Positions 1 to 64,000 of a stretch of 64,000 nt of DNA are shown piece by piece. This DNA is from Gammaproteobacteria bacterium (GTDB taxonomy: Bacteria; Pseudomonadota; Gammaproteobacteria; Pseudomonadales; Azotimanducaceae), in assembly GCA_026708185.1 (NCBI GenBank), contig JAPOVK010000015.1, forward strand, positions 62,001 to 126,000, in the 5' to 3' direction. The translations under genes were made by a program, and so were the position numbers. Numbering within the stretch: position 1 is the stretch's first letter; every line of letters starts with the position of its first letter. A model generated the notes under the pieces. The model was given only the letters and a program-made list of their open reading frames with translations. It made no database searches and was not told where the DNA came from.

Positions 1-46
1 TGAAGGCCAGGAACATCACCAGGGCAAGGATCTCGTTGGCGGGCAT
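1..46 (-). CDS. dctM: TRAP transporter large permease, 5' end only (DctM)
   Basis: Only the first 15 codons are inside the window (MPANEILALVMFLAF on the minus strand); the gene runs off the left edge. The start lies 9 bp after the dctQ stop, the usual dctP-dctQ-dctM order, and the short hydrophobic N-terminus fits the first membrane helix of a DctM large permease. The identification rests mainly on context: DctM is the transport channel that pairs with DctQ and the DctP binding protein and uses an ion gradient to import an organic acid. Confidence 0.7.
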   Translation of the reverse strand, partial: MPANEILALVMFLAF

Positions 47-55
47 GGCTTGCGC

Positions 56-580
56 TCAACCCCTGGCCCAGAACAGGTATTTCCAGATCCGCGTCAACCG
101 CGACAGCGCCGCGAGGCCGAGCAGGCCGAAGCCGACGAGCAGCATGGACTTGATGGCCCAACGGTAAGGCAGGCCGCCGGGGGAACTCGAAACCTCGCCG
201 GTCGCAAAGCTGTCGGCCACGAACGGCGCGCCGTAGATCAGCATCAGGGCGACGAACGGCAGGACGCACAGGATGAGTCCATAAAGGTCGATCCAGGCCC
301 GCGTGACGGGCGCGAACCGCTCGTGCAGCACGTCCACGCGGACGTGGGCATCGGCCTGCAGCGCGTAGCTCAAGCCCAGCATGAAACCGGCCGAGTAGAG
401 GTGCCACTGGATCTCCTCGAACTCGATGCGCCCTTGCGCGAAGGCGTAGCGCAAGAGCACGTTGCAGACGATGACGGCCAGCAGCACGACCCAGATCCAG
501 GACGCCGCATTGCCGATGCGGACCAGGATCGGATCGACGACGCGCGAGAAGGCGGTGTCAGGAAGTTCGAGTTGCGCCAC
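56..580 (-). CDS. dctQ: TRAP transporter small permease (DctQ)
   Basis: About 174 residues with four predicted membrane helices, the size and layout of DctQ small permeases, the membrane subunit that supports DctM. Recognisable stretches are the second-helix region with LRYAF and the I-E-F-E-E-I-Q-W-H segment typical of the family. I place the start at GTG 580, just behind a GGGGGAGG purine run. An in-frame TTG at 598 is possible, but it lies inside the dispersed palindromic repeat at 585-664, which suggests the repeat sits directly upstream of the gene. It is the middle gene of a minus-strand operon: cyclase-family protein, dctP, dctQ, dctM. Confidence 0.88.
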   Translation of the reverse strand: MAQLELPDTAFSRVVDPILVRIGNAASWIWVVLLAVIVCNVLLRYAFAQGRIEFEEIQWHLYSAGFMLGLSYALQADAHVRVDVLHERFAPVTRAWIDLYGLILCVLPFVALMLIYGAPFVADSFATGEVSSSPGGLPYRWAIKSMLLVGFGLLGLAALSRLTRIWKYLFWARG

Positions 581-584
581 GCCT

Positions 585-664
585 CCCCCATGAAACAAAT
601 GCCAGAGCGAGCATAGCGAGCGGCGGCGGTTGTTTCATGGGGGGTCGGAGTGGCCTTGGGCCGG
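585..664. repeat. Dispersed palindromic repeat, copy 1
   Basis: A 14-bp arm at 585-598 (CCCCCATGAAACAA) is mirrored by TTGTTTCATGGGGG at 630-643, enclosing about 31 bp containing GCCAGAGCGAGC. To the right, a conserved flank with GTGGCCTTGGGCCG ends near 664. The same arrangement occurs in inverted orientation at 41467-41542. It lies in the dctP-dctQ intergenic gap and looks like a REP-type or small non-autonomous element that folds into a hairpin. It could affect expression between dctP and dctQ. Confidence 0.7.
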
Positions 665-751
665 AGTCGGCGCGCCGCAAGCGGCACGCGCCGGTGCCGA
701 GCGAAGGCGAGGTACCGGACACGGCTATGGGGTGCTTACATCCGCGGGCCG

Positions 752-1894
752 CTAACGGGGTGTCCGCAAGTCCGCGACGTCCTCGGGGGCATGGAAGTCG
801 CGCGGCAGGTAGGCGAATCGTTTCCACAGCGCATACTGGTCTCGGAAGGCGAGCTGCGAGTTGTGGATCACCCGGAAATCCTCGTCCCGGCGAGCCTCTT
901 CCGCCATGACCTCGTCGGTCACCCGGTTCAGCTCGCGCAGGATGGGCTCGGGAAGGCTGATCGCGGTCACCCCCTTGCGCGCGAAGCCGGCGAGGATCGG
1001 GCCTTGCTTGGCTTCCGACTTGGCGAGGTTGCGCGTCACGCCGGCCGTGCACGCCGTGTCGATGATCGCTTGTTCGCGGCTGGAAAGGCCCCGCCACGCC
1101 ACGTCGTTCACCACCAGGTGCGCGGCGGTATAGGTCTGGTGCCAGCCGGGGTAGTAGTTGAGCTTGGCGATCCGGTCGAAGCCGAGCGCTTCGTCCACGT
1201 TCGGCAACGAGAACTCGGTGGCGTCTATCGCGCCCTTCTCGAGCGCCTGGAAGATCTCGCCGCCGGGCAGCATCGTGACCGACGCGCCGAGCCGTTCGAT
1301 GACCCGTCCGCCGAGCCCGGCAAAGCGGATCTTCAAGCCCTCGAGATCGCTCAGGCTCTCGATCGGCGTGCGGAACCAGCCCGCCGTTTCCGGGCCGATC
1401 AGGCCGCACAGAACGGGATGGACGCTGTACTTCGCATACAGGGCTTCACCGAGCTCGCGGCCGCCCCACTCGTACCACCAGGCGGTGTACTCCCAAGGCT
1501 CCATCCCGAATGGGACGGCGCCGAGCAGAGGCGATGCGGGGATCTTGCCTTGGTCGTAGCCCAGCCACGTGTAGCCGGCTTGCACCTTGCCTTCGCGGAC
1601 CGCGTCGACGATGTTGAAGGCGGGCACGATTTCTCCGGGCTCGTAGGGGTCGAGGATCATGGCGCCGTTCGATGCGCGGTCGATCGCCTCCGTAACCCAG
1701 CGGACGTTGTCGCCGAGCACCTCCAGCGTCGTCGCGAACGCCACGGGGACACGCCAACGGAGCGTTGCCGCCGAGCGTTCCTCGTCTCCCACGATCACCG
1801 CCGTTTGCGCGCCGGGAGGCCGGATCGCGAGGGTCGCCAGCATGCCGACCAGGAATGCCGCGATCACGGCGATGAGCGCGGTCTTGTTGGACAT
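752..1894 (-). CDS. dctP: TRAP transporter substrate-binding protein (DctP)
   Basis: A 380-residue periplasmic binding protein that captures the substrate for the DctQM permease. It has an N-terminal hydrophobic segment (IAVIAAFLVGMLATLAI, about residues 8-25) acting as signal or anchor, followed by a DctP fold with the family blocks GAVPFGMEPWEYTAWWY, the LKIRFAGLGG strand and the GAIDATEFSLP segment near the ligand arginine. ATG 1894 is chosen over ATG 1915 because AAGGA lies 3 bp upstream of it. The gene is 34 bp downstream of the cyclase-family gene. The substrate is unknown; this DctP type often takes keto-acids or other small carboxylates. Confidence 0.9.
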   Translation of the reverse strand: MSNKTALIAVIAAFLVGMLATLAIRPPGAQTAVIVGDEERSAATLRWRVPVAFATTLEVLGDNVRWVTEAIDRASNGAMILDPYEPGEIVPAFNIVDAVREGKVQAGYTWLGYDQGKIPASPLLGAVPFGMEPWEYTAWWYEWGGRELGEALYAKYSVHPVLCGLIGPETAGWFRTPIESLSDLEGLKIRFAGLGGRVIERLGASVTMLPGGEIFQALEKGAIDATEFSLPNVDEALGFDRIAKLNYYPGWHQTYTAAHLVVNDVAWRGLSSREQAIIDTACTAGVTRNLAKSEAKQGPILAGFARKGVTAISLPEPILRELNRVTDEVMAEEARRDEDFRVIHNSQLAFRDQYALWKRFAYLPRDFHAPEDVADLRTPR

Positions 1895-1928
1895 GGATCC
1901 TTGCCTGTCCGCCATCGGTGCTTCCCCG

Positions 1929-2855
1929 CTAGCGGATCGCCACCGGGTTGATCACGGCTTGCACTGCGCCCTCGAAGCGTGGCTGGCCGAGCACGAACAG
2001 AAACTCCCAGGCCTCGTCGGCCGCGAGTGCGGCGACGTTCATGTTCTCCAGGATGTAGATGCCGTTCTTGGCGAGGAGTTCGGGATGTACCGGGAAGACG
2101 AGGTCGGGATCCTCGCCCGGCACGACTTCCAGGCCCCAGGTGTCCGCGCCGACGGCGACCACATCGAGGCTTGCGAGGTACTTCGCGCCGCCGAGGCCGA
2201 GCCCGGGTTCGCCGGCCATGAACGTCGGGCCGTCGTCGGCGACACCGAGCCAGCCGGTGTGGAACAGCACGACGTCGCCCTGGCCGATGGTGATGCCCTG
2301 CGCCGCGGCTTGCGCCTTGATTTCGGCCTCGTTGAAGGCGGTTCCGGGTGTCAGCGGGTTCTCGCCGTAGTGCCGGGTCATGTCGAGGAGCACGCCGCGA
2401 CCGACGATGGGCGGCAGCTTGTCGACCGAGAGCGCTGTCAGCCCCTTCGTGGTGACGAAATCCGCCGCCTTGAGGCCGTTGTAGTAGACGTGGTTGATTC
2501 CCATGTGCCCGAGGCCGTCAAGCTGGCTGCCGATGCCCATCCAGGTGTAGAGAAGGTCGTCGTTGCCCGTGGCCAGGTTCGTGCCCATCGTGGGCCCGAG
2601 GTCCTGGCCGGGCTGGATGACCGTGATCGCGTAGTGGCGCGGCGGGTAGGCGGGCGTTTCCCAGCCGGTGACGACGCCGAGCGGGTAGGTCTTGCCGGTC
2701 TTCACCAGCTTCGCGGCTTCCACGACCTTGTCGGCGGACAGGTGGTTGATTGCACCGAGCGTGTCGCCGGCGCCGTGTTCGGACGGGTACCAATCGTCGT
2801 CCTGGGCCAGCGCCGCCGTGGCGGTCAACGCCAGCGCGAAGCAGATGCTGCGCAT
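1929..2855 (-). CDS. Secreted cyclase-family (kynurenine-formamidase-like) hydrolase
   Basis: 308 residues with a clear signal peptide (MRSICFALALTATAALA, cleavage before QDDDW). The mature part matches the putative cyclase/formamidase superfamily (PF04199). The segment GIGSQLDGLGHMGINH at about 108-123 is the variant of the H-x-G-T-H-x-D metal-binding motif found in the secreted subgroup. Such proteins hydrolyse amide, ester or lactone bonds using a divalent metal. It is first in the operon with the TRAP transporter, so it may act in the periplasm on the molecule that is then imported. The substrate is not known. Confidence 0.85.
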   Translation of the reverse strand: MRSICFALALTATAALAQDDDWYPSEHGAGDTLGAINHLSADKVVEAAKLVKTGKTYPLGVVTGWETPAYPPRHYAITVIQPGQDLGPTMGTNLATGNDDLLYTWMGIGSQLDGLGHMGINHVYYNGLKAADFVTTKGLTALSVDKLPPIVGRGVLLDMTRHYGENPLTPGTAFNEAEIKAQAAAQGITIGQGDVVLFHTGWLGVADDGPTFMAGEPGLGLGGAKYLASLDVVAVGADTWGLEVVPGEDPDLVFPVHPELLAKNGIYILENMNVAALAADEAWEFLFVLGQPRFEGAVQAVINPVAIR

Positions 2856-3023
2856 GGGTTCGCTCCGAGTTCTCAGTTCCGGACACCATCATACGGCAGG
2901 CGACGGTACGCGCGGACCAGTAGGTCCGCCACGTCCACGTCCGCATTCCGCAGCGTAGTGTCGCCTTGCGAGCCGATCGGTTTCTCGCTAGCGTGCGCAG
3001 GCACCGACGTCAAGGGGACGAAC

Positions 3024-3470
3024 ATGTCTGGGAGAGTGTGCGGACTGGCACGTCGTGCCGCGACACGGGCGCCTATGGAATTGCTCGAGGAGACGACGAT
3101 TGCCGTCGAAACGGGCGTCGACGGCGACGCCCGCGGGCAGCTGCGGGGTCGGCAAGTCACCGTGCTGTGCCAGGAAAGCTGGGACGCGGCGTGCCGGGAC
3201 TTGGGCCGGGAGGTCCCGTGGACCACCCGCCGCGCGAACATACTGATCGAGGGTCTGGACCTGGCGAACAGCTCCGGCAAGACTCTCGCCATCGGCGGCG
3301 CGACGCTCGCCATCACTGGCGAGACCGATCCCTGCGAGCGCATGGACGAACAGGCCCACGGCCTTACGGCGGCGCTCGCGCCCGATTGGCGGGGCGGCGT
3401 GACGTGCCGGGTGATCCAGGCTGGCGGGGTCAAGGTCGGCGATAGCGTGGAGCTCATTCTCAGCGCCTGA
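3024..3470 (+). CDS. MOSC-domain protein
   Basis: 148 residues, almost entirely one MOSC domain, the beta-barrel fold shared with the C-terminus of molybdenum-cofactor sulfurases and with YiiM-type enzymes that handle sulfur or molybdenum cofactor. Visible features are the opening GLARRAATRAPMELLEE, the central strand following VTVLCQESWDAA, RRANILIEGLDL, and the closing GGVKVGDSVEL turn. The start ATG 3024 has AAGGGG eight bases upstream. It is divergent from the cyclase-family gene and its 3' end overlaps the opposing exported protein by 11 bp. Confidence 0.82.
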   Translation: MSGRVCGLARRAATRAPMELLEETTIAVETGVDGDARGQLRGRQVTVLCQESWDAACRDLGREVPWTTRRANILIEGLDLANSSGKTLAIGGATLAITGETDPCERMDEQAHGLTAALAPDWRGGVTCRVIQAGGVKVGDSVELILSA

Positions 3471-4368
3471 CCCACCGCCACTCGACGCCGATCGCGCTTG
3501 CGTTGTCGAAATCGCTTGAGAATGCACCGCCGTCATCGAGACGGAATCGGAACGAACGGCGGATGTCGCGGCCGACGACGACGGCCACGCGGTGCGCGGC
3601 TGCGCGGAAGCCGAGGCTGAACCGCACCCGCCAGCCCGCGTACCGGAACCCCGTCCTGCGTTCCAGCCCGTCGTCGTAGACGGCCCAGCGACCGCCGATG
3701 GGGTTGACGGCCCCGCGGATCTGCCATTGGGGATTGACGTCCCACTCGAACGCGGAGTCGGGCCAGCCCACGGTTGCCCGAACCGCGCCTCCGGCGTCCC
3801 ACGTCGCGCCCAGCAACGGGCTCACCCGGATTCGGCCGAAACGGTCGTCCCGACATGCGCCGGCGTAGCCGGTGATGTGCGTGCCGAGGCGAGCACGATG
3901 TGTCAGGGAGCCGTGCCAGTCGATCACAGCCCGTTGGATTTCGCCGGGGTGGCGGCCGACGTTCGACGACGTGGCCACGACGGGACTCGCCGATACGTCC
4001 CAGCGTTCCCCGCTGAATCGATAGCGAGGGCTCAGGCGGTGGAGGTGGCCGTTGGTCTGTGGCCCGTTGGCGCCCGTCACGATCTGATGGGCGCGGTAGT
4101 CATGGACGACGCCGAAGGCGTGGCCGCGTTGTGACCATATGCGGGCTCGGACCAGCGTTTCCACGATGTCCACACTAGAATCGGACGCTGGTCGCGATTT
4201 CCCGGGAGCGATGACCGTGTGGGCCACGTGCACCAGTTCACGGTCGCTCGGCGGATGGCACACGGAGAAGGCGGCCAGGGCGGGCACGGTCGCCATGGCG
4301 ACGACCGTGACAAGCGCGGGCGCCTTCGCATAGCGCGCCGGCATGGGAGCGGCGCGCCACGCGTTCAT
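3460..4368 (-). CDS. Exported protein, probable outer-membrane beta-barrel
   Basis: Up to 302 residues; ATG 4344 (MPARYAKAPALV) is an equally good start. A hydrophobic N-terminus (LVTVVAMATVPALAAFSV) reads as a signal sequence. The rest alternates short strands rich in aromatic and charged residues (RFGRIRVSPLLGATWD, RRTGFRYAGWRVRFSLGFRA, and a final strand ending IGVEWRWVRR), typical of a porin-like barrel closing on an aromatic residue. I do not recognise a named family. It stands convergent to the MOSC gene and just downstream of the Uma2 gene; no function can be assigned. Confidence 0.6.
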   Translation of the reverse strand: MNAWRAAPMPARYAKAPALVTVVAMATVPALAAFSVCHPPSDRELVHVAHTVIAPGKSRPASDSSVDIVETLVRARIWSQRGHAFGVVHDYRAHQIVTGANGPQTNGHLHRLSPRYRFSGERWDVSASPVVATSSNVGRHPGEIQRAVIDWHGSLTHRARLGTHITGYAGACRDDRFGRIRVSPLLGATWDAGGAVRATVGWPDSAFEWDVNPQWQIRGAVNPIGGRWAVYDDGLERRTGFRYAGWRVRFSLGFRAAAHRVAVVVGRDIRRSFRFRLDDGGAFSSDFDNASAIGVEWRWVRR

Positions 4369-5131
4369 CCGGACTCGCGCCGCAGGCGCAATTCGAGGTC
4401 CGCAAGGCGCCGCTCGGCTTCGGCGGCGTGTTGCTGAGCCTCTGCCAGATCGTCCTGCAACTCCCGGTGCGAGCGCAGTTCGAACCCGCTGCCCGGATCG
4501 CGGATGCGGAAACGGGCGTCATCGTCGATTCGCAGTTCCAATCCCAGGACATCGCTCATGTAGGTGGCGGTCGTTCTGGGCTCGGCCTCGATCCTGACGT
4601 AACCCTCACCGGTTAGCCGATAGCCGATGAGCGGCGGCGTAAGGAACGGTCCGACGGGATCGAGCAACCAGTACTCGCGCACTCCCATCGCTGCGTAGAT
4701 GGCCTTTTTGTCCACGGTGTCGCGGCGCCACGTGGTTGCGGACAGGATCTCGAGCACGAAATCGGGTGCCTTGCCTTCCTCCCACACCACGTAGGAGAGT
4801 CGTTGCGGCTTGGGCACGCCGAAGATGACGAACACGTCCGGGGCGAGCATTCTACGTTTTGGCTCTTTCATGCGAGGGGCAGGCCCCTCGCGCTCCCCGG
4901 CTGAGGGCTCACCGTTCTCCCCGGGGACCGGGTAGTGGACGAACATGCCCGCTTGGACCGCCACGTCCGCCCGGTCCTGGAACCAGGTCGACAGGCCATT
5001 GTAGGCGTAGTCGAGCGGCTCGAGCTGGTAGTCGCTCTCAGCCAAGGGCTCTTCGTCCTCGTAGGGGAGGTCGGCTTCGCCCGGCAGTGGGCGAACTCGG
5101 GGCGTATTCGACGAAGGATGGGTTCGGCCAT
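4365..5131 (-). pseudogene. Uma2-family (DUF820) endonuclease-fold protein, N-terminal frameshift and in-frame repeat insertion
   Basis: The body matches Uma2 proteins, a PD-(D/E)XK nuclease-fold family of unknown role: LAPDVFVIFGVPKPQ, APDFVLEILSATT, DKKAIYAAMGVREYWLLDPVG, then a C-terminal coiled coil. The family-like start MAEPILRRIRPEF, with GGAG upstream, begins at ATG 5131, but the frame must shift near 5090 to reach LPGEADLPYEDEEP; one missing base would explain it. An uninterrupted frame exists only from ATG 5246, whose extra N-terminus is not family-like. About 18 residues (GEPSAGEREGPAPRMKE region) are encoded by one unit of the palindromic repeat at 4861-4910, inserted in frame. 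Functional status is uncertain. Confidence 0.7.
4861..4910. repeat. Solitary unit of the 45-bp palindromic repeat inside the Uma2 gene
   Basis: These 50 bp match 5411-5460 in the tandem array at all but two or three positions, including the perfect inverted repeat GCGAGGGGC-AG-GCCCCTCGC. The segment lies inside the coding region and adds about 15-18 codons without breaking the frame. It is bounded on both sides by GGCTC, as every unit in the array is. Confidence 0.85.
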
Positions 5132-5367
5132 CGGCGTACTCCGTTTGCGCTCGCGGGGGAGGCTTGCGTCGCCGCGCGAGCCGGATGGCGACCGTACCAC
5201 AGCGGCGACGTCTCTTACTGCCAACGAGCGGGTTGGCAATGCGCATTTTGGTTCTTCAACAGGTGGTTTGCCGGCGATGTTGCCCGCGACAATCCTGCGG
5301 CCGCCATGGCTGATCTCTCGACTTGGTGTGAGTGATCGTCCATATGCGAAAACGCGTGCTGGGGCGG
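5132..5367. other. Intergenic stretch upstream of the Uma2 gene
   Basis: No gene is supported here. It holds the GGAG ribosome-site-like motif of the Uma2 start on the minus strand and otherwise unstructured sequence leading into the repeat array. No convincing promoter was seen by eye. Confidence 0.5.
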
Positions 5368-5598
5368 GCTCTTTTGCTCGGAAGCAGGCGCCTCGCGCTC
5401 CCCGGCTGAGGGCTCTTCCATGCGAGGGGCAGGCCCCTCGCGCTCCCCCGCTGAGGGCTCTTCCATGCGAAGGGCAGGCCCCTCGCGCTCCCCCGCTGAA
5501 GGCTCTTTGCTTGCGAGGGGCAGGCCCCTCGCGCTCCCCCGCTGAAGGCTCTTTGCTTGCGAGGGGCAGGCCCCTCGCGCTCCCCCGCTGAAGGCTCT
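5368..5598. repeat. Tandem array of five 45/46-bp palindromic units
   Basis: Five direct units of 45, 45, 46 and 46 bp period, the first degenerate. Each contains the near-perfect inverted repeat GCGAGGGGC-AG-GCCCCTCGC followed by GCTCCCCCGCTGA(A/G)GG. The unit boundary alternates between CTTCCATGCG and CTTTGCTTGCG, which explains the change from 45 to 46 bp. The array lies between the Uma2 gene and pntAA, ending about 70 bp before the pntAA start, and could form several hairpins in a transcript. Confidence 0.9.
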
Positions 5599-5667
5599 CC
5601 CGGTTCAATCCACACCCGCTTTCGAGTATGCTCGCAGCCCCGTCAGAGAACGGTGCAACTCCCAAGG

Positions 5668-6795
5668 ATGCGTATCGCCGTGCCAAAGGAGACGTGGCCC
5701 GGCGAACTGCGTGCGGCCCTCGTTCCGAGCAGCGTGAAGAAGCTCGTGTCGCTCGGCTTCGACGTCATGGTCGAGGCAGGCGCAGGTGCTGCTTGCGGCG
5801 AGCCCGACGCGGTCTACGCGGAAGCGGGCGCGCAAGTCGTATCCGACATCGCCTCGGCGATCGTTGCATCCGACGTTGTCACTCGGGTGAGGAAGCCATC
5901 GCCGACCGACGTGGACCTCCTCGCCGAGAACGCCCTCCACATCAGCTTTCTCGATCCGTTCAACGACAAGCCGCTGGTGGAGAAGTTGGCCGCGCGCGGC
6001 GTCATGGCGGTGTCCATGGAGATGGTGCCGCGCACGACGCGCGCCCAGAAGATGGATGCGCTCTCCTCGCAAGCGAACTTGGCCGGCTACTTCACGGTGG
6101 TGCTCGCCGCGCGGCACTGCCCGCGCATCTTCCCCATGATGATGACGCCTGCGGGAACGATCGCCCCGGCCCGTGTTTTCGTGATCGGCGCCGGCGTCGC
6201 CGGATTGCAGGCGATCGCGACCGCCAAGCGCCTCGGCGCGCGCGTCGAAGCGTTCGACACCCGCCCGGTGGTCGCCGAGCAGGTGCAGTCGCTGGGTGCG
6301 AAGTTCGTCAGCATCGACATCGGCGAGAGTGGCGAAACGGCGCAGGGCTACGCGCGTGAACTCACGCCCGAGCAGATCGAGATGCAACGCCAAGGCATGA
6401 AGCAGGTCATCGCACGTTCCGACGTGGTGATCACGACAGCGCAGGTCTTCGGCCGCCCAGCACCGCGCATCGTCACCCGGGACATGGTCGAGGCCATGCG
6501 CCCGGGCAGTGTCGTGGTGGACATGGCGGTGGAGTCGGGTGGCAATGTCGAAGGTTCCGTCCTCGACCAGGTCGTGGATGTGGCCGGCGTCAAGCTCATC
6601 AGCCTCGCCAACCTGCCCTCCGGGGTCGCGTGCAACGCTAGCGCCATGTACTCGGCCAACGTCACGCACTTCATCGATGAGTTCTGGGACGCCGACGAGC
6701 GCGCCTTCTCGTTGGATCCGGAGGACGAGATCGTCTCCGGCTGCGTACTGACGCGGGACGGCGCGATCGTCAACGAGACGATCAGGAGCTTGTAG
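5668..6795 (+). CDS. pntAA: NAD(P) transhydrogenase subunit alpha part 1
   Basis: 375 residues, the soluble NAD(H)-binding domain I of proton-translocating transhydrogenase, which moves hydride between NADH and NADP+ and is powered by the proton gradient. The N-terminal alanine-dehydrogenase/PNT half begins MRIAVPKETWPGE; the dinucleotide-binding fold carries GAGVAGLQAIATAKRLGA with the adenine-ribose acidic residue at EAFDTRP. Length agrees with the split-type PntAA. ATG 5668 is chosen because the protein then starts exactly at the family N-terminus; AAGG sits unusually close to it. First gene of the three-gene pnt operon. Confidence 0.95.
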   Translation: MRIAVPKETWPGELRAALVPSSVKKLVSLGFDVMVEAGAGAACGEPDAVYAEAGAQVVSDIASAIVASDVVTRVRKPSPTDVDLLAENALHISFLDPFNDKPLVEKLAARGVMAVSMEMVPRTTRAQKMDALSSQANLAGYFTVVLAARHCPRIFPMMMTPAGTIAPARVFVIGAGVAGLQAIATAKRLGARVEAFDTRPVVAEQVQSLGAKFVSIDIGESGETAQGYARELTPEQIEMQRQGMKQVIARSDVVITTAQVFGRPAPRIVTRDMVEAMRPGSVVVDMAVESGGNVEGSVLDQVVDVAGVKLISLANLPSGVACNASAMYSANVTHFIDEFWDADERAFSLDPEDEIVSGCVLTRDGAIVNETIRSL

Positions 6796-6805
6796 GGCGC
6801 AGCGC

Positions 6806-7111
6806 ATGGAGCTTGTGCCCGTTTACCTCGCCTTTATTCTCGTGCTGGCGATCTTTCTCGGCTTCGAGTTGATCTCGAAGGTGCCGGCGACGCTGCATAC
6901 ACCTTTGATGTCCGGCGCAAACGCGATCTCCGGCATCACCATTGTTGGCGCGCTGCTCGCGGCGGGGGCTGGCGGGCCAAGCTGGTTGACGACGCTCCTC
7001 GGTTCGCTCGCGGTGTTCTTCGCGACGGTCAATGTCGTCGGCGGCTACCTCGTCACGGACCGGATGCTTGGGATGTTCAAAAGGCGACCCGACCCGGACG
7101 CCAAGCAGTGA
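6806..7111 (+). CDS. pntAB: NAD(P) transhydrogenase subunit alpha part 2
   Basis: 101 residues with three hydrophobic helices, the small membrane piece of the proton channel in split transhydrogenases. The helix containing FLGFELISKVPATLHTPLMSG and the segment NAISGITIVGALL are hallmark sequences of this subunit. It begins 10 bp after pntAA and its stop overlaps the GTG start of pntB. Confidence 0.95.
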   Translation: MELVPVYLAFILVLAIFLGFELISKVPATLHTPLMSGANAISGITIVGALLAAGAGGPSWLTTLLGSLAVFFATVNVVGGYLVTDRMLGMFKRRPDPDAKQ

Positions 7112-8481
7112 CCAACGTCGCGGTCAATCTCGCCTACATCGTGGCGGCGGTGCTGTTCGTGTTCGGTCTGAAGATGCTCGGCTCGCCGGACACGGCGCGG
7201 CGCGGCAATGCGCTGTCCGCGGCGGGCATGCTGATCGCCATTGTCGTGACGCTGCTGTCGAAAGGCATCGTCGAACTGCATTGGATCGCGATAGCCGCGG
7301 TCGCCGGCGCCGTGGTCGGCGCGCTGGCCGCGCGCTTGGTTGCGATGACGGCGATGCCGGAAATGGTCGCACTATTCAACGGTTCTGGGGGCATCGCCAG
7401 CCTCTTGGTCGGATGGGCGGCGCTTTTCGGCGTCGCCGACGGCGCATCGGCCTCAACGTTCACGGCCACGACCGTGTTCCTGTCCGTCATGATCGGCGGC
7501 GTCACGTTCTCCGGCAGCCTCGTTGCGTGGGGGAAGCTCGCCGAAGTGTTGCCGAGCAGTGCGCTGACTTTCGGCGGCCAACGCTTCATCAATGCCGGGC
7601 TGCTCTTGGCCCTGGTCGTCTGCGGCGTCCTGTTCATCGTCGAGCCGATGCCGGATTCGCCGTTCTTCATCGCCGTGCTCGTGCTCGCTTTTCTGCTCGG
7701 CATCATGGCCGTGGTGCCGATCGGCGGTGCCGACATGCCGGTGGTGATCTCGCTCTTGAACAGCTACTCGGGGCTTGCGGCCTGTGCGGCGGGCTTCGCC
7801 ATCAACAACAACGTGCTGATCGTGTCCGGATCCCTCGTGGGTGCCGCCGGCATCATCCTCACGAACATCATGTGCAAGGCGATGAACCGCTCCCTCGCCA
7901 ACGTCTTGTTCAGCGGCTTCGGTGCGATCCAGACAAGTGCCAAGGTGGAGGGCGAGGTCAAGCCGATCAACGCCGATGATGCTGGCCTGATCCTCGAAGC
8001 GGCGAGCGCGGTGACGTTCGTACCGGGCTACGGCATGGCCGTGGCGCAGGCGCAGCACGTGGTTCAGGAACTCGGCGAACTGCTCGAGGAGAACGGCTGC
8101 GAGGTCACCTACGCCATACATCCCGTGGCCGGCCGCATGCCCGGTCATATGAACGTCCTACTCGCGGAGGCCAACGTGCCCTACGACCAGTTGGTCGAGA
8201 TGGACGACGTCAACCCGCGCATGCCGAACATCGACGTCGCCGTGGTGATCGGCGCCAACGACGTCGTCAACCCGTCGGCGCGGAACGACGCGGGGAGCCC
8301 CATCTACGGCATGCCGATCATCAACGTCGATCACGCGCGTACGGTTTTCGTGCTCAAGCGTTCCATGGCCTCCGGCTTCGCGGGGGTGGACAACCCGCTC
8401 TTCTTCGGGACCAATACGCGCATGCTGTTCGGCGACGCGAAGGCATCGGTTGCAGCGTTGATCGCGAGCTTGAAGGGCTAA
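7108..8481 (+). CDS. pntB: NAD(P) transhydrogenase subunit beta
   Basis: 457 residues. The N-terminal two thirds are membrane helices forming the proton path; the C-terminal third is the NADP(H)-binding domain III, with FVPGYGMAVAQAQHV, HPVAGRMPGHMNVLLAEA and VVIGANDVVNPSA. It starts at GTG 7108, sharing GTGA with the end of pntAB, which implies translational coupling. The complete operon gives the cell an NADPH source linked to the proton-motive force. Confidence 0.95.
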   Translation: MTNVAVNLAYIVAAVLFVFGLKMLGSPDTARRGNALSAAGMLIAIVVTLLSKGIVELHWIAIAAVAGAVVGALAARLVAMTAMPEMVALFNGSGGIASLLVGWAALFGVADGASASTFTATTVFLSVMIGGVTFSGSLVAWGKLAEVLPSSALTFGGQRFINAGLLLALVVCGVLFIVEPMPDSPFFIAVLVLAFLLGIMAVVPIGGADMPVVISLLNSYSGLAACAAGFAINNNVLIVSGSLVGAAGIILTNIMCKAMNRSLANVLFSGFGAIQTSAKVEGEVKPINADDAGLILEAASAVTFVPGYGMAVAQAQHVVQELGELLEENGCEVTYAIHPVAGRMPGHMNVLLAEANVPYDQLVEMDDVNPRMPNIDVAVVIGANDVVNPSARNDAGSPIYGMPIINVDHARTVFVLKRSMASGFAGVDNPLFFGTNTRMLFGDAKASVAALIASLKG

Positions 8482-8486
8482 AGCAG

Positions 8487-8927
8487 GTGCGCATCCCGGA
8501 GTTCATGTTCCCGATCATCAACCGGGTGATGAAGCTGCTCCTCGCATCGCCCGCGCACGGTTTGTTCAGCGGCAGCGTCATGACGATCTACTTCACGGGA
8601 CGCAAGACGGGCCGAGCCCGGTCGACGCCGGTGCGTTACATGCGCAAAGACAGGACGGTAACCTGCCTCACGGGGCGGCAGACCCGTTGGTGGCAGAACT
8701 TTCTCTCGCCGGCGGAAGTGCGGTTGCAGATCGCCGGGCGGCGCGTCGCGGCGGTGGCGCACTCGGCACCCGACGACACGGCGCGCATCGAGGCGGCACT
8801 CAAGGAAACGCTCGACCGCTTTCCGGGAGACGCCCCGTACCATGGCTTGAGGCGGTCGCCGACGCCGGAGGCTTTCGCGGCGGCGGTTGCCAACGACGTC
8901 ATCGTGACGTTCACGCTCAGAGACTGA
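8487..8927 (+). CDS. Nitroreductase/deazaflavin-dependent oxidoreductase family protein (PF04075-like)
   Basis: 146 residues resembling the small split-barrel family of F420H2-dependent quinone/nitro reductases: TIYFTGRKTGRARSTPVRYM is the family core strand pair, followed by WWQNFLSPAEVRLQIAGR. It starts at GTG 8487, five bp after pntB; ATG 8505 is an alternative. Whether the cofactor is F420 or a flavin cannot be told from sequence. It is followed by a nitroreductase with a 2-bp gap, so the two are probably co-transcribed. Confidence 0.75.
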   Translation: MRIPEFMFPIINRVMKLLLASPAHGLFSGSVMTIYFTGRKTGRARSTPVRYMRKDRTVTCLTGRQTRWWQNFLSPAEVRLQIAGRRVAAVAHSAPDDTARIEAALKETLDRFPGDAPYHGLRRSPTPEAFAAAVANDVIVTFTLRD

Positions 8928-8929
8928 CA

Positions 8930-9598
8930 ATGGACCTCTACGACGTCATGCGCACCACCTTTGCCGCGCGCGACTTCACCGCCGAGCCGGTTCCCGACGA
9001 TGTGCTCGCGCGGATCCTCGACAACGCGCGTTTCGCGCCGAGCGGCGGCAATCGCCAAGGGTGGCATGTGATCGTGGTGCGCGACCCAGCCAAACGTGCG
9101 GCTCTCGGCCCCTTGATCGAACCTACGTATCGACGCTACCTCGCCGAAGTCAAGGCCGGCGCGAACCCTTGGAACACCATCGCGCCGGCGGACCTCGACG
9201 ACTCGGCGGTGGACGCGGTCACGATTCCGGACGGCTTCATCGAACGGTTGGTGCATGCGCCGACGCTGCTCCTCGTGACCGTTGATCTCGCCGTCGTGGC
9301 AGCGATGGACCAGCACCTGCCGCGCATCGGCGTCGTGCCCGGCGCTTCGATCTATCCGTTCGTCTGGAACATCCTGCTCGCGGCGCGCAACGAGGGTTAC
9401 GGTGGCACGCTCACGACGTTTCTCGCCGCGGAGGAAGCGCAAGTCAAGCCGTTGTTCGCTATCCCCGACAGCCACGCGGTGGCGGCGATGCTGCCGCTTG
9501 GCCGACCGGTCAAGCAGTTGACGCGGTTGCGCCGCAAGCCCGTGGCGGCGTTTGCCACGGTCGACGCCTTCTCCGGCCCCGGGTTCGGCGTTGCCTGA
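8930..9598 (+). CDS. Nitroreductase-family flavoprotein
   Basis: 222 residues with the nitroreductase fold: an N-terminal FMN-phosphate segment (RTTFAARDFT), ARFAPSGGNRQGWHVIVV, and the C-terminal SIYPFVWNILLAARNEGYGGTLTTF helix and strand that contact flavin. These are FMN enzymes that reduce nitro compounds, quinones or enones with NAD(P)H. The ATG at 8930 lies 2 bp after the preceding stop. The KTSC gene downstream may overlap its last codons. Substrate not assignable. Confidence 0.88.
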   Translation: MDLYDVMRTTFAARDFTAEPVPDDVLARILDNARFAPSGGNRQGWHVIVVRDPAKRAALGPLIEPTYRRYLAEVKAGANPWNTIAPADLDDSAVDAVTIPDGFIERLVHAPTLLLVTVDLAVVAAMDQHLPRIGVVPGASIYPFVWNILLAARNEGYGGTLTTFLAAEEAQVKPLFAIPDSHAVAAMLPLGRPVKQLTRLRRKPVAAFATVDAFSGPGFGVA

Positions 9599-9905
9599 TT
9601 CGCTGCCACGGATCCAGCGGATCCAGTCGTCGAGCGTGGACGCGATCGGCTACGACCCGGAAGGCGGCAGACTCTACGTGCGCTTCATCGGCTCGGGGCA
9701 CGCCTACGTGTACCGCGGCGTCCCCGACGCTGTCTATCAGTCCTTGATGGGCGCCGAGTCCAAGGGACGGTTCGTCAACGAGAGAATCAAGGGCGCATAC
9801 GAGACGCGACCGCTTCGCGGTCGCCCCGAGAATTCGCTGCGCGAATTCTCCCGACGGCGAGGCGGCGCCGACCGCCAGGCAACAAGACACGGTTTTGTTA
9901 CATGA
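9591..9905 (+). CDS. KTSC-domain protein
   Basis: About 104 residues from TTG 9591; ATG 9552 is a possible but less likely start deep in the nitroreductase gene. Residues 10-70 match the KTSC domain (IQSSSVDAIGYDPEGGRLYVRF, YVYRGVPDAVYQSLMGAES, GRFVNERIKGAY), a small domain of unknown function often fused or linked to nucleic-acid enzymes. The last 30 codons run through two strong hairpins (9806-9824 and 9828-9850) and are not part of the domain, so the true functional end may be earlier. Confidence 0.75.
   Translation: MPDSLPRIQRIQSSSVDAIGYDPEGGRLYVRFIGSGHAYVYRGVPDAVYQSLMGAESKGRFVNERIKGAYETRPLRGRPENSLREFSRRRGGADRQATRHGFVT
9806..9850. repeat. Two adjacent perfect hairpins
   Basis: GCGACCGC-TTC-GCGGTCGC at 9806-9824 is followed three bases later by GAGAATTCGC-TGC-GCGAATTCTC at 9828-9850. 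Both inverted repeats are perfect (8 and 10 bp). They lie in the reading frame after the KTSC domain and lack a T-tract, so a Rho-independent terminator is not the obvious reading. A regulatory or REP-like role is possible. Confidence 0.75.
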
Positions 9906-9929
9906 AAGTACCGGCGCCTCTGAGCGCGG

Positions 9930-10496
<567 letters not shown>

Positions 10497-10521
10497 CGGA
10501 CGGCGCGGCACTTCGTACGCC

Positions 10522-11700
10522 TTAGATGGCGCCGGCGGCACGCAGGGCGTCGATGTCGGCGCTCTTGTAGCCGTACTCGGCCAGCACCTCCTCGGTGTGT
10601 TCGCCGAGTTCCGGGGTGGGCGTGCGGATCGAAAACTCAGCGCCCGACATCTTGATCGGCTGGGCGACCAGTTCGATATCGCCCAGTACAGGGTGCTTGG
10701 CGGGGGCCGCCATTCCGAGATGCTTGACTTGGGGATCGGCGAAAACCTCGTCGATGGCGTAGATGTAGCCTGCAGGCACGCTGGCGTCGTTGAACGCCTC
10801 GATCCATCCCCGGCTGGTGCGCGTCCGCGTGATGGCCTCGATCTCGGCGTTCATGGCATCGCGATTGACGGACCGCCTGGCCGGCGTGGCGTAACGCGGG
10901 TCGGTGAGCCAGTCCTCGCGCCCCATGACGGTACAGAACCTCTTGTAGATGGCGTCGCCCGTCGCGGCGATATTGATGTGGCCGTCCTTAGTGGCGAACA
11001 CTCCGGTCGGGATTCCGGTGGGATGGTTGTTGCCAGCTTGTGGCGGCACCTCGTTATCGAGCAGCCAGCGCTCGGCCTGGAAGTCGAGCATGGTCACCTG
11101 AGCTTCGAGCAGGGATGTGCGAATCCACTGGCCTTCGCCCGTTTGCGTGCGACCGAGCAGCGCCGTCATCACGCCAAGTGCCGCGAACAGGCCTGCGGAA
11201 AGGTCGGCGACCGGGATGCCGGCGCGCACGGGCCCCTGGCCCGGCAGACCCGTGATCGACATCAACCCGCCCATGCCTTGGGCGACCTGGTCGAAACCGG
11301 GCAGGTTGCCGTAGGGGCCGTCCTGCCCGAAGCCGGAGATGCTGGCGTAGACGATGGCGGGGTTGATCGCACGAACGGTTTCGTAGTCGACGCCCAGTCG
11401 ATGTTTCACCTCCGGACGGTAGTTCTCGACGATGACGTCCGCCGCCTCCGCGAGCTTGAGGAAGGCCGTGCGCCCTGCCTCCGCCTTCAGGTTCAGCGTG
11501 ATGCTGCGCTTGTTGCGATGCAGGTTCTGGAAATCGGGGCCGTGTCGAGCATCGCCCATCTGGCCGCCACCGCGGCCCGGCTGTTCGATCTTGATGACAT
11601 CGGCGCCCCAATCCGCGAGTTGCCGGACGCACGTCGGTCCGGCACGGACGCGTGTGAGGTCAAGGACCTTGATGTGGGCGAGCGGCAGCGGTTTCGGCAT
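10522..11700 (-). CDS. CoA-transferase family III (CaiB/BaiF)
   Basis: 392 residues with the class III CoA-transferase fold that moves CoA between acyl-CoA and a free acid through an aspartyl anhydride. Seen: IKVLDLTRVRAGPTCVRQLADWGADVIKIE, the RNKRSITLNLK segment, VENYRPEV, and the catalytic Asp region GFDQVAQGMGGLMSITG. Start ATG 11700 (MPKPLPLAHIKVLD) matches the family; a longer frame to 11805 would run into the divergent DUF35 gene's leader. It is divergent to the DUF35/thiolase pair, which also uses acyl-CoA, suggesting a common catabolic pathway. Confidence 0.92.
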   Translation of the reverse strand: MPKPLPLAHIKVLDLTRVRAGPTCVRQLADWGADVIKIEQPGRGGGQMGDARHGPDFQNLHRNKRSITLNLKAEAGRTAFLKLAEAADVIVENYRPEVKHRLGVDYETVRAINPAIVYASISGFGQDGPYGNLPGFDQVAQGMGGLMSITGLPGQGPVRAGIPVADLSAGLFAALGVMTALLGRTQTGEGQWIRTSLLEAQVTMLDFQAERWLLDNEVPPQAGNNHPTGIPTGVFATKDGHINIAATGDAIYKRFCTVMGREDWLTDPRYATPARRSVNRDAMNAEIEAITRTRTSRGWIEAFNDASVPAGYIYAIDEVFADPQVKHLGMAAPAKHPVLGDIELVAQPIKMSGAEFSIRTPTPELGEHTEEVLAEYGYKSADIDALRAAGAI

Positions 11701-11794
11701 CGGTCGGTCCAGCGGAGCGCGCAAACGCGAGCTTATGGTGGTTGACTGCACATGGGCAAACGGCCATGCTCGGCAGCTCGCTGGAGGGGAATCC

Positions 11795-12211
11795 ATGTCC
11801 GACAAGCCTTTGCCCGCCGTCCCCTATCTCAAGATCCCGGACGACGGCGAGCCGTTCATCGAGGGGCACCGCTGCTCTAGCTGCGGGGCGACCTTCCTAG
11901 GTGTGCGTGACAACTGCTCGAAGTGTGGCGCGCGGGACGGCATGAAGCCAGTCCGGTTGTCCAACCAGGGCGAGCTGTATTCGTACTGCATCGTGCACCG
12001 CTCGTTCCCCGGGATCGAGGTTCCTTACGTGTCGGCCATCGTCGATCTCGACGGTGGCGGCACGGTCAAGGGCAACCTCATCAACGTCGAACCGGACCCA
12101 TCGAAGATCGATTTCGGCATGCCCGTCGAGGTCGTCTACGACGATGCCCTCGGGCGCAAGGACAGCGACGGCAATTCCTACCTTTCCTACTTCTTCCAAC
12201 CACGCACCTAG
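11795..12211 (+). CDS. Zn-ribbon/OB-fold protein (DUF35), thiolase partner
   Basis: 138 residues. A rubredoxin-like zinc ribbon is formed by C-S-S-C (CSSCGATF) and C-S-K-C about 15 residues later; an OB-fold follows (GELYSYCIVHRSFPG, VPYVSAIVDLDGGGTVKGNL). DUF35 proteins bind acyl-CoA and pair with SCP-2-type thiolases or aldolases, as ChsH2 does with Ltp2. The start has a strong GGAGGGG site. The thiolase begins 10 bp downstream, so the two very likely form a complex. Confidence 0.92.
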   Translation: MSDKPLPAVPYLKIPDDGEPFIEGHRCSSCGATFLGVRDNCSKCGARDGMKPVRLSNQGELYSYCIVHRSFPGIEVPYVSAIVDLDGGGTVKGNLINVEPDPSKIDFGMPVEVVYDDALGRKDSDGNSYLSYFFQPRT

Positions 12212-12221
12212 GAGCTCAGCC

Positions 12222-13367
12222 ATGACGGACGCATACGTAGTCGGCGTAGACATGATCAAATTCGGGCGGTTCCCGGAAAAGACCGTCCCGCAACTCGGGG
12301 CCGAAGCTGCGCTCTTGGCGCTTGACGACTGCGGCCTCAAGATCCAGGACATGCAGGCGCTGTACTGCGGGAATCTCGGCCAGGCCAGCGGCATGGTGGG
12401 CCAGCGCTTGCTTCAGGAGATCGGCCAGACGGGTATCCCCGTGGTGAATGTCTCCAATGCCTGCGCAACGGGTGCCACGGCGTTCCGGGAAGCGTGGACG
12501 TCTGTGAAGGCCGAGCTCTACGACCTGGTGCTCGCCGTCGGCGTCGAGCAGATGGGCCGGGGTCTCTTGGGCGGTGGCGGCGGCGGCCGCGGCATCTCCA
12601 AGGAGGGCCTCCTCGGCTCCGGTACGATGCCGTCGGTGTTCGCCGAAGCCGGCATGGAGCACAGCCGCAACCACGGCACGACGTTCGAACAGTTCGCCAA
12701 GGTGTCGGTGAAGAACCACCACCACTCGACCATGAACGCGAAGGCGATGTACCAGATCGAGACGCCGCTCGACGTGGTGATGAACGCCGAGATGATCTCC
12801 TACCCGAACACCAAGCTCATGTGCTCGGTGAACGTGGACGGCTCGGCAGCCGCGGTCATCGCGTCCGAGAAGAAGGCGCGCGAGCTCGGCCTGATGGACC
12901 GCGCCGTCAAGGTCCGCGCCTCGGTCCTGACGTCGGACCCCTGGCAGGAGCGCGACCTCGTGATGCCGGACGTCAACACCTGCACCCGCAAGGCGGCTGC
13001 TGCGGCCTACGACATGGCGGGGTTGGGCCCGGACGACATCGACCTGATCGAACTGCACGACTGCTTCGCGACGGCGGAGATCCTGCACTACGAGAACCTC
13101 GGGTTGTGCAAGGACGGGGACGCCGGGCGACTGATCGACGACGGCGACGTGGAGTTGGGCGGTCGCATTCCGGTAAACGTCTCCGGCGGCCTGCTGTCCA
13201 AGGGCCATCCGCTCGGCGCGACCGGCATCGCCAACATCTACGAGGTGTCGACGCACCTGCGCGGCGAAGCCGGCAAGCGGCAGGTTGATGGCGCGCGCAT
13301 CGGGCTGACACACGTGATCGGATTGGGCAGCGCTTGCGGGATTCACATCCTGGAAAAGGCGGCATAG
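12222..13367 (+). CDS. Thiolase-family protein (SCP-x/lipid-transfer type)
   Basis: 381 residues with a thiolase fold: nucleophilic Cys in NVSNACATGATAF, the HDCFATAEIL segment, and NVSGGLLSKGHPLGATG with the catalytic His. These non-canonical thiolases, coupled to DUF35 proteins, catalyse thiolytic or retro-aldol cleavage of CoA esters. A glycine run (GLLGGGGGGRGISKEG, about residues 113-128) is a flexible insertion. With the divergent CoA-transferase it suggests breakdown of a branched or cyclic acid. The substrate is not deducible. Confidence 0.9.
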   Translation: MTDAYVVGVDMIKFGRFPEKTVPQLGAEAALLALDDCGLKIQDMQALYCGNLGQASGMVGQRLLQEIGQTGIPVVNVSNACATGATAFREAWTSVKAELYDLVLAVGVEQMGRGLLGGGGGGRGISKEGLLGSGTMPSVFAEAGMEHSRNHGTTFEQFAKVSVKNHHHSTMNAKAMYQIETPLDVVMNAEMISYPNTKLMCSVNVDGSAAAVIASEKKARELGLMDRAVKVRASVLTSDPWQERDLVMPDVNTCTRKAAAAAYDMAGLGPDDIDLIELHDCFATAEILHYENLGLCKDGDAGRLIDDGDVELGGRIPVNVSGGLLSKGHPLGATGIANIYEVSTHLRGEAGKRQVDGARIGLTHVIGLGSACGIHILEKAA

Positions 13368-13377
13368 CCGTCCGAGT

Positions 13378-13410
13378 GACGGTGGGGCGTCTGCCCCGCC
13401 GTCCTCTTCG
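13378..13410 (+). terminator. Probable terminator after the thiolase gene
   Basis: GACGGTGGGGC (13378-13388) pairs with GCCCCGCCGTC (13393-13403) with one G-T wobble and a four-base loop, followed by CTCTTC. The T-tract is poor, so termination is likely but not certain. It lies 11 bp after the thiolase stop and before the phosphodiesterase gene. Confidence 0.5.
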
Positions 13411-13432
13411 CCCGTAGCCGAGCGCCGACGCC

Positions 13433-13915
13433 ATGGCCAACGTGATCGGCGTGGTCAGCGACACGCACAACAACCTGGCCAACGTGCGCGAGATCGTCGC
13501 CCTGTTCAATGCGGCGGGCGTTTCGAAGGTCGTCCACACCGGCGACATCACGCGGGCCAAGACGCTCGACGTGATGGCCGGCCTCGAGATGCCCCTGTAT
13601 GGCGTTTTCGGGAACAACGATGTCGAGCGCGACGACCTGAATGCGGCGGCGGACGCACACGGATTCGTGCTCAGCGATCCGCCGTTGCGACTCGAATGGC
13701 ACGGGCGGCGGATCGTCGTCGTCCACGACCCGCGCGACCTGGCACTGGCGGGCGAGCACCTCGCCTTGCACGGGCATACGCACATGTTCCGCTGCGAGTG
13801 GGCCTCGGATACGCTCGTGTTCAACCCCGGCGAGTGCGCCGGACATATGAAAGGCTACAACGCCGTTGGTGTCGTGGATCTCGATGCGATGGCGGCATCG
13901 AGGCTTAAGTTCTGA
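13433..13915 (+). CDS. YfcE/MJ0936-family metallophosphoesterase
   Basis: 160 residues with the compact calcineurin-like phosphodiesterase core. Metal ligands are visible as SDTHNN, HTGDITRAKT, VFGNNDVE, the HD of VVVHDPRD, and the closing LHGHTHMFR. Enzymes of this family hydrolyse phosphodiesters with two divalent metals. ATG 13433 follows a terminator-like hairpin. It stands alone upstream of rmlB with no obvious functional link. Confidence 0.9.
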   Translation: MANVIGVVSDTHNNLANVREIVALFNAAGVSKVVHTGDITRAKTLDVMAGLEMPLYGVFGNNDVERDDLNAAADAHGFVLSDPPLRLEWHGRRIVVVHDPRDLALAGEHLALHGHTHMFRCEWASDTLVFNPGECAGHMKGYNAVGVVDLDAMAASRLKF

Positions 13916-13977
13916 CGGCACCTCCTAGCCCGGCGCACGATAGAATCGATCCTTCGCGTCGCTTTCTCCGTTAGTAC

Positions 13978-15018
13978 ATGTCTACAGTTCTGGTAACCGG
14001 CGGTGCCGGATTCATCGGCTCCAACTTCGTGCGCTATTGGCTGCGCAACCATCCTGACGACCGGGTCGTCAATTACGACCTGCTGACCTACGCCGCCAAC
14101 CTGGCGAACTTGGCCGACGTGGCGGCGGCGGAGGCCGACCGGTACGTGTTCGTGCGCGGCGACATCGGCGACTACGACCTGGCGCTCAAGACCCTCAGGG
14201 AGTACGGGGTCGACATCGTCGTCAACTTTGCTGCCGAATCTCACAACAGCCGCGCCGTCATTCACCCGGATGCCTTCTTCAAGACCAACGTGGTGGGCAC
14301 CGTGCAACTGATGCGTGCGGCTTTGGATGCCCGGGTGGATCGCTTCCACCATGTGTCGACGTGCGAGGTCTACGGCGACCTGCCGCTCGACTCCGCGGCG
14401 CGATTCACCGAGTCGTCGCCGCTGGTGCCGAAGACGCCATACAACGCGTCCAAGGCAGCGGCAGATCTGGCGGTGGGCGCCTTCCAACTCACCTACGACC
14501 TGCCGGCGACGATCTCGAACTGCGCCAACAACTACGGGCCTTACCAGTTTCCCGAAAAAGTGATTCCTCACTTCGTGGTCAGCGTCCTGCAGAACAAGCC
14601 GATGACGCTCTACCGCAGCAGTCGCAACAGGCGCGAGTGGCTCCACGTGGATGACCACTGCCGCGCCATCGACGCGATCCTCAAGCGCGGCCGACTGGCC
14701 GAGACGTACAATGTTGGCAGTGGCCTCGAGGTCGACGTCGAAGGCATAGCCGATCGGATCATCACCCACTTGGGCGTCGACGATTCGTTCAAGACCTACG
14801 TGGCGGATCGGCCGAGCCATGATCGACGCTACCTGCTCGACTCCGACAAGCTTTGCAGCGAGCTCGGTTGGCACCCGGAGGTCGACTTCGACGACGGTTT
14901 CCGACGCACCGTGGACTGGTACCGGGCGAATCCGGCTTGGTGGCAGCCGCTGCTCGACCGTGTACAGATCGACGAGTCCCGATGGCAGGACAAAGTGGCC
15001 GGGGGCGGGGCACCCTGA
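13978..15018 (+). CDS. rmlB: dTDP-glucose 4,6-dehydratase
   Basis: 346 residues of the extended SDR fold: NAD-binding VTGGAGFIGSNFVRYWLR at the N-terminus, the substrate region with FAAESHNSRAVIHP, catalytic YNASK about residues 159-163, and NNYGPYQFPEKVIPHFV. It performs the second step of dTDP-L-rhamnose synthesis. The usual E-S-H-V-D-R motif reads E-S-H-N-S-R here. The other rml genes (D, C, A) are 23 kb away on the opposite strand, separated by the polysaccharide island, so this copy may serve the same pathway from a different transcript. A TAGAAT box lies 32 bp upstream. Confidence 0.92.
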   Translation: MSTVLVTGGAGFIGSNFVRYWLRNHPDDRVVNYDLLTYAANLANLADVAAAEADRYVFVRGDIGDYDLALKTLREYGVDIVVNFAAESHNSRAVIHPDAFFKTNVVGTVQLMRAALDARVDRFHHVSTCEVYGDLPLDSAARFTESSPLVPKTPYNASKAAADLAVGAFQLTYDLPATISNCANNYGPYQFPEKVIPHFVVSVLQNKPMTLYRSSRNRREWLHVDDHCRAIDAILKRGRLAETYNVGSGLEVDVEGIADRIITHLGVDDSFKTYVADRPSHDRRYLLDSDKLCSELGWHPEVDFDDGFRRTVDWYRANPAWWQPLLDRVQIDESRWQDKVAGGGAP

Positions 15019-15069
15019 CGCCGGCGACGCCCGGCGCTGGCGTTGTCCGAGGGCGATTCCGTTAGCGAC

Positions 15070-15885
15070 TCAAGTGCGGTCGGATGCGCGCAGCCGGGCC
15101 TCGAGCTCCGCGACTCGCGCTTCGGCTCGCTGGCGTGCGCGCGCCTCCGCCTCAAGTGTTCGTGCCGTTACCGCTCGAGCGCGTTCGGCGGCTGCACGTT
15201 CGCGTTCGGCGGCCTCCCCCCGATCCATGGACTCGTCGTAGGTCAGCAGATCGACGCCGGCGACCGGGTCGAACCAGCGCAGGCGACTGTCCTCGATGTG
15301 CGCCACTAGGCCGGTGACGGCGCTCGGCGTGCCCGGCCGGCCATCGGGGAGTTCCACGGGCGGGATTCCCCGGTAGGTGCCGTCGCGCAAGCACAGACCC
15401 ATTAGCGCGGCTGGCCGGCCGCTGCCGGGCGGGTCGAAGAGAAAGTACTCGCGCACGCCGAGCGACGCGTAGACGTCGCGCTTCGCCGTATGGTCGCGCG
15501 TGCGCGTGCTTTCCGACGCGATCTCCAGGACGAACCGGATGTCGGCATCGGGCTCGCGCCACAGCACGTAGGACCTGCGGTCCTCGCGGTCGGGTACGCC
15601 GAACACCACGAACACGTCGGGCGCCACGGAGGCGCGAACGGGCTGGCCGCGGCGGTCGCGGCCCACGTAGTAGACGAACAGGTCGCTGTCCACGGCGACT
15701 CGGTCGCGCAGGGGCCGGAGGTGGCGGCGGATGGCGTCCCGCGAGTAGCCGAGCGGACCTTCCTGGGCGCGGACGTCAGGCATCGGCTGGTCGTCGGTAC
15801 AGGGCAGGCTGTGCTCGTCGTGGGCGAGGATGGCGTCGAGCGCCGGGCAGGGCGGCGGCGAGTAGGCGAGGGCAAGTTCGGCCAT
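15070..15885 (-). CDS. Uma2-family (DUF820) protein, copy A
   Basis: 271 residues. The first 190 match the Uma2 PD-(D/E)XK-like domain: SVAPDVFVVFGVPD (Asp), IRFVLEIASEST (Glu), AKRDVYASLGVREYFLFDPPG (Lys). The last 75 residues (RGEAAERERAAAERARA onward) are an Ala/Arg/Glu-rich coiled coil. Start ATG 15885 has GGAGACTCCC in front, the same leader as copy B. Copy B at 19289-20071 and its 200-bp upstream region are clearly homologous, so the pair arose by segmental duplication. The cellular role of the family is not established. Confidence 0.85.
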   Translation of the reverse strand: MAELALAYSPPPCPALDAILAHDEHSLPCTDDQPMPDVRAQEGPLGYSRDAIRRHLRPLRDRVAVDSDLFVYYVGRDRRGQPVRASVAPDVFVVFGVPDREDRRSYVLWREPDADIRFVLEIASESTRTRDHTAKRDVYASLGVREYFLFDPPGSGRPAALMGLCLRDGTYRGIPPVELPDGRPGTPSAVTGLVAHIEDSRLRWFDPVAGVDLLTYDESMDRGEAAERERAAAERARAVTARTLEAEARARQRAEARVAELEARLRASDRT

Positions 15886-16085
15886 GGGAGTCTCCGTAGG
15901 TGCCGGCCGGGGCCGTCCCGGAACGTACCACAGCGTCGGGGGCGCGCCCAATCCGCGGGAGGCGTCCTGTGGCGGATGTGCGGTCCATGGATTGGCATGT
16001 CGGCGACGGTGATCACATGCTGGCTCCCGGCGGTCGCCGTTGAGAATGGCCGATGTCTCGGATCGGTGTAGGAGATCTGCCCGGG
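15886..16085. repeat. Duplicated upstream region, copy A
   Basis: This non-coding stretch aligns with 20072-20275: shared blocks include ACCACAGCG, GGCGTCCTGTGGCGGATGTG, GTCCATGG, and GATGTCTCGGATCGGTGTAGGA against GGTGTCTCGGGTTGGTGTAGGA. It is the duplicated leader of the two Uma2 genes. Confidence 0.75.
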
Positions 16086-16133
16086 ACCTCCGAACAGGCT
16101 GCGGCGAAATGGAGTCCGAAGCCGACTTTGCGG

Positions 16134-16139
16134 TATAGT
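16134..16139 (+). promoter_or_regulatory. Possible -10 element for glyS
   Basis: TATAGT stands 35 bp before the glyS ATG in the context GCGGTATAGTGCGCCGCC, a common pattern for housekeeping promoters in GC-rich proteobacteria. No good -35 box is visible at the right distance. Confidence 0.35.
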
Positions 16140-16173
16140 GCGCCGCCTTCACGCCCCCGGCCCCAAGACCCCG

Positions 16174-17532
16174 ATGCCCGCCCGTTCCATGGAAGAGTTG
16201 GTTGCGCTCTGCAAGCGTCGCGGCTTCGTCTTCCAGGCCGGCGAGATCTACGGCGGCCTTCAAGGCATCTACGACTACGGCCCGTTAGGCGTCGAGCTCA
16301 AAAACAACCTGAAGGCTGCGTGGTGGCGGTCCATGGTCTACGAGCGGGACGATGTCGAAGGGCTCGACTCCGCGATCCTCACCAACCCCAAGGTTCTGCG
16401 GTATTCCGGGCACGAAGAAACCTTCGCGGATCCCTTGGTGGATTGTCGCAGCTGCAAATCGCGGTGGCGGGCGGACCACCTGAACGGCGCTGGCTGTCCA
16501 CGCTGCGGGTCGCGGGATCTGACCGAACCGCGACCCTTCAACCTCATGTTCAAGACCAACGTCGGTCCTGTAGAGGATGGCTCGTCGTTCGCCTATCTGC
16601 GGCCGGAGACCGCACAGTCCATCTTCACGAACTTCAAGAATGTCCTCGATGCGACCTCGCGCAGACTGCCGTTCGGCATCGCGCAGATCGGCAAGGCGTT
16701 CCGCAACGAGATCACGCCGCGCAACTTCGTGTTCCGCATGCGCGAGTTCGAGCAGATGGAGCTCGAGTTCTTCGTCGCACCAGGCGAGGACGAGCAATGG
16801 CACGAGCGCTGGGTGGACGAGCGGCTGCGCTGGTGGCAGGAGCAGGGAATCAATGGTAACAACCTCGAGTTGTTCCACGTGCCGGGTGAGGAACTCGCCC
16901 ACTATTCGAAGGCCACAGTGGACGTGATGTACCGCTTCCCCCACGGCGTCGAGGAACTCGAGGGCATCGCCAACCGCACGGATTTCGACCTCGGTTCGCA
17001 CACCAAGGGCCAGGACGACCTGGACATCTCGGCGACGGTCATCAGTAACGACGACGCCAACGCGCGATTGGCGGTCCAGGACCAAGTCGCCAAGCGCTGG
17101 ACCGTGCCTTACGTGATCGAACCGTCCGCCGGCGTCGACCGGGGCGTTCTAGCGGTGATCAACGAGGCATACGAGGTCGAACGGCTGCCGAGCGGGAACG
17201 AGCGGACGGTGCTGTCCCTTAAGCCTCACTTGGCGCCCATCAAGGCCGCCGTGCTGCCGCTCAAACGCAACCACGAGGGCCTCGTGGAGAAGGCCCGCGC
17301 GGTCAAACGGATGCTGATGAAGCTCGGGCTCGGCCGGATCGTGTTCGAGAACACCGGCAACGTCGGCAAGGGCTACCGGCGCAATGACGAGACCGGGACG
17401 CCGTTCTGCATCACGGTGGACTTCGAGACGCTGGACGACGACACGGTGACGGTTCGGGACCGTGACACGATGGCGCAGGACCGCATCGCCATCGGGGCAC
17501 TCGGCGACTGCTTGAAGGAGCGCTTGGCATGA
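16174..17532 (+). CDS. glyS: Glycyl-tRNA synthetase, single-chain dimeric type
   Basis: 452 residues of the class II enzyme that charges tRNA-Gly. Seen: [19 protein letters not shown], a zinc-ribbon-like CRSC...CPRC insertion ([16 protein letters not shown]), motif 2 around [25 protein letters not shown], motif 3 near [12 protein letters not shown], and a C-terminal anticodon-binding domain ([11 protein letters not shown]). This is the homodimer type, not the heterotetramer GlyQ/GlyS common in gammaproteobacteria. ATG 16174 is used; ATG 16189 (MEELVALCK) also fits. The next gene overlaps by ATGA. Confidence 0.95.
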
Positions 17533-18050
17533 CCCGTGCTGTGATTTCGGCAGTCGGCAAGGACCGGCCCGGCATCGTCAGCGAGATCTCGGCTCTCGTG
17601 CACGACCTCAACCTGTCCATCGAGGACAGCCGCATGACTGTACTCGGCGGCGAGTTCGCCATGCTGGTCTCGGTCGCGGGCGGCGCTTTGCCGCTACAGC
17701 GACTTGAAACCAAGCTCGGCAAGTTGGCGGAACGCATGGAGCTGGCATTCCTGTTCAGGCGCACGCAGGGACGTGAGAACGTTGAAGGCCGCGTGCCCTA
17801 TACAGTCAGCGTGACCGCGATGGATCACCCGGGAATCGTGCATCGCGTTGCGGAGTTCTTCTCTTCGCAGGGTATCAACATCTACAACTTGGACACGGTC
17901 ACGGAGCGAGCCGCGCATACCGGAACGCCGATCTTCTCGTTGGTCATGGAAGTGGAAGTGCCGCCGGAAGTCAGGATTGTCGAGCTGCGGGACAGCTTCT
18001 TCTACTTCTGCGACGACCACGACTTGGACGGCGAGCTTCGACCGTCCTAG
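17529..18050 (+). CDS. Tandem ACT-domain protein, GcvR-like
   Basis: 173 residues comprising two ACT domains: the first starts [22 protein letters not shown], the second [31 protein letters not shown]. This is the layout of the glycine-cleavage-system repressor GcvR. ACT domains bind amino acids, and the (D/H)xPGIV motifs are the ligand sites. Its ATGA overlap with glyS implies co-translation, so a glycine-sensing role is an attractive inference. No gcv genes are in the window. Confidence 0.85.
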
Positions 18051-18418
18051 CGTCCTCGAGCGAATCCGAACTTGGCACTTGAGCGTAGTTTGCCGAACGG
18101 CACGGCGGCGGACCTTGACGGAGCGCGGACGTCCCCGCCCGCATTCAGGCCCCGTGCAACATGCCTCTTGCGGGCCCGAACCGCAAGCAGTTCGCGGACG
18201 CCCGCACACCTCGATGGGTACAGCCCGCTGGTGTGCCTGACGAAGTCCCTTCTGGCGGTTGAACGAGGTTGGCGGCCCCTGCGGCGGCCGGGCAACTCGG
18301 TGCGCGGACGTCCCCGAGCGGGTACTCCCGTTCGCGTTCGCCATCCCTGCCTCGGCACCAGGTCCATTGCGGGCCGGGAGGCCCGCGCACCTTGGGGCGC
18401 ACGCCCCCGGAAACCGTG
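18051..18418. other. Intergenic region upstream of cysC
   Basis: No gene is supported. Two partial direct repeats containing GCGCGGACGTCCCCG occur at about 18124 and 18302. Part of the stretch around 18135-18190 resembles 52380-52435 downstream of ilvE (shared CGCCCGCATTC and GGGCCCGAA blocks). Confidence 0.45.
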
Positions 18419-19045
18419 ATGACTCGGGACGGTGGCCCCGGCGCATCTCGCCACTTGACGCGTGTCGCGCATAGCGTTGCGACTACCGAACGCGAGAAGC
18501 GCAACGGCCATCGAGGCGGCGTCCTCTGGCTGACTGGCCTCTCCGGGGCGGGGAAGTCGACCTTGGCGTTCGCGCTGGAGGCCGAGCTTTTTGCCCGCGG
18601 CTACCAGGTCTACGTCCTAGACGGGGACAATGTCCGCCATGGCCTGAATTCCGACCTCGGATTCACGCACCGGGATCGCTCCGAGAACATCCGCCGGGTG
18701 GGCGAGGTGGCGGCGCTGTTCGCGGACGCCGGCTTCGTCTGCATTTCGGCGTTCATCTCGCCCTACCGGGCAGATCGCGAGGCGGCGCGCGTCGCAGCGA
18801 AGGGCCGGTTCCACGAGGTGTACCTAGACGCCGACGTGGAAACATGCGAGCGCCGGGATCCCAAGGGTCTCTATCGGAAGGCTCGAGCCGGGAAGATACG
18901 GGATTTCACGGGCGTGTCGGCACCTTACGAGATTCCCACGTCTCCCGACTTGGTGATCCCTACCGGCAGCACGGACATCGCTTCGAGCCTGGCGCTCGGG
19001 GTTTCCTATGTCGAGACCGAATTCTGCGTCTTGACTGCGCCCTAG
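18419..19045 (+). CDS. cysC: Adenylylsulfate (APS) kinase
   Basis: 208 residues. It phosphorylates APS to PAPS, the sulfate donor for sulfotransferases. Walker A is GLSGAGKST (about residues 41-49); [40 protein letters not shown] and the [26 protein letters not shown] block are diagnostic. ATG 18419 is the first good start; GTG 18416 is possible. It lies a few kb before three sulfotransferase domains, so it plausibly supplies PAPS for glycan sulfation. A decayed second copy lies at 20329-20627. Confidence 0.93.
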
Positions 19046-19049
19046 TGAG

Positions 19050-19255
19050 AACCTGGCCACGGCGACGGGGTCCCGATGCGCCGGACACGGGGCGCATGCC
19101 GTCCCGGGGGTAGGCGAGCGGACTACCTGGGCCCGGACGTGAGGCGTGGACTGGTGGTCGCGGGCCGGGCAGTCTGTCCCTCGTCGAGCCCGAGGATCGC
19201 GTCGAGCACCGGGCTGGGCGGCGGCGAGTAGCCGAGTGCGCGTTTGGCCGTCGAA
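19050..19255 (-). pseudogene. Remnant of a third Uma2 N-terminus
   Basis: Minus-strand translation gives GYSPPPSPVLDAILGLDEG, matching AYSPPPCPALDAILAHDE/QNE of the intact Uma2 copies, then degenerates with stops before YPRDGMR, which resembles YSRDSIR. There is no initiator and no nuclease domain. It is a truncated relic between cysC and Uma2 copy B. Confidence 0.75.
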
Positions 19256-19288
19256 GTCCTTGGTCGGCTACAGCACGATCTCGGCCAA

Positions 19289-20071
19289 TCACGCGCCAGC
19301 GTCGCCACCGCGTTCGCGCAGCGCGGCTTCGAGTTCCGCGATCCGGGCCTCCGCATCGCGGCGGTGCCGCGCTTCCTGGCGGAAGCGCTGCTCGATGGCG
19401 GCCTGCTGGTCCTTGGCCTCCGCGTAGGTAACCAGCGCCTCTCCGGACTCGGGATCGAACCACCGAAGGCGACCGCTCTCGACGTACCCCACCAGGCCGG
19501 TGACCTCGCTCGGGATCCCCGCTTGTCCGTCGGGGAGCCTCACGGACGCGATCTCCCGGTAGCTCCCGTCGCTCAGGCACAGGCCCAGCAAACCCGCCGG
19601 CTTTTCGCCGTCGGGCGTGTCGAACAGGAAGTACTCGCGCACGCCGAGGGACGCGTACACGTCCCGCTTGGCCGTGTGGTCGTGCGTCCGGGTGCTTGGC
19701 GATGCGATCTCCAGAACGAACCGGATGTCGGCGTCGGGCTCGCACCACAGCACGTAGGACTTCCGGTCCTGCCGGTCGGGTACGCCGAACACCACGAACA
19801 CGTCCGGCGCGACGGAAGCCCGGACGGGGCGCCCGCCTCGGTCGCGGCCGACGTAGTAGACGAACATGTCGCTGTCCACCGCGACGCGGTCGCTCATGTG
19901 GCGCAGGTGGTAGCGGATGCTGTCCCGGGAGTAGTCGAGCGGATCCGCCTGGGCGCGGGCGTCAGGCATCGGTCGGTCGTCCGAGCAGGGCAGGCTGTCC
20001 TCGTTCTGGGCGAGGATGGCGTCGAGCGCCGGACACGGCGGCGGCGAGTAGGCGAGGGCGAGTTCGACCAT
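19289..20071 (-). CDS. Uma2-family (DUF820) protein, copy B
   Basis: 260 residues, closely similar to copy A over its whole N-terminal domain: SVAPDVFVVFGVPDRQ, IRFVLEIASPSTRTHDHTAKRDVYASLGVREYFLFDTPDG, ending in a shorter coiled coil (AAIEQRFRQEARHRRDAEARIAELEAALRE). Start ATG 20071 keeps the same GGAGACTCCC leader; ATG 20083 lies in that leader. Both active-site acidic residues and the lysine are kept, so it is likely functional at least as a fold. Function unknown. Confidence 0.85.
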   Translation of the reverse strand: MVELALAYSPPPCPALDAILAQNEDSLPCSDDRPMPDARAQADPLDYSRDSIRYHLRHMSDRVAVDSDMFVYYVGRDRGGRPVRASVAPDVFVVFGVPDRQDRKSYVLWCEPDADIRFVLEIASPSTRTHDHTAKRDVYASLGVREYFLFDTPDGEKPAGLLGLCLSDGSYREIASVRLPDGQAGIPSEVTGLVGYVESGRLRWFDPESGEALVTYAEAKDQQAAIEQRFRQEARHRRDAEARIAELEAALRERGGDAGA

Positions 20072-20275
20072 GGGAGTCTCCATCGGTGCCCACCTGGGCC
20101 GAACCGGAACCTACCACAGCGGGGAGCCGAGCATCCAAGCCGGACGGGGCGTCCTGTGGCGGATGTGGGGGTCCATGGCGCGGTCCGTCGGCAACCGTGA
20201 CCACATGTTGAGCGGTTACCGGCCATCAGCGAAATGGCTGGTGTCTCGGGTTGGTGTAGGAAATCGCCCTGAGGG
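20072..20275. repeat. Duplicated upstream region, copy B
   Basis: Counterpart of 15886-16085, with the same blocks in the same order; the similarity fades after GTGTAGGAAATC near 20270. It marks the right limit of the Uma2 duplication and leads straight into the cysC relic. Confidence 0.75.
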
Positions 20276-20328
20276 TTCCGTCGTCAACGCGGTGCCGGCG
20301 GCAAGCCGGCGCGGCGCGCGGACGACGA

Positions 20329-20627
20329 GCGTCACACAGCGCGACCGAACCGAGAACATCCGCCGGGTCACCGAAATCGCAGCCCTATCGCAAACGCAGG
20401 CCTCGTCTACTCGTCTACATCTCGGCATTCATCCATGAGGTATACTTGGATGCGGACCTACATATCTGCGAGCAGCGGGATCAAGGGTCTACCGGAAGGC
20501 ACGGGCGGGGAAGATCGCAGACTTTACTGGCGTGTCCGCGCCGTACGAGGTGCCTGCCGCGCCGGACCTCGTAATCCCCACTGGCAGCAGCGATGTCGTC
20601 GTGAGTCTGGCAGCAGCCGTCGCCTAA
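20329..20627 (+). pseudogene. Decayed second APS kinase gene
   Basis: The 5' part reads VTQRDRTENIRRVTEIAAL, equivalent to [19 protein letters not shown] in cysC. After frame changes, [16 protein letters not shown] is recovered, then in a third frame [38 protein letters not shown] up to TAA 20625-20627. The Walker A region is missing and at least two frameshifts are needed, so it cannot make an active enzyme. Confidence 0.85.
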
Positions 20628-21083
20628 CGTCGAGGCCCGTTTCGCGATGTGGCCTGCGAACACTGGCATGGTTCGAGTCTTGACCAAGGCCGTGGCCGCT
20701 TACGGGATCCGAGAGGCGTCGCACGCAACGCGATTGTCCGCGCACGACGCCTATCGCCCAAGTATCTTGGGCAGCCGCCGGGAACCGTTTCTTCTGATCG
20801 GTCACCGTGGTTTGCCTAGGATTACGCAAGCACCAGCACTCGGTGCTTTGGGCCATGGGTTCGTGCGGCCATCGACCATGTTTCCAGTCGGCTGCGATCG
20901 AACTCTGCGGGGTAGAGTCTTACAGTCTAATAGTCAAATAAAACAGAGTGTTACATAGACTCAAGACTATACGAAGACGTTGTATCGGCCCGGCAACCAC
21001 GTGGGGTCTCGGAGTCAGGCTGGGCTAAGGTTCGGCGACCGGTTGCAGCCCAACGCAGGACCGAAATCAGCGGCAAAAAGGGC
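20628..21083. other. Long non-coding region before the secreted orphan gene
   Basis: No supported gene. Around 20915-20985 the sequence turns AT-rich (TCTAATAGTCAAATAAAACAG), unlike the rest of the window. It may hold regulatory sites or mark a junction of transferred DNA; no clear repeat or RNA gene was found. Confidence 0.5.
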
Positions 21084-21112
21084 TTGACGGAAGGTGGATT
21101 GGGGCCTTAGAG
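21084..21112 (+). promoter_or_regulatory. Sigma70-type promoter candidate
   Basis: TTGACG (21084-21089), a 17-bp spacer, and TTAGAG (21107-21112). It would start transcription about 45 bp upstream of ATG 21166. This is the best promoter match I saw in the window. Confidence 0.5.
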
Positions 21113-21165
21113 TGCGCGTGATCGTTCACTGCGAGCCCTTAGGGGGAATTGAGGAGATGCCAAGT

Positions 21166-22080
21166 ATGAACGCAGTAGGAAGGTGCAGCAAAGGCCTGGT
21201 GATTGCCTTGGCCTTGTTGGTCGGTACGGTTGCTAGCGCCAACTGGCAAATCAGCAGCACCGACAACCGGGCGCTGGAGTTTCTGGACGCCCCTGGTGTC
21301 GAGCATGACCGCGGGCCGCGGTGCACGGTGGTTTTCAACGCCGGCCATGTGATGGCCGACGGCGTGCTTCGCCTTCCCCGGGGCACGCTCGAGATGTTCA
21401 TCGACCACGACACGGTGGCATACCGCGAGAGTGGCCTTAGTGGGATGGAGGGTGGCAACGATGTCACATTCGCCCCGGCCATCCAGTTCCACCGGCTGAG
21501 ATCGAACCACTCGGAAGAGGTATCCAACAACGATGGAACCGACCCGGTTGATCCGACGGATCCGGAGCCTTGCGGATGGGATGGGGACTCTTACTACTGC
21601 GAGAACCCAGGCATGGAAGGGCGTGAAGGCACCTCATCGACAACGAGGATTGTGCGCAGTTCAGAGGTGAACCTCCTCGTTCGCTCGGGCTACGCAGATT
21701 ACATGCTCGGCGGACCGTTGCACCGCCGCGGCGTGGAGTTGGTGGAGCCGACCAACGTGAGGGCCGTACGCTACGGCGGCGTACCGATCGATCCGGCGGA
21801 TCTCCAATCGTCTTACCTGATCGACTACGACGAGGAGGTCTTGGACGCTTTGCGGTACTCGGAAGGCGCTGTCTCCGTTCGGGTCTACTTTCCAGGGTAC
21901 TTGAAGAACAGTGCGAGGCCGGACAACCCCGAGCATCCGCATTATGTGAACTGGACGCTCGACATGGGCATGATGGAAGGCGAGATGAACGAAGTGTTCA
22001 CGAAACTCGGGCAGTGTGCGGACGACAACGACATCGACGGCTCCATGGCCCGCAGGGCCGTTCCTGAGGAGCTGCCATAG
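21166..22080 (+). CDS. Secreted protein of unknown family
   Basis: 304 residues with a signal peptide (KGLVIALALLVGTVASA, cut before NWQIS). I do not recognise the family. The mature protein begins with strands (TVVFNAGHVMADGVLRLPRG), has an acidic linker (DGTDPVDPTDPEPCGWDGD) with two cysteines (PCGWDGDSYYCE) that could form a disulfide, and a region with RYGGVPIDPADL and VRVYFPGYLKNSARP. ATG 21166 is preferred over ATG 21157 because GAGGAG then lies at normal distance. With its own promoter and a strong terminator it appears to be a well-expressed single-gene unit at the left edge of the polysaccharide island. Confidence 0.8.
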   Translation: MNAVGRCSKGLVIALALLVGTVASANWQISSTDNRALEFLDAPGVEHDRGPRCTVVFNAGHVMADGVLRLPRGTLEMFIDHDTVAYRESGLSGMEGGNDVTFAPAIQFHRLRSNHSEEVSNNDGTDPVDPTDPEPCGWDGDSYYCENPGMEGREGTSSTTRIVRSSEVNLLVRSGYADYMLGGPLHRRGVELVEPTNVRAVRYGGVPIDPADLQSSYLIDYDEEVLDALRYSEGAVSVRVYFPGYLKNSARPDNPEHPHYVNWTLDMGMMEGEMNEVFTKLGQCADDNDIDGSMARRAVPEELP

Positions 22081-22137
22081 CCCCTCGGTAGCAGTGCGTC
22101 GGCGTCGCGACGACCCAGACGTGCACGGTGACATTGA

Positions 22138-22173
22138 GGCGGGAGCCCTGTTGGGCTCCCGCCTTTCTTTTTC
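22138..22173 (+). terminator. Strong Rho-independent terminator
   Basis: A perfect 11-bp stem, GGCGGGAGCCC (22138-22148) and GGGCTCCCGCC (22153-22163), with loop TGTT and the T-rich tail TTTCTTTTTC. It ends the transcript of the secreted orphan protein. Confidence 0.93.
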
Positions 22174-22294
22174 TGTGTACGCCCCCAGTGCGCTTGTCCC
22201 TGGGTGGGGCTGTTTTTTCTTGGGGACATTGGGCTGGTCTTTCCGGCGGTGTGTTGTGTGGCTGACCGAAGGCTGCCCTTGTGGAGTTCAGGCG

Positions 22295-23734
22295 CTATAG
22301 CACGTCGCACATCAGTTTGGAGTATTTGGCGTAATCGGCTTCGCCGTTCACGTAATTCCGTAGATGGACCGGAACGTCCCGCTTGGGCTTGGCGCGTACT
22401 GCGGCCTTGGCGAGGAAGCGCTTTGCGTGAGTCGTCAGTTCAGGGTCGAGGTCGAGGTTGCGCATGATTTCGCGCCAGACGGCCCACTTGCGTCGACCAA
22501 ACACCCGGTCGTAGGAGACATAGAGGATCCGACGGCCGAACACACGTTTCGCCTGGATGGCCAGCCGAATCGACTCGTTCCAGTCTGCGACCGCACGCTG
22601 GAAGTCGTTTTCCTCGGGCCACGCGTCATCGGCGGCGGTGGCGCGGCGTTGCCAGGAGGCAGCGACGCTTACGGGATCCCGAACGATGTAGATTACGACG
22701 CACTCGGGGAAGGCCTTGTCGAGGAAATCGAGCCGGCGATAAAGGTTGGGAACCTTGTCGCCAACGTACTTGGCCGAGTCGTACTTGCGCCTGGCCTTCG
22801 CCGTGTCGTTGAGATAGCTCCTCTCAAGGTCGATGTTGGTGTCGCCGGGGGTGACTTCGAAATAGCGCTCCTTGGTGAAGAGCTCAGTCAGGTCGTCGGA
22901 CGGACGCGCGGTCATCAGGCGGCTCTTGTACCGCTCGATGCCGACGACGATGTCCGGGTGCGTATTCAGAAGCCGGGCCAAGGCCGTTGTTCCGGAGCGT
23001 CCCGTTCCGCAGACGAATATCCGCTTTTTCGCGGCTTCATCCGCGCCCCCCGGGTTCGAACGTCCTGCCACCCAGTCACGATATGCGTGGATCACCTCCG
23101 TCGCTTCGCCGTCCAGGGCGACGGCGCCATCCTTGAGCCAGATGACGCGATCGCAGAGTCGTTCCACGAAGTTCAGATTGTGGGATACGAGTGCCACCGC
23201 CTTGGTGCCCTGCATGACGTCCAGCATGGCCTTGCGCGACTTCTCCCGGAAAGCCTGGTCGCCCACCGAGAGGACCTCGTCGATCAGCATGAGATCCGGG
23301 TCGAGGTTGATGGCCGTCCAGAAACAGAGCCGAGCACGCATGCCCGTGGAGTAGGTTGCGACCCGCCTTTGGATGGCCTCGCCGAGCCCCGCCAAGTCGG
23401 CGATGTTGGCGACCCGGGCTTGCGCGTCACGCGGCGACAGACCGCTCAAGACCCCATGCAGGACGATGTTGCGGACGCCCGAAAGCTCCGCATCGAAGCC
23501 GGCGCTGAGCGACAGCAAGGCGGTACTCATGCCTTCCGACTCGAAGGAGCCGGCGTCCGGTCGAAGGACGCCGGCCATGACACGAAGTAGGGTCGACTTG
23601 CCCGTACCGTTGCCCCCGATGACGCCGACTTTCTCGCCGGAACCGATCGTGACGGATACGTCCTTCAGTGCGCTTACGGGGCTTCCAGTGATCGTACGGT
23701 CACGGTATCGAACGTGGACGTTGGCCAGGCGCAT
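22295..23734 (-). CDS. Polysaccharide ABC exporter ATPase fused to a sulfotransferase
   Basis: 479 residues in two parts. Residues 1-225 are a Wzt/KpsT-type ATPase: Walker A GGNGTGKST (40-48), signature YSTGMRARL (128-136), Walker B LMLIDEVL (148-155) and the H-loop SHN (184-186). Residues 237-479 are a sulfotransferase: PAPS 5'-phosphate loop FVCGTGRSGTTALAR (240-254), HPDIVVGIERYK, VGDKVPNLYRRL and VIYIVRDPVSVAASW. The second half is homologous to the separate sulfotransferase at 24527-25312. Start ATG overlaps the permease stop (TGATG). Wzt proteins often carry a C-terminal glycan-binding domain; here a modifying enzyme takes that place. Confidence 0.9.
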   Translation of the reverse strand: MRLANVHVRYRDRTITGSPVSALKDVSVTIGSGEKVGVIGGNGTGKSTLLRVMAGVLRPDAGSFESEGMSTALLSLSAGFDAELSGVRNIVLHGVLSGLSPRDAQARVANIADLAGLGEAIQRRVATYSTGMRARLCFWTAINLDPDLMLIDEVLSVGDQAFREKSRKAMLDVMQGTKAVALVSHNLNFVERLCDRVIWLKDGAVALDGEATEVIHAYRDWVAGRSNPGGADEAAKKRIFVCGTGRSGTTALARLLNTHPDIVVGIERYKSRLMTARPSDDLTELFTKERYFEVTPGDTNIDLERSYLNDTAKARRKYDSAKYVGDKVPNLYRRLDFLDKAFPECVVIYIVRDPVSVAASWQRRATAADDAWPEENDFQRAVADWNESIRLAIQAKRVFGRRILYVSYDRVFGRRKWAVWREIMRNLDLDPELTTHAKRFLAKAAVRAKPKRDVPVHLRNYVNGEADYAKYSKLMCDVL

Positions 23735-24555
23735 CAGGAAATGATCCGGCGAGTGAGTTGCTGATCGTAGTACCGGTACGCCAACGCCATCGCCGTGATC
23801 CAGGCGCCACTGACACCGGCCACGGCGGCGCACCACAGGAAGTCGGGCAACAGCCCGTCGAGTAGCACGAGGCGGTACTGCTCAAGGAGCACGGCCATCG
23901 GATTCAGGCGGAACCAGTCCTGGGCCGCGGGCGGAAACGAGTCGATGTCGAAAAAGATGCCCGAGCAGAACATCATGAGTTGCAGACCCGAAACGACGAT
24001 GAACCGGGTGTCCGGTAGCCATGCGCAAAGGAACGCGACCGTCAAGGCGCATGCGACGATCAGCAAGAACTCGACCGTGAGCAATACGGGCAGCACGAAC
24101 CATGAAACCGATGGCCCGGAAATGGTCCCAAGGACGGTGAGCAGGATTCCGTAGACGAAGACCTGCTTATATGTGACTGTGATTGCGCTGATCACTGGGA
24201 ATATGGGCTTGGGCACCTTCATCTGAAGGATCAGGCCCTTGGCGGTGTTTAGGCTTTGCGTGGCGTTGCCGACGCCGTTCGAGAACCAAAGCCATGCCGT
24301 GACCCCGACGATCAGGAAGTAGACGAACTCCTCGCCCCGTGGGCGAATGAACGTAAACACGACGAAAAAGACGCCTGTCATGGCCAGCGGCTCCAAGATC
24401 CACCAGAGCCAACCGAGGTGGTACTTGGATGCATCCGAGACGAGGTTTAGGTAGCCGCGGTAGAGACCGTAACGCCAGAACCGCGCCTCGATCAGGATCG
24501 ATGGCGGGCGCCCGAAACGGAGCGAGTCAGGCGCGTGGTCGGTGTGCGTCGGCAA
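23734..24555 (-). CDS. ABC-2 type polysaccharide export permease (Wzm/KpsM-like)
   Basis: 273 residues, six membrane helices, an N-terminal amphipathic stretch and the family region YHLGWLWWILEPLAMTGVFF. It forms the channel that carries an undecaprenyl- or lipid-linked polysaccharide across the inner membrane with the ATPase encoded immediately downstream. NPMAVLLEQYRLVLLDG near the end is typical. Its start lies 29 bp inside the upstream sulfotransferase gene. Confidence 0.92.
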   Translation of the reverse strand: MPTHTDHAPDSLRFGRPPSILIEARFWRYGLYRGYLNLVSDASKYHLGWLWWILEPLAMTGVFFVVFTFIRPRGEEFVYFLIVGVTAWLWFSNGVGNATQSLNTAKGLILQMKVPKPIFPVISAITVTYKQVFVYGILLTVLGTISGPSVSWFVLPVLLTVEFLLIVACALTVAFLCAWLPDTRFIVVSGLQLMMFCSGIFFDIDSFPPAAQDWFRLNPMAVLLEQYRLVLLDGLLPDFLWCAAVAGVSGAWITAMALAYRYYDQQLTRRIIS

Positions 24556-25312
24556 GGCGTGTCAGCTCCTCGTAGGCCTTGAAGTCGGCGTTGCGTTCGA
24601 CGTAATCGGTCACTTCGTCAGGCACATGCCGCCCCGACGCCGCGATGGCACGCGACTCGCTGAGGAAGCTCATCATGGATGAGCGCCAGTCGTCCGTGCC
24701 GTGCGCGGCGGGGTCCAAGTGGAGTCTCGACAGGACCGCAGTGATCGTCGCCTCGGGACGCCGGACGAAAAGGTCCTCGTAGTTCACGATCATCAGATCG
24801 TCACGCAACATCTCGATCGATGTTGTGACGTGTCGGATCGAGGCGTTCCACTCCTTGACCGCGGCCTTGTAGTCATTGGCGTTCCGCCACCGATCACAGG
24901 GGTTGTCCGCTCGGATCTGCCACGATCGCGCCACGTGCACTGGATCACGCAACATGAACACGACACGACACGCCAGGAATGTCCGGCGCAGGAATCGAAG
25001 TCGTCGGTACAAGTGCGGGCACTTGTCACCGACGTAGATGGCGTTGTCATACTTCTTCTTCGCGAGTAGGACCTTCTTGTCGAAGGTCGTCTCAGCGCTC
25101 ACGTTAGTATCGTCGGTCGAGAAGTCGAAGAAACGGTCCTTGCGGAACAGGGCGCGGAACCCGGCATCATCGAGTTCACCTTTGGAGTAGCGGCGTTTGA
25201 ACCGCTCGATTCCGATCACGATATCCGGATGGCAGTTGAGCGTCCGCGCCATGGCGGTGGTCCCTGACCGGGGTGTGCCACAGACGAAGAGGTAGTCGCG
25301 GAACTCTGTCAT
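24527..25312 (-). CDS. PAPS-dependent sulfotransferase
   Basis: 261 residues. The phosphosulfate-binding loop is FVCGTPRSGTTAMAR at 9-23; NCHPDIVIGIERFKRR follows, then YVGDKCPHLYRRLRFLRRTF and VVFMLRDPVHVARSW, which carry the 3'-phosphate-binding Arg and Ser. It resembles Stf-type carbohydrate sulfotransferases and the fused domain in the ABC ATPase. It overlaps the 1838-residue gene upstream by 4 bp (ATGA) and the permease downstream by 29 bp, so all four are one transcript. Confidence 0.9.
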   Translation of the reverse strand: MTEFRDYLFVCGTPRSGTTAMARTLNCHPDIVIGIERFKRRYSKGELDDAGFRALFRKDRFFDFSTDDTNVSAETTFDKKVLLAKKKYDNAIYVGDKCPHLYRRLRFLRRTFLACRVVFMLRDPVHVARSWQIRADNPCDRWRNANDYKAAVKEWNASIRHVTTSIEMLRDDLMIVNYEDLFVRRPEATITAVLSRLHLDPAAHGTDDWRSSMMSFLSESRAIAASGRHVPDEVTDYVERNADFKAYEELTRLADAHRPRA

Positions 25313-28300
25313 GTCCGGGCGCGCGCGTCATGGGCTTCTCCGACGAAGGCTTGCAGATACACCGGCGCGTGGCGATTGAGTAAATGCCGCGTCTCGAGAT
25401 CGCGTTTCGCTTGGTCCCGGATTGCCGCGCGGAGGTCGGCATCGGCCGCAAGTTCCCGCAAGCCTTGGGCCCAGGCCGCCGGCGTGTTGTCCACGACGAA
25501 GGCGTTTTTGCGGTGACGCGCGATCGACCCGTGAGCGCCGCGACTCGAACAGATGACACTGCAGCCAAGAGCTGTGAGGGCGAGGAACTCGAGGTCCGAG
25601 CCATGCGTGTCTTCGTCCGCTGGCAGCACCCCGATCTGCCAGCGGTTACGCGCGCGGAGTTGCTTGACGTCGTCTTCGAAAGATCCGGCTTGTTGGCACG
25701 GCATGACGTCTGCCGCGAGCACGTCGCTCAACTGGGCGACGGCATCGCGGACCATGCGGTCGACCGGGTCTGCGTGCAGCCCAAGGACCACGCACCGTAG
25801 GTCGTCGCCTGGATCGACTCCAAGCGTCCGTTCCCCGTGGATGGTGTCCTCAAGCCATAGCCTCTCGTCCAGTGCCGGCGGGACAACGACGACCTTGGCG
25901 GCGTACGGTTCCACGTGTGCCGCGACGGCTTCGGACGGCGCGACCACGCGTGTAGCGTTCCTGAGCAGGAACGCTGCTGCGGCGTCTGTTTCGGGGGGAG
26001 ATTCCCCGAAGTCCAACGGCCGGGCAACGCCGTAGACGAGATCGGCGCCGATGGCGATACATCGGTCGACGATTCGCCGTGCCTCGGCGACCGCCTGGAT
26101 CGTGCGGTCGTACACGACGCACACATCCGTCGAACGCCCATCGATCTGGTCGATGGCGTGGGCTTCGTGAACGCGCACGTGGCTCCGCAGCGAGTGGTGG
26201 CGAAGTGGCAACAGCACACGCTGCGGCAACGAGTGGTTCTCTATTGGCCGGTTCGCGTTCGTGGCGACCAGGACCCGCACCACGGCTTGCGAGCTCGCGA
26301 CGGGGTTTCCGAGGCGGCGATACGCCACGGCTTCGGCGCATCGGTCGTGCGCCTTGAGCGCGCCGGCAAGCCGGAACACCGAGAGTTCCGAGAGACTTGC
26401 GCGGACGACGTCGAACCGAGCGGCCGTGGCGAGGCCCCGCTGATTGAGCCGCCTCCGCAACCGCGAGTCTTCGACGAGGCGTGTGACGGCTTCCGACATG
26501 TCCTCGACCGACGCGGTGTCGACCACGAGGCAGTTGTCGCCGTCCACCGCGTATTCATAGATGCCGCCCACGGCGGGCAGGACGACGGCGCAGCCGCAGG
26601 CCATCGCTTCGAGACCGGTACGCCCGAACGCTTGGTAATCCGAGAAATCGACGAATACATCGGCCTCCCGCAAAAGGTCCGCCACGCCTTCGCGCGGCAA
26701 GATGCCGCGGTTCTCGAACCTCGAGTCGAGGCGGAGGTCGGGAGCGTTACGCCGGACATAGGTGGTCAGGTTCTGTGGTTCGCAACCGAAAAGCAGCATG
26801 CTCACGCGCCCATCGACACGTCGAGCCACATCCGCAAGGACACGCAAGGTCCGCAGGGGAGCCCGTCTCGGTGTCGTGGGTCTGATCATCGCGGCGACGC
26901 GCACATGGTCTCGTGGCGACGCTTCATGTCCCTCGGGTGGATAGTAGACACCGTGGTCGAGGCTTGGCGCGACGCGGTACACATCCCGTCCATGCCGTTC
27001 GCGCACCGTTCGACAGATCCAGTCCGTCTTGGCCATCAGGACCATGTCCGGGATCAGTGTGTAGGAATTGGTGGCAATGGCGCGGCTCTTCGGGTCGCCG
27101 GGAAAGAACCAGGGCTCGTAGTCCTGGACGTAGTAGACGTAGAGCTTGTCGGGGTAACGGACGGCCACGGGCGCGATCAAGGCCGGCGACGACCACAGGG
27201 TTGCCACGATGATGTCGAAGTCGGATGCCTTGTCGAGCAGGTCCTGGTCGGAGTCGAAGAACACGAAATAGACCTTCTCGGCGAGGAGGTCCGCGTAGAA
27301 CTGCTCGAAATCCTTGAGGTACTTCACATGGGTGGCGACCTTCGCATCGACGCCCAAAGACCGCATGCCCATCACTTCTTGGATGACCGAGTTGGCGCCG
27401 CCGCTACCACCGCGGACGGGAAGCACGAAAAGCACGCGCTCGGTGCCTCGGTCCGTGGTCGTAGCGCCAGACGGCTCGGCGACGTCCTTCAGGCGCGACT
27501 TGACGGCATCGCGGATGTCCCGGAGCACGGGTGAGTTTCGCAGTCGGGCGCCGCCTTCCTGGATCTGCTCGTCGCCATGTTTGTCGCGCAAGGCTTGCCC
27601 CCCGGCCTTCGCGAGGCGGAGGCGCGCCGCATGCCCGAAGCTCTTCGACTTGCCGTGGTAGACGAAGCACTGATCGGCGATCGCCAAGGCGAACCCCTCG
27701 GCTCGGGCACGCAGGCAGTAGTCGTTCTCCTCGCCGTAGCCCTTCGGGAACGTGACCTCGTCGAGGAGGCCTACTGTCTCGATGACCCGCCTGCTGACCA
27801 TGAAGCAGAATCCGTTGACGAAGTCGACACGCGGGAACTGCCGCTGCGAGACCCGGTGTACCAGCTCCGCGAACTCGTCGACGTTGTAGCCTGGCGGCAG
27901 GTCGTTCACGGCCCATTCGCCGCCGTCGACGACTTCGGGCACGGATTGGTAGCTCGCCGCGTTGGACAGGGGGCCGACGATGCCTACGTCTTGATTACTC
28001 AGCATGCATTCGAGAAGGTGTTCGAGCCAAAGCCGGGGGACGATCGTGTCACTGTTCAGCAACACGACGTGGTCGGCCCCGCTGGTTGCGAGGCCCCGAT
28101 TCGCGGCGCAGGTATAACCGAGCGGGCCATTGGTCTCGATCAGCTCGACGTCCGCCTTGCGGTTTGCGGCGAACTGGCGAAGCCAACCGGTCGTTTCAGC
28201 GTCGGAGCCGTCATTGACGACGATCAACCTGAAGTCGACAGTACTCCGGGTCAGTACGGACGCAAGGCACTGCCGGACATCCTCGATGGCGTTGTGTACG

Positions 28301-30825
28301 CACACTACGACGTCCACCGAACATTGGTACACCGCGGGAGATGGCGCTCGGCCCACTGTCGACCGGCTTCCGGCATCGGGCTGTCGGCTGTCGGCCTCGG
28401 GGGACTGCGTGGCGGGGGGCGAATGAGCGGGGCGTGGATCTGCCGCCGGTTCTGGGAGTTCCGGGACATAGATTTGGCCGCGCTCGACGACGTTTGGGTG
28501 TGCTGTTGCTGCCTGAGTCCGCGCGCTGGAGCCCCCGGCCCGGTCGGTCGGGACTGGTGTCGAGACCCCGTCCGGCAGTGCACCCTTGTCGCTCCGGTAC
28601 TCCCCGACCAAGGCCGACATGGCGTCCACGGCGGTCGCTGGCCGTCCCTTGCGCACTATTCGTCGATGCAGGGACAGTAGGAAGTTACCAAGTCGCCAGC
28701 GCCGTGACCCTTGAAGCGACTCGACGATGGCCGCGAGTTGGTCCGCGAAGTCCCTCAGTATCGCGACCTCGAACCGGTTTTTCGCCAGTTCGGCGGAGCG
28801 CTCGAAAAGCATCCGGGACAAGGCAAGTCGCCGGTGGGCATCGGCGCTGACCAACTCGTCGGCCACGCGTGGCTGATCGCCTGCAAGGCCGAGTTCGACA
28901 AGCTTGTTTCGGCTGTCGGCGACCAATCCGGGCGCCCGCTCGGTGGCTTGGTACGCAATGACGGCTTCTTGAAGGCGCGCGCCGATGGTGTGGCGCTTGC
29001 TCCGGATGACGGATCGCGGATGTACGGACAGCAAGATGCTGCCGAGGCGCCACCGTCGGGAGTGCAGACAAGCTTCGATACCCTGTTGGAGGTGGCCGGT
29101 GAGTTCCTCGAGTTCGACGATTTGGGCCTTGGCGAGCGCGATCTGGGCATCCAGTGACTGCACGGACTGCCGTGCTTGGCCGCGGTGGGCGGCGGCCTCA
29201 GTCTGGACGTTGACCTTGTACCGATCCAGAGCGTCCCGTTGCCGCTGCAGCGTGTCGCGTTCGCCCTCCAGCCGCTCGCGGTGCTTGGTGAGGGTCGAGC
29301 GCTCATGCGCATTCACTTCGGCTTGCTTCTGGAGCGCAGCGTACTCATTCCTCAGCCGCTCGCGGTCGTGCTCTAAACTGTCTTTGGCCCCCTCCAGCTC
29401 GCGGACTTCCCGCTCACGGTTCGATAGCCTCGCCGTGAGTTCGCGGCGCTCGGCCTGCACATGTTCGATTGTCTTGCGGGCGGTCTGGTACTGCTCGTCG
29501 CGGACGGCCAGCTTGGTGGTGAGTTCTCGTACCTCCATGTCTCGCCTGGCCAGTTTGGCCGCCGCGTCCCGGCGTGCCCTTTGCGCCTGCGCAATGGTCT
29601 GGCGGGATGAGCGGATCGTCTCGTCCCGCGTGGCGAGCTTGGTTGCAGCGTCCCGGAGTTCAAGCTCGCGCTTGGACAGCTTCAGAGCGAGGTCGCGACG
29701 TACCGCCTGGGTCTGCTCGATTGTCTGACGGGACGAACGGATTCTCTCGTCCCGCCGGGCGAGCTCGGTCGCTAGCCCCCGTAGCTCTGCGTCTCGCTTG
29801 CCAAGCTGGGTGGTAAGCCCCTTCCGCAGCGCTTCCAGCTCGCGCCGAGTTGCCTCGGCTCTGGTCTCGGCTACACGGAGGCGCTCCCGGGTCTGTTCGC
29901 CCGTCGCGAGGGCGTGACGTAGCTCAAGCCCCCTCAACGCCAACTGCGTTTTCACGTTGGGGTCGCTTCGTCGTTCGTTGCTGGCCCGCCAGCGTTCGGT
30001 CCGTTCGCCAATGTCGACGCTGGCCTCGTAGGTCGCCAGCGTATCGATAGTCTTGTTGGACAACGAGGCGCTGGCGACTCCGTCGAGTGGCCCGTCGGCG
30101 GTGAGCGCACGGTACAGCTCCAACTGACTGGCGGTCGCCACGGCCTGGACGGATTTCAGCTCGTGGCGGTGATGACGGAGTCCGTGATCCAGGAATGCGC
30201 CGAGCTCCCGCGGGGCCGGCACCCGTAGTTCGTACGCGCCGTATTGCTCCAATGCGGCGTGGATGGTCCCCACCGTGGTCGTGGGGTTGTTGAGTAGGTC
30301 CTCGTAGGACACGATGTAGCGTGGCAATCCATCCGAGGCTCTCAGCGCAAGCCGGTTGTAAAACTCCCACAACGCTAGGCCAACCCGGATCGGGACGCCG
30401 TTCCGTGCCTTGAGCGAGTGGGCCACTTCGAGGGGATTGCGGTGGATGTGTATGCAGAACGGCATCTCGAGAACCGCTCTCCAGAGGGGGAACAGCAGGC
30501 AGAACCTCGGCTCCTTGAGGAACCACGGGCGGTGCGCATCCATGTCCATGACGATGTCGGCCATGGCGGCGCGATAGTCGTCCATCCTTTCGTCAGGCAA
30601 TGCGCCGACGTCGAATGCTGAGACGCAATCCCAGTCGCAACCTGCGTTGAACAGGATCGTGTCGTTGAGCGTGCGGACATCCCGCCGCTCCCAAAACCCT
30701 TTCCGATTTTCCGGATTTCGCCCGGTGCTGACCTGCTCGCCGCCGAAATACAAGCCCATCAGGTTCAGCACGCGCGCCAGAGCCGAGGTGCCGGACCGGT
30801 GCATACCCAGTATGAAGACCTGCAT
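25309..30825 (-). CDS. Giant sulfotransferase-coiled coil-glycosyltransferase protein
   Basis: 1838 residues. 1-240: sulfotransferase-like domain with GMHRSGTSALARVL (7-20) and CIHIHRNPLEVAHSL. 290-585: charged coiled coil with internal repeats (RDERIRSSRQTIEQ, RDETIRSSRQTIAQ, RDEQYQTARKTIEH). Two SRRWRLG tags at 589-595 and 707-713. 760-830: Pro/Ala-rich linker. 835-1085: GT2 glycosyltransferase with VVNDGSDAE and LLNSDT. About 1130-1490: GT4 domain with FGRTGLEAMACGCAVV. About 1515-1830: a third GT4-like domain ending TALGCSVICSSRGAHG. It probably both extends and sulfates a surface glycan at the membrane. No signal peptide; cytoplasmic. First gene of the exporter operon. Confidence 0.88.
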   Translation of the reverse strand: MQVFILGMHRSGTSALARVLNLMGLYFGGEQVSTGRNPENRKGFWERRDVRTLNDTILFNAGCDWDCVSAFDVGALPDERMDDYRAAMADIVMDMDAHRPWFLKEPRFCLLFPLWRAVLEMPFCIHIHRNPLEVAHSLKARNGVPIRVGLALWEFYNRLALRASDGLPRYIVSYEDLLNNPTTTVGTIHAALEQYGAYELRVPAPRELGAFLDHGLRHHRHELKSVQAVATASQLELYRALTADGPLDGVASASLSNKTIDTLATYEASVDIGERTERWRASNERRSDPNVKTQLALRGLELRHALATGEQTRERLRVAETRAEATRRELEALRKGLTTQLGKRDAELRGLATELARRDERIRSSRQTIEQTQAVRRDLALKLSKRELELRDAATKLATRDETIRSSRQTIAQAQRARRDAAAKLARRDMEVRELTTKLAVRDEQYQTARKTIEHVQAERRELTARLSNREREVRELEGAKDSLEHDRERLRNEYAALQKQAEVNAHERSTLTKHRERLEGERDTLQRQRDALDRYKVNVQTEAAAHRGQARQSVQSLDAQIALAKAQIVELEELTGHLQQGIEACLHSRRWRLGSILLSVHPRSVIRSKRHTIGARLQEAVIAYQATERAPGLVADSRNKLVELGLAGDQPRVADELVSADAHRRLALSRMLFERSAELAKNRFEVAILRDFADQLAAIVESLQGSRRWRLGNFLLSLHRRIVRKGRPATAVDAMSALVGEYRSDKGALPDGVSTPVPTDRAGGSSARTQAATAHPNVVERGQIYVPELPEPAADPRPAHSPPATQSPEADSRQPDAGSRSTVGRAPSPAVYQCSVDVVVCVHNAIEDVRQCLASVLTRSTVDFRLIVVNDGSDAETTGWLRQFAANRKADVELIETNGPLGYTCAANRGLATSGADHVVLLNSDTIVPRLWLEHLLECMLSNQDVGIVGPLSNAASYQSVPEVVDGGEWAVNDLPPGYNVDEFAELVHRVSQRQFPRVDFVNGFCFMVSRRVIETVGLLDEVTFPKGYGEENDYCLRARAEGFALAIADQCFVYHGKSKSFGHAARLRLAKAGGQALRDKHGDEQIQEGGARLRNSPVLRDIRDAVKSRLKDVAEPSGATTTDRGTERVLFVLPVRGGSGGANSVIQEVMGMRSLGVDAKVATHVKYLKDFEQFYADLLAEKVYFVFFDSDQDLLDKASDFDIIVATLWSSPALIAPVAVRYPDKLYVYYVQDYEPWFFPGDPKSRAIATNSYTLIPDMVLMAKTDWICRTVRERHGRDVYRVAPSLDHGVYYPPEGHEASPRDHVRVAAMIRPTTPRRAPLRTLRVLADVARRVDGRVSMLLFGCEPQNLTTYVRRNAPDLRLDSRFENRGILPREGVADLLREADVFVDFSDYQAFGRTGLEAMACGCAVVLPAVGGIYEYAVDGDNCLVVDTASVEDMSEAVTRLVEDSRLRRRLNQRGLATAARFDVVRASLSELSVFRLAGALKAHDRCAEAVAYRRLGNPVASSQAVVRVLVATNANRPIENHSLPQRVLLPLRHHSLRSHVRVHEAHAIDQIDGRSTDVCVVYDRTIQAVAEARRIVDRCIAIGADLVYGVARPLDFGESPPETDAAAAFLLRNATRVVAPSEAVAAHVEPYAAKVVVVPPALDERLWLEDTIHGERTLGVDPGDDLRCVVLGLHADPVDRMVRDAVAQLSDVLAADVMPCQQAGSFEDDVKQLRARNRWQIGVLPADEDTHGSDLEFLALTALGCSVICSSRGAHGSIARHRKNAFVVDNTPAAWAQGLRELAADADLRAAIRDQAKRDLETRHLLNRHAPVYLQAFVGEAHDARART

Positions 30826-31143
30826 TGGCGTTGATCCCGCTAAGTGGTTATGCGTGCCGTAGAGCCGTGTAGCGGTGCCAGTTGAGGGATTTCCATGGAA
30901 TAGGACGTCAACGGAGCGCGGGAACCTCGGCCCGAACGCCGGGATACAACGTCAATCGAACCACATGACGGCACCATACTATCACCCGGCGGGATTGGTC
31001 TGCCTACGTCCAGCTCGTCCAGGGTTTACGGATCATTGGTGAGCGGGATGCCAGGGGGCGCGGTCCTCTGGCCGCACGGAATACGCCTCGATCCGGATTG
31101 CGCGCGAGGACGTCCGCGCCCGCCTTGCCAAACATCTGTCCTA
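30826..31143. other. Intergenic region, nothing identified
   Basis: 318 bp upstream of the giant gene and downstream of the first coiled-coil gene, both on minus. It must contain the promoter of the exporter operon, but no box could be assigned with confidence and no repeat or terminator with a T-tract was seen. Confidence 0.5.
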
Positions 31144-31758
31144 CTACACCCGCTCGTCCGCGCGGGGGCCGACGTCGGGGTGGTTTGTCGACTCTGTCTG
31201 CGGTGGCATCTGGCCAAGCGCGAGAGTGGTCGCCAACTCGTGCTGGTCATCTGCCACGGTCGCAGTGCGACGGCCGAGGAGACGACTGGGGATCGACAGC
31301 AAAGCGTTGCCCAGTCGCCAGCGCCGGGTTGTGGTGATGGCTAGGAAGGCGGTTGCCAAATCGGCGGACAGGCGCTTCAAGGAGCGCAGTTGAGCTCTGA
31401 CTCGGGCGGACTCGAGATCGCGTCGCTCCGCGTTCTTCAGCAGGATCCTGTTGCGCAGCCTAGCGTTCGCGTACTCGCGCTCGCGGCGCTCGGCGTCTCT
31501 CGACAGGAGCCGAATCCGGGCCATCGCGCACGCGTAGCGACGTTCCGAATCCTGCAGGTCCTGGCGGAGTTCCGAGCATAGGCGCTCCAGGCTTGCACGC
31601 GCTTGGGTGAGCCGCTGCCGGTTGCGTTCATGGCGCTGGAGGGTCGAATGATCTTCCACAGACGGAGACCGAGATGTCGTGCGGTCCGGCACACCGGCCT
31701 CGGTCACGGGTGTGTCTTCCGCATGCTTCGGATGTACATGCCGCTGGTCCTTCGGCAC
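31144..31758 (-). CDS. Coiled-coil protein with SRRWRLG-type tag
   Basis: 204 residues from GTG 31758. Residues 35-140 are strongly charged coiled coil (NRQRLTQARASLERLCSELRQDLQDSE, then several R-D-A-E-R-R-E-R-E blocks). It is followed by TTRRWRLGNALLSIPSRLLGRR (143-164), the same tag as in the giant protein, and a short polar tail. There is no catalytic domain. The tag and position suggest a scaffold or adaptor for the neighbouring enzymes, but this is inference. Divergent from the similar gene at 31990. Confidence 0.7.
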   Translation of the reverse strand: MPKDQRHVHPKHAEDTPVTEAGVPDRTTSRSPSVEDHSTLQRHERNRQRLTQARASLERLCSELRQDLQDSERRYACAMARIRLLSRDAERREREYANARLRNRILLKNAERRDLESARVRAQLRSLKRLSADLATAFLAITTTRRWRLGNALLSIPSRLLGRRTATVADDQHELATTLALGQMPPQTESTNHPDVGPRADERV

Positions 31759-31989
31759 TGTCCGTTCGATTCTCTAGGCTGGCGGGCACCTACTCGTCGA
31801 TCACGGTCTGTCTGTCGGGGAGCCAAGCGTCTCGCAATTGCCTCCGTTGAGCCCATGGCAGCGACAGCTCGCAATGGCGCGACACAGGTCGCGAAACGCG
31901 ACAGGCCGGATGGTAGCATTTTGTTCGGGATGCCGCGTGGACCAGCGACGGCACTGGCGGCTCTGACGGGACGCACATAGGAACACGAG

Positions 31990-32949
31990 ATGGGTGTGAG
32001 CAGCGAGACTCCCCGGACGGGAACCGTCGACGGTGGCCGCGGTGAGACCGGCGTCTCGGCCCCGGTGCGACAAGCGTTGGCCTCGGAGCGCATAGAGGTC
32101 CTGACCCGCACGGTCGGCGAACTGCAAGCGACGAGAAGCGAACTGCAGTACGACTTGAGCGTTGCGCTCGACTCGCTGGCCGAGGAACGGAAACGCTTTG
32201 CAGTCGCTGTGGCGCAGCACAAGACCGCACTCGCTGCAGCACAACACGAGGCAGCCCTTGCCGAGGAGAGGCACCGAGTGGCGAACGGCGAGCGCGCCCT
32301 CGACGCGGTTCGCGAACTTGCCGCGCTGCGACTTGAGGTCGCCCGTGTCGAACGCGACAACGAAGCACTGCGCGAAAGGGTACGACAGCTGTCTGGCTTG
32401 CCATCCTTGCTCGAACGGCGACGCGCACACCTTGCTGACCTGCGGGAGAGGCTCTCGCTGGTTGTGCATGACCGGAAGTCCCTCCGTCGGGAGCTGAAAA
32501 GGCGTGCGGGGGTGCTGGCGCGGCTGCGGTCGGACCTTCGGGCGGCACGAGGCTCCGTGTCTGCACTGGAACGTAGCGTACGCGGTCTCGAACGCGAGAC
32601 CTTGGTGCTTCGAGGCGAAGCGACCGCGAACGCGAGGCTGCGGAAACAGGAAGCGGGCGCGAACAGAATTTTGCGGAAACAGAACGTGGAACTGGTGCGC
32701 TTGGTCGATGAACTCGGCGAAGGGTTTCATGCCGTGCTCGCCAGCCACCGTTGGCGCTTGGGCGCGGCGTTGTTGGCCCTGCCTCGGCTTTTGCTCTTCC
32801 GTCGCAGCGCGCCAACGGCGCCGGACGCGATGTTGCGGCTCGTGGCGGAGCACCGCCGGCGGCAGCAGAATGCCTTGGAACCGCTCCCGGCCGATCGGGA
32901 GGTTGCGCACGGCAAACCTGGCGGTGAAATCGGCGGACCTCACGGGTAG
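31990..32949 (+). CDS. Coiled-coil protein with SHRWRLG tag
   Basis: 319 residues. A coiled coil spans about 30-250 (ERIEVLTRTVGELQATRSELQ, then LRERLSLVVHDRKSLRRELKRR), followed by ASHRWRLGAALLALPRLLLFRR at 251-272 and APTAPDAMLRLVAEHRRRQQ. Residues 120-292 align with residues 355-507 of the glycosyltransferase at 36633-38210, sharing DRKSLRRELKRR/NSRKSLRGELQKR, RIRSDLQAAR-type runs and PDAMLRLVxEHR. ATG 31990 follows GAACACGAG. It precedes the asparagine-synthase-like gene by 14 bp, so they are probably co-transcribed. Confidence 0.75.
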   Translation: MGVSSETPRTGTVDGGRGETGVSAPVRQALASERIEVLTRTVGELQATRSELQYDLSVALDSLAEERKRFAVAVAQHKTALAAAQHEAALAEERHRVANGERALDAVRELAALRLEVARVERDNEALRERVRQLSGLPSLLERRRAHLADLRERLSLVVHDRKSLRRELKRRAGVLARLRSDLRAARGSVSALERSVRGLERETLVLRGEATANARLRKQEAGANRILRKQNVELVRLVDELGEGFHAVLASHRWRLGAALLALPRLLLFRRSAPTAPDAMLRLVAEHRRRQQNALEPLPADREVAHGKPGGEIGGPHG

Positions 32950-32963
32950 CACGCTAGGGTCAC

Positions 32964-34910
32964 ATGCTGACGCACTGGGTCATCGTCGCCCCTCGAAACC
33001 GCGACGCGGATCATCGGGTGCCGCGCCGATTGAGGGCAGCACTCGGTCGCCACCTCTACTACAAGCCGGACGACGTCCTGTGTCATCGACACGCATCCGG
33101 TGTCTGGACGATCGGCGTATCTGCAGCCAGTCGAGTGTGGGGCATGGATGTCCCTTGGGCACTGGAAGATGAAGCCTTCGTCGTGGTGGCCGGTACGCCG
33201 ACACTGGAATCGGCGCCGGCTGGCGGACTCGCGTCGATCCCCTCGCGGCTCAAGGCTTGGCTGGACGACGCGGGCATCCAACAAGTGTTCGAGAAGGCCG
33301 GAGGGACTTACAGCGTCGGCATGCTCGACTCCGGGGGGATCGCCGCTTTCGCGGACTTCAGCGGCTACAACTCGTGCTCCTACCTGAGCACGCGGGACTA
33401 CGTCGCGGTGGGCAATCTGCCGGGCTTGGTGGGCGCGTTCAGATGTCGGTTCCCGGATGTGCATGACGCGGACACCGAGACCCTCGGTTGGTTGGCGGCC
33501 ACTACCATGGTGATCGGCGACCGGACGGCATTCAAAGGGGTGCGTCGTCTGCGCACGGGTCACCGATTGCGCGTTCGACTTGGCCCCCGGCTCTTCGATG
33601 TGGACGAACCGGTGGTTGCGCCGATGGCACCCATACACTTCACTCCACTCGAAGGTCATTCGATCGACGCCATCGACTTCGGTGCGGTGGTTGAGACCTT
33701 CGGCAACCGCATTCGCTGGTGCAGGGACCAAGGCATCGGTTTCCGTTCGCATTTGACGGGCGGACGGGACACCCGTGCGGTCGTCGGAATCCTCGCGCAC
33801 AACGGGCTCTTGGGCGCGGTCCCGGAGTTCATCACGAATGGTTCCGAACGGAACGGCGACGTGATGATTGCGCGCCGGCTGGCCGGCGCCGTAGGCGTTA
33901 CCGGGCGCCACTCCATCCGCAGGGGCTCGAAGTCAGCCACGCGGATGTCGGCGGTGCGTCTGGCTGACGCCCTCACCCGGTGCGCGTTCGTGTTCTCATG
34001 CCAGTTGACGCCTTTTGACGGGCGGTTGGCGCCAGCGGCCCGACCTGGGCGGGACGTCATGCTGATGGGCGGCGGCGGCGAGATCTACCGTCAGGAGTGG
34101 GGGAGTGCCGATGTGCTGTCAGGGCGGGACCGAGCTGCGATGGCGCTCAATCTGTTCTGTCGCTTTGATCGTCTCGACCTCGTTGACGACGCCTACCGGG
34201 CCAACTGCAAGGGCGTGGTCGAGCGAGAACTCGACTACCTTGCAAGTACGGGCGTCGTAAACCTGACCGGCGCGTTCTACCTGGAAGAGCGCTTGGCCAA
34301 CTGGGGCTGCGCTCATTTCAGCAACAGCACGTCGGCGCAGTTCCCGCTGCTTCTCGACTTCGCGTTGGCTCGCTCCGTCTTTGCGTTGCACGATGTCGGC
34401 GAGGACATCCATTTCGAGATCATGCGCCACTGCGACGAGGCGCTTCTTGACGTGCCGTTCCTGAACCATCGTTGGGCGCCGAAGACGGAGGAACGCGCAC
34501 GACGGCTAGGCCTGTCGACAGAGCCGCTGCAAGTGGGGGTGGAGCGAAGTTTCCCGTGGCAGTTCGACTGCTATCGTCGGTTCAGGAATGCGCTGATCGA
34601 TTTCTGTATCGACTGCGGCGGCGCAATGCACGACGTGATTCCGGGTTCGCGGTTGAGATCCTTGCGACGCAGACCCGTGGAGCCTTTCTCATCGGCACAC
34701 GTCAAGATGCTCTTTGGACTCGTGGCCGCGGTGACCTTCGCCGAGGGTGGTTACATCCGCTCCCGTGACTTCGAGGACGAGTCGCCGATCGGGTTCGCCG
34801 GCAATGGAACGGGCGAGAAGCTCCGTGACATCTGCCAGTACGGCGACCGGGCCCCGCAGTTCGACATCCGCGACGAGTTGCTCCGACGTCTGCAAGCGGC
34901 TGATCGGTGA
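32964..34910 (+). CDS. Asparagine-synthase-like protein lacking the N-terminal cysteine
   Basis: 648 residues. Residues 40-210 resemble an Ntn-type glutaminase fold (GGTYSVGMLDSGG, FADFSGYNSCSYLSTRDYVAVGN), but the protein starts MLTHW with no nucleophilic Cys at position 2. Residues 240-430 contain a modified PP-loop, SHLTGGRDTRAVVG (262-275), in place of S-G-G-x-D-S, plus GGGGEIYRQEW. Members of this group occur in polysaccharide loci and are thought to activate a carboxyl or handle an amide, but no substrate can be named. The lack of the Cys suggests ammonia or another nucleophile is used, or that it is not an amidotransferase. Confidence 0.78.
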   Translation: MLTHWVIVAPRNRDADHRVPRRLRAALGRHLYYKPDDVLCHRHASGVWTIGVSAASRVWGMDVPWALEDEAFVVVAGTPTLESAPAGGLASIPSRLKAWLDDAGIQQVFEKAGGTYSVGMLDSGGIAAFADFSGYNSCSYLSTRDYVAVGNLPGLVGAFRCRFPDVHDADTETLGWLAATTMVIGDRTAFKGVRRLRTGHRLRVRLGPRLFDVDEPVVAPMAPIHFTPLEGHSIDAIDFGAVVETFGNRIRWCRDQGIGFRSHLTGGRDTRAVVGILAHNGLLGAVPEFITNGSERNGDVMIARRLAGAVGVTGRHSIRRGSKSATRMSAVRLADALTRCAFVFSCQLTPFDGRLAPAARPGRDVMLMGGGGEIYRQEWGSADVLSGRDRAAMALNLFCRFDRLDLVDDAYRANCKGVVERELDYLASTGVVNLTGAFYLEERLANWGCAHFSNSTSAQFPLLLDFALARSVFALHDVGEDIHFEIMRHCDEALLDVPFLNHRWAPKTEERARRLGLSTEPLQVGVERSFPWQFDCYRRFRNALIDFCIDCGGAMHDVIPGSRLRSLRRRPVEPFSSAHVKMLFGLVAAVTFAEGGYIRSRDFEDESPIGFAGNGTGEKLRDICQYGDRAPQFDIRDELLRRLQAADR

Positions 34911-35069
34911 TCCGCGTGCCAGCGGACACTGACGTTGGAACCGGAGTGTGCGGGCCTCTGGCCTGCACCGGGAACCCCCTCAGTCTCGATGCGGACGAGA
35001 ACCCGCGCAGCCCGTCGATGAACGCGGATCGTGCAGTTTCCGCCGGTTGGTAGGCAAGGTCTTTCGGTA

Positions 35070-36491
35070 ATGGATCTGAGCGGCTACGACTTCCTGGACT
35101 TCGGCGCGTCGAAGAACGGGCTCTTCGAGTTCGCCAACGTGCGCTTAGGCGGGACGAACGGTCTTGGGGTGGACACCGATCCACGTAAAGTGGCGCTGAC
35201 GCGCAGCCTCGGACACGATTGTATGGTAGGCGACGTCTCGCGGATCGACTGGCCCGAGGACTCTGTTCGGTTCGTCACGATGAGCCACGTACTGGCGCGC
35301 CTGCCTGATCTCGAAGCGGTGCAGCGCGTGCTGGCCGGTGCCGCCCGGGTCGCGTCGGACTTCCTCTTCATCCAGGGTCCGTTCTTCGATGCCGACGGGG
35401 CTCTTGCTGAGGACGGTCTGAAGCTCTACTGGTCCGACTGGGCCGACCATCCGTGCCGTCTGACCACGGCTGCGTTGCGGGAGACGCTGGACGCGCTGGG
35501 GCTGCACGACTACGTCTGCATGGGCCGAGCGGAGGTGGCGGGCTCGGCGGACCCGGCGGTCCACCCCCTGGACTCGCCGCCGGACCAGCATGGCTACGAC
35601 GCCGACGAGCATCCGCCGAAGCCGGCGGTGTCGTTCGCGGCGCCGAAGTACCCGGATCCCGTCTACCGGGAGATGGTGTGCGTGGTGCGCCTGCGCGACT
35701 TCCCCGGCTGGCCGGACGTGGTCGCCGCGCGCAAGGGCTGCGAGTGGATCGCGCCGAGGCTGCCGAAGCTGAAGGCCGACATGGACGTGAGCGGGTACGA
35801 CTTCCTGGACTTCGGCGCGTCGACTGGCGAAGCCATCGAGTTCGCCCGGGCGCGCCTCGGCGGCACGAACGGCCTCGGCGTGGACATCGACCCGCAGAAG
35901 GTGGCCCGGATGCGGAGCCTGGGCTACGAGTGCGCGGAAGGAGACGTGACCCGGATCGACCTGCCGGAAGACTCGGTCCGGTTCGTCACGATGAGCCACG
36001 TACTGGAACGTCTGCCGGATCTCGAAGCGGTGCGGCGCGCGCTGGCCGGTGCCGCCCGGGTCGCGTCGGACTTCCTCTTCATCCAGGGTCCGTTCTTCGA
36101 TGCCGACGGGGCTCTTGCCGAGGACGGTCTGAAGTTCTACTGGTCCGACTGGACGTACCACACGTGCCATTTGACGACGGACGCCTTGCGCGAGACGCTC
36201 GACGCGCTCGGGCTGCGCGACTACGTGTGCATGGGCCGGGCAGAGGTCGCGGACTCGACGGACCCGGCGGTCCATCCGCTCGAGTCGCCGCCGGACCAGC
36301 ACGGCTACGACGTCGACGTGCATCCGCCGAAGCCGGCGGTGACGTTCGCGGCGCCCGGGTACCCGGATCCCGTCTACCGGGAGATCGTGTGCGTCGTGCG
36401 CCTGCGCAGTTTTTCGGGCTGGCCGGACGTTGTCGCCGCACGGCATGGTTGCGAGCCGATCGTCCGCTCTGGGGACGAAATCGGCGCCGCG
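35070..36491 (+). repeat. 711-bp direct duplication inside the methyltransferase-like gene
   Basis: Unit 1 begins at 35070, unit 2 at 35781 (period 711 bp, exactly 237 codons). A block of more than 80 bp around 35336-35406 and 36047-36117 is almost base-for-base identical, while other parts have drifted. That mosaic is typical of gene conversion or recent recombination between the units. Confidence 0.85.
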
Positions 36492-36578
36492 TCGAAGCCT
36501 GCCGTTGGACGAGGTTCGAAGCCCGGCAGTAGGATGCGCAGCCTCTTTGACCGCGTCGCCGCTTGGCGGTCGGCATAG
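35070..36578 (+). CDS. Internally duplicated methyltransferase-like protein
   Basis: 502 residues made of two 237-residue copies. Each opens M-D-(L/V)-SGYDFLDFGAS, a SAM-binding-like strand and loop, followed by GGTNGLGVD(T/I)DP, a second-strand acidic residue, GDV(S/T)RID, and SVRFVTMSHVL, the class I methyltransferase order. Copy 2 retains a family-like loop (FGASTGEAIEF) while copy 1 has FGASKNGLFEF, so copy 1 may be degenerate. I start at ATG 35070 because the second copy begins with the same residues; GTG 35031 also stays open. It may methylate a sugar of the locus. Confidence 0.75.
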   Translation: MDLSGYDFLDFGASKNGLFEFANVRLGGTNGLGVDTDPRKVALTRSLGHDCMVGDVSRIDWPEDSVRFVTMSHVLARLPDLEAVQRVLAGAARVASDFLFIQGPFFDADGALAEDGLKLYWSDWADHPCRLTTAALRETLDALGLHDYVCMGRAEVAGSADPAVHPLDSPPDQHGYDADEHPPKPAVSFAAPKYPDPVYREMVCVVRLRDFPGWPDVVAARKGCEWIAPRLPKLKADMDVSGYDFLDFGASTGEAIEFARARLGGTNGLGVDIDPQKVARMRSLGYECAEGDVTRIDLPEDSVRFVTMSHVLERLPDLEAVRRALAGAARVASDFLFIQGPFFDADGALAEDGLKFYWSDWTYHTCHLTTDALRETLDALGLRDYVCMGRAEVADSTDPAVHPLESPPDQHGYDVDVHPPKPAVTFAAPGYPDPVYREIVCVVRLRSFSGWPDVVAARHGCEPIVRSGDEIGAASKPAVGRGSKPGSRMRSLFDRVAAWRSA

Positions 36579-36632
36579 CGTCCTTTCGCCCGCGGGCGAG
36601 CGGCAAGCTGTTGGCAACGCCTTGCGGTTGCC

Positions 36633-38210
36633 TTAGGTTGGGTCGACGCTAGGCGACTCGTCTGGATCGGGCGAGCGCTGCTGCCGGTGCTCCGACACGA
36701 GTCGCAGCATCGCATCCGGGGCCGCTGGCGGCTTGGCGCGGGAGAGTAGCCGATGCGGCCAAGTCAGCGCGCCGCCCCAACGCCATCGGCGGCTGGCAGC
36801 AACGGCGACCAAGCCTTCGTTGAGGTGGTCGAGCAAACGCTCAAGCCGGCGGTTGCGCTCTAGGACGGTCCTGGTTCGCGCGGATTCGGCCCGGAGCGTT
36901 CGCCGGTCACGCTCCAGCGTCTGGATGCTGCGGCGTAGATCAGCCGCGCGCTTTCGTGCCGCCTGCAGGTCCGAACGTATGCGGGCCAACAGTCGACCGC
37001 GCTTTTGCAGTTCGCCACGTAGGGACTTCCTGCTGTTGGCAACCACCGAGAGCCGAGCGCGCGCTTCGGCAAGCTGTGTCTGTGCCTTTCCAAGCATTGA
37101 CGGCAATCCGTGTACCGCCCCAAGCAGCGCTTCGTTTTCGCGTTCGAGTACGGACGCTCGCGCGCGCAAGGCTGCGAGTTCGGCCTGATGCGCGGCACTC
37201 CGCTCCGTAACCACCGCGAGTTGCTCCGCGACCGCCGCGCGTTCTCGCTCGGCCACAAGTGCATCACCCATGTCGCTCGCGCGTTTCCGGAGTTCGCCTA
37301 GCATTGCCTTCAACTCGTGGGTCAGGTGGTCCGCGTCGTCAGTCCGCGGTGCGGGCGGTGGCTGGCGCCGCGAGACGTCGTTCTGAACAATGCCCTGGAT
37401 GAGGTCCACGTTCGTCAGCAGCGACTCTACATGGTCGCGGTTGGGCCCGTATTCCGGGCGGTGATGAGCTAGACCCAGGTCCATCAAGCCGAGAAGAAGC
37501 CGGTATTGACGGTCGAAATAGGGAACCAGCTGCAGCCACACCGGACTACGCATGAACTCTCGGTACGCGTTGAAGTGCTTCGGCTTGGACAGGCCCCAGT
37601 CGAGCGCTCGCTTCCCACGGACCGACGGTGCGGGTAGCGGTGCCCGTCTGGGGCTCATGTGGTAGCCGTGTACGCCCCGCAACACCCCTGGTGGCGGCGT
37701 TCCCCATCCGCGTGCGGTAACCAGGGCATAGAGGAGTTCCTCGTCGCGGCGTGGGTCGGCACCGTCAGGCAGCCTCACGGGGTAGTACGCATCGCTGCGC
37801 GTGAAATGGAGTCCGCTAAGGGCCAGTCGTCCTTTGCGGACCTCATTGCTGTATGGCAGGCCGTGCCGGGCCATACGGTCTATGTGGATGTCGGTGACGG
37901 CTTCGAGAATCAGGATGTCGATGTCTCCGATGTACGTGAACTCGGTGATTTCTCTCGGAGTCTCGAGGAATCGGACGCTATTGGGGGGTATGCCCGCCCA
38001 ACGGGCACCGCGGAGGAGGATGCGATCCTCGCCGAAATGCTCTCTTAGGATGCCCAGCGCTCGCTCGTTGCTGCTGCGGAACGCGCCCACGTCCTGCAGG
38101 CAGACCTCTACGCGAGCATCGGAATTGTGGTACAGCGCGCTCACGATGTACGGCAGTACGAAAATCTCGTAGCGCGTGTCGGCGGCCGTGAAGAAGGTGG
38201 TACGACTCAT
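36633..38210 (-). CDS. Putative glycosyltransferase with coiled-coil and SRRWRWG tail
   Basis: 525 residues. The N-terminal 250 look like a GT-A sugar transferase: MSRTTFFTAADTRYEIFVLPYIVSALYHN, then FTYIGDIDILIL with a D-x-D metal motif (96-98), and HFTRSDAYYPVRLPDG. A coiled coil runs 295-465, followed by AASRRWRWGGALTWPHRLLSRAK (471-493) and PDAMLRLVSEHRQQ. The tail is homologous to the gene at 31990-32949. ATG 38210 starts the recognisable domain. It lies 31 bp downstream of rmlD in the same direction, suggesting it uses dTDP-rhamnose or joins that transcript. Confidence 0.75.
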   Translation of the reverse strand: MSRTTFFTAADTRYEIFVLPYIVSALYHNSDARVEVCLQDVGAFRSSNERALGILREHFGEDRILLRGARWAGIPPNSVRFLETPREITEFTYIGDIDILILEAVTDIHIDRMARHGLPYSNEVRKGRLALSGLHFTRSDAYYPVRLPDGADPRRDEELLYALVTARGWGTPPPGVLRGVHGYHMSPRRAPLPAPSVRGKRALDWGLSKPKHFNAYREFMRSPVWLQLVPYFDRQYRLLLGLMDLGLAHHRPEYGPNRDHVESLLTNVDLIQGIVQNDVSRRQPPPAPRTDDADHLTHELKAMLGELRKRASDMGDALVAERERAAVAEQLAVVTERSAAHQAELAALRARASVLERENEALLGAVHGLPSMLGKAQTQLAEARARLSVVANSRKSLRGELQKRGRLLARIRSDLQAARKRAADLRRSIQTLERDRRTLRAESARTRTVLERNRRLERLLDHLNEGLVAVAASRRWRWGGALTWPHRLLSRAKPPAAPDAMLRLVSEHRQQRSPDPDESPSVDPT

Positions 38211-38241
38211 GGGCCTCGTGTCCGCTGATGCGGCCCGGCGC

Positions 38242-39120
38242 TCACGCGGGCAGGCGCGACCGCAGGTACTCCTGCAGGTGACGGTCCCAACGCTGCGCCT
38301 CGTATGCGAACGTCCGCGCTGCCTTGGTTGAGTCCAGCCGCGAGTTGAGCGGTCGTGCCGCTTTGGCCGGCCACTCCGCCGTCGTGATCGGCAGAATCTC
38401 CGGCACGTCCTCGAGTAGCCCGATCTGCGCCGCCGTCGACACGATCCGCCTTGCGAACGCACACCAAGATAGCGTCGGCACCGTGGAGAAGTGGTATGTG
38501 CCCCAGGCATCCTCGGTCGTGTCGACGGTCTCGGCGATCCGGCGGACGGCGTCCGCGATCGCGGTGGCAGGCGATGGTGAGCCGATCTGGTCGTCCACGA
38601 CCGTCAACCTTTTGCGGCTTCGGGCGAGGCGAAGAACGGTATCGACGAAGCTACGCCCGACGCGCCCGAAAACCCAGCTCACGCGTAAGATGATGTGCCG
38701 GTGGGTGGCGGCGCGCAGTTGCTCTTCGCCGGCGAGCTTCGAGGCGCCGTAGACGCCTAGGGGATTCGGTGCGTCGTCTTCGACGTAGGGCGTCGGTTTT
38801 CGACCGTCGAAGACGTAGTCCGTGGAGAAATGGATGATACCGACGTGGCGATCCGCACAGACGCGACCGAGGAGCGCGAGGGCATCGGCGTTGACCGCAT
38901 GGGCGAGACCGCTCTCGTCCTCGGCGCGGTCCACGGCGGTGTACGCAGCGCAGTTGACAACCAGGTCGGGCATCGCCTCGTCGAACCTTCGATCGATCGC
39001 CTCTGCACTCGTGATGTCCAAGTCCCCGCGGCCGTAAGCACTCACTTGGAAGGTCTCGTCGGAGAGGGCGACCACCTCGGATCCCACTTGTCCATGGCAA
39101 CCCGTCACGAGAACTCTCAT
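38242..39120 (-). CDS. rmlD: dTDP-4-dehydrorhamnose reductase
   Basis: 292 residues, SDR fold: VTGCHGQVGSEVVAL at the N-terminus, NCAAYTAVDRAEDE, STDYVFDGRKPTPYVEDD, catalytic YGASKLAGEE (about 123-132) and WVFGRVGRSFV. It makes dTDP-L-rhamnose, the last step of the pathway. Its ATG overlaps the rmlC stop by ATGA, placing it third in an rmlA-rmlC-rmlD operon on minus. Confidence 0.95.
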   Translation of the reverse strand: MRVLVTGCHGQVGSEVVALSDETFQVSAYGRGDLDITSAEAIDRRFDEAMPDLVVNCAAYTAVDRAEDESGLAHAVNADALALLGRVCADRHVGIIHFSTDYVFDGRKPTPYVEDDAPNPLGVYGASKLAGEEQLRAATHRHIILRVSWVFGRVGRSFVDTVLRLARSRKRLTVVDDQIGSPSPATAIADAVRRIAETVDTTEDAWGTYHFSTVPTLSWCAFARRIVSTAAQIGLLEDVPEILPITTAEWPAKAARPLNSRLDSTKAARTFAYEAQRWDRHLQEYLRSRLPA

Positions 39121-39644
39121 CGTCCGAGATACTCGTCCAAGGTGGGATTCGCGGCATCCGCCGCGGACACGATCGGGCGATCAACTGGCCACTCGATCCC
39201 AATGGACGGATCGTCCCAGCGCACGCCCCGCCCGTCGTTCGCGTCGTAGTAGGTCGTGCACTTGTATTCGAAGTCCGCGACGTCCGAAAGTACGCAGAAG
39301 CCGTGCGCGTAGCCGGGCGGGATGAAAAGCTGCGCATGGGACTCGTCGTCGAGCGTGACGCCAACGTGCTGCCGGAAGGTCGGCGAGGAAGGATCGATGT
39401 CCACCGCGACGTCGAATGCACGTCCGCGGGCGACCCGTACGAGCTTCCCCTGCGGCGAGCGCTCTTGGAAGTGCAACCCGCGCAGTACGCCCCGCCCCGA
39501 CCGGGAGTGATTGTCCTGGACGAATTCGTAGCCCAAGCCGTAGCGTTCGGCCTGGAAGGTCTCGAGGAAGAAGCCGCGCTCGTCGCGGAACACATCGGGG
39601 TGGATGATCAGGACGCCCGGCAAGGGCGTCTGGTCAATTCGCAT
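39117..39644 (-). CDS. rmlC: dTDP-4-dehydrorhamnose 3,5-epimerase
   Basis: 175 residues with the cupin fold of RmlC. Markers are ALPGVLIIHPDVFRDERGFFLETF-type N-terminus, NHSRSGRGVLRGLHFQ with the catalytic His, GRAFDVAVDIDPSSPTF, and PPGYAHGFCVLSD. It converts dTDP-4-keto-6-deoxyglucose to the 4-keto-rhamnose form. It overlaps the end of rmlA by 11 bp and the start of rmlD by 4 bp. Confidence 0.95.
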   Translation of the reverse strand: MRIDQTPLPGVLIIHPDVFRDERGFFLETFQAERYGLGYEFVQDNHSRSGRGVLRGLHFQERSPQGKLVRVARGRAFDVAVDIDPSSPTFRQHVGVTLDDESHAQLFIPPGYAHGFCVLSDVADFEYKCTTYYDANDGRGVRWDDPSIGIEWPVDRPIVSAADAANPTLDEYLGR

Positions 39645-40551
39645 AGCCGTCGGTCGCGGGAGCCCCCTCGTCGAGGAGCGCCTCCAGGTAATCGCCGTAG
39701 GGGCGCCCGCGGTAGCCGTTGGCGAGCCCTGCGAGGGCGTCGTCGCTGATCCAACCCATGCGCCACGCCACCTCCTCCGGGCAGGCGATCTTGAAGCCCT
39801 GCCGGTGCTCGATGGTCTGCACGAAGAGGCTCGCGTCGAGCAGTGATTCCGGTGTCCCGGTGTCGAGCCAGGCCATGCCGCGCCCGAACTGGACGGCGTC
39901 GAGTTGGCCTCGGAGAAGGTAGGCGCGGTTCACATCGGTGATCTCCGTTTCGCCGCGCCCGGACGGTGCCAGGGACTCGGCGATTTCGACCACGTTGTTG
40001 TCGTAGACGTACATCCCCGTCACGGCGAGATTCGACTTGGGTTGGTGCGGCTTCTCCTGTATGTCGACGGGCTTACCCTGGGCGTCGACTTCGAGGACGC
40101 CGAACTGGCGCGGATCCTTCACCGGATAGGTGAATACCGTCGCGCCGCGGTTCGACTCGATGGCGTCGCGCGTCTTCTGCGACAGTTCGCTGCCGAAGAA
40201 GACATTGTCGCCGAGGATCAGGGCGACGGGCGATGCACCGATGAAGTCGCGGCCCACGATGAAGGCGTCCGGGATGCCGCGCGGCTCGTGCTGGACGGCG
40301 TAGCGGATCTGCATGCCCCATTGCGAGCCGTCGCCGAGCAACTCCTCGAGCCGGGGCGTATCGCGCGGCGTGGACACGAGGAGCACGTCCCGCACGCCAC
40401 CGAGCATCAGGGTCGTCAGCGGGTAGTAGACCATCGGCTTGTCGTAGACGGGCAACAGTTGCTTGGAGACGCTGACGGTCACGGGGTGAAGACGCAGGTT
40501 GCGCCCCCCGGCGAGTACGATGCCCTTGGTGGGCGGTTGTTCCGTTAGCAT
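39634..40551 (-). CDS. rmlA: Glucose-1-phosphate thymidylyltransferase
   Basis: 305 residues, the first rhamnose-pathway enzyme (glucose-1-phosphate + dTTP to dTDP-glucose). The body is typical: VSVSKQLLPVYDKPMVYYPL, GDGSQWGMQIRYAVQ, LGDNVFFG, QFGVLEVD, EKPHQPKSNLAVTGMYVYD, WLDTGTPESLLDAS. The nucleotide-binding loop is abnormal: LAGGRNLRLHPVT, where the family has LAGGSGTRLHPVT, three residues changed without change of length. Start ATG 40551 overlaps, on the other strand, the ATG proposed for the HAD gene (CATG). Confidence 0.92.
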   Translation of the reverse strand: MLTEQPPTKGIVLAGGRNLRLHPVTVSVSKQLLPVYDKPMVYYPLTTLMLGGVRDVLLVSTPRDTPRLEELLGDGSQWGMQIRYAVQHEPRGIPDAFIVGRDFIGASPVALILGDNVFFGSELSQKTRDAIESNRGATVFTYPVKDPRQFGVLEVDAQGKPVDIQEKPHQPKSNLAVTGMYVYDNNVVEIAESLAPSGRGETEITDVNRAYLLRGQLDAVQFGRGMAWLDTGTPESLLDASLFVQTIEHRQGFKIACPEEVAWRMGWISDDALAGLANGYRGRPYGDYLEALLDEGAPATDGYAN

Positions 40552-41440
40552 GTCGAATACCGTATCACATCGCCCCGGGAGCCTTGGCTTGGTTGCCGCG
40601 GACCACGGCAGGTCGATCCGTCTTCTTGCCGTCGACATCGACGGCACGCTGGTGACGGACGGCGACGTTGTGTCACCGGCGACGCGGGCCGCGCTCCAGT
40701 TGGCGGCGGACCGTTTCGCACTCGTGCTCGCGACCGGTCGCCGCTACCGAACGACCCGGCAGGTCATGTCCGCGCTGGACCTGCCATTGCCGGCCGTTTG
40801 TTTGGGCGGCGCCTTGACCAAAAGCGCCGCCGGGCGGACGTTGCATGCCACACCGTTCTCCGCCGAGGACATCGCCGGAGTACTCGACCTGGCCCATCGC
40901 CGCGACTTGGCGCTGGTCCTGCAACGGGACGCGCACGCGCTTGGCGGCGCCGACTTCGTCGTCGATGCGGGTCTGCCTTGGAATCGCGCTACGCGGCACT
41001 ACGTGGACGTGGGGGGCGCGGCGGGCCGAGCGGACCCCGACATCGGAGGCGCCCGCTATGAAGACATCCTCGTGGTCGGCTGCTTTGGCGAACGTGGGCC
41101 GTTGGCCGCGCTCGAGGACGACATCGCCCGGCTTCCCGGAGCGTACGAGACGGTCTTGGTGCCGTCGCAGAAGACGCCCGGGTGGTACTTGGAGGTCATA
41201 CGCGCCGGCGTGAGCAAGTGGGCAGCTTTGCGGCGTTATGCGGGTGTCGTAGGCATCCCGGAAGAAGCCATTTGCGCCGTCGGAGACGCATTGAACGACC
41301 TGCCCATGATCCGCGGCGCCGGGTTCGGCGTGGCCATGGGGAACGCCCATCCTGCGGTGAAGGAGGCGGCGGCCTGGACAACGGGGCGGAACGACGAAGA
41401 CGGCTTGGTGACGCTGATCGACCGCCTGATGGCGGACTGA
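40550..41440 (+). CDS. HAD-superfamily Cof-type phosphatase
   Basis: About 296 residues. HAD motif I is AVDIDGTLVTDG; motif II region LVLATGRRYRTTRQ; the C2B cap domain lies between; the lysine is in GVSKWAALRRYAG and motif IV is GDALNDLPMI. The Cof/YbiV group dephosphorylates sugar phosphates or cofactors such as FMN. ATG 40550 shares its bases with the divergent rmlA start; TTG 40589, with GGGAG seven bases upstream, leaves more room for rmlA and is a serious alternative. Confidence 0.85.
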   Translation: MSNTVSHRPGSLGLVAADHGRSIRLLAVDIDGTLVTDGDVVSPATRAALQLAADRFALVLATGRRYRTTRQVMSALDLPLPAVCLGGALTKSAAGRTLHATPFSAEDIAGVLDLAHRRDLALVLQRDAHALGGADFVVDAGLPWNRATRHYVDVGGAAGRADPDIGGARYEDILVVGCFGERGPLAALEDDIARLPGAYETVLVPSQKTPGWYLEVIRAGVSKWAALRRYAGVVGIPEEAICAVGDALNDLPMIRGAGFGVAMGNAHPAVKEAAAWTTGRNDEDGLVTLIDRLMAD

Positions 41441-41466
41441 CGCGCGCGCCCCAAAAGCCGGGGGTT

Positions 41467-41542
41467 CGGCCCAAGGCCACGCCGACCTCGCGTGAAACAG
41501 ATGCCGCCGTTCGCTGCGTTTCTCTCTGGCGTGTGTTTCACG
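41467..41542. repeat. Dispersed palindromic repeat, copy 2
   Basis: Inverted relative to copy 1 (585-664). Left end has GGCCCAAGGCCACGCCGAC, then GTGAAACAGATGCC, and right arm TGTGTTTCAC at 41533-41542. On the minus strand it reads GTGAAACACACGCCAGAGAGAAACGCAGCGAACGGCGGC in outline, matching copy 1 at most positions, including compensating changes in the arms. It lies between the HAD gene and ahcY. Confidence 0.7.
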
Positions 41543-41606
41543 CGCGGGCATTGCGATCACCGCCGCGGCTGGTATGGTGCGCCATCCGCTCGAACGAGAC
41601 CCCTCC

Positions 41607-42968
41607 ATGCCCGACTACCAAGTCGCCGACATCACTCTAGCGGAGTTCGGCCGCCGCGAGATCGCCCTCGCCGAGGCCGAGATGCCGGCGCTCATGGCGC
41701 TGCGACGCAGGTACGAAGCCGACCAGCCCCTGGCTGGCGCACGGATCATCGGCTGCATCCACATGACGATCCAGACGGCCGTACTGATCCGCACGCTGAA
41801 AGCGCTCGGTGCCGAGGTGCGTTGGTCGTCCTGCAACATCTTCTCCACGCAGGACCATGCAGCGGCCGCCATGGCGGCGGATGGCGTGCCGGTCTACGCC
41901 TGGAAAGGCGAGACCGAGCAGGAGTACGAGTGGTGTATCGAGCAGACGATCCTGAAGGACGGCGAGCCTTGGGACGCCAACTTGTTGCTTGATGACGGCG
42001 GCGATCTCACGCTCATGGTGCATGAACGCTTTCCGGCCATGCTCGGCCGGATCCACGGTTTGAGCGAAGAGACGACCACCGGAGTCCACCGGCTCTTGGA
42101 AATGCTCGGGGAGCACGCGCTCAAGGTGCCTGCTATCAATGTCAATGACTCCATCACCAAGTCGAAGAACGACAACCGCTACGGTTGCCGCCATAGCCTG
42201 AACGACGCGATCAAGCGCGCCACGGACGTGCTCATGGCGGGCAAGCGCGCGTTGGTCATCGGCTACGGGGATGTCGGCAAAGGGTCGTCGGCGAGCCTGC
42301 GCCAGGAGGGCATGATCGTGCGCATCGTCGAAGTGGATCCGATCTGCGCCATGCAGGCGTGCATGGACGGCTACGAAGTGGTCGCGGCCTATACGGGTGG
42401 CATCAACACGGGCCGGGTCGAGGACATCGACCACCGCCTTCTCGGCGAGACGGACCTGATCGTCACCTGCACCGGCAATACCGACGTCTGCGACGCCGCC
42501 ATGCTTCAGTCGGTCAAGCGTGGGGCGATCGTGTGCAACATCGGACACTTCGACAACGAGATCGACACGGCCTTCATGCGCGAGAACTGGCGCTGGCAGG
42601 TGGTCAAGGACCAGGTGCACCAGGTGTTTCGCAGCGACGATCCGGCCGACTACGTCATCCTGCTTTCGGAGGGCCGTTTGGTGAACCTGGGCAACGCCAT
42701 GGGCCATCCGTCGCGGGTGATGGACGGTTCCTTCGCCAACCAGGTCTTGGCGCAGATGCACCTGTACGAGCAGGGGTGGGCGGATCAGGATCCGGCTCAA
42801 CGCTCCCCGGTCACGGTCGAGGTGCTGCCCAAGAAGCTCGACGAAGAAGTCGCGCAACTCATGGTCGAGGGCTTCGGCGGTGTCGTCACGCGTTTGACGA
42901 GAGCCCAGGCGGACTACATCAACGTCGCCTCGTCCGGGCCTTTCAAGCCGGAGACGTACAAGTACTGA
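41607..42968 (+). CDS. ahcY: S-adenosyl-L-homocysteine hydrolase
   Basis: 453 residues, NAD-dependent enzyme that splits SAH to adenosine and homocysteine, clearing the by-product of methylation. Seen: [55 protein letters not shown] with the catalytic Lys/Asp, NAD fold [16 protein letters not shown], and C-terminal FKPETYKY. The residues are complete and the length is normal. A SAH riboswitch was looked for in the 160-bp leader but not recognised; the leader instead holds palindromic repeat copy 2. Confidence 0.97.
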
Positions 42969-42980
42969 CCTCCCCCGTGT

Positions 42981-43025
42981 GAGCGAGGCTCGGGTCGCTC
43001 AGAGCGCGCGCGCTAAAGCGCGCGC
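42981..43025. terminator. Convergent hairpins between ahcY and the SelW-like gene
   Basis: GAGCGA (42981-42986) pairs with TCGCTC (42995-43000), and a perfect palindrome GCGCGCGCT-AA-AGCGCGCGC occupies 43006-43025, overlapping the TAG stop of the minus-strand gene. No T-tract is present, so a bidirectional terminator is likely but unproven. Confidence 0.5.
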
Positions 43026-43240
43026 AACTCCCCGACCAGCGCGTCCTCGTCGGGGAACTCCCCGGTCTCGTGCTTCGAGTAGACGAGCTTGCCGTCGACG
43101 TTCACGTCGAAGATGCCGCCGGCACCCTCGATGAGAAACGACTCCTCGCCGAACGCATCCTTGATCTTTGCAGCCAAACTGACCGCGACGGGCTTGTAGC
43201 CTCAGGAAGTGCAGTAGGTGATCGAGATGTCCATGACCAT
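43013..43240 (-). CDS. SelW-like (Rdx family) selenoprotein with in-frame TGA
   Basis: 75 residues if TGA at 43204-43202 is read as selenocysteine: MVMDISITYCTSUGYKPVAV. The C-x-x-U redox motif, the following helix (SLAAKIKDAFGEESFLIEG) and GGIFDVNVDGKLVYSKHE with TGEFPDEDALVGEL are the SelW/SelT/SelH thioredoxin-like pattern, where Sec or Cys sits at this position. Homology continues on both sides of the TGA in one frame. AAGGGAG precedes the start; ATG 43234 has better spacing. It lies 14 bp after the PPOX gene. GGTC at 43184-43181 could be a bSECIS apical loop. A sequencing error (TGC or TGT) is the alternative. Confidence 0.8.
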
Positions 43241-43254
43241 GGCTCCCTTGGGGT

Positions 43255-43725
43255 TCAGTAACGACCGCCGAGCTTGGCGTGGTCCCAGCTAACATACCGC
43301 TCGGGGACGAACTTTAACAGGACGCGTTTCGCGGCCCGCCGCGCCACCGAGTCGCGCAGTTCACGTCGGGTGGCGTCCGTTTGCTTGCTTTCGGTGTTGA
43401 TGGCGACGAGGGTGTCGATCACTTGCTCGGGGTCATCGATGACTTCGCATCGGGCGTAGATCACGACGCCTTTCAGCTCCGCGTACTCCTCGCCGGATTC
43501 GACGAGCAGCGTCGCCTTGGGATCGCGACGCCAGTTCAACACCTTCTGGCTCTTGCCGAACGTCGTGCAGTAGAGGCAGCCGTCCTGGTCCTGTTCGAAC
43601 CACATCGGCATGGGATGAGGGTAGCCGTTGCGCCCGTTGCTGACGATGATCAGTGTCTTCTCGGCGTCGAGGTAGTCGCGGATTTCGTCGTCCGTCAATT
43701 CGATGAGCTTGCGTCGCGATGGCAT
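43255..43725 (-). CDS. PPOX-class (pyridoxamine 5'-phosphate oxidase fold) protein
   Basis: 156 residues, split-barrel flavin/F420-binding fold: KLIELTDDEIRDYLDAEKTLIIVSNGRNGYPHPMPMWFE, CLYCTTFGKSQKVLNWRRDPKATLLVE, YAELKGVVIYARCEVIDDP. These proteins bind FMN, F420 or haem and reduce small molecules. It is the first gene of a two-gene unit with the SelW-like selenoprotein, which might act as its thiol partner (inference). Confidence 0.85.
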   Translation of the reverse strand: MPSRRKLIELTDDEIRDYLDAEKTLIIVSNGRNGYPHPMPMWFEQDQDGCLYCTTFGKSQKVLNWRRDPKATLLVESGEEYAELKGVVIYARCEVIDDPEQVIDTLVAINTESKQTDATRRELRDSVARRAAKRVLLKFVPERYVSWDHAKLGGRY

Positions 43726-43734
43726 GGTCGTCCT

Positions 43735-44877
43735 TTACTTGATTGATGTTGCGAATTCGCGGCGGATCCGGGCGGAGTGTTCGCCGATGCGCGGCAGGCT
43801 GGGCTCCGTCGACCAGGCCGCGGCGGCGTTGGGGTGCGCGGGCAGGTCGATCTCGCCGGTCTCGCTCAGTACGCGTTGACGGCGCAGGTGGGGATGGCCC
43901 GACAGGTCCGCCAAGTCGTTGACCGCACCATAGGCGATGCGTGCGGCGCGTAGCTTGGTCTCCATGGCCGCCCGGTCGTGGCGGGAGAAGAACGCCTGCA
44001 CGAGGCCGTCCACCTCCGCGCGGCGCTGCATGCGCGCGGGATTGGTCGCGTAGAGCGGGTCGTCGACCAACTCCGGGCGGTCAAGCACCTCGGTCGCGAG
44101 CGCGGCCCACTCACGGTCGTTCTGCACGGAGATCACGAGGGTTGCCCCGTCCTTGGTCACGAAGCCGCCGTATGGCGTGATCGACGGGTGTGCGAGCCCG
44201 ATGCGTTCCGGCCCGGCACCGGTGTAGTCGTGCTGCAGCAGCGGCACGGACATGAGCTCGGCGAGGACGTCGAAAAGGGACACCTTGATCGCGGTCCCGC
44301 AGCCGGTGCGCGACCGTTCGACGAGGGCCTCGTTGATTGCAAGAACGGCCGACAACCCGGTGGCGTAGTCGCAGATCGACACCCCCACCCGGCCGTATTC
44401 CCCGGGCGCGCCGTTGATCGAGATGAGACCGACCTCGGCCTGCACGAGCAGATCGTAGGCCTTCATGTCGGCGTACGGGCCGGTCTCGCCGTACCCCGAG
44501 ATGTCGCAGGTGATGAGCCGCGGGAAACGCTTGCGCAAATCGTCGGAGCCCAGTCCCGACCGGGCTGCGGCCCCAACGGCGAGGTTCTGAATGAACACGT
44601 CGGCACCGGTGAGGATACGCAGGACGAGGTCGCGGTCGGCGGGTTTCTTGATGTCGACCACGAGCGACTCCTTGCCGCGGTTCAACCAAGCGAAGTAGGC
44701 CGACTGGCCGTTGGCCGCGGTGTCGTATCCGCGCGCGAAATCGCCGCCGTCGCGCTCGAGCTTGATGACACGGGCTCCGGCGTCGGCAAGGCGGCAGGAG
44801 GCCAGCGGCGCGGCCACGGCTTGTTCCAGCGCGACGACCAGGATGCCGTCCAGCGGCCGTGCGGGCGATTGGGTCAT
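43735..44877 (-). CDS. CoA-transferase family III (CaiB/BaiF), second copy
   Basis: 380 residues: LDGILVVALEQAVAAPLASCRLADAGARVIKLE, NRGKESLVVDIKKPADRD, VFIQNLAVGAAARSGLG, and the catalytic Asp in MKAYDLLVQAEVGLISING. ATG 44877 gives the family start MTQSPARPLDG. It is only about 29% the same by impression as the copy at 10522-11700, so it is a separate enzyme, not a recent duplicate. It ends 10 bp before the PPOX gene and may be its operon partner. Substrate unknown. Confidence 0.92.
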   Translation of the reverse strand: MTQSPARPLDGILVVALEQAVAAPLASCRLADAGARVIKLERDGGDFARGYDTAANGQSAYFAWLNRGKESLVVDIKKPADRDLVLRILTGADVFIQNLAVGAAARSGLGSDDLRKRFPRLITCDISGYGETGPYADMKAYDLLVQAEVGLISINGAPGEYGRVGVSICDYATGLSAVLAINEALVERSRTGCGTAIKVSLFDVLAELMSVPLLQHDYTGAGPERIGLAHPSITPYGGFVTKDGATLVISVQNDREWAALATEVLDRPELVDDPLYATNPARMQRRAEVDGLVQAFFSRHDRAAMETKLRAARIAYGAVNDLADLSGHPHLRRQRVLSETGEIDLPAHPNAAAAWSTEPSLPRIGEHSARIRREFATSIK

Positions 44878-45036
44878 GGCGGGACATTTTCGCCGCTGTC
44901 GGCGAGGTCGCGCAACGGGACCGCGCCGTGCATTGGACGGCGGCACCCGATTTGACATACGGTTGCACGCTTGCCGCGCGGTCGGGGCGACCCGTCTGCC
45001 ACTCGGACATCGTGGACAAGCAAAGAGGAGAGAACC

Positions 45037-45957
45037 TTGGATTTCGGGGTACAAGTCAACGTCTACCGCACGTCGTGGGACGACGTGCGGGCATCGGTCA
45101 CCGCCATGGAAGCGGGAAGCTGGGACAGCGTGTGGTTCGCGGACCACTTCATCCCACCGGGCGCGAACCGGGAACAGGAAGCGCTGACGGCATTCGAGGG
45201 CCTGTCGGCGATCGCGTTTGCGGGCGGCATGACGAAGAAGCTCAAGCTCGGCAACCTAGTACTCGGCAACACCTACCGCAATCCCGCCTTGGTGGCGAAG
45301 ATCGCCGGGACCATCGACACGGCGAGCCAAGGGCGTTTCACGTTGGCGATCGGCGCCGGCTGGTACAAGCGAGAACACGAAGCGTACGGCTGGACCTTTC
45401 CGTCCATGAAGGAGCGGCAGGACCGCTTCGAGGAAGCCTGCGAACTGCTCAGGCTGTTGATCCACTCCAAGGAACCGGTGGACTACCACGGCAGCTACTA
45501 CCAGGCGGACAACGCCCGACTGTCGCCGGGATCCTATGACAAGCCGATTCCGATCATGGTCGGCGGCACCGGTCCGAAGCGGACATTGCGGACCTTGGCG
45601 AAGTACGGCGACGTCATGAACCTCGACGGCTGGGCCGGCGGCGGCATGGCGCTCGACTACTACAAGCACAAGGCCGGGATCCTTGAACAGCACTGCGAAG
45701 ACGTCGGCCGAGACCCCGCGGAGATTCGCCGCACGTTGCTGATGCCGTGCTATCTCACCGAGGACAAGAACCTCATCGAGCGCATGGTGCGCGGACTTGG
45801 GCCGGGCACGGTCGCTGGTTCACGCCAGTACATCGTCGACCGGATCGGCGAGTTCGCCGACGCCGGGATCGCCGAGATCATGTTCGGCGGGTTGGCGAGT
45901 GGCGATGTCGACCGGCTGCAGCAGTTCGAGGAACAGATCGTCTCGGCGTTCAAGTGA
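45037..45957 (+). CDS. LLM-class (luciferase-like) oxidoreductase, TTG start
   Basis: 306 residues, bacterial-luciferase-type TIM barrel that uses F420 or FMN: MDFGVQVNVYRTSWDD, WDSVWFADHFIPPG, LGNLVLGNTYRNPALVAKIAGTIDTASQGRFTLAIGAGW, PIPIMVGGTGPKRTLR. No ATG fits the family start; TTG 45037 does and has GAGGAGAG at ideal distance. Divergent from the CoA-transferase; both may belong to a degradative pathway. Confidence 0.9.
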   Translation: MDFGVQVNVYRTSWDDVRASVTAMEAGSWDSVWFADHFIPPGANREQEALTAFEGLSAIAFAGGMTKKLKLGNLVLGNTYRNPALVAKIAGTIDTASQGRFTLAIGAGWYKREHEAYGWTFPSMKERQDRFEEACELLRLLIHSKEPVDYHGSYYQADNARLSPGSYDKPIPIMVGGTGPKRTLRTLAKYGDVMNLDGWAGGGMALDYYKHKAGILEQHCEDVGRDPAEIRRTLLMPCYLTEDKNLIERMVRGLGPGTVAGSRQYIVDRIGEFADAGIAEIMFGGLASGDVDRLQQFEEQIVSAFK

Positions 45958-45991
45958 CACGAGAGCGCCAGGCGACCACAGGGGAGTACGC

Positions 45992-46936
45992 GTGACTGAC
46001 ATTGAACAGCTTGCCGCATCGGTCGACAGCCTGAAGGACAGCTTCGAGGGGCACCGCTACATCTGCAGCAACCAGATCGCAACGGCCGTGTATTTGGCTT
46101 ACCACCTGCGCAAGCCCGTGCTGATCGAGGGTCCTCCCGGGGTCGGCAAGACGGAACTCGCGAAAACCACCGCGGACATGTTCGCCCTGCCGCTCATCCG
46201 GCTGCAGTGCTACGAGGGCTTGGACGAGGCGAAGGCGATCTACGAGTGGAAATACGGCAAGCAGCTTCTCTATACGCAAGTGTTGAAGGAGACCTTGGAC
46301 GAGGTCCTGCAAGGCGCTAAAGGGTTCGCCGAGTCGGTGACACGGCTGCACGAGTTCGGCGACATCTTCTTCTCCGAAGAGTTCTTGGAACCCCGACCCC
46401 TATTGAAGGCACTGCGCGAGGAACACGGCTGCGTGCTGCTGATCGACGAGGTCGACAAGTCCGACCACGAGTTCGAGTCCCTTCTGCTCGAGATCCTCTC
46501 CGACTTCCAGGTCTCGATCCCGGAAATCGGAACGGTCAAGGCCCATCGGGAACCGCCTATCGTCTTCCTGACGAGCAACAATACACGGGAAATCTCCGAC
46601 GCCTTGAAGCGTCGGTGCCTGCATCTCTACATCCCGTTCCCGGACGCCGACCTGGAACAGCGCATCATCCACGCCCGCGTTCCCGACATTCCGCCCGAGT
46701 TGCGGAGGCAACTCGTGACCTTCATCCAGGAACTGCGCGACTTGGATCTCAAGAAGGTGCCGGCCATTTCGGAGACGATCGACTGGGCTCGCACGCTGCT
46801 CCTGCTGCATACCGAGAGCCTCGACCCGGAACTCGTTCGCGAGACGCTCAACGTCATCCTCAAGTTCCAGGAGGACATCGAGAACGTCGACGCCGAGATC
46901 GCGACCCTGACCAGCCACGCACTCAAGGTGCGTTGA
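45992..46936 (+). CDS. MoxR-family AAA+ ATPase
   Basis: 314 residues starting at GTG 45992 with AGGGGAG upstream. Walker A GPPGVGKTELA, Walker B VLLIDEVDKSDHEFESLLLEIL, sensor 1 FLTSNNTREISDALKRR with arginine finger region, and a lid domain. MoxR ATPases are chaperones that insert cofactors or mature enzymes, usually with a VWA protein (CoxD/CoxE type). No VWA gene follows here; the next gene is the convergent helicase, 14 bp away. Confidence 0.9.
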   Translation: MTDIEQLAASVDSLKDSFEGHRYICSNQIATAVYLAYHLRKPVLIEGPPGVGKTELAKTTADMFALPLIRLQCYEGLDEAKAIYEWKYGKQLLYTQVLKETLDEVLQGAKGFAESVTRLHEFGDIFFSEEFLEPRPLLKALREEHGCVLLIDEVDKSDHEFESLLLEILSDFQVSIPEIGTVKAHREPPIVFLTSNNTREISDALKRRCLHLYIPFPDADLEQRIIHARVPDIPPELRRQLVTFIQELRDLDLKKVPAISETIDWARTLLLLHTESLDPELVRETLNVILKFQEDIENVDAEIATLTSHALKVR

Positions 46937-46950
46937 AACGCGTAGGCGCG

Positions 46951-49900
46951 CTAGAGGCGCGACTCCAAGTACACGCCCTTGTGATCACCGACGGTCGCCA
47001 GGTGCCGGGACAGTGCGGCAAGGTACGGGCTCGACCGGGCAGGTTCGCCGTTGATGGTCTCGGTTGCGAGGCGTTTGCGTGCGGCACAGATTCGCGCGAG
47101 GTTGGGCAGCAGGGCGTCGAGTCCCGGGTCGTCCACGTCGAGGCGAATGGTCAAGCGCCGGGCGAAAGCTTCGGAAACGACCGCGAGTTCGCCTTCGAAG
47201 TAGCCCAGATGATTGCCGAGCCGGCGCTGCGGCAGGCCCTCAATCCCTGAGCTTAGGCCGCAGGGCGAAGCCGGGTCGAGGGCGCTGATCCAAAAGGTTG
47301 CCTCTGCCGTGTTCAGACGTTCGAGCTGACGCACGGCTTGGGGCAGGGCGAATTGCGGTCCTGAGAATGCCTCGAAGAATAGACCGCTCACCACTTCCCC
47401 CGAGAGTTCCATGACCCTCAAGGCCGGGAACAGGGCAGCCCAGCGCAGCGCGCCACCCTCGCGATTCGCCGCTTCGCGCGTTACGACCCCGTAGCGGTCG
47501 AGGAGGATGCGACTGCGGTCCTTGGTCTCCTCGAGTCGTTCGATGGCATCCGTCGCCGAAGGCGTGTCCGGGACGCGGTACCAGGTTCCGGGCCAACCCC
47601 GGGAGACGGCCATCGCCTTCGCGCGCAAGCGGGTACTGAGATGGCGTCGGCTTGCGGACGCGCGCGCTGGTCTTGTCGGTGCGTCGTGGCGGGGACGGGC
47701 GGCATCGTCGAACCGGAAACCCCGGACACGGCCGGCAGCGAGGGCGCCGAAACCGTCGGCGGCGATGCGGCCCTGCCAGATGGCATCCCAGAACGCGGCA
47801 TTGAACGCCTCGGGGTCCGCGCCCGACTCGTCCAGCAACTGGTTGAACGTGTAGCGCGCACGAGGATCGCGGAACAGGGCGGTGGGGTCCTTGGCAAGGT
47901 CGGCGTCCGGCGGAGGTCCGTCCCCGCCGTCTGGCCTTGGCAGCAGATCCAGATCGTCCTCGAATCCAATCATCACCGTTTCCGCGTCCGTGCCGCGCCA
48001 GCGCACGCCCTCGGCCTCGAGGCCCTCGAGCGCGACATCCGCTAGCCTGGGCAACAGCGCGTCGTCCAGCCAGAACGCGACCGGGGCCGAGTAGCCGCGC
48101 AAGCGATCGACAGCATCGCCGATCCGCTCCGCCGAGCGTTTGCCACCGAAATCGTGCCAGCGGGCCAGGAACGGTGCCAAGTCCGTTGCCGGCCGAGTCT
48201 CGAAAACGGGCCGCGCTGCCGCGCGCTGAAAGCGGATCAGGGTCTCCAGATTGTCGGCGTCGCAGACGTGGATGCGCTCGTCGTCGGCGACCAGCGGGCC
48301 GCGGACCAGCGACTCGGCGTCCACGAGGTCGCTCACGACGCGGTCGATGTCGTCGAACGGCAGCAGGCGTTTCAGTTCCTCGACCGTCCTCGGGCCGTAG
48401 AACTGCAGCATCTCCCCGGCCTGGCGAACAGGGTCTTCGCCGAGGGCCACTTCCGGATGGACGATGAACGCGCGACCCGCGACGACGCGCTCGTCGACCC
48501 CTCCCGGGACGGCCGTGTCGGGGAACCACTCCGACGCGGGGATCGCTACGCGGTCCTTGACCCATTCGCACAGTTCGGCGTGCCCATCGGGGACGTAGCC
48601 GAACCGCGTGCGCTGTGCGCGCGACTCGAAGTCGGCAATCACCTCGGGGGTTAGCGCGGGCCGGAGCGACTGGTCGAAAACGGCTTGCCGGATCAGGTCG
48701 TCCGACAGCGCGGATCGACCATCGCGTTCGGGAGCGTCGTCGGCGTACATGTAGCGGCCGATCTGGTTGAAGGCGATGCCGGCCGCGAAGGGACTTGGCG
48801 ACGCGACGGTTGCCACGGACCAATCGAGCTCGCCATTGGCGAGCCGCTCGAGGACTTCGAAGGCCGCTTCGAGGTCGAACTCGTCCTTGAGGCACGTGCG
48901 CCATGTCTCGAGCACGATGGGGAAATCGGCGAGCGGCTTCGTGGCGGTGAGCAGTTTCTTGGCCTGCAAGCGGGTCATCCACAGCGGCATGCGGCGTTTG
49001 AAGCTGCGCTTGGTCAATAGCAGCGCCCGGCCTGCGCACTCGCGGAATCGTGCGCCGAAGAAGTCGGCGCCCTCGAGCGACTCGCGGAGCAGCGCCTCGA
49101 AGTTGGCGGGGGTCACTAGGCTCAGGAACAAGGCGGGATCGATGTCGTCCTTGACCTGGACGACGATGGCGTTGTTGTCGGCGTGGACGTCGGCCTCGCC
49201 GGGGAATCGCGCTCGCCAGGCGGCTTCGAGTGCCAGTGCCAGAGGGCGGTTGACGCGACCGCCCCAAATCGTGTGCAGGATGATCTGCTGCTCGCGGTCG
49301 GGACCGGAATAGCCCCCGGGCCCTGACTTCACGTGCTCGACGAGAAGGTGGTCGACGTGCGGCAAGTCGCAGTGGGTCGCATCGAGCTGGCTCTGCAAAT
49401 ACTCGACAAGCTCGTGCGCTGCGATGTCGTCGAATCCGCGGGTCCTGAGTTCGTCCAGGAGTTCGTCGCTGCGATCGCGTTTCAACGCCTCGTTCGAGAA
49501 CTTCAGAAACTCGCCGATACGCCGTGAGAAATGGAAGCTCCGGTTCAGGTTTTCCGCTCGCCAGAATGGCGGCGCGGCGCTTCTCGGCGGTGCGGGCTTC
49601 ACCAGCACGTCGTTGTGCGTGATGCGGTGGACGCGCCAGTGCTGCGTGCCAAGCGTGAAGGTGTTGCCGACGCTGCTCTCCCAGACGAATTCCTCGTCGA
49701 GTTCGCCGATGGCCGTGCCGTGGTCGGCGTGGCGCAAGGTGAAGTACCCGCGGTCGGGAATCGTGCCGCCGGACGTGTACAGCGCGAACGCTGCGCCTTG
49801 GCGGGCCTTGAGGGTTCCCCGGATGCGGTCGAAACCCAGGCGCGGCTTGAGATCGCGGATGCGCGTGCCCGCGTAGCGGCCGGCCAGCATTTCCACCACG

Positions 49901-51246
49901 AGGTCGAAATGTTCACGGGTAAGCGTGGCGTAAGGCTTGGCCCGCGTCAGCACGGTGTAGAGCGCATCGGTTTGCCATTCTTCACTGGCCGTGCAGGACA
50001 CCAGCACTTGCGCGAGGACGTCCAGTGGATTGGCGATCGGCCGCAAGGGCTCGAGGTCGCGCTCGGCGATGGCCTTGGCGACCACGGCCGCCTCGAGGAA
50101 GTCTTGGGCGTGGGATGGATACAGCGTGCCGCGGCTGACTTCGCCAACCCGGTGACCAGCGCGGCCGACGCGTTGCAGGGCGGACGCGATGGACGGCGGC
50201 GACTGAACGAGCACGACTTCATCGAGGTCGCCGATGTCGATGCCGAGTTCCAGGGAGTTAGTGGCGACGATCGCTCTGAGTTCCCCGTTCTTGAGGCGCG
50301 CCTCGACCTCCGTGCGGATGTCTCGCGCCAGTGAGCCATGGTGGGCGTAGGCCAGCGGCGCGACCGCGTCGTCGTTGAGCTTGAGGGTGATCTTCTCGGC
50401 CATGCGCCGCGAGTTGGTGAAGAACAAAGTCGAGTGGTTGCTCTCGATCACGTCCCTGAAACTGTCCGACAGCGGTTCCCAGACCTTCTCGCCGTTGTCC
50501 GCAGCCGTGCGGGCCGCCTCCGGGAAGCGGACCCGGAAGTCGATCGTCTTCTTAGCCGCCGACTGGATGACGGAAACACTACGATGCTGGCCGCGGCTGC
50601 GGAACCCGCCGACGTATTCGGCCACGTAATCGAGAGGCCGGACGGTGGCGGACAGGGCGATCCGCTGGAATTCGCCGGCGACCTCGACGAGCCGCTCGAG
50701 GCCGGTCATCAATTGGACTCCGCGGCGGTTCTCGACGACGGCGTGGATCTCGTCGAGGATCACCGCCTCCACCGTGGAGAGCGCCTGGCGTCCGCGCACG
50801 GTGGTGAGCAGCAGGTTCAGGCTCTCAGGCGTCGTGATCAGCAACTCCGGCGGCCGACGCAGCATACGCTGGCGGTCGTTGGCTTCGGTGTCGCCGCTGC
50901 GGGTTTGCACGCGGAGCTGGGGAAAGCTGCGCTCGGCGTCCGTGAACCGGGCGCGGATCTCGGCAACCGGTCCGACCAGGTTCGCCCGGATGTCGTTGTT
51001 CAGCGCCTTGAGTGGCGATATGTAGACCACGCGCGTGGCGCCAGCTTCCGAGGCGCCGGTGGCGAAAGCATTGATTGCCCAGAGAAACGCCGTGAGCGTC
51101 TTGCCGCTTCCGGTCGGCGCGGTGATCAGGACATGCGCGCCGGTGGCGATCTCCGGCCAGCTCCGGGCCTGGATGTCAGTCGGCGTCCGGTAGGTGTCCG
51201 AGAACCAGCGTCGGATTTCGGGATCGAACTGTTCGAGTACGTCCAT
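46951..51246 (-). CDS. lhr: Lhr-type large ATP-dependent helicase
   Basis: 1431 residues. N-terminal superfamily 2 motor: Q-motif region TPTDIQARSWPEIATG, Walker A TAPTGSGKTLTAF (about 42-54), VILDEIHAVVENRRG (DEIH), SATVRPLDYVAEYVG, LGIDIGDLDEVVLVQSPPSIASALQRVGRAGHR. Then the Lhr winged-helix/beta core and a long C-terminal domain as in full-length bacterial Lhr, a 3'-5' helicase for RNA:DNA hybrids and DNA repair. Length is close to the usual 1450-1540. The C-terminus (region after 900) is less conserved. It stands alone, convergent with moxR and divergent from ilvE. Confidence 0.93.
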   Translation of the reverse strand: MDVLEQFDPEIRRWFSDTYRTPTDIQARSWPEIATGAHVLITAPTGSGKTLTAFLWAINAFATGASEAGATRVVYISPLKALNNDIRANLVGPVAEIRARFTDAERSFPQLRVQTRSGDTEANDRQRMLRRPPELLITTPESLNLLLTTVRGRQALSTVEAVILDEIHAVVENRRGVQLMTGLERLVEVAGEFQRIALSATVRPLDYVAEYVGGFRSRGQHRSVSVIQSAAKKTIDFRVRFPEAARTAADNGEKVWEPLSDSFRDVIESNHSTLFFTNSRRMAEKITLKLNDDAVAPLAYAHHGSLARDIRTEVEARLKNGELRAIVATNSLELGIDIGDLDEVVLVQSPPSIASALQRVGRAGHRVGEVSRGTLYPSHAQDFLEAAVVAKAIAERDLEPLRPIANPLDVLAQVLVSCTASEEWQTDALYTVLTRAKPYATLTREHFDLVVEMLAGRYAGTRIRDLKPRLGFDRIRGTLKARQGAAFALYTSGGTIPDRGYFTLRHADHGTAIGELDEEFVWESSVGNTFTLGTQHWRVHRITHNDVLVKPAPPRSAAPPFWRAENLNRSFHFSRRIGEFLKFSNEALKRDRSDELLDELRTRGFDDIAAHELVEYLQSQLDATHCDLPHVDHLLVEHVKSGPGGYSGPDREQQIILHTIWGGRVNRPLALALEAAWRARFPGEADVHADNNAIVVQVKDDIDPALFLSLVTPANFEALLRESLEGADFFGARFRECAGRALLLTKRSFKRRMPLWMTRLQAKKLLTATKPLADFPIVLETWRTCLKDEFDLEAAFEVLERLANGELDWSVATVASPSPFAAGIAFNQIGRYMYADDAPERDGRSALSDDLIRQAVFDQSLRPALTPEVIADFESRAQRTRFGYVPDGHAELCEWVKDRVAIPASEWFPDTAVPGGVDERVVAGRAFIVHPEVALGEDPVRQAGEMLQFYGPRTVEELKRLLPFDDIDRVVSDLVDAESLVRGPLVADDERIHVCDADNLETLIRFQRAAARPVFETRPATDLAPFLARWHDFGGKRSAERIGDAVDRLRGYSAPVAFWLDDALLPRLADVALEGLEAEGVRWRGTDAETVMIGFEDDLDLLPRPDGGDGPPPDADLAKDPTALFRDPRARYTFNQLLDESGADPEAFNAAFWDAIWQGRIAADGFGALAAGRVRGFRFDDAARPRHDAPTRPARASASRRHLSTRLRAKAMAVSRGWPGTWYRVPDTPSATDAIERLEETKDRSRILLDRYGVVTREAANREGGALRWAALFPALRVMELSGEVVSGLFFEAFSGPQFALPQAVRQLERLNTAEATFWISALDPASPCGLSSGIEGLPQRRLGNHLGYFEGELAVVSEAFARRLTIRLDVDDPGLDALLPNLARICAARKRLATETINGEPARSSPYLAALSRHLATVGDHKGVYLESRL

Positions 51247-51260
51247 CGGTGTGCTGCGGC

Positions 51261-51289
51261 TTTATGCCACCACGCCCAGACACTAGAAT
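51261..51289 (+). promoter_or_regulatory. Possible promoter upstream of ilvE and the LPS core operon
   Basis: TTTATG (51261-51266), 17 bp, TAGAAT (51284-51289), 150 bp before ilvE in the Lhr-ilvE divergent gap. The -35 is weak. TACACT at 51365-51370 is an alternative -10 closer to the start. Confidence 0.35.
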
Positions 51290-51438
51290 CGTGGCGGAGG
51301 TGGCCACAAGAAGGCTTCTTTGGGAGTGTACGCCCATATCTCGAGCGGCATCGCCGTAACCGGCTACACTCTTCTGAGCGAGCGCGCGCCGCTTCAACTC
51401 AAGGCAACACGGCACGGGTGCGGGAGGTAGCAGACACG

Positions 51439-52374
51439 ATGACCGAAGCATCGCTCGCGGACCGCGACGGATGGATCTGGGTGAACGGCGACCTCGTGCC
51501 TTGGCGCGATGCCCGTGTCCACATGCTGACCTACACTCTGCATTACGGTGTCGGGGTGTTCGAGGGTGTGCGCGCCTACAACACGCCGGTCGGCCCGTCG
51601 ATTTTCCGCCTCGCGGACCATACGCGCCGCCTGTTCGACTCGGCGCGCATTCTGCAGATCGACATGCCGTTCACGGCGGACGAAATCCTGGCGGCGCAGT
51701 GCGAGGTGTTGGCTGCCAACGAACTCGACGAGGGGTACCTGCGGCCTGTCGTCTACCTCGGCTCGGAGAGCATGGGTTTGCGCGCCAAGGGCTTGAGCGT
51801 CAACGCGGCGATCGCGTGCTGGCCGTGGCCCGACTACATGGACCCGGCCGCCCGCGATCGCGGCATCAGCGTCCGGACGTCGTCCTATACGCGCCACCAT
51901 GTGAACATCACCATGTGCAAGGCGAAGGCCAACGGCAACTACATCAACTCGGTCTTGGCGCTGCGCGAAGCCCAGGACGCGGGTTGCGACGAAGCCCTGT
52001 TGCTCGACAACGAGGGCTATGTCGCGGAGGGCTCCGGTGAGAACGTCTTCCTCGTCAAAGACGGCGTGATCCACACGCCCGAGTTGACCTCGTGTCTGCC
52101 AGGCATAACCCGCGATACGATCCTGGTATTTGCGCGTGAACAAGGCATCCCCGTGGTCGAGCGACGCATCACTCGGGACGAGGTCTACATCGCGGACGAG
52201 GCGTTCTTCACCGGCACGGCGGCGGAAGTGCTGCCGATACGGGAACTGGACGGGCGCACGATCGGCGAGGGCACTCGAGGCCCGTTGACCGGACGGCTCC
52301 AGGCGCTCTACTTCGATCAGGTACGCGGTCGTCGTGAGGCGCATCCGGAATGGCATACGGCGGTCGCTCGCTAA
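51439..52374 (+). CDS. ilvE: Branched-chain amino acid aminotransferase
   Basis: 311 residues of the fold-type IV PLP class: YTLHYGVGVFEGVRAY, LRPVVYLGSESMG, CKAKANGNYINSVLALREA with the PLP lysine (about residue 160), EGSGENVFLVKDGVIHTP, FFTGTAAEVLPIRELDGR. It transfers amino groups to and from Leu, Ile and Val. It precedes waaF as in the Pseudomonas LPS-core locus, which supports a related ancestry. The 100-bp gap to waaF is the largest in this run of genes. Confidence 0.95.
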   Translation: MTEASLADRDGWIWVNGDLVPWRDARVHMLTYTLHYGVGVFEGVRAYNTPVGPSIFRLADHTRRLFDSARILQIDMPFTADEILAAQCEVLAANELDEGYLRPVVYLGSESMGLRAKGLSVNAAIACWPWPDYMDPAARDRGISVRTSSYTRHHVNITMCKAKANGNYINSVLALREAQDAGCDEALLLDNEGYVAEGSGENVFLVKDGVIHTPELTSCLPGITRDTILVFAREQGIPVVERRITRDEVYIADEAFFTGTAAEVLPIRELDGRTIGEGTRGPLTGRLQALYFDQVRGRREAHPEWHTAVAR

Positions 52375-52474
52375 GGTCCTCGCCCGCATTCGGTCCCCGC
52401 GCCAAGTTCGATGGGGGGCCCGAAACCCGCGCGTCCGCGACGCGCGCTGCGGTCATGGCCCGGGGGCGGCGCGA

Positions 52475-53497
52475 GTGAAAGTGCTCGTGGTCGCGCCTGC
52501 CTGGGTCGGCGACATGGTCATGGCGCACGCCATCGTGCCGGCACTCGCAGAATGCGGCCACGAAATCCACTTTCTCGCACCGCCCTCCACCGCCGCTTTG
52601 GCGTCGCGGATGCCCGGTGTCGCGGAAGTGCACACTGTCTGTACCCGCCACGGAGAACTCGGCTGGCGACCCAGGCGGCGCGCGGCGCGCTCGCTTGCCG
52701 AACGACACTTCGGTCGGGCGGTCGTCCTGCCCAACTCGTTCAAGTCGACGCTGACGCCGCTGTGGGCCGGTATCCCCGTCCGTACGGGATTCCGAGGCGA
52801 GTTTCGTTTCGGTGTGTTGAACGACCTTCGCCGGCTGGACGAGGCGCGCATGCCGCGCTTGGTGGACCGTTACGCCGCGCTTGCGGATGTCGTGCCGACG
52901 AGCCCGCGACTGCGGGCCGATCCGACGGCGCTCAGGGGCTTGCGTACGCGGCACGGCTTGCGCAGCGACCGGCCGGTCGTCGCGATATGTCCGGGTGCCG
53001 AGTACGGGCCCGCAAAGCGATGGCCAGCGGAACGCTTTGCCGCGTTGGCCGCGCGCTGCGTGGAAGCGGGGGCATCGGTCTGGATCCTCGGCACTGACGC
53101 TGAGCGACAGGCAGCGGATCGAATCGTCGCCGCCGCGCCGGTCGTCGACCTGACTGGCAAGACAAGCCTCGTGGATGTGGTGGACTTGCTGTCGGCGGCG
53201 TCGGTCGCGGTCGTCAACGACTCAGGCCTGATGCACGTGGCGGCGGCGCTCGCCGTGCCGCTCGTTGCGCTTTTTGGCTCGAGTTCGCAGACGTTCACGC
53301 CGCCGCTGTCAGCCCGCGCCAAGGTATTGGAGCGCCAGTTGGATTGTCGGCCTTGCTTCGCCCGGACGTGTCCGCTGGGCCACCTCGATTGCCTCGCGGG
53401 AATCGGAGTCGACAGGGTTTTCGACACGGTATCGGACCTCGGTGCCTTCACGGCGCGCAGCACACAGGAGACGCACGCGCGGTCGGGTTGTCGATGA
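52475..53497 (+). CDS. waaF: ADP-heptose:LPS heptosyltransferase II
   Basis: 340 residues, GT9 family. KVLVVAPAWVGDMVMAHAIVPAL at the N-terminus, VVAICPGAEYGPAKRWPAERFAALAAR in the C-terminal Rossmann domain, and NDSGLMHVAAALAVPLVALFGSSSQTFTPP, the donor site. Adds the second heptose of the LPS inner core on the cytoplasmic membrane face. Starts at GTG 52475. Its end overlaps waaC by ATGA. Confidence 0.93.
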   Translation: MKVLVVAPAWVGDMVMAHAIVPALAECGHEIHFLAPPSTAALASRMPGVAEVHTVCTRHGELGWRPRRRAARSLAERHFGRAVVLPNSFKSTLTPLWAGIPVRTGFRGEFRFGVLNDLRRLDEARMPRLVDRYAALADVVPTSPRLRADPTALRGLRTRHGLRSDRPVVAICPGAEYGPAKRWPAERFAALAARCVEAGASVWILGTDAERQAADRIVAAAPVVDLTGKTSLVDVVDLLSAASVAVVNDSGLMHVAAALAVPLVALFGSSSQTFTPPLSARAKVLERQLDCRPCFARTCPLGHLDCLAGIGVDRVFDTVSDLGAFTARSTQETHARSGCR

Positions 53498-54525
53498 ACG
53501 TTCTGCTCGTCAAGATGTCGTCGCTCGGCGACATCGTCCACACGCTGCCGGCGGTGGATGATGCTGCCCGCCACGGCGTGCGGTTCGACTGGGTGGTTGA
53601 AGAGGACTACGAGCCGCTGTCCGCCCTGGCGGCGGGCGTGGATGCCGTTTTGCCGGTTGCGTTCCGGCGTTGGCGACGAGCACCGCTGACGGAGGCTGGC
53701 GCAGCCTTGGCGTTCCGAAGACGCGTACGGCAGCGCCGCTACGACTTGGTGCTCGATGCCCAGGGGCTGGTGAAGAGTGCGGTGGTCGCTTCCATTGCAA
53801 GGGCGGAGGAGCGGGTGGGCTTCGACTTCGCCAGTGTCCGCGAACGTCCCGCGGCGTTGGCCTATTCTCGCCGTGTGCCGGTGACTCGGGCGGAGCACGC
53901 CATCACACGGAATCGCGAACTCTTCGCCGCGGCTTTCGGGTACCCGGCGCCCGCAACGCCGCCACGGTTCGGATTGGCGGAACGCCCGGTCCACGACAGC
54001 CAGGTGCTCTTGGCGCACGGCACGACGTGGTCTACGAAGACCTGGCCGGAGCCCTATTGGATCGATCTGGCGCGACACGTGGCGGACGCCGGATTGACGC
54101 CTGTGGTGCCTTGGGTCGACGGCGAGAAGCCCCGGGCGCTGCGAATTGCGCGGGCGGTGCCGCAAGCGCATGTCTGCCCGCCGATGGACCTTGCCGGCGT
54201 TCTCGATCTCGTGGGCACCGTGCGCGGTGTCATCGGCGTGGACAGCGGCATCGCGCATTTGGGCGCGGCCTTCGGTCGCCCGACCGTGATGCTGTTCGGG
54301 CCGACCGACTCGCGTCTGACGGGCTGCCAGGGGCGTTATGCGAGCAATCTCTCCGCGTCGTTGGGCTGCGCCCCTTGCCAGTCGCGGCGCTGCCACTACG
54401 GAGGGGCGGCAAGGACATGGCAGGGCAGGCCGGTGGAACCGGCGTGCCTGGCGTCGGTGCGTCCAACCCGGGCTTGGTCGGCGCTGCGGCGTCTGATGGC
54501 GCTCGAGCGCGCGGATGCGTGCTGA
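53494..54525 (+). CDS. waaC: LPS heptosyltransferase I
   Basis: 343 residues, GT9. MNVLLVKMSSLGDIVHTLPAVDDAARH, LVLDAQGLVKSAVVASIA, LLAHGTTWSTKTWPEPYWIDLA, GVDSGIAHLGAAFGRPTVMLFGPTDS. Adds the first heptose to Kdo2-lipid A. ATG 53494 overlaps the waaF stop, and the next gene may start within its last codons (GTG 54519). Confidence 0.93.
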   Translation: MNVLLVKMSSLGDIVHTLPAVDDAARHGVRFDWVVEEDYEPLSALAAGVDAVLPVAFRRWRRAPLTEAGAALAFRRRVRQRRYDLVLDAQGLVKSAVVASIARAEERVGFDFASVRERPAALAYSRRVPVTRAEHAITRNRELFAAAFGYPAPATPPRFGLAERPVHDSQVLLAHGTTWSTKTWPEPYWIDLARHVADAGLTPVVPWVDGEKPRALRIARAVPQAHVCPPMDLAGVLDLVGTVRGVIGVDSGIAHLGAAFGRPTVMLFGPTDSRLTGCQGRYASNLSASLGCAPCQSRRCHYGGAARTWQGRPVEPACLASVRPTRAWSALRRLMALERADAC

Positions 54526-54542
54526 CTCGGGGCCCCGAGCGA

Positions 54543-56657
54543 GTGCACATCGCGTTTGCGATCTTCAAGGTATTCCCTCACGGGGGGGTGGCACGGGACC
54601 TCCGTAAGCTCGTTGCCGTTTGCCTGGCGCGGGGCCACGAGGTGCGCGTCTACGCGATGGTATGGGAAGACGCCCCGTTGCCGGGGGCGGACGTCGTTCT
54701 GCTGCCGGCCCGGGGCTTGCGCAGCCATGTTCGGCAGCGACGGTTCGCTGCGCGCGTTGCGGCGCATCGACAAAGGCATCACGTCGACCTACTGGTGGGC
54801 ATGAACAAGATGCCAAATCTCGACGTCTACTACGCCGCTGACTCGTGCTTCGAGTTGAAGGCGCGTACGCAGCGGCCGTGGGCGTACCGATTGACGCCGC
54901 GCTACCGGCACTTCGCGGACTTCGAGCGGGCCGTATTCGCCCTTGAAGCGCACACGAGGATCCTGACCATCGCCCCGCGCCAGGAGGAAGCCTTCCGCAG
55001 CGTCTACGGCACACCCGAGTTTCGCTTCCATGCGTTGCCCCCAGGCATCGAGCGCAACCGCGCGGCTCGCGATTCCGACCAGGCGGCGTCGATCCGGGCC
55101 GAGTTCGGCGTGGCCCCGTCTGCGCGTCTGCTGCTCTTCATCGGGTCGGGCTTCGTCAAGAAGGGGCTCAACCGCCTACTGGTCTCTCTTGCGGCACTGC
55201 CGGACGCGGTTCGCAGCACAACGCGCCTGGTGGTGGTGGGGAGGGACAAGGCCGCGCGATTCAGGCGCCTTGCCGCGCGTCTGGGTGTCGTGGAGAGGGT
55301 CTGCTTCGCGGGTGGCCGGGACGACGTCCCCGCGTTGCTCCAGGCGGCCGATGGCCTCGCCTTACCGGCGGAGGACGAAGCCGCAGGGATGGTGATCCTG
55401 GAGGCTGCCGTTGCCGGCTTGCCGGTCTTGGCGACCGCCAACTGTGGCTATGCCCCATGGATCGCCGAGAGCGGAGCCGGACTGGTCACGCCGGAGCCCT
55501 ACGATCAGGCACGTTTCAACGCGGACTTGCTGTGCCTCTTGACGTCGGCAGATCGACCGACTTGGGCACGAAATGGCCGGCGCCTCGGCAAGGACGACAG
55601 CCTCTACGCAATGGCGCCTCGTGCGGTCGACCTTCTGGAGCGTTTTGCGCGAGGCCAGGAGTCGCGACTTGTGGTTTTCCACGCTTTCCACTACACGCCG
55701 GGCGATCCGCGGCATCGTGACTTGGTCCCCGTCGCCCTGGCTTGTCGCGAACGCGGCATGGCCGTGCGGGTATACACGTGCATTTGGGATGGCGATCAGC
55801 CGCGCGAGGTCGATCTCGTCCGTGTGCCGGTGGCGGCGATGACCATCACCGCGCGCGAGGCTCGATTCCGTCGATGGATCGACACAGCCATGAGCGACAC
55901 CGGCGCAGTCTGCGCGATTGGGTTCGACGCAGCCGCCGGGATGGTTGTCGACACGCTGCCGGGGACGGAGTTCGAAACGGGCGTGCCACCTGGCACCGGG
56001 GCGGGAGAGATTGTTCCGCGGACACGGCGCGATGCGTTGCGAGCGCGTTTCGACTACGCCGCGGACGACGTCGTCTTCGTGATGCTCGGCGGGGATCTTG
56101 TCGAGCAAGGCATCGAACGCCTGTTCGTGGGCGTGGGCCGGCTGCCGGAAGGGCTCCGTGGACGATGCCGCATACTGGCGTTGGGACGCCTCCCTGCAGG
56201 ATTCGGGGCTGCCGTACGCGTTCTCGGCCTCGGTGAGCAGACGCGAGTTGTCGAAGACGGCCTGTTCTGGCGTGACGCGATCGAAGCGGGCGATGTGTTC
56301 GTCGGTCTCCCCTACGGCAGTTCCGCGAACGGCTGGGTGTTCGATGCCATGGCGGCCGGGCGCGTCGTACTCACCCATGCCTCGGTGACGGAGGCGGCGC
56401 TAGTCCGCGAGGCCGACGGGGGTGTCGTTTTGGAGACGCCGTTCCGGCAAGCGGATTGCGACCGCGCGGTGACCGAATTGGTGACCGATGGAGACCGGCG
56501 GCGGGATTGGCAACGCAACGCCGCGGCCTACGGGTCTGTGCCTGTCCGCTACGGACGGGCGGCGGAGTTGGCACGACGAATCGAGTCGTTGTATGTGAAC
56601 CGCGGGGACTCGCCGGCCCGCGAGGTGGGGGGAACCCGTGCACCTTTACCTGCGTGA
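54543..56657 (+). CDS. waaG: LPS core glycosyltransferase with two WaaG-like domains
   Basis: 704 residues, twice the WaaG length. Domain 1 (1-370) is clear WaaG (glucosyltransferase onto heptose I): VHIAFAIFKVFPHGGVARDL, LVGMNKMPNLDVYYAADSCF, FRFHALPPGIERNRA, LFIGSGFVKKGLNRLL, EDEAAGMVILEAAVAGLPVL. Domain 2 (from about 375) begins again with LVVFHAFHYTPGDPRHRDL and has FVMLGGDLVEQGIERL and YGSSANGWVFDAMAAGRVVL; it lacks the N-terminal acceptor motif and the clear E-x7-E, so it may be inactive or have changed specificity. GTG 54543 fits the family start; GTG 54519 overlaps waaC. Confidence 0.88.
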   Translation: MHIAFAIFKVFPHGGVARDLRKLVAVCLARGHEVRVYAMVWEDAPLPGADVVLLPARGLRSHVRQRRFAARVAAHRQRHHVDLLVGMNKMPNLDVYYAADSCFELKARTQRPWAYRLTPRYRHFADFERAVFALEAHTRILTIAPRQEEAFRSVYGTPEFRFHALPPGIERNRAARDSDQAASIRAEFGVAPSARLLLFIGSGFVKKGLNRLLVSLAALPDAVRSTTRLVVVGRDKAARFRRLAARLGVVERVCFAGGRDDVPALLQAADGLALPAEDEAAGMVILEAAVAGLPVLATANCGYAPWIAESGAGLVTPEPYDQARFNADLLCLLTSADRPTWARNGRRLGKDDSLYAMAPRAVDLLERFARGQESRLVVFHAFHYTPGDPRHRDLVPVALACRERGMAVRVYTCIWDGDQPREVDLVRVPVAAMTITAREARFRRWIDTAMSDTGAVCAIGFDAAAGMVVDTLPGTEFETGVPPGTGAGEIVPRTRRDALRARFDYAADDVVFVMLGGDLVEQGIERLFVGVGRLPEGLRGRCRILALGRLPAGFGAAVRVLGLGEQTRVVEDGLFWRDAIEAGDVFVGLPYGSSANGWVFDAMAAGRVVLTHASVTEAALVREADGGVVLETPFRQADCDRAVTELVTDGDRRRDWQRNAAAYGSVPVRYGRAAELARRIESLYVNRGDSPAREVGGTRAPLPA

Positions 56658-58908
56658 CGACATCGAGGCCGCTGCGCGGTCGGGCGCGCTCGGTGCCAGC
56701 GTCCCGCCGGGCGCCGCGATTGCCGGCGACGTCGCCGCGTCGGTTTTCGAGGCGTTGTTCGCCCTGACGGGCGAGGTCTATCGGCAGAGCGAAAATCGCC
56801 GGACGTTGCGTTGCGAAATCGCCGGTCGTGGCTACTTCGCCAAGCTTCACGCCGCCGTAGGATGGCGCGAGATCGCTACCAGTTGGTCGACGGGCAAACG
56901 CCCTGTGATCGGTGCGGCGGATGAGTATCGGGCATGCTCAAGACTTGCTGACGCGGGGGTCTTGGCGCCAGGCGTAGCGGCGTTCGGGGAGTCCGGGCCC
57001 AGTCCAGCCACGCAGCGGTCGCTTGTCGTGTGCGATGCGCTCGATGGTTTCGTCAGCCTGGAAGAGATCGCCAACGACTGGGCGCGGAATCCAAGGCCGA
57101 CGGCCGTGAAACGGCGTCTCCTCGTGGCGGTCGCGGACTTGGCGTCGCGGATGCACGCTGCGGGCGTCTGCCATCGGGATTTCTACCTTTGCCACCTGCT
57201 CGCGAACGCGGCCAAGCTGTCGGACGGCGACGTGGAACTGGCGGTGATCGATCTGCATCGGGCCGTCGTCGCAGGCCAGCGGGCGCCGAGTGTCCGTGCG
57301 CGCGTTCGCGACTTGGCGGCGCTGTGCTACTCGGCCGAGGCGGTTCCGCTCGCGCGCACGGATATCGCGCGTTTCGTCGCCACGTACACCGGGCAACCGC
57401 CGGCGCGGGCCGTGCGTGGCCAACGCCGATTCTGGGCGGCGGTCCAGAGGCGCGCGAGTCGTCTGCGGGTACGTGCGGTAGCCCGAGGACTGGCGACCGG
57501 CACGGCCGCGCTTAACGCTCACGGCGCGACGGCGGTCAGCATCGGTAAGTTGTCGGATGTCGGTCGTGACCCGTCTTTGCCGTTCCGATTCGACGCCGAC
57601 TTCGGCGACGGCGGCCGACGTGTGGTGTGTATGGAGCTGTTGCGCGTGCAGCCCGGTCGGCGCCTCGTTGCCCGGTCAAGGCTGGGCGCGTCGCCCGGCG
57701 ACGACGTGATCGTCAAGGCGTTCTTCGGTCGGCGCGGAAAGCGTGACTGTCGGCGGGAGCGGCGCGGCCTTCAGGCGCTTGAGTCGACCGGCGTTGCGGT
57801 TCCCCGTCTCCAAGGTGCTGGTCGCGGCGCCGGGGCGCACGTGCTCGCCTTCGAGCCAATCGACGCGGCGCGCGCGCCGGGCATGGCGGACCTCCCTGCG
57901 CTGGTGTCGGTTCTCGCCCGCCTGCACGCTGGCGGCGTACGGCAGCGGGATCTGCATCTCGGCAACTTCGTCGTAGCGACCGGCGCGGTCTACGCGGTCG
58001 ACGGCGGCGGTGCCCGCCGGCAGCGAATGGGTCGTCGCGGCTGCTTCCGCGATGTGGCGCGCTTGCTCGCTGGTGGGTCGCCCGAATGGGACGTGGCGGA
58101 CGCCTTCGACACGTACGCCAAGGTCAGGGGCTGGACGATGAGTCCGCGCGAACGGGGTCAGATCGATGTCCTGCTCGCGGCTGCGCGGCGTCGCGAGGCC
58201 ATCCGGTTGGCTCGCAAGAGCGTCCGTGACTGTACGCCGTTCGCCGTCCATTCCGACGCCGTCGGTTTGACCGCGACGGCGCGCGATGACCCGGATCCGC
58301 AACTCGAAGCGGTGGTTGCCGATCCCGAACGGGCGGTCGCGACGGGCGAGCCCCTAAAACGCGGCCGCACGGCGACCGTCGTCCGATGCGGCAGCCTCGT
58401 CGTCAAGCGCTACAACGTCAAGAACCGCGCCCATTGGTGGCGCCTCAAGACCCGGGTCTCTCGCGCGCGCAGGGCTTGGCAGGCGGGCCATGGACTCCGC
58501 CTACTCGGGGTCCCGACGGCGCGGCCGCGGGCCTTGGTGGAACGCTTCGACGCCGCTCCCGGGTCCGCCGCCGCCTACCTCGTGCTCGACTACGTGGACG
58601 GCACTTCGTTGGCGGCCCTGGCCGTTGCGCGGACCTCCAGCGTGCCGGTGTCCGCGGACATGCTAATGTCCGTGCGCGAACTGTTCGCAGCGTTGCGGGG
58701 GGCCCGGGTTGCCCACGGCGACATGAAGGCGACGAACCTCATTCTGGCCGACGACAAGCTCCACTTGGTGGATCTCGACGCCGCGGTCTGGCACCGCAAT
58801 CCATGGTGGTTTCGGCGACGACATCAGCGCGACTGCGAGCGATTCCAGCGGAACTTCTCGGCCCTGGATCCCGCGATCCGGCGGGCTCTCGCCGAGGCCG
58901 TCGGGTGA
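56638..58908 (+). CDS. Triple kinase-like protein for LPS core (WaaP fused to two more kinase domains)
   Basis: 756 residues with three kinase-like domains. First (1-260): WaaP/RfaP-type heptose kinase with KLHAA, HAAGVCHRDFYLCHLL (H179, D181) and VIDLHR (D204). Second (about 320-540): VIVKAFFGRRGKRDCRRERRGL, HAGGVRQRDLHLGNF (D438, N443), AVDGGGARR. Third (about 560-756): SLVVKRYNVKNRAHWWRLK, VAHGDMKATNLIL (D695, N700) and VDLDAAVW (D712). All three keep HxD/N/D-like catalytic triads in some form. Other bacteria encode such kinases as separate waaP-wapP-wapQ-type genes. GTG 56638 lies 20 bp inside the preceding gene. Confidence 0.85.
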   Translation: MHLYLRDDIEAAARSGALGASVPPGAAIAGDVAASVFEALFALTGEVYRQSENRRTLRCEIAGRGYFAKLHAAVGWREIATSWSTGKRPVIGAADEYRACSRLADAGVLAPGVAAFGESGPSPATQRSLVVCDALDGFVSLEEIANDWARNPRPTAVKRRLLVAVADLASRMHAAGVCHRDFYLCHLLANAAKLSDGDVELAVIDLHRAVVAGQRAPSVRARVRDLAALCYSAEAVPLARTDIARFVATYTGQPPARAVRGQRRFWAAVQRRASRLRVRAVARGLATGTAALNAHGATAVSIGKLSDVGRDPSLPFRFDADFGDGGRRVVCMELLRVQPGRRLVARSRLGASPGDDVIVKAFFGRRGKRDCRRERRGLQALESTGVAVPRLQGAGRGAGAHVLAFEPIDAARAPGMADLPALVSVLARLHAGGVRQRDLHLGNFVVATGAVYAVDGGGARRQRMGRRGCFRDVARLLAGGSPEWDVADAFDTYAKVRGWTMSPRERGQIDVLLAAARRREAIRLARKSVRDCTPFAVHSDAVGLTATARDDPDPQLEAVVADPERAVATGEPLKRGRTATVVRCGSLVVKRYNVKNRAHWWRLKTRVSRARRAWQAGHGLRLLGVPTARPRALVERFDAAPGSAAAYLVLDYVDGTSLAALAVARTSSVPVSADMLMSVRELFAALRGARVAHGDMKATNLILADDKLHLVDLDAAVWHRNPWWFRRRHQRDCERFQRNFSALDPAIRRALAEAVG

Positions 58909-60659
58909 TTGTTCTCGGCCTCTCTGGAGCCCTCGGCCACGACGCCTCGGCAGCGCTCCTCGTCGACGGGGAGATCGTCGCCGCGGCCGAGGAAGAACGC
59001 TTCTTGCGCGACAAGCACGCCAGGAACCGATTGCCGTTGCACGCGGCCCGCTATTGCCTGAGCGAGTCGGGCATCTCGGCGACGGACGTCGACGTGGTTG
59101 CGTTTCCATACGCGCCGGTGTCGATCCTGGGCACCGCCCGCTGGCACTACGCGCGACGCCATTGGTACGCGCCGGACCGGGCCTTGGACGCGATCTTCAA
59201 CGGCAACCGGCGTTTCCGGCGCCACCGGTCGCGGATCCTGTCGGCGGGACCCACCTTGGGACTCGACTGGTCGAGAACCTCGTTCGTGCCCGTGCTGCAC
59301 CACCTGGCGCACGCCTCGAGTGCCTATCACTTGTCCGGCTTCGGGGGTCGTACGGCGATTCTCGGCATCGACGGCAAGGGGGAGTACGCGACCACGTTCA
59401 TCGGCGTCGGGGAGCATGGGCGCATCAGGCGTATCCGGGAGTTCTACGACCCGGATTCGCTTGCCGGGGTCTACGGCGCGATCACCGAGTACCTCGGCTT
59501 CGAGATGCTCGACGGCGAGTACAAGGTCATGGGCATGGCCCCCTACGGCGATGCCGCGCGCTTCGATTTCGCAAGGTTGTTCGGCTGCGGGGGAGAGAAC
59601 TGGGACGGTCGGATCCGCGTGGACAACCGGCTGGTCAACACTGTCGGCCTACGTCGCTTCAAGGCGAACGGCCGCGGTCACTACTTCGGCCCGGGGCTAG
59701 TCGAACGCCTCGGCGCACCGCGCTGTGGCGACGGCGTGGACGAGCCCTACATCCACTACGCGGCGGCCGCGCAGCGCGCCTACGAAGATGCCTGCCTGGC
59801 CCTCGTGGACCGCTACCTCGCGCCGGTGCTCGACGAGACGGGTCGACTGGCATTCGCCGGCGGGGGTGCGCTCAACGTCAAGCTGAACCAGCGGATCCTC
59901 GCGCGCCACGACGTCCGCGAACTGTTCGTGCAGCCGGCTGCGGGCGACTCGGGCACGGCCCTCGGCGCGGCCACCTACGTCGCCAATGCGGGCGGCGATG
60001 TCGTGGCGCCCATGCGGCACGTGTTCCTGGGTCCGCGATACTCGACCGCCGAGTGCCGCCAGGCGTTGCGAGGACATGAGCGGCTGCATGTTGCCGAACT
60101 CGACGACGTGGCACGGCAAACGGCAGACCTGCTTGCAGCCGGCGCGCCGGTGGCCTGGTTCCAGGGCCGCATGGAGTTCGGCCCTCGAGCGCTCGGCGCG
60201 CGCAGCATCCTCGGCTGTCCAAGCGTTCGCGGCATCGCCGATCGGATCAACGCCGCGATCAAGTATCGGGAACGCTGGCGACCGTTTTGCCCATCGATGA
60301 CGGACGACATCGCCGCCAACGTCCTGGGCAGCGACCATCCCGCACCGTACATGACCATCGCGTTCGATGTGGCCGAGGAGTGGCGTTGGAGGATTCCAGA
60401 AGTCGTCCATGTCGACGGCACGGCGCGGGCGCAAGTCGTCACCCGGGTGGCCAATCCGCGCTACTACGCGCTCCTCACGCGGCTTGGCGAGCGGACGGGA
60501 GCGCCCGTGGTGCTGAATACGTCATTGAACCGGCGCGGCGAACCGATCGCTTGCACCCCGCGCGACGCGGTGGAGATATTCCTCGGGTCCGATCTGCGCC
60601 ACCTCGTGATGGAGGATCTGCTCGTATCGAAGGATACGGTTGGTCCGGGTTCGGGCTAG
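58905..60659 (+). CDS. Carbamoyltransferase (NodU/CmcH family)
   Basis: 584 residues, starting at GTG 58905 in GTGA overlap with the kinase gene. N-terminal Kae1-like domain: VIVLGLSGALGHDASAALLVDGEIVAAAEEERF, VLHHLAHASSAYHLSGF, GIDGKGEYATT, GEYKVMGMAPYG, FAGGGALNVKLNQRI. C-terminal domain: WFQGRMEFGPRALGARSILGCP and VLNTSLNRRGEPIACTP. It transfers a carbamoyl group from carbamoyl phosphate; at this place in an LPS core locus it probably carbamoylates a core heptose, like WapO in Pseudomonas. Confidence 0.9.
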   Translation: MIVLGLSGALGHDASAALLVDGEIVAAAEEERFLRDKHARNRLPLHAARYCLSESGISATDVDVVAFPYAPVSILGTARWHYARRHWYAPDRALDAIFNGNRRFRRHRSRILSAGPTLGLDWSRTSFVPVLHHLAHASSAYHLSGFGGRTAILGIDGKGEYATTFIGVGEHGRIRRIREFYDPDSLAGVYGAITEYLGFEMLDGEYKVMGMAPYGDAARFDFARLFGCGGENWDGRIRVDNRLVNTVGLRRFKANGRGHYFGPGLVERLGAPRCGDGVDEPYIHYAAAAQRAYEDACLALVDRYLAPVLDETGRLAFAGGGALNVKLNQRILARHDVRELFVQPAAGDSGTALGAATYVANAGGDVVAPMRHVFLGPRYSTAECRQALRGHERLHVAELDDVARQTADLLAAGAPVAWFQGRMEFGPRALGARSILGCPSVRGIADRINAAIKYRERWRPFCPSMTDDIAANVLGSDHPAPYMTIAFDVAEEWRWRIPEVVHVDGTARAQVVTRVANPRYYALLTRLGERTGAPVVLNTSLNRRGEPIACTPRDAVEIFLGSDLRHLVMEDLLVSKDTVGPGSG

Positions 60660-61756
60660 TGCCGATGCTCGCCGTTCAGTTGTGTCCGAACGACCATCCC
60701 CCGTTCCTGGACGTCTGCATGGGCCATGCACGGGCGCTGGCTCTTTGCGGCTACCGGGTCCGCACGATCTTTTTCGCGTCCACGGGACGCGCGGCGTCCA
60801 CGGGACGCGCCGCGTCCACGGGACGCGCGGACTCGCAAAGTCTCGACACGCGCGAGTCGGGGGAGTCCACCGAGGTTGTCGCGGCCGAGAACGTGGCCGA
60901 CGTGCTCGCGGAGCGGCCCGACTTGCTGGTCACGCACCGATATCGCGCCTACCGGGCCGGCATCCGTCTGGCCCGCCGCTTGGGAATCGTCGAGCACGTC
61001 GCGGTGGCGCACGAGTTCGGCTTCTTCGCCCGCGCCAGGCGCCGCTGGCGGCGTCGGCTTCTTGGCGACGGTGGTTGCCGATTCGCGGGCGTATCGGACG
61101 CGGTGGCGGAGGATCTGGCGCGGTGCCGCGTGGCGGCACCCCTTGTCCTGCCGAATCCGCTCGCGGCGGACCGCCTGCGCGGGAACCTTCGCTCGCGAAC
61201 GGGTGCGCGGGCGGAACTGGGCTTGAGCGCCAATGATTTCGTCATCGGCGTGGTGGGCCGCCTGCATCCAAAGAAGGACCCTGGGCGCGCGCTGCGCGCC
61301 TTCGGGCGGTTCCGGCAAGCGCATCCGCGCGCCCGGCTGGTCTTCGTCGGCGACGGCGAGCTGCGTCCGGACCTCGAACGCGCCGCTGGAGCCGGGGTGA
61401 CGTTCGCCGGTTTTCGCGCCGACGGTCGGGAATTGCTCACCGCCTTTGATGTCTTGCTCGCCTGCGCAACGGAACGGGAGGCCTTCGGCCTGGCACTACT
61501 GGAAGCCTTGGCCGCGGACGTGCCAGTGATCTGTGCGGATCGTCCCGGACCGCGTTTCGTGTTGGGCGATTGCGCCACCTACTTCGACGGCGACGACGAG
61601 CTTCTTCGTGCGCTCCAAAGCGCGGCCGAGGGGCGTCTGGACGGTGATCGGCTGGCGCGGCCGGCACGCATAGAGCGGTTGTTCTCGGTCGAAGCGCTCG
61701 CCGATCGGTATCGTTCGGCGCTGGCCACCCCCGTTGGCGTGCATGGCCTGTGCTAA
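60659..61756 (+). CDS. Glycosyltransferase family 4 protein (LPS core)
   Basis: 365 residues. N-terminal acceptor domain MLAVQLCPNDHPPFLDVCMGHARALALCGY; C-terminal GT-B half with GVVGRLHPKKDPGRALRAF, FVGDGELRPDLERA and EREAFGLALLEALAADVPVI (E-x7-E). Start GTG 60659 overlaps the previous TAG; ATG 60665 is the other choice. Residues about 40-57 are three copies of A-S-T-G-R-A encoded by an 18-bp tandem repeat. It occupies the place of wapH-type core transferases. The sugar added is unknown. Confidence 0.87.
   Translation: MPMLAVQLCPNDHPPFLDVCMGHARALALCGYRVRTIFFASTGRAASTGRAASTGRADSQSLDTRESGESTEVVAAENVADVLAERPDLLVTHRYRAYRAGIRLARRLGIVEHVAVAHEFGFFARARRRWRRRLLGDGGCRFAGVSDAVAEDLARCRVAAPLVLPNPLAADRLRGNLRSRTGARAELGLSANDFVIGVVGRLHPKKDPGRALRAFGRFRQAHPRARLVFVGDGELRPDLERAAGAGVTFAGFRADGRELLTAFDVLLACATEREAFGLALLEALAADVPVICADRPGPRFVLGDCATYFDGDDELLRALQSAAEGRLDGDRLARPARIERLFSVEALADRYRSALATPVGVHGLC
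60776..60829. repeat. In-frame 18-bp x 3 tandem repeat
   Basis: Three units of GCGTCCACGGGACGCGC(G/C)G type, each with the inverted repeat GCGTCC-ACG-GGACGC, one base differing in the second unit. In-frame, coding A-S-T-G-R-A three times. Copy-number change would alter the protein by 6 residues without breaking the frame. Confidence 0.92.
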
Positions 61757-61766
61757 CATCCTCTCA

Positions 61767-63194
61767 ATGACCCGACTTCTGCCTGCGGCCCCCAACGTCC
61801 ATGTCCTCGTCGTTGGGGACATCATGCTAGACCGCTACATCCACGGAACTACCGATCGGGTCTCCCGCGAAGCACCGGTCCCCGTTGTGCAGGTGGACGG
61901 CAGTGAGGATCGCCTCGGCGGTGCCGCCAATGTCGCCAAGAACGTCGTTTCCCTGGGCGGGAAATGCACTCTTGTCGGTGCCGTTGGCGATGATCCAACC
62001 GGACGAACCGTTACGATGATGCTCGAGGCTGCCGGCATTGACGCCGACCTGGTGGTCGTGGACGGCTGGCGAACCACGTTGAAGGAACGCCTAGTCAGCA
62101 TGCAGCAGCAACTGGTGCGAATGGACTTCGAGCAGTCGTTGCCATGCGAGTACGCAACGGAGGTCGTGGCCCGCGTCGCGCGGCACATGTCCGCGGCCGA
62201 TGCCTTGGTGATCGAGGACTACGACAAGGGGGCCATTGCGGATCCGCAGCGCATCATGGCCGCCGCGTCGACGCATGCAACGCCGGTCATCGCCGATCCG
62301 AAGTTCAAACCGTTCTCCGCCTATCGCGGCGTCACGATCCTGAAGCCAAACCGTCCGGAGTTCGAGGCGGCCTTGGGCTATTGGCCCAAGGATCGTGACT
62401 TGCCAGAGTCCGGATGTGCCTTGGCAAAGGCAAGCGGCGTCGACGCGATCACGCTGACCCGCGGTGGTGACGGGTTGACGGTTTTCGAGGCCACCGGCGC
62501 CTGTCTGCACGTGCCGGCGGCGAGCGTCGACGTCTACGACGAAACGGGCGCGGGCGACACCGTCGCAGCCACGCTGGGCGTCTGCACGGCGCTCGGCTGG
62601 CCGCGTGCCGAGGCGGCGCGCATCGCCAACGTCGCCGGTGGCCTGGTGTGCACCAAGTTCGGCACCGCGGTGGCCAGCGCGCGGGAACTGAACCTGGCGG
62701 CACGGACGATCTCGGCCCAGGCGCAGGCGCCGCGGCGTCGACAGCTTACGGATGCGGTGGCACGGTCGCGCCGACACGGTGAGCGCATCGTGTTCACCAA
62801 CGGCTGTTTCGACATCCTCCACGCTGGCCATGTGGGCTATCTCAGCGAGGCTCGGGAACTGGGCGACCGCCTGATCGTCGCGGTCAACGATGACGACTCC
62901 GTCCGCCGCCTCAAGGGGGATGGACGTCCCGTCAACCCGCTGGAGGACCGTATCCGCGTTCTCGAAGGCTTGGAGTCCGTGGATTGGGTCGTCCCGTTCT
63001 CGGAGGACACGCCGGAGGCGCTGCTCGCGGAGATTCGTCCCGATGTCCTCGTCAAGGGCGGCGACTACGCCATCGCTGACGTGATCGGTGCGGATTTCGT
63101 TCGCGGCTATGGAGGCGACGTGCGCGTTCTGGGCTTGTTGGACGACCGCTCGACCACCGACATCGTCGACCGCATCCGGATGGCGGACGGGTAG
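61767..63194 (+). CDS. hldE: Bifunctional heptose 7-phosphate kinase/heptose 1-phosphate adenylyltransferase
   Basis: 475 residues, two enzymes in one chain. Residues 1-325, ribokinase-like: VVGDIMLDRYIHGTTDRVSREAPVPVV, DRLGGAANVAKNVVSLGG, DETGAGDTVAATL with the catalytic Asp. Residues 340-475, nucleotidyltransferase: FTNGCFDILHAGHVGYLSEARE (HxGH) and DVLVKGGDYA. It makes ADP-heptose, the donor used by WaaC and WaaF. ATG 61767 follows a TAACAT -10-like box, so it may also have its own promoter. Complete and of normal length. Confidence 0.96.
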   Translation: MTRLLPAAPNVHVLVVGDIMLDRYIHGTTDRVSREAPVPVVQVDGSEDRLGGAANVAKNVVSLGGKCTLVGAVGDDPTGRTVTMMLEAAGIDADLVVVDGWRTTLKERLVSMQQQLVRMDFEQSLPCEYATEVVARVARHMSAADALVIEDYDKGAIADPQRIMAAASTHATPVIADPKFKPFSAYRGVTILKPNRPEFEAALGYWPKDRDLPESGCALAKASGVDAITLTRGGDGLTVFEATGACLHVPAASVDVYDETGAGDTVAATLGVCTALGWPRAEAARIANVAGGLVCTKFGTAVASARELNLAARTISAQAQAPRRRQLTDAVARSRRHGERIVFTNGCFDILHAGHVGYLSEARELGDRLIVAVNDDDSVRRLKGDGRPVNPLEDRIRVLEGLESVDWVVPFSEDTPEALLAEIRPDVLVKGGDYAIADVIGADFVRGYGGDVRVLGLLDDRSTTDIVDRIRMADG

Positions 63195-63260
63195 CGTCCG
63201 CGCAACCCGGCGCCGGGTCGAAGGGGCCTATCCGACAAGGGGCGCCAGCCCGGTTTCGAG

Positions 63261-64000
63261 ATGGTCAGGGCGTTCTACAACCTGTTGCTGTTGGCCGCAT
63301 TGCCCTGGGTCTGCGTCCGGCTCGTCTGGAAGTCGCGCCGCGAGCCCGGCTATCGGCAGCGGATCAGCGAGCGGTTCGGCGCGGCGCCTTACACGTTGCC
63401 AACCGGGTGCGTCTGGTTTCACACGGTCTCGGCGGGCGAGGCCAACGCCGCGGCTCCGATGATTCGCGCATTGAGTGAACGCTTCCCGATGCGCACATTC
63501 CTGGTGACCACGATGACGCCCGCGGGCTCGACGCGGGTGACGGCGTTGCTCGGGGACGTTGCCCGTCACTGTTATGCACCGTACGACTACCCGTGGGCCG
63601 TGCGTCGATTCCTGCGCCGGGTGCGGCCAAGCGCCTTGGTGCTATTGGAGACGGAACTCTGGCCGAATGTCATACGGCAGACGGCGGCGAGCGGTGCGGA
63701 CGTCTTCCTCGTCAACGCCCGGCTGTCGGCGCGTTCGTTTGAGGGCTATCGGCGCGTCGGCTCGCTCGTCCGCCCGATGCTCGGACAACTGCGCAGCGTG
63801 GTCTGCCAATACGAAGACACCGCCGCCCGGTTCCGGGCGCTCGGCGCGACAACGGTGGAGGTGACCGGCAGCGTGAAGTTCGATGCCGACCTGCCGCCGG
63901 ATCACTTCGGTGTCGGCGACCTGAGCTTCGACGGCGCCCCCGTCTGGATCGCTGGCAGCACCCACGCCGGCGAGGAGGAGATCGTCGTCGAAGCCCACGG
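63261..64000 (+). CDS. waaA: 3-deoxy-D-manno-octulosonic-acid (Kdo) transferase, 5' part
   Basis: 246 residues before the window ends. An N-terminal membrane anchor (FYNLLLLAALPWVCVRLVW) is followed by ERFG, VWFHTVSAGEANAAAPMIRAL (catalytic Glu in the S-x-G-E motif), TMTPAGSTRV, YAPYDYPWAVRRFLRRVRPSALVLLETELWPNVI, NARLSARSFEGYRRV, VTGSVKFD and the IAGSTHAGEEE donor-site motif. It attaches Kdo to lipid A precursor. It lies 66 bp after hldE in the same direction and continues past 64000. Confidence 0.95.
   Translation, partial: MVRAFYNLLLLAALPWVCVRLVWKSRREPGYRQRISERFGAAPYTLPTGCVWFHTVSAGEANAAAPMIRALSERFPMRTFLVTTMTPAGSTRVTALLGDVARHCYAPYDYPWAVRRFLRRVRPSALVLLETELWPNVIRQTAASGADVFLVNARLSARSFEGYRRVGSLVRPMLGQLRSVVCQYEDTAARFRALGATTVEVTGSVKFDADLPPDHFGVGDLSFDGAPVWIAGSTHAGEEEIVVEAH

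Follow-up and report, generated by a model that had tools for sequence, protein, structure and literature searches.

A recurring SRRWRLG tag at the ends of coiled coils in a gammaproteobacterial Wzm/Wzt glycan island: a possible membrane-proximal end-piece

The window, the whole stretch of 64,000 nucleotides analysed here (assembly GCA_026708185.1, contig JAPOVK010000015.1), contains a Wzm/Wzt glycan island in which four coiled-coil proteins share a short tag (Table 1). A pattern scan of the window with [ST][RH]RWR[LW]G returned exactly five copies across these four proteins, at the places given in a preliminary description of the same DNA apart from one-residue shifts and a difference in the start codon of the 36633 protein. 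The tag of this protein occupies residues 573–579 of the open reading frame as listed (up to 38510) and residues 474–480 if the ATG at 38210, the likely start, is used. The largest of the four, hereafter the giant, carries Pfam matches to Sulfotransfer_3 (residues 3–192), GT2 (839–951) and glycosyltransferase group 1 (1327–1464), and the 31144 and 31990 proteins have no catalytic domain in Pfam or NCBIfam scans. The 36633 protein had been described as a glycosyltransferase, a name that was only a guess, as neither Pfam nor NCBIfam gave such a match. The listed genes from the giant through the Wzt-like ATPase overlap, and the Wzm/Wzt gene set is present, with Wzm-like and Wzt-like genes adjoining the giant; the window's Wzm, Wzt and free sulfotransferase carry no tag of the SRRWRLG kind in the pattern scan.

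Table 1 Features of the glycan island, in window coordinates.
Feature	Position	Strand	Evidence or remark
APS kinase	18269..19042	+	PF01583, E 4e-66
Wzt-like ATPase with C-terminal sulfotransferase domain	22295..23836	-	ABC_tran 57-188, Sulfotransfer_3 273-463
Wzm-like permease	23734..24555	-	ABC2_membrane weak, under curated cut-off; KpsM weak; homologues in L047, L043
Free sulfotransferase, overlapping the end of the giant gene	24527..25312	-	Sulfotransfer_3, E 1e-22
Giant protein, 1838 aa: sulfotransferase, coiled coil, two tags, GT2, GT4	25309..30825	-	Pfam
Coiled coil of the giant, about residues 285-580	29086..29973	-	Hydrophobic period 3.5; shuffles reaching it 0/500
Tag 1 SRRWRLG, giant residues 589-595	29041..29061	-	Pattern scan; predicted helix break at serine
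Tag 2 SRRWRLG, giant residues 707-713	28687..28707	-	Pattern scan; predicted helix break at serine
31144 protein, 204 aa: coiled coil and tag	31144..31758	-	Periodicity; domain scans
Tag TRRWRLG, residues 144-150 of the 31144 protein	31309..31329	-	Pattern scan
31990 protein, 319 aa: coiled coil and tag	31990..32949	+	Periodicity; domain scans
Tag SHRWRLG, residues 252-258 of the 31990 protein	32743..32763	+	Pattern scan
36633 protein: N-domain of no known family, coiled coil, C-terminal tag	36633..38210	-	ORF list, domain scans
Tag SRRWRWG of the 36633 protein	36774..36794	-	Pattern scan

Relaxing the pattern to [ST]..W[RK][LIVMWF][GTS] revealed no sixth copy in the window's open frames of >150 codons, and a profile search of the same genome recovered the five copies at E-values of 3e-27 to 3e-24, with no further convincing tag among the best 150 of 223 first-look candidates that were scored (the next match, at E 0.016, has an internal stop). 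All pairwise comparisons of the 97-residue tag segments (10/10) outscored every one of 500 shuffles. The homology of about 150 residues described earlier for two of the proteins extends to 179 residues between the 31990 and 36633 proteins (47% identity, E 9e-35), and the PDAMLRLVxEHR string singled out within it is a local variant of TAADSxxxLVxxYR, a motif that follows the tag in this genus and is recognisable after tag 2 of the giant too. No Pfam or NCBIfam match covers the tag among the matches listed for the proteins scanned, solved structures yielded no convincing match to it (the WbdD chains there end at residue 556 or earlier) and a literature search by its letter strings found no paper.

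Each copy had been proposed to follow a charged coiled coil or helical segment. The hydrophobic periodicity of the stretches upstream of the tags peaks at 3.48–3.52 residues in all four proteins, as in coiled coils, and its power was matched by 0/500 shuffles for the giant, 15/500 for the 31144 protein (the weakest case), 2/500 for the 31990 protein and 0/500 for the 36633 protein. The coil of the giant is extended, with a period of 3.5 and a predicted helix over 88 residues. Heptad power in the 70 residues preceding tags was 5.4, compared with 1.8 elsewhere in the same proteins (n = 36). The 18-residue post-tag stretches, which start no more than 6 residues from the tag start, had a mean charge of +4.0 vs −0.2, of which two to three charges are the motif itself and present by selection, and a hydrophobic moment of 0.40 vs 0.30 (n = 59), with mean hydrophobicity not clearly raised (p 0.06). 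Loose-pattern matches in L099 and L142 were excluded from the profiles and from these charge and heptad measurements, and were kept in the count of 17/73 given below.

An AlphaFold model of giant residues 499–791 (8 sequences, mean pLDDT 73) places a helix running up to each tag. At both tags the modelled coil ends at the tag serine, which lies outside the helix, and a new helix begins at the next residue, covering 12 residues (model 92–103) after tag 1 and 17 residues (210–226) after tag 2. Serine, threonine and asparagine are good helix caps at this place. By sequence properties and in the model, the helix after the giant's coil is predicted to be amphipathic and cationic, and a further modelled helix after tag 2 spans VDAMSALVGEYR, which is how PDAMLRLVxEHR reads in the giant. 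The comparison for a common fold covered the giant's two copies, which gave the same local predicted pattern.

Profile searches found the module in 11/15 other genomes of the genus, and the first profile (E 0.01) gave none in 9 genomes of other genera of the family (0/9) and none in 13 genomes from other families of the order. Those relatives with names, picked up through the GT2 domain beside the tag, come from metagenome-assembled Gammaproteobacteria, among them an uncultured Pseudomonadales bacterium, and bin names such as IRC, COS and RHO suggest sponge samples. Paired tags are spaced by exactly 120 residues in seven proteins and by 118 in the window's giant. In a 57-column tree, which is a short alignment, tag 1 and tag 2 copies fall mostly in separate groups and the copies of the 31990 and 36633 proteins pair (support 0.90). 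The giant's tags therefore appear to represent mostly two old lineages, for which the earlier term 'mobile' is too strong; modularity is nevertheless plausible because another genome of the genus has, at L040:283-1242, a relative of the N-domain of the 36633 protein that carries no tag.

An N-terminal sulfotransferase was identified by Pfam in 10/13 genus proteins scanned (the exceptions being L043:16101, L048 and L037:7850, of which L037:7850 has no tag within its frame), and the combination of sulfotransferase and coil was likewise present in 10/13. By alignment, 12/12 of the N-termini taken resemble sulfotransferase, with the first motif changed in L038 and L043:16101; in the giant, the motifs that we take to be those of a sulfotransferase look intact. 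The L038 protein consists of sulfotransferase, coil and tag only. In the relative G006 (L037:7537-10051, − strand) sulfotransferase and coil lie in one open frame and the tag in another. The window's APS kinase is likely to supply PAPS, and in 8/13 genus loci a homologue of this kinase is found no more than about 3.3 kb from the giant or its sulfotransferase frame. The carbohydrate-binding domain Wzt_C (PF14524) has no match in this genome, and the window's Wzt ends in a sulfotransferase domain. This fusion of ATPase and sulfotransferase occurs here and in G007, and perhaps in G009 (a 518-codon frame, matched to query residue 304), and a search of 274 genomes of the class with the Wzt query (five candidates scored per genome) listed no match outside this genome beyond query residue 320. 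The sulfotransferase domain of the G007 Wzt (L047:5940-7340) reads GAPSTGAT for GTGRSGTT and FGHPES for VRDPVS, as if, judging from these motifs, it had been turned into a binding domain.

We distinguish G-type tags (SRRWRLG-like, from this genus) from T-type tags (SxSW[RK]xTxPLR), and SRRWRLG seems to be the local version of a wider element, SxSW[RK]xTxPLR, hitherto without a name. A contig scan with the tag 2 and GT2 stretch, whose search patterns lie in the GT2 domain, retained the best 80 of 218 relatives, seven from this genus and 73 from outside it. The pattern [STN]..W[RK][LIVMFWY][TGSA] was present in 17/73 of these non-genus proteins (shuffled proteins averaged 1.6, with a maximum of 6 in 500 rounds) and gave no such tag in 56/73, and 16/17 of the matches are N-terminal to GT2 (0.71 vs 0.018 per 1000 residues). 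The same pre-GT2 region holds G-type (SRRWKIG, SNRWKLG) and T-type (SRSWKLTAPLR) tags in homologues from distant bacteria, and intermediates between the types (SNSWKIG, SRRWKIG) also precede homologous GT2 domains; this equal place is the main ground on which we call the two types one element. The likeness to W-R-L-T-x-P-L-R tails drawn in the preliminary description accordingly stands, as the same position in homologous proteins. A comparison of the G-type and T-type profiles gave a probability of 92.5, which is partly circular because the rows of both were picked with one pattern. All five window copies (5/5) have glycine where T-type tags have threonine after W-R-x, and none has P-L-R; by its position we regard the window tag as a sister of the T-type and do not count it among T-type tags. 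In WbdD of E. coli HS, SRSWRMT occupies residues 592–598 of 708, where the ruler coil ends; against a single element, the genus profile alone scores WbdD at only 8.3 bits (E 0.03), under a spurious short frame.

Beyond the genus, the G-type profile A7 (398 genomes of the phylum, 16 candidates scored per genome) matched this genome and gave six weak matches, none of which is convincing. Profile A3 (274 genomes of the class, 23 candidates scored per genome) gave nine matches outside this genome, in long frames only for G105, G236 and G214 (1621, 1275 and 1681 codons); the others, without long frames, look like chance. The G214 match (L054) has no tag-pattern match and was placed by profile score alone. 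The G105 and G236 proteins, both outside the genus, follow a Wzt homologue by 1.3 and 1.6 kb.

The T-type profile (eleven rows) matched 29/185 genomes of the class, with 35 matches of which 25 were below E 1e-5, compared with 4/185 genomes and none below 8e-5 for a reversed control of the same rows (36 candidates scored per genome in both); it had no match in this genome. Pfam was run on 28 of the 35 match proteins, taken from loci of about 3 kb (five matches had no locus, and those of L185 and L188 lie in tiny frames). Sixteen had a glycosyltransferase domain, nine more a methyltransferase domain, one a PIG-L deacetylase domain and two nothing, which gives a raw share of 26/28 with one of these domains, in which a methyltransferase domain by itself is no proof of a glycan role. 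Only 12–20 residues follow the tag in 8/20 of the fetched match proteins. Flanking sequences of 20 of the 35 matches held Wzm homologues in 12/20 loci vs 0/20 control stretches and Wzt homologues in 12/20 vs 2/20, the controls being contig starts, several of them short (286,729 bases in all vs 327,642 for the T-type loci) and not matched for glycan genes. The tagged gene lies directly after wzt in nine loci (L203, L205, L207, L211, L213, L215, L216, L219 and L220). Wzt_C was found in 17/29 T-tag genomes vs 22/156 others (Fisher p 1e-6, an optimistic value, as are the other p values, because the compared genomes and proteins are related), with no match in the domain search for 12/29 T-tag genomes; 13/35 T-type tags lie within 12 kb of Wzt_C and 10/35 within 2.5 kb. 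Wzt_C also occurs in G092, which is among the four genomes matched by the reversed profile. The domain scans and the flank and Wzt_C comparisons bear out part of the earlier interpretation, that of a real module linked to glycan assembly and Wzm/Wzt loci, and the scattering of profile matches without a glycan link that would speak against it was looked for and not seen. The docking or membrane contact by which, in the same interpretation, the module would gather sulfotransferase, glycosyltransferase and exporter into one assembly stays a proposal.

A close point of comparison is the E. coli O9/O9a chain-length regulator WbdD, which has a terminating enzyme, a coil and an S-x-x-W-R tag, as the giant would with its sulfotransferase as terminator. 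An excerpt of PMC11231755 places the terminator of WbdD before the coil, and a membrane-associated helix and the polymerase site after it. The wbdD gene lies directly 3' of wzt in E. coli HS, as do the tagged genes of the nine T-type loci. Unlike the giant, WbdD has a methyltransferase-kinase rather than a sulfotransferase, no fused transferases and a single tag of the T-type, and, according to the papers, its Wzt has a carbohydrate-binding module; the L038 protein has sulfotransferase, coil and tag where WbdD has methyltransferase-kinase, coil and tag. Excerpts of PMC3447403 describe full-length WbdD as hard to solubilise and residues 1–600 as abundant, and that construct ends two residues after the tag. 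The same excerpts raise an amphipathic helix while treating WbdD 1–600, and the helix may for this reason precede the tag instead of following it. Further sources for a WbdD-like mechanism, likewise seen as excerpts, are PMC3482155, PMC6286764 and PMC5082667. WbbB (Klebsiella O12) and ORF6-O7, which join terminator, coil and transferases in one chain, resemble the giant in their order of modules (PMC11231755, excerpt), but with a Kdo transferase or methyltransferase-kinase as terminator. The S-x-S-W-R-x-T-x-P-L-R tails of glycosyltransferases share with the window tag the post-coil place, the S-x-x-W-R core and the protein classes, whereas they have threonine and PLR where the window tag has glycine, a hydrophobic LLS and the TAADS...YR helix. 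By analogy, we would say that the giant works like WbdD and WbbB, but we stop short of classing it simply with them because Wzt_C was not found and a sulfotransferase domain stands in its place.

We consider it somewhat probable that the tag is a membrane-proximal end-piece of coiled-coil scaffolds that build and measure surface glycans ahead of their export by Wzm/Wzt. The long charged coil would end at the tag serine, which would cap a new helix, strongly cationic and amphipathic (R-R-W-R-L-G-x-x-L-L-S), lying along the cytoplasmic membrane on its inner side. In the giant, the N-terminal sulfotransferase would sit at the coil's far end as the probable chain terminator, with the transferase modules that follow the tags at the membrane, and the 31144, 31990 and 36633 proteins would join the same assembly through their common end-piece. 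Membrane contact, sulfate as terminator, ruler action and joint assembly are the steps that we infer in this scheme. The 31144 and 31990 proteins, having no catalytic domain to hold, count against a scaffold.

The tag might instead be mainly a protein-docking site that recruits the polymerase or Wzm/Wzt to the coil end without lipid contact, a rather unlikely reading that nonetheless draws on the frequent position of tagged genes directly after wzt and on an exposed, highly conserved tryptophan that would presumably suit a partner pocket. Excerpts of PMC3482155 and PMC6286764 likewise have the C-terminal region of WbdD recruiting the polymerase WbdA. Many post-tag tails, however, are only 12–20 residues long, cationic and amphipathic, more like a lipid-contact helix, and the tag stays constant while partners differ widely among hosts. 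A further reading, in which the tag merely caps the structure, so that the coiled-coil oligomer ends or is brought into register there and neither membrane nor partner is involved, agrees with the predicted helix cap exactly at the tag serine and with the established capping quality of S, T and N, but such a cap needs neither W-R nor a cationic amphipathic stretch and leaves the tie to Wzm/Wzt unexplained, and we regard it as very improbable. A separate question is whether G-type and WbdD T-type tags are unrelated and arose independently, S-x-x-W-R being a favoured ending of coils. In favour of this, the G-type profile gives WbdD no significant score, post-tag sequences differ, the T-type profile has no match in this genome and the profile comparison is partly circular; both types and the intermediates SNSWKIG and SRRWKIG nevertheless precede homologous GT2 domains in distant bacteria, and two G-type proteins outside the genus (G105 and G236) also follow a Wzt homologue, which makes separate origins improbable in our view.

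An extension of the end-piece reading, which we put forward tentatively as possible but doubtful, is that glycan machines with ABC export in many phyla have the tag as a general membrane-end module and that it is, in this genus, part of a sulfate-capping ruler in which the sulfotransferase-fold domain of Wzt replaces the carbohydrate-binding module as cap-reader. The coil would set the distance at which the N-terminal sulfotransferase ends the chain, and the Wzt domain, with altered catalytic motifs in one relative, would be a cap-writing enzyme turned cap-reader. Counting against sulfate capping, in the end-piece reading as well, is a gene cluster of Aeromonas in which Wzt and WbbB occur with a sulfotransferase ORF and for which, as its authors state in the excerpt of PMC4483657, sulfate has not been reported in the O-antigen. 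If right, the sulfotransferase version would represent a new capping chemistry for ABC-exported glycans. With the end-piece reading, a tag profile would pick out chain-length scaffolds, together with their terminating enzymes, by sequence alone, and the question of how the membrane holds a molecular ruler could be put to one defined place, WbdD 592 onward; both may help to find and understand glycan-measuring machines in many bacteria.

The N-domain of the 36633 protein (37383-38210, − strand) belongs to no known family and has a DID motif. It was found in three of 38 genomes, with no solved relative, no phage match and no relative in viral contigs, and its one plasmid relative, from Azospirillum, lies beside methyltransferase genes; its AlphaFold model is poor (mean pLDDT 45). 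Between the tagged genes, a 648-residue protein (32964-34910, + strand) without Pfam or NCBIfam match has homologues near the giant in L049 and L047, and a single ORF (35031-36578, + strand) contains the methyltransferase domain twice, with shorter genus homologues beside the giant matching one copy.
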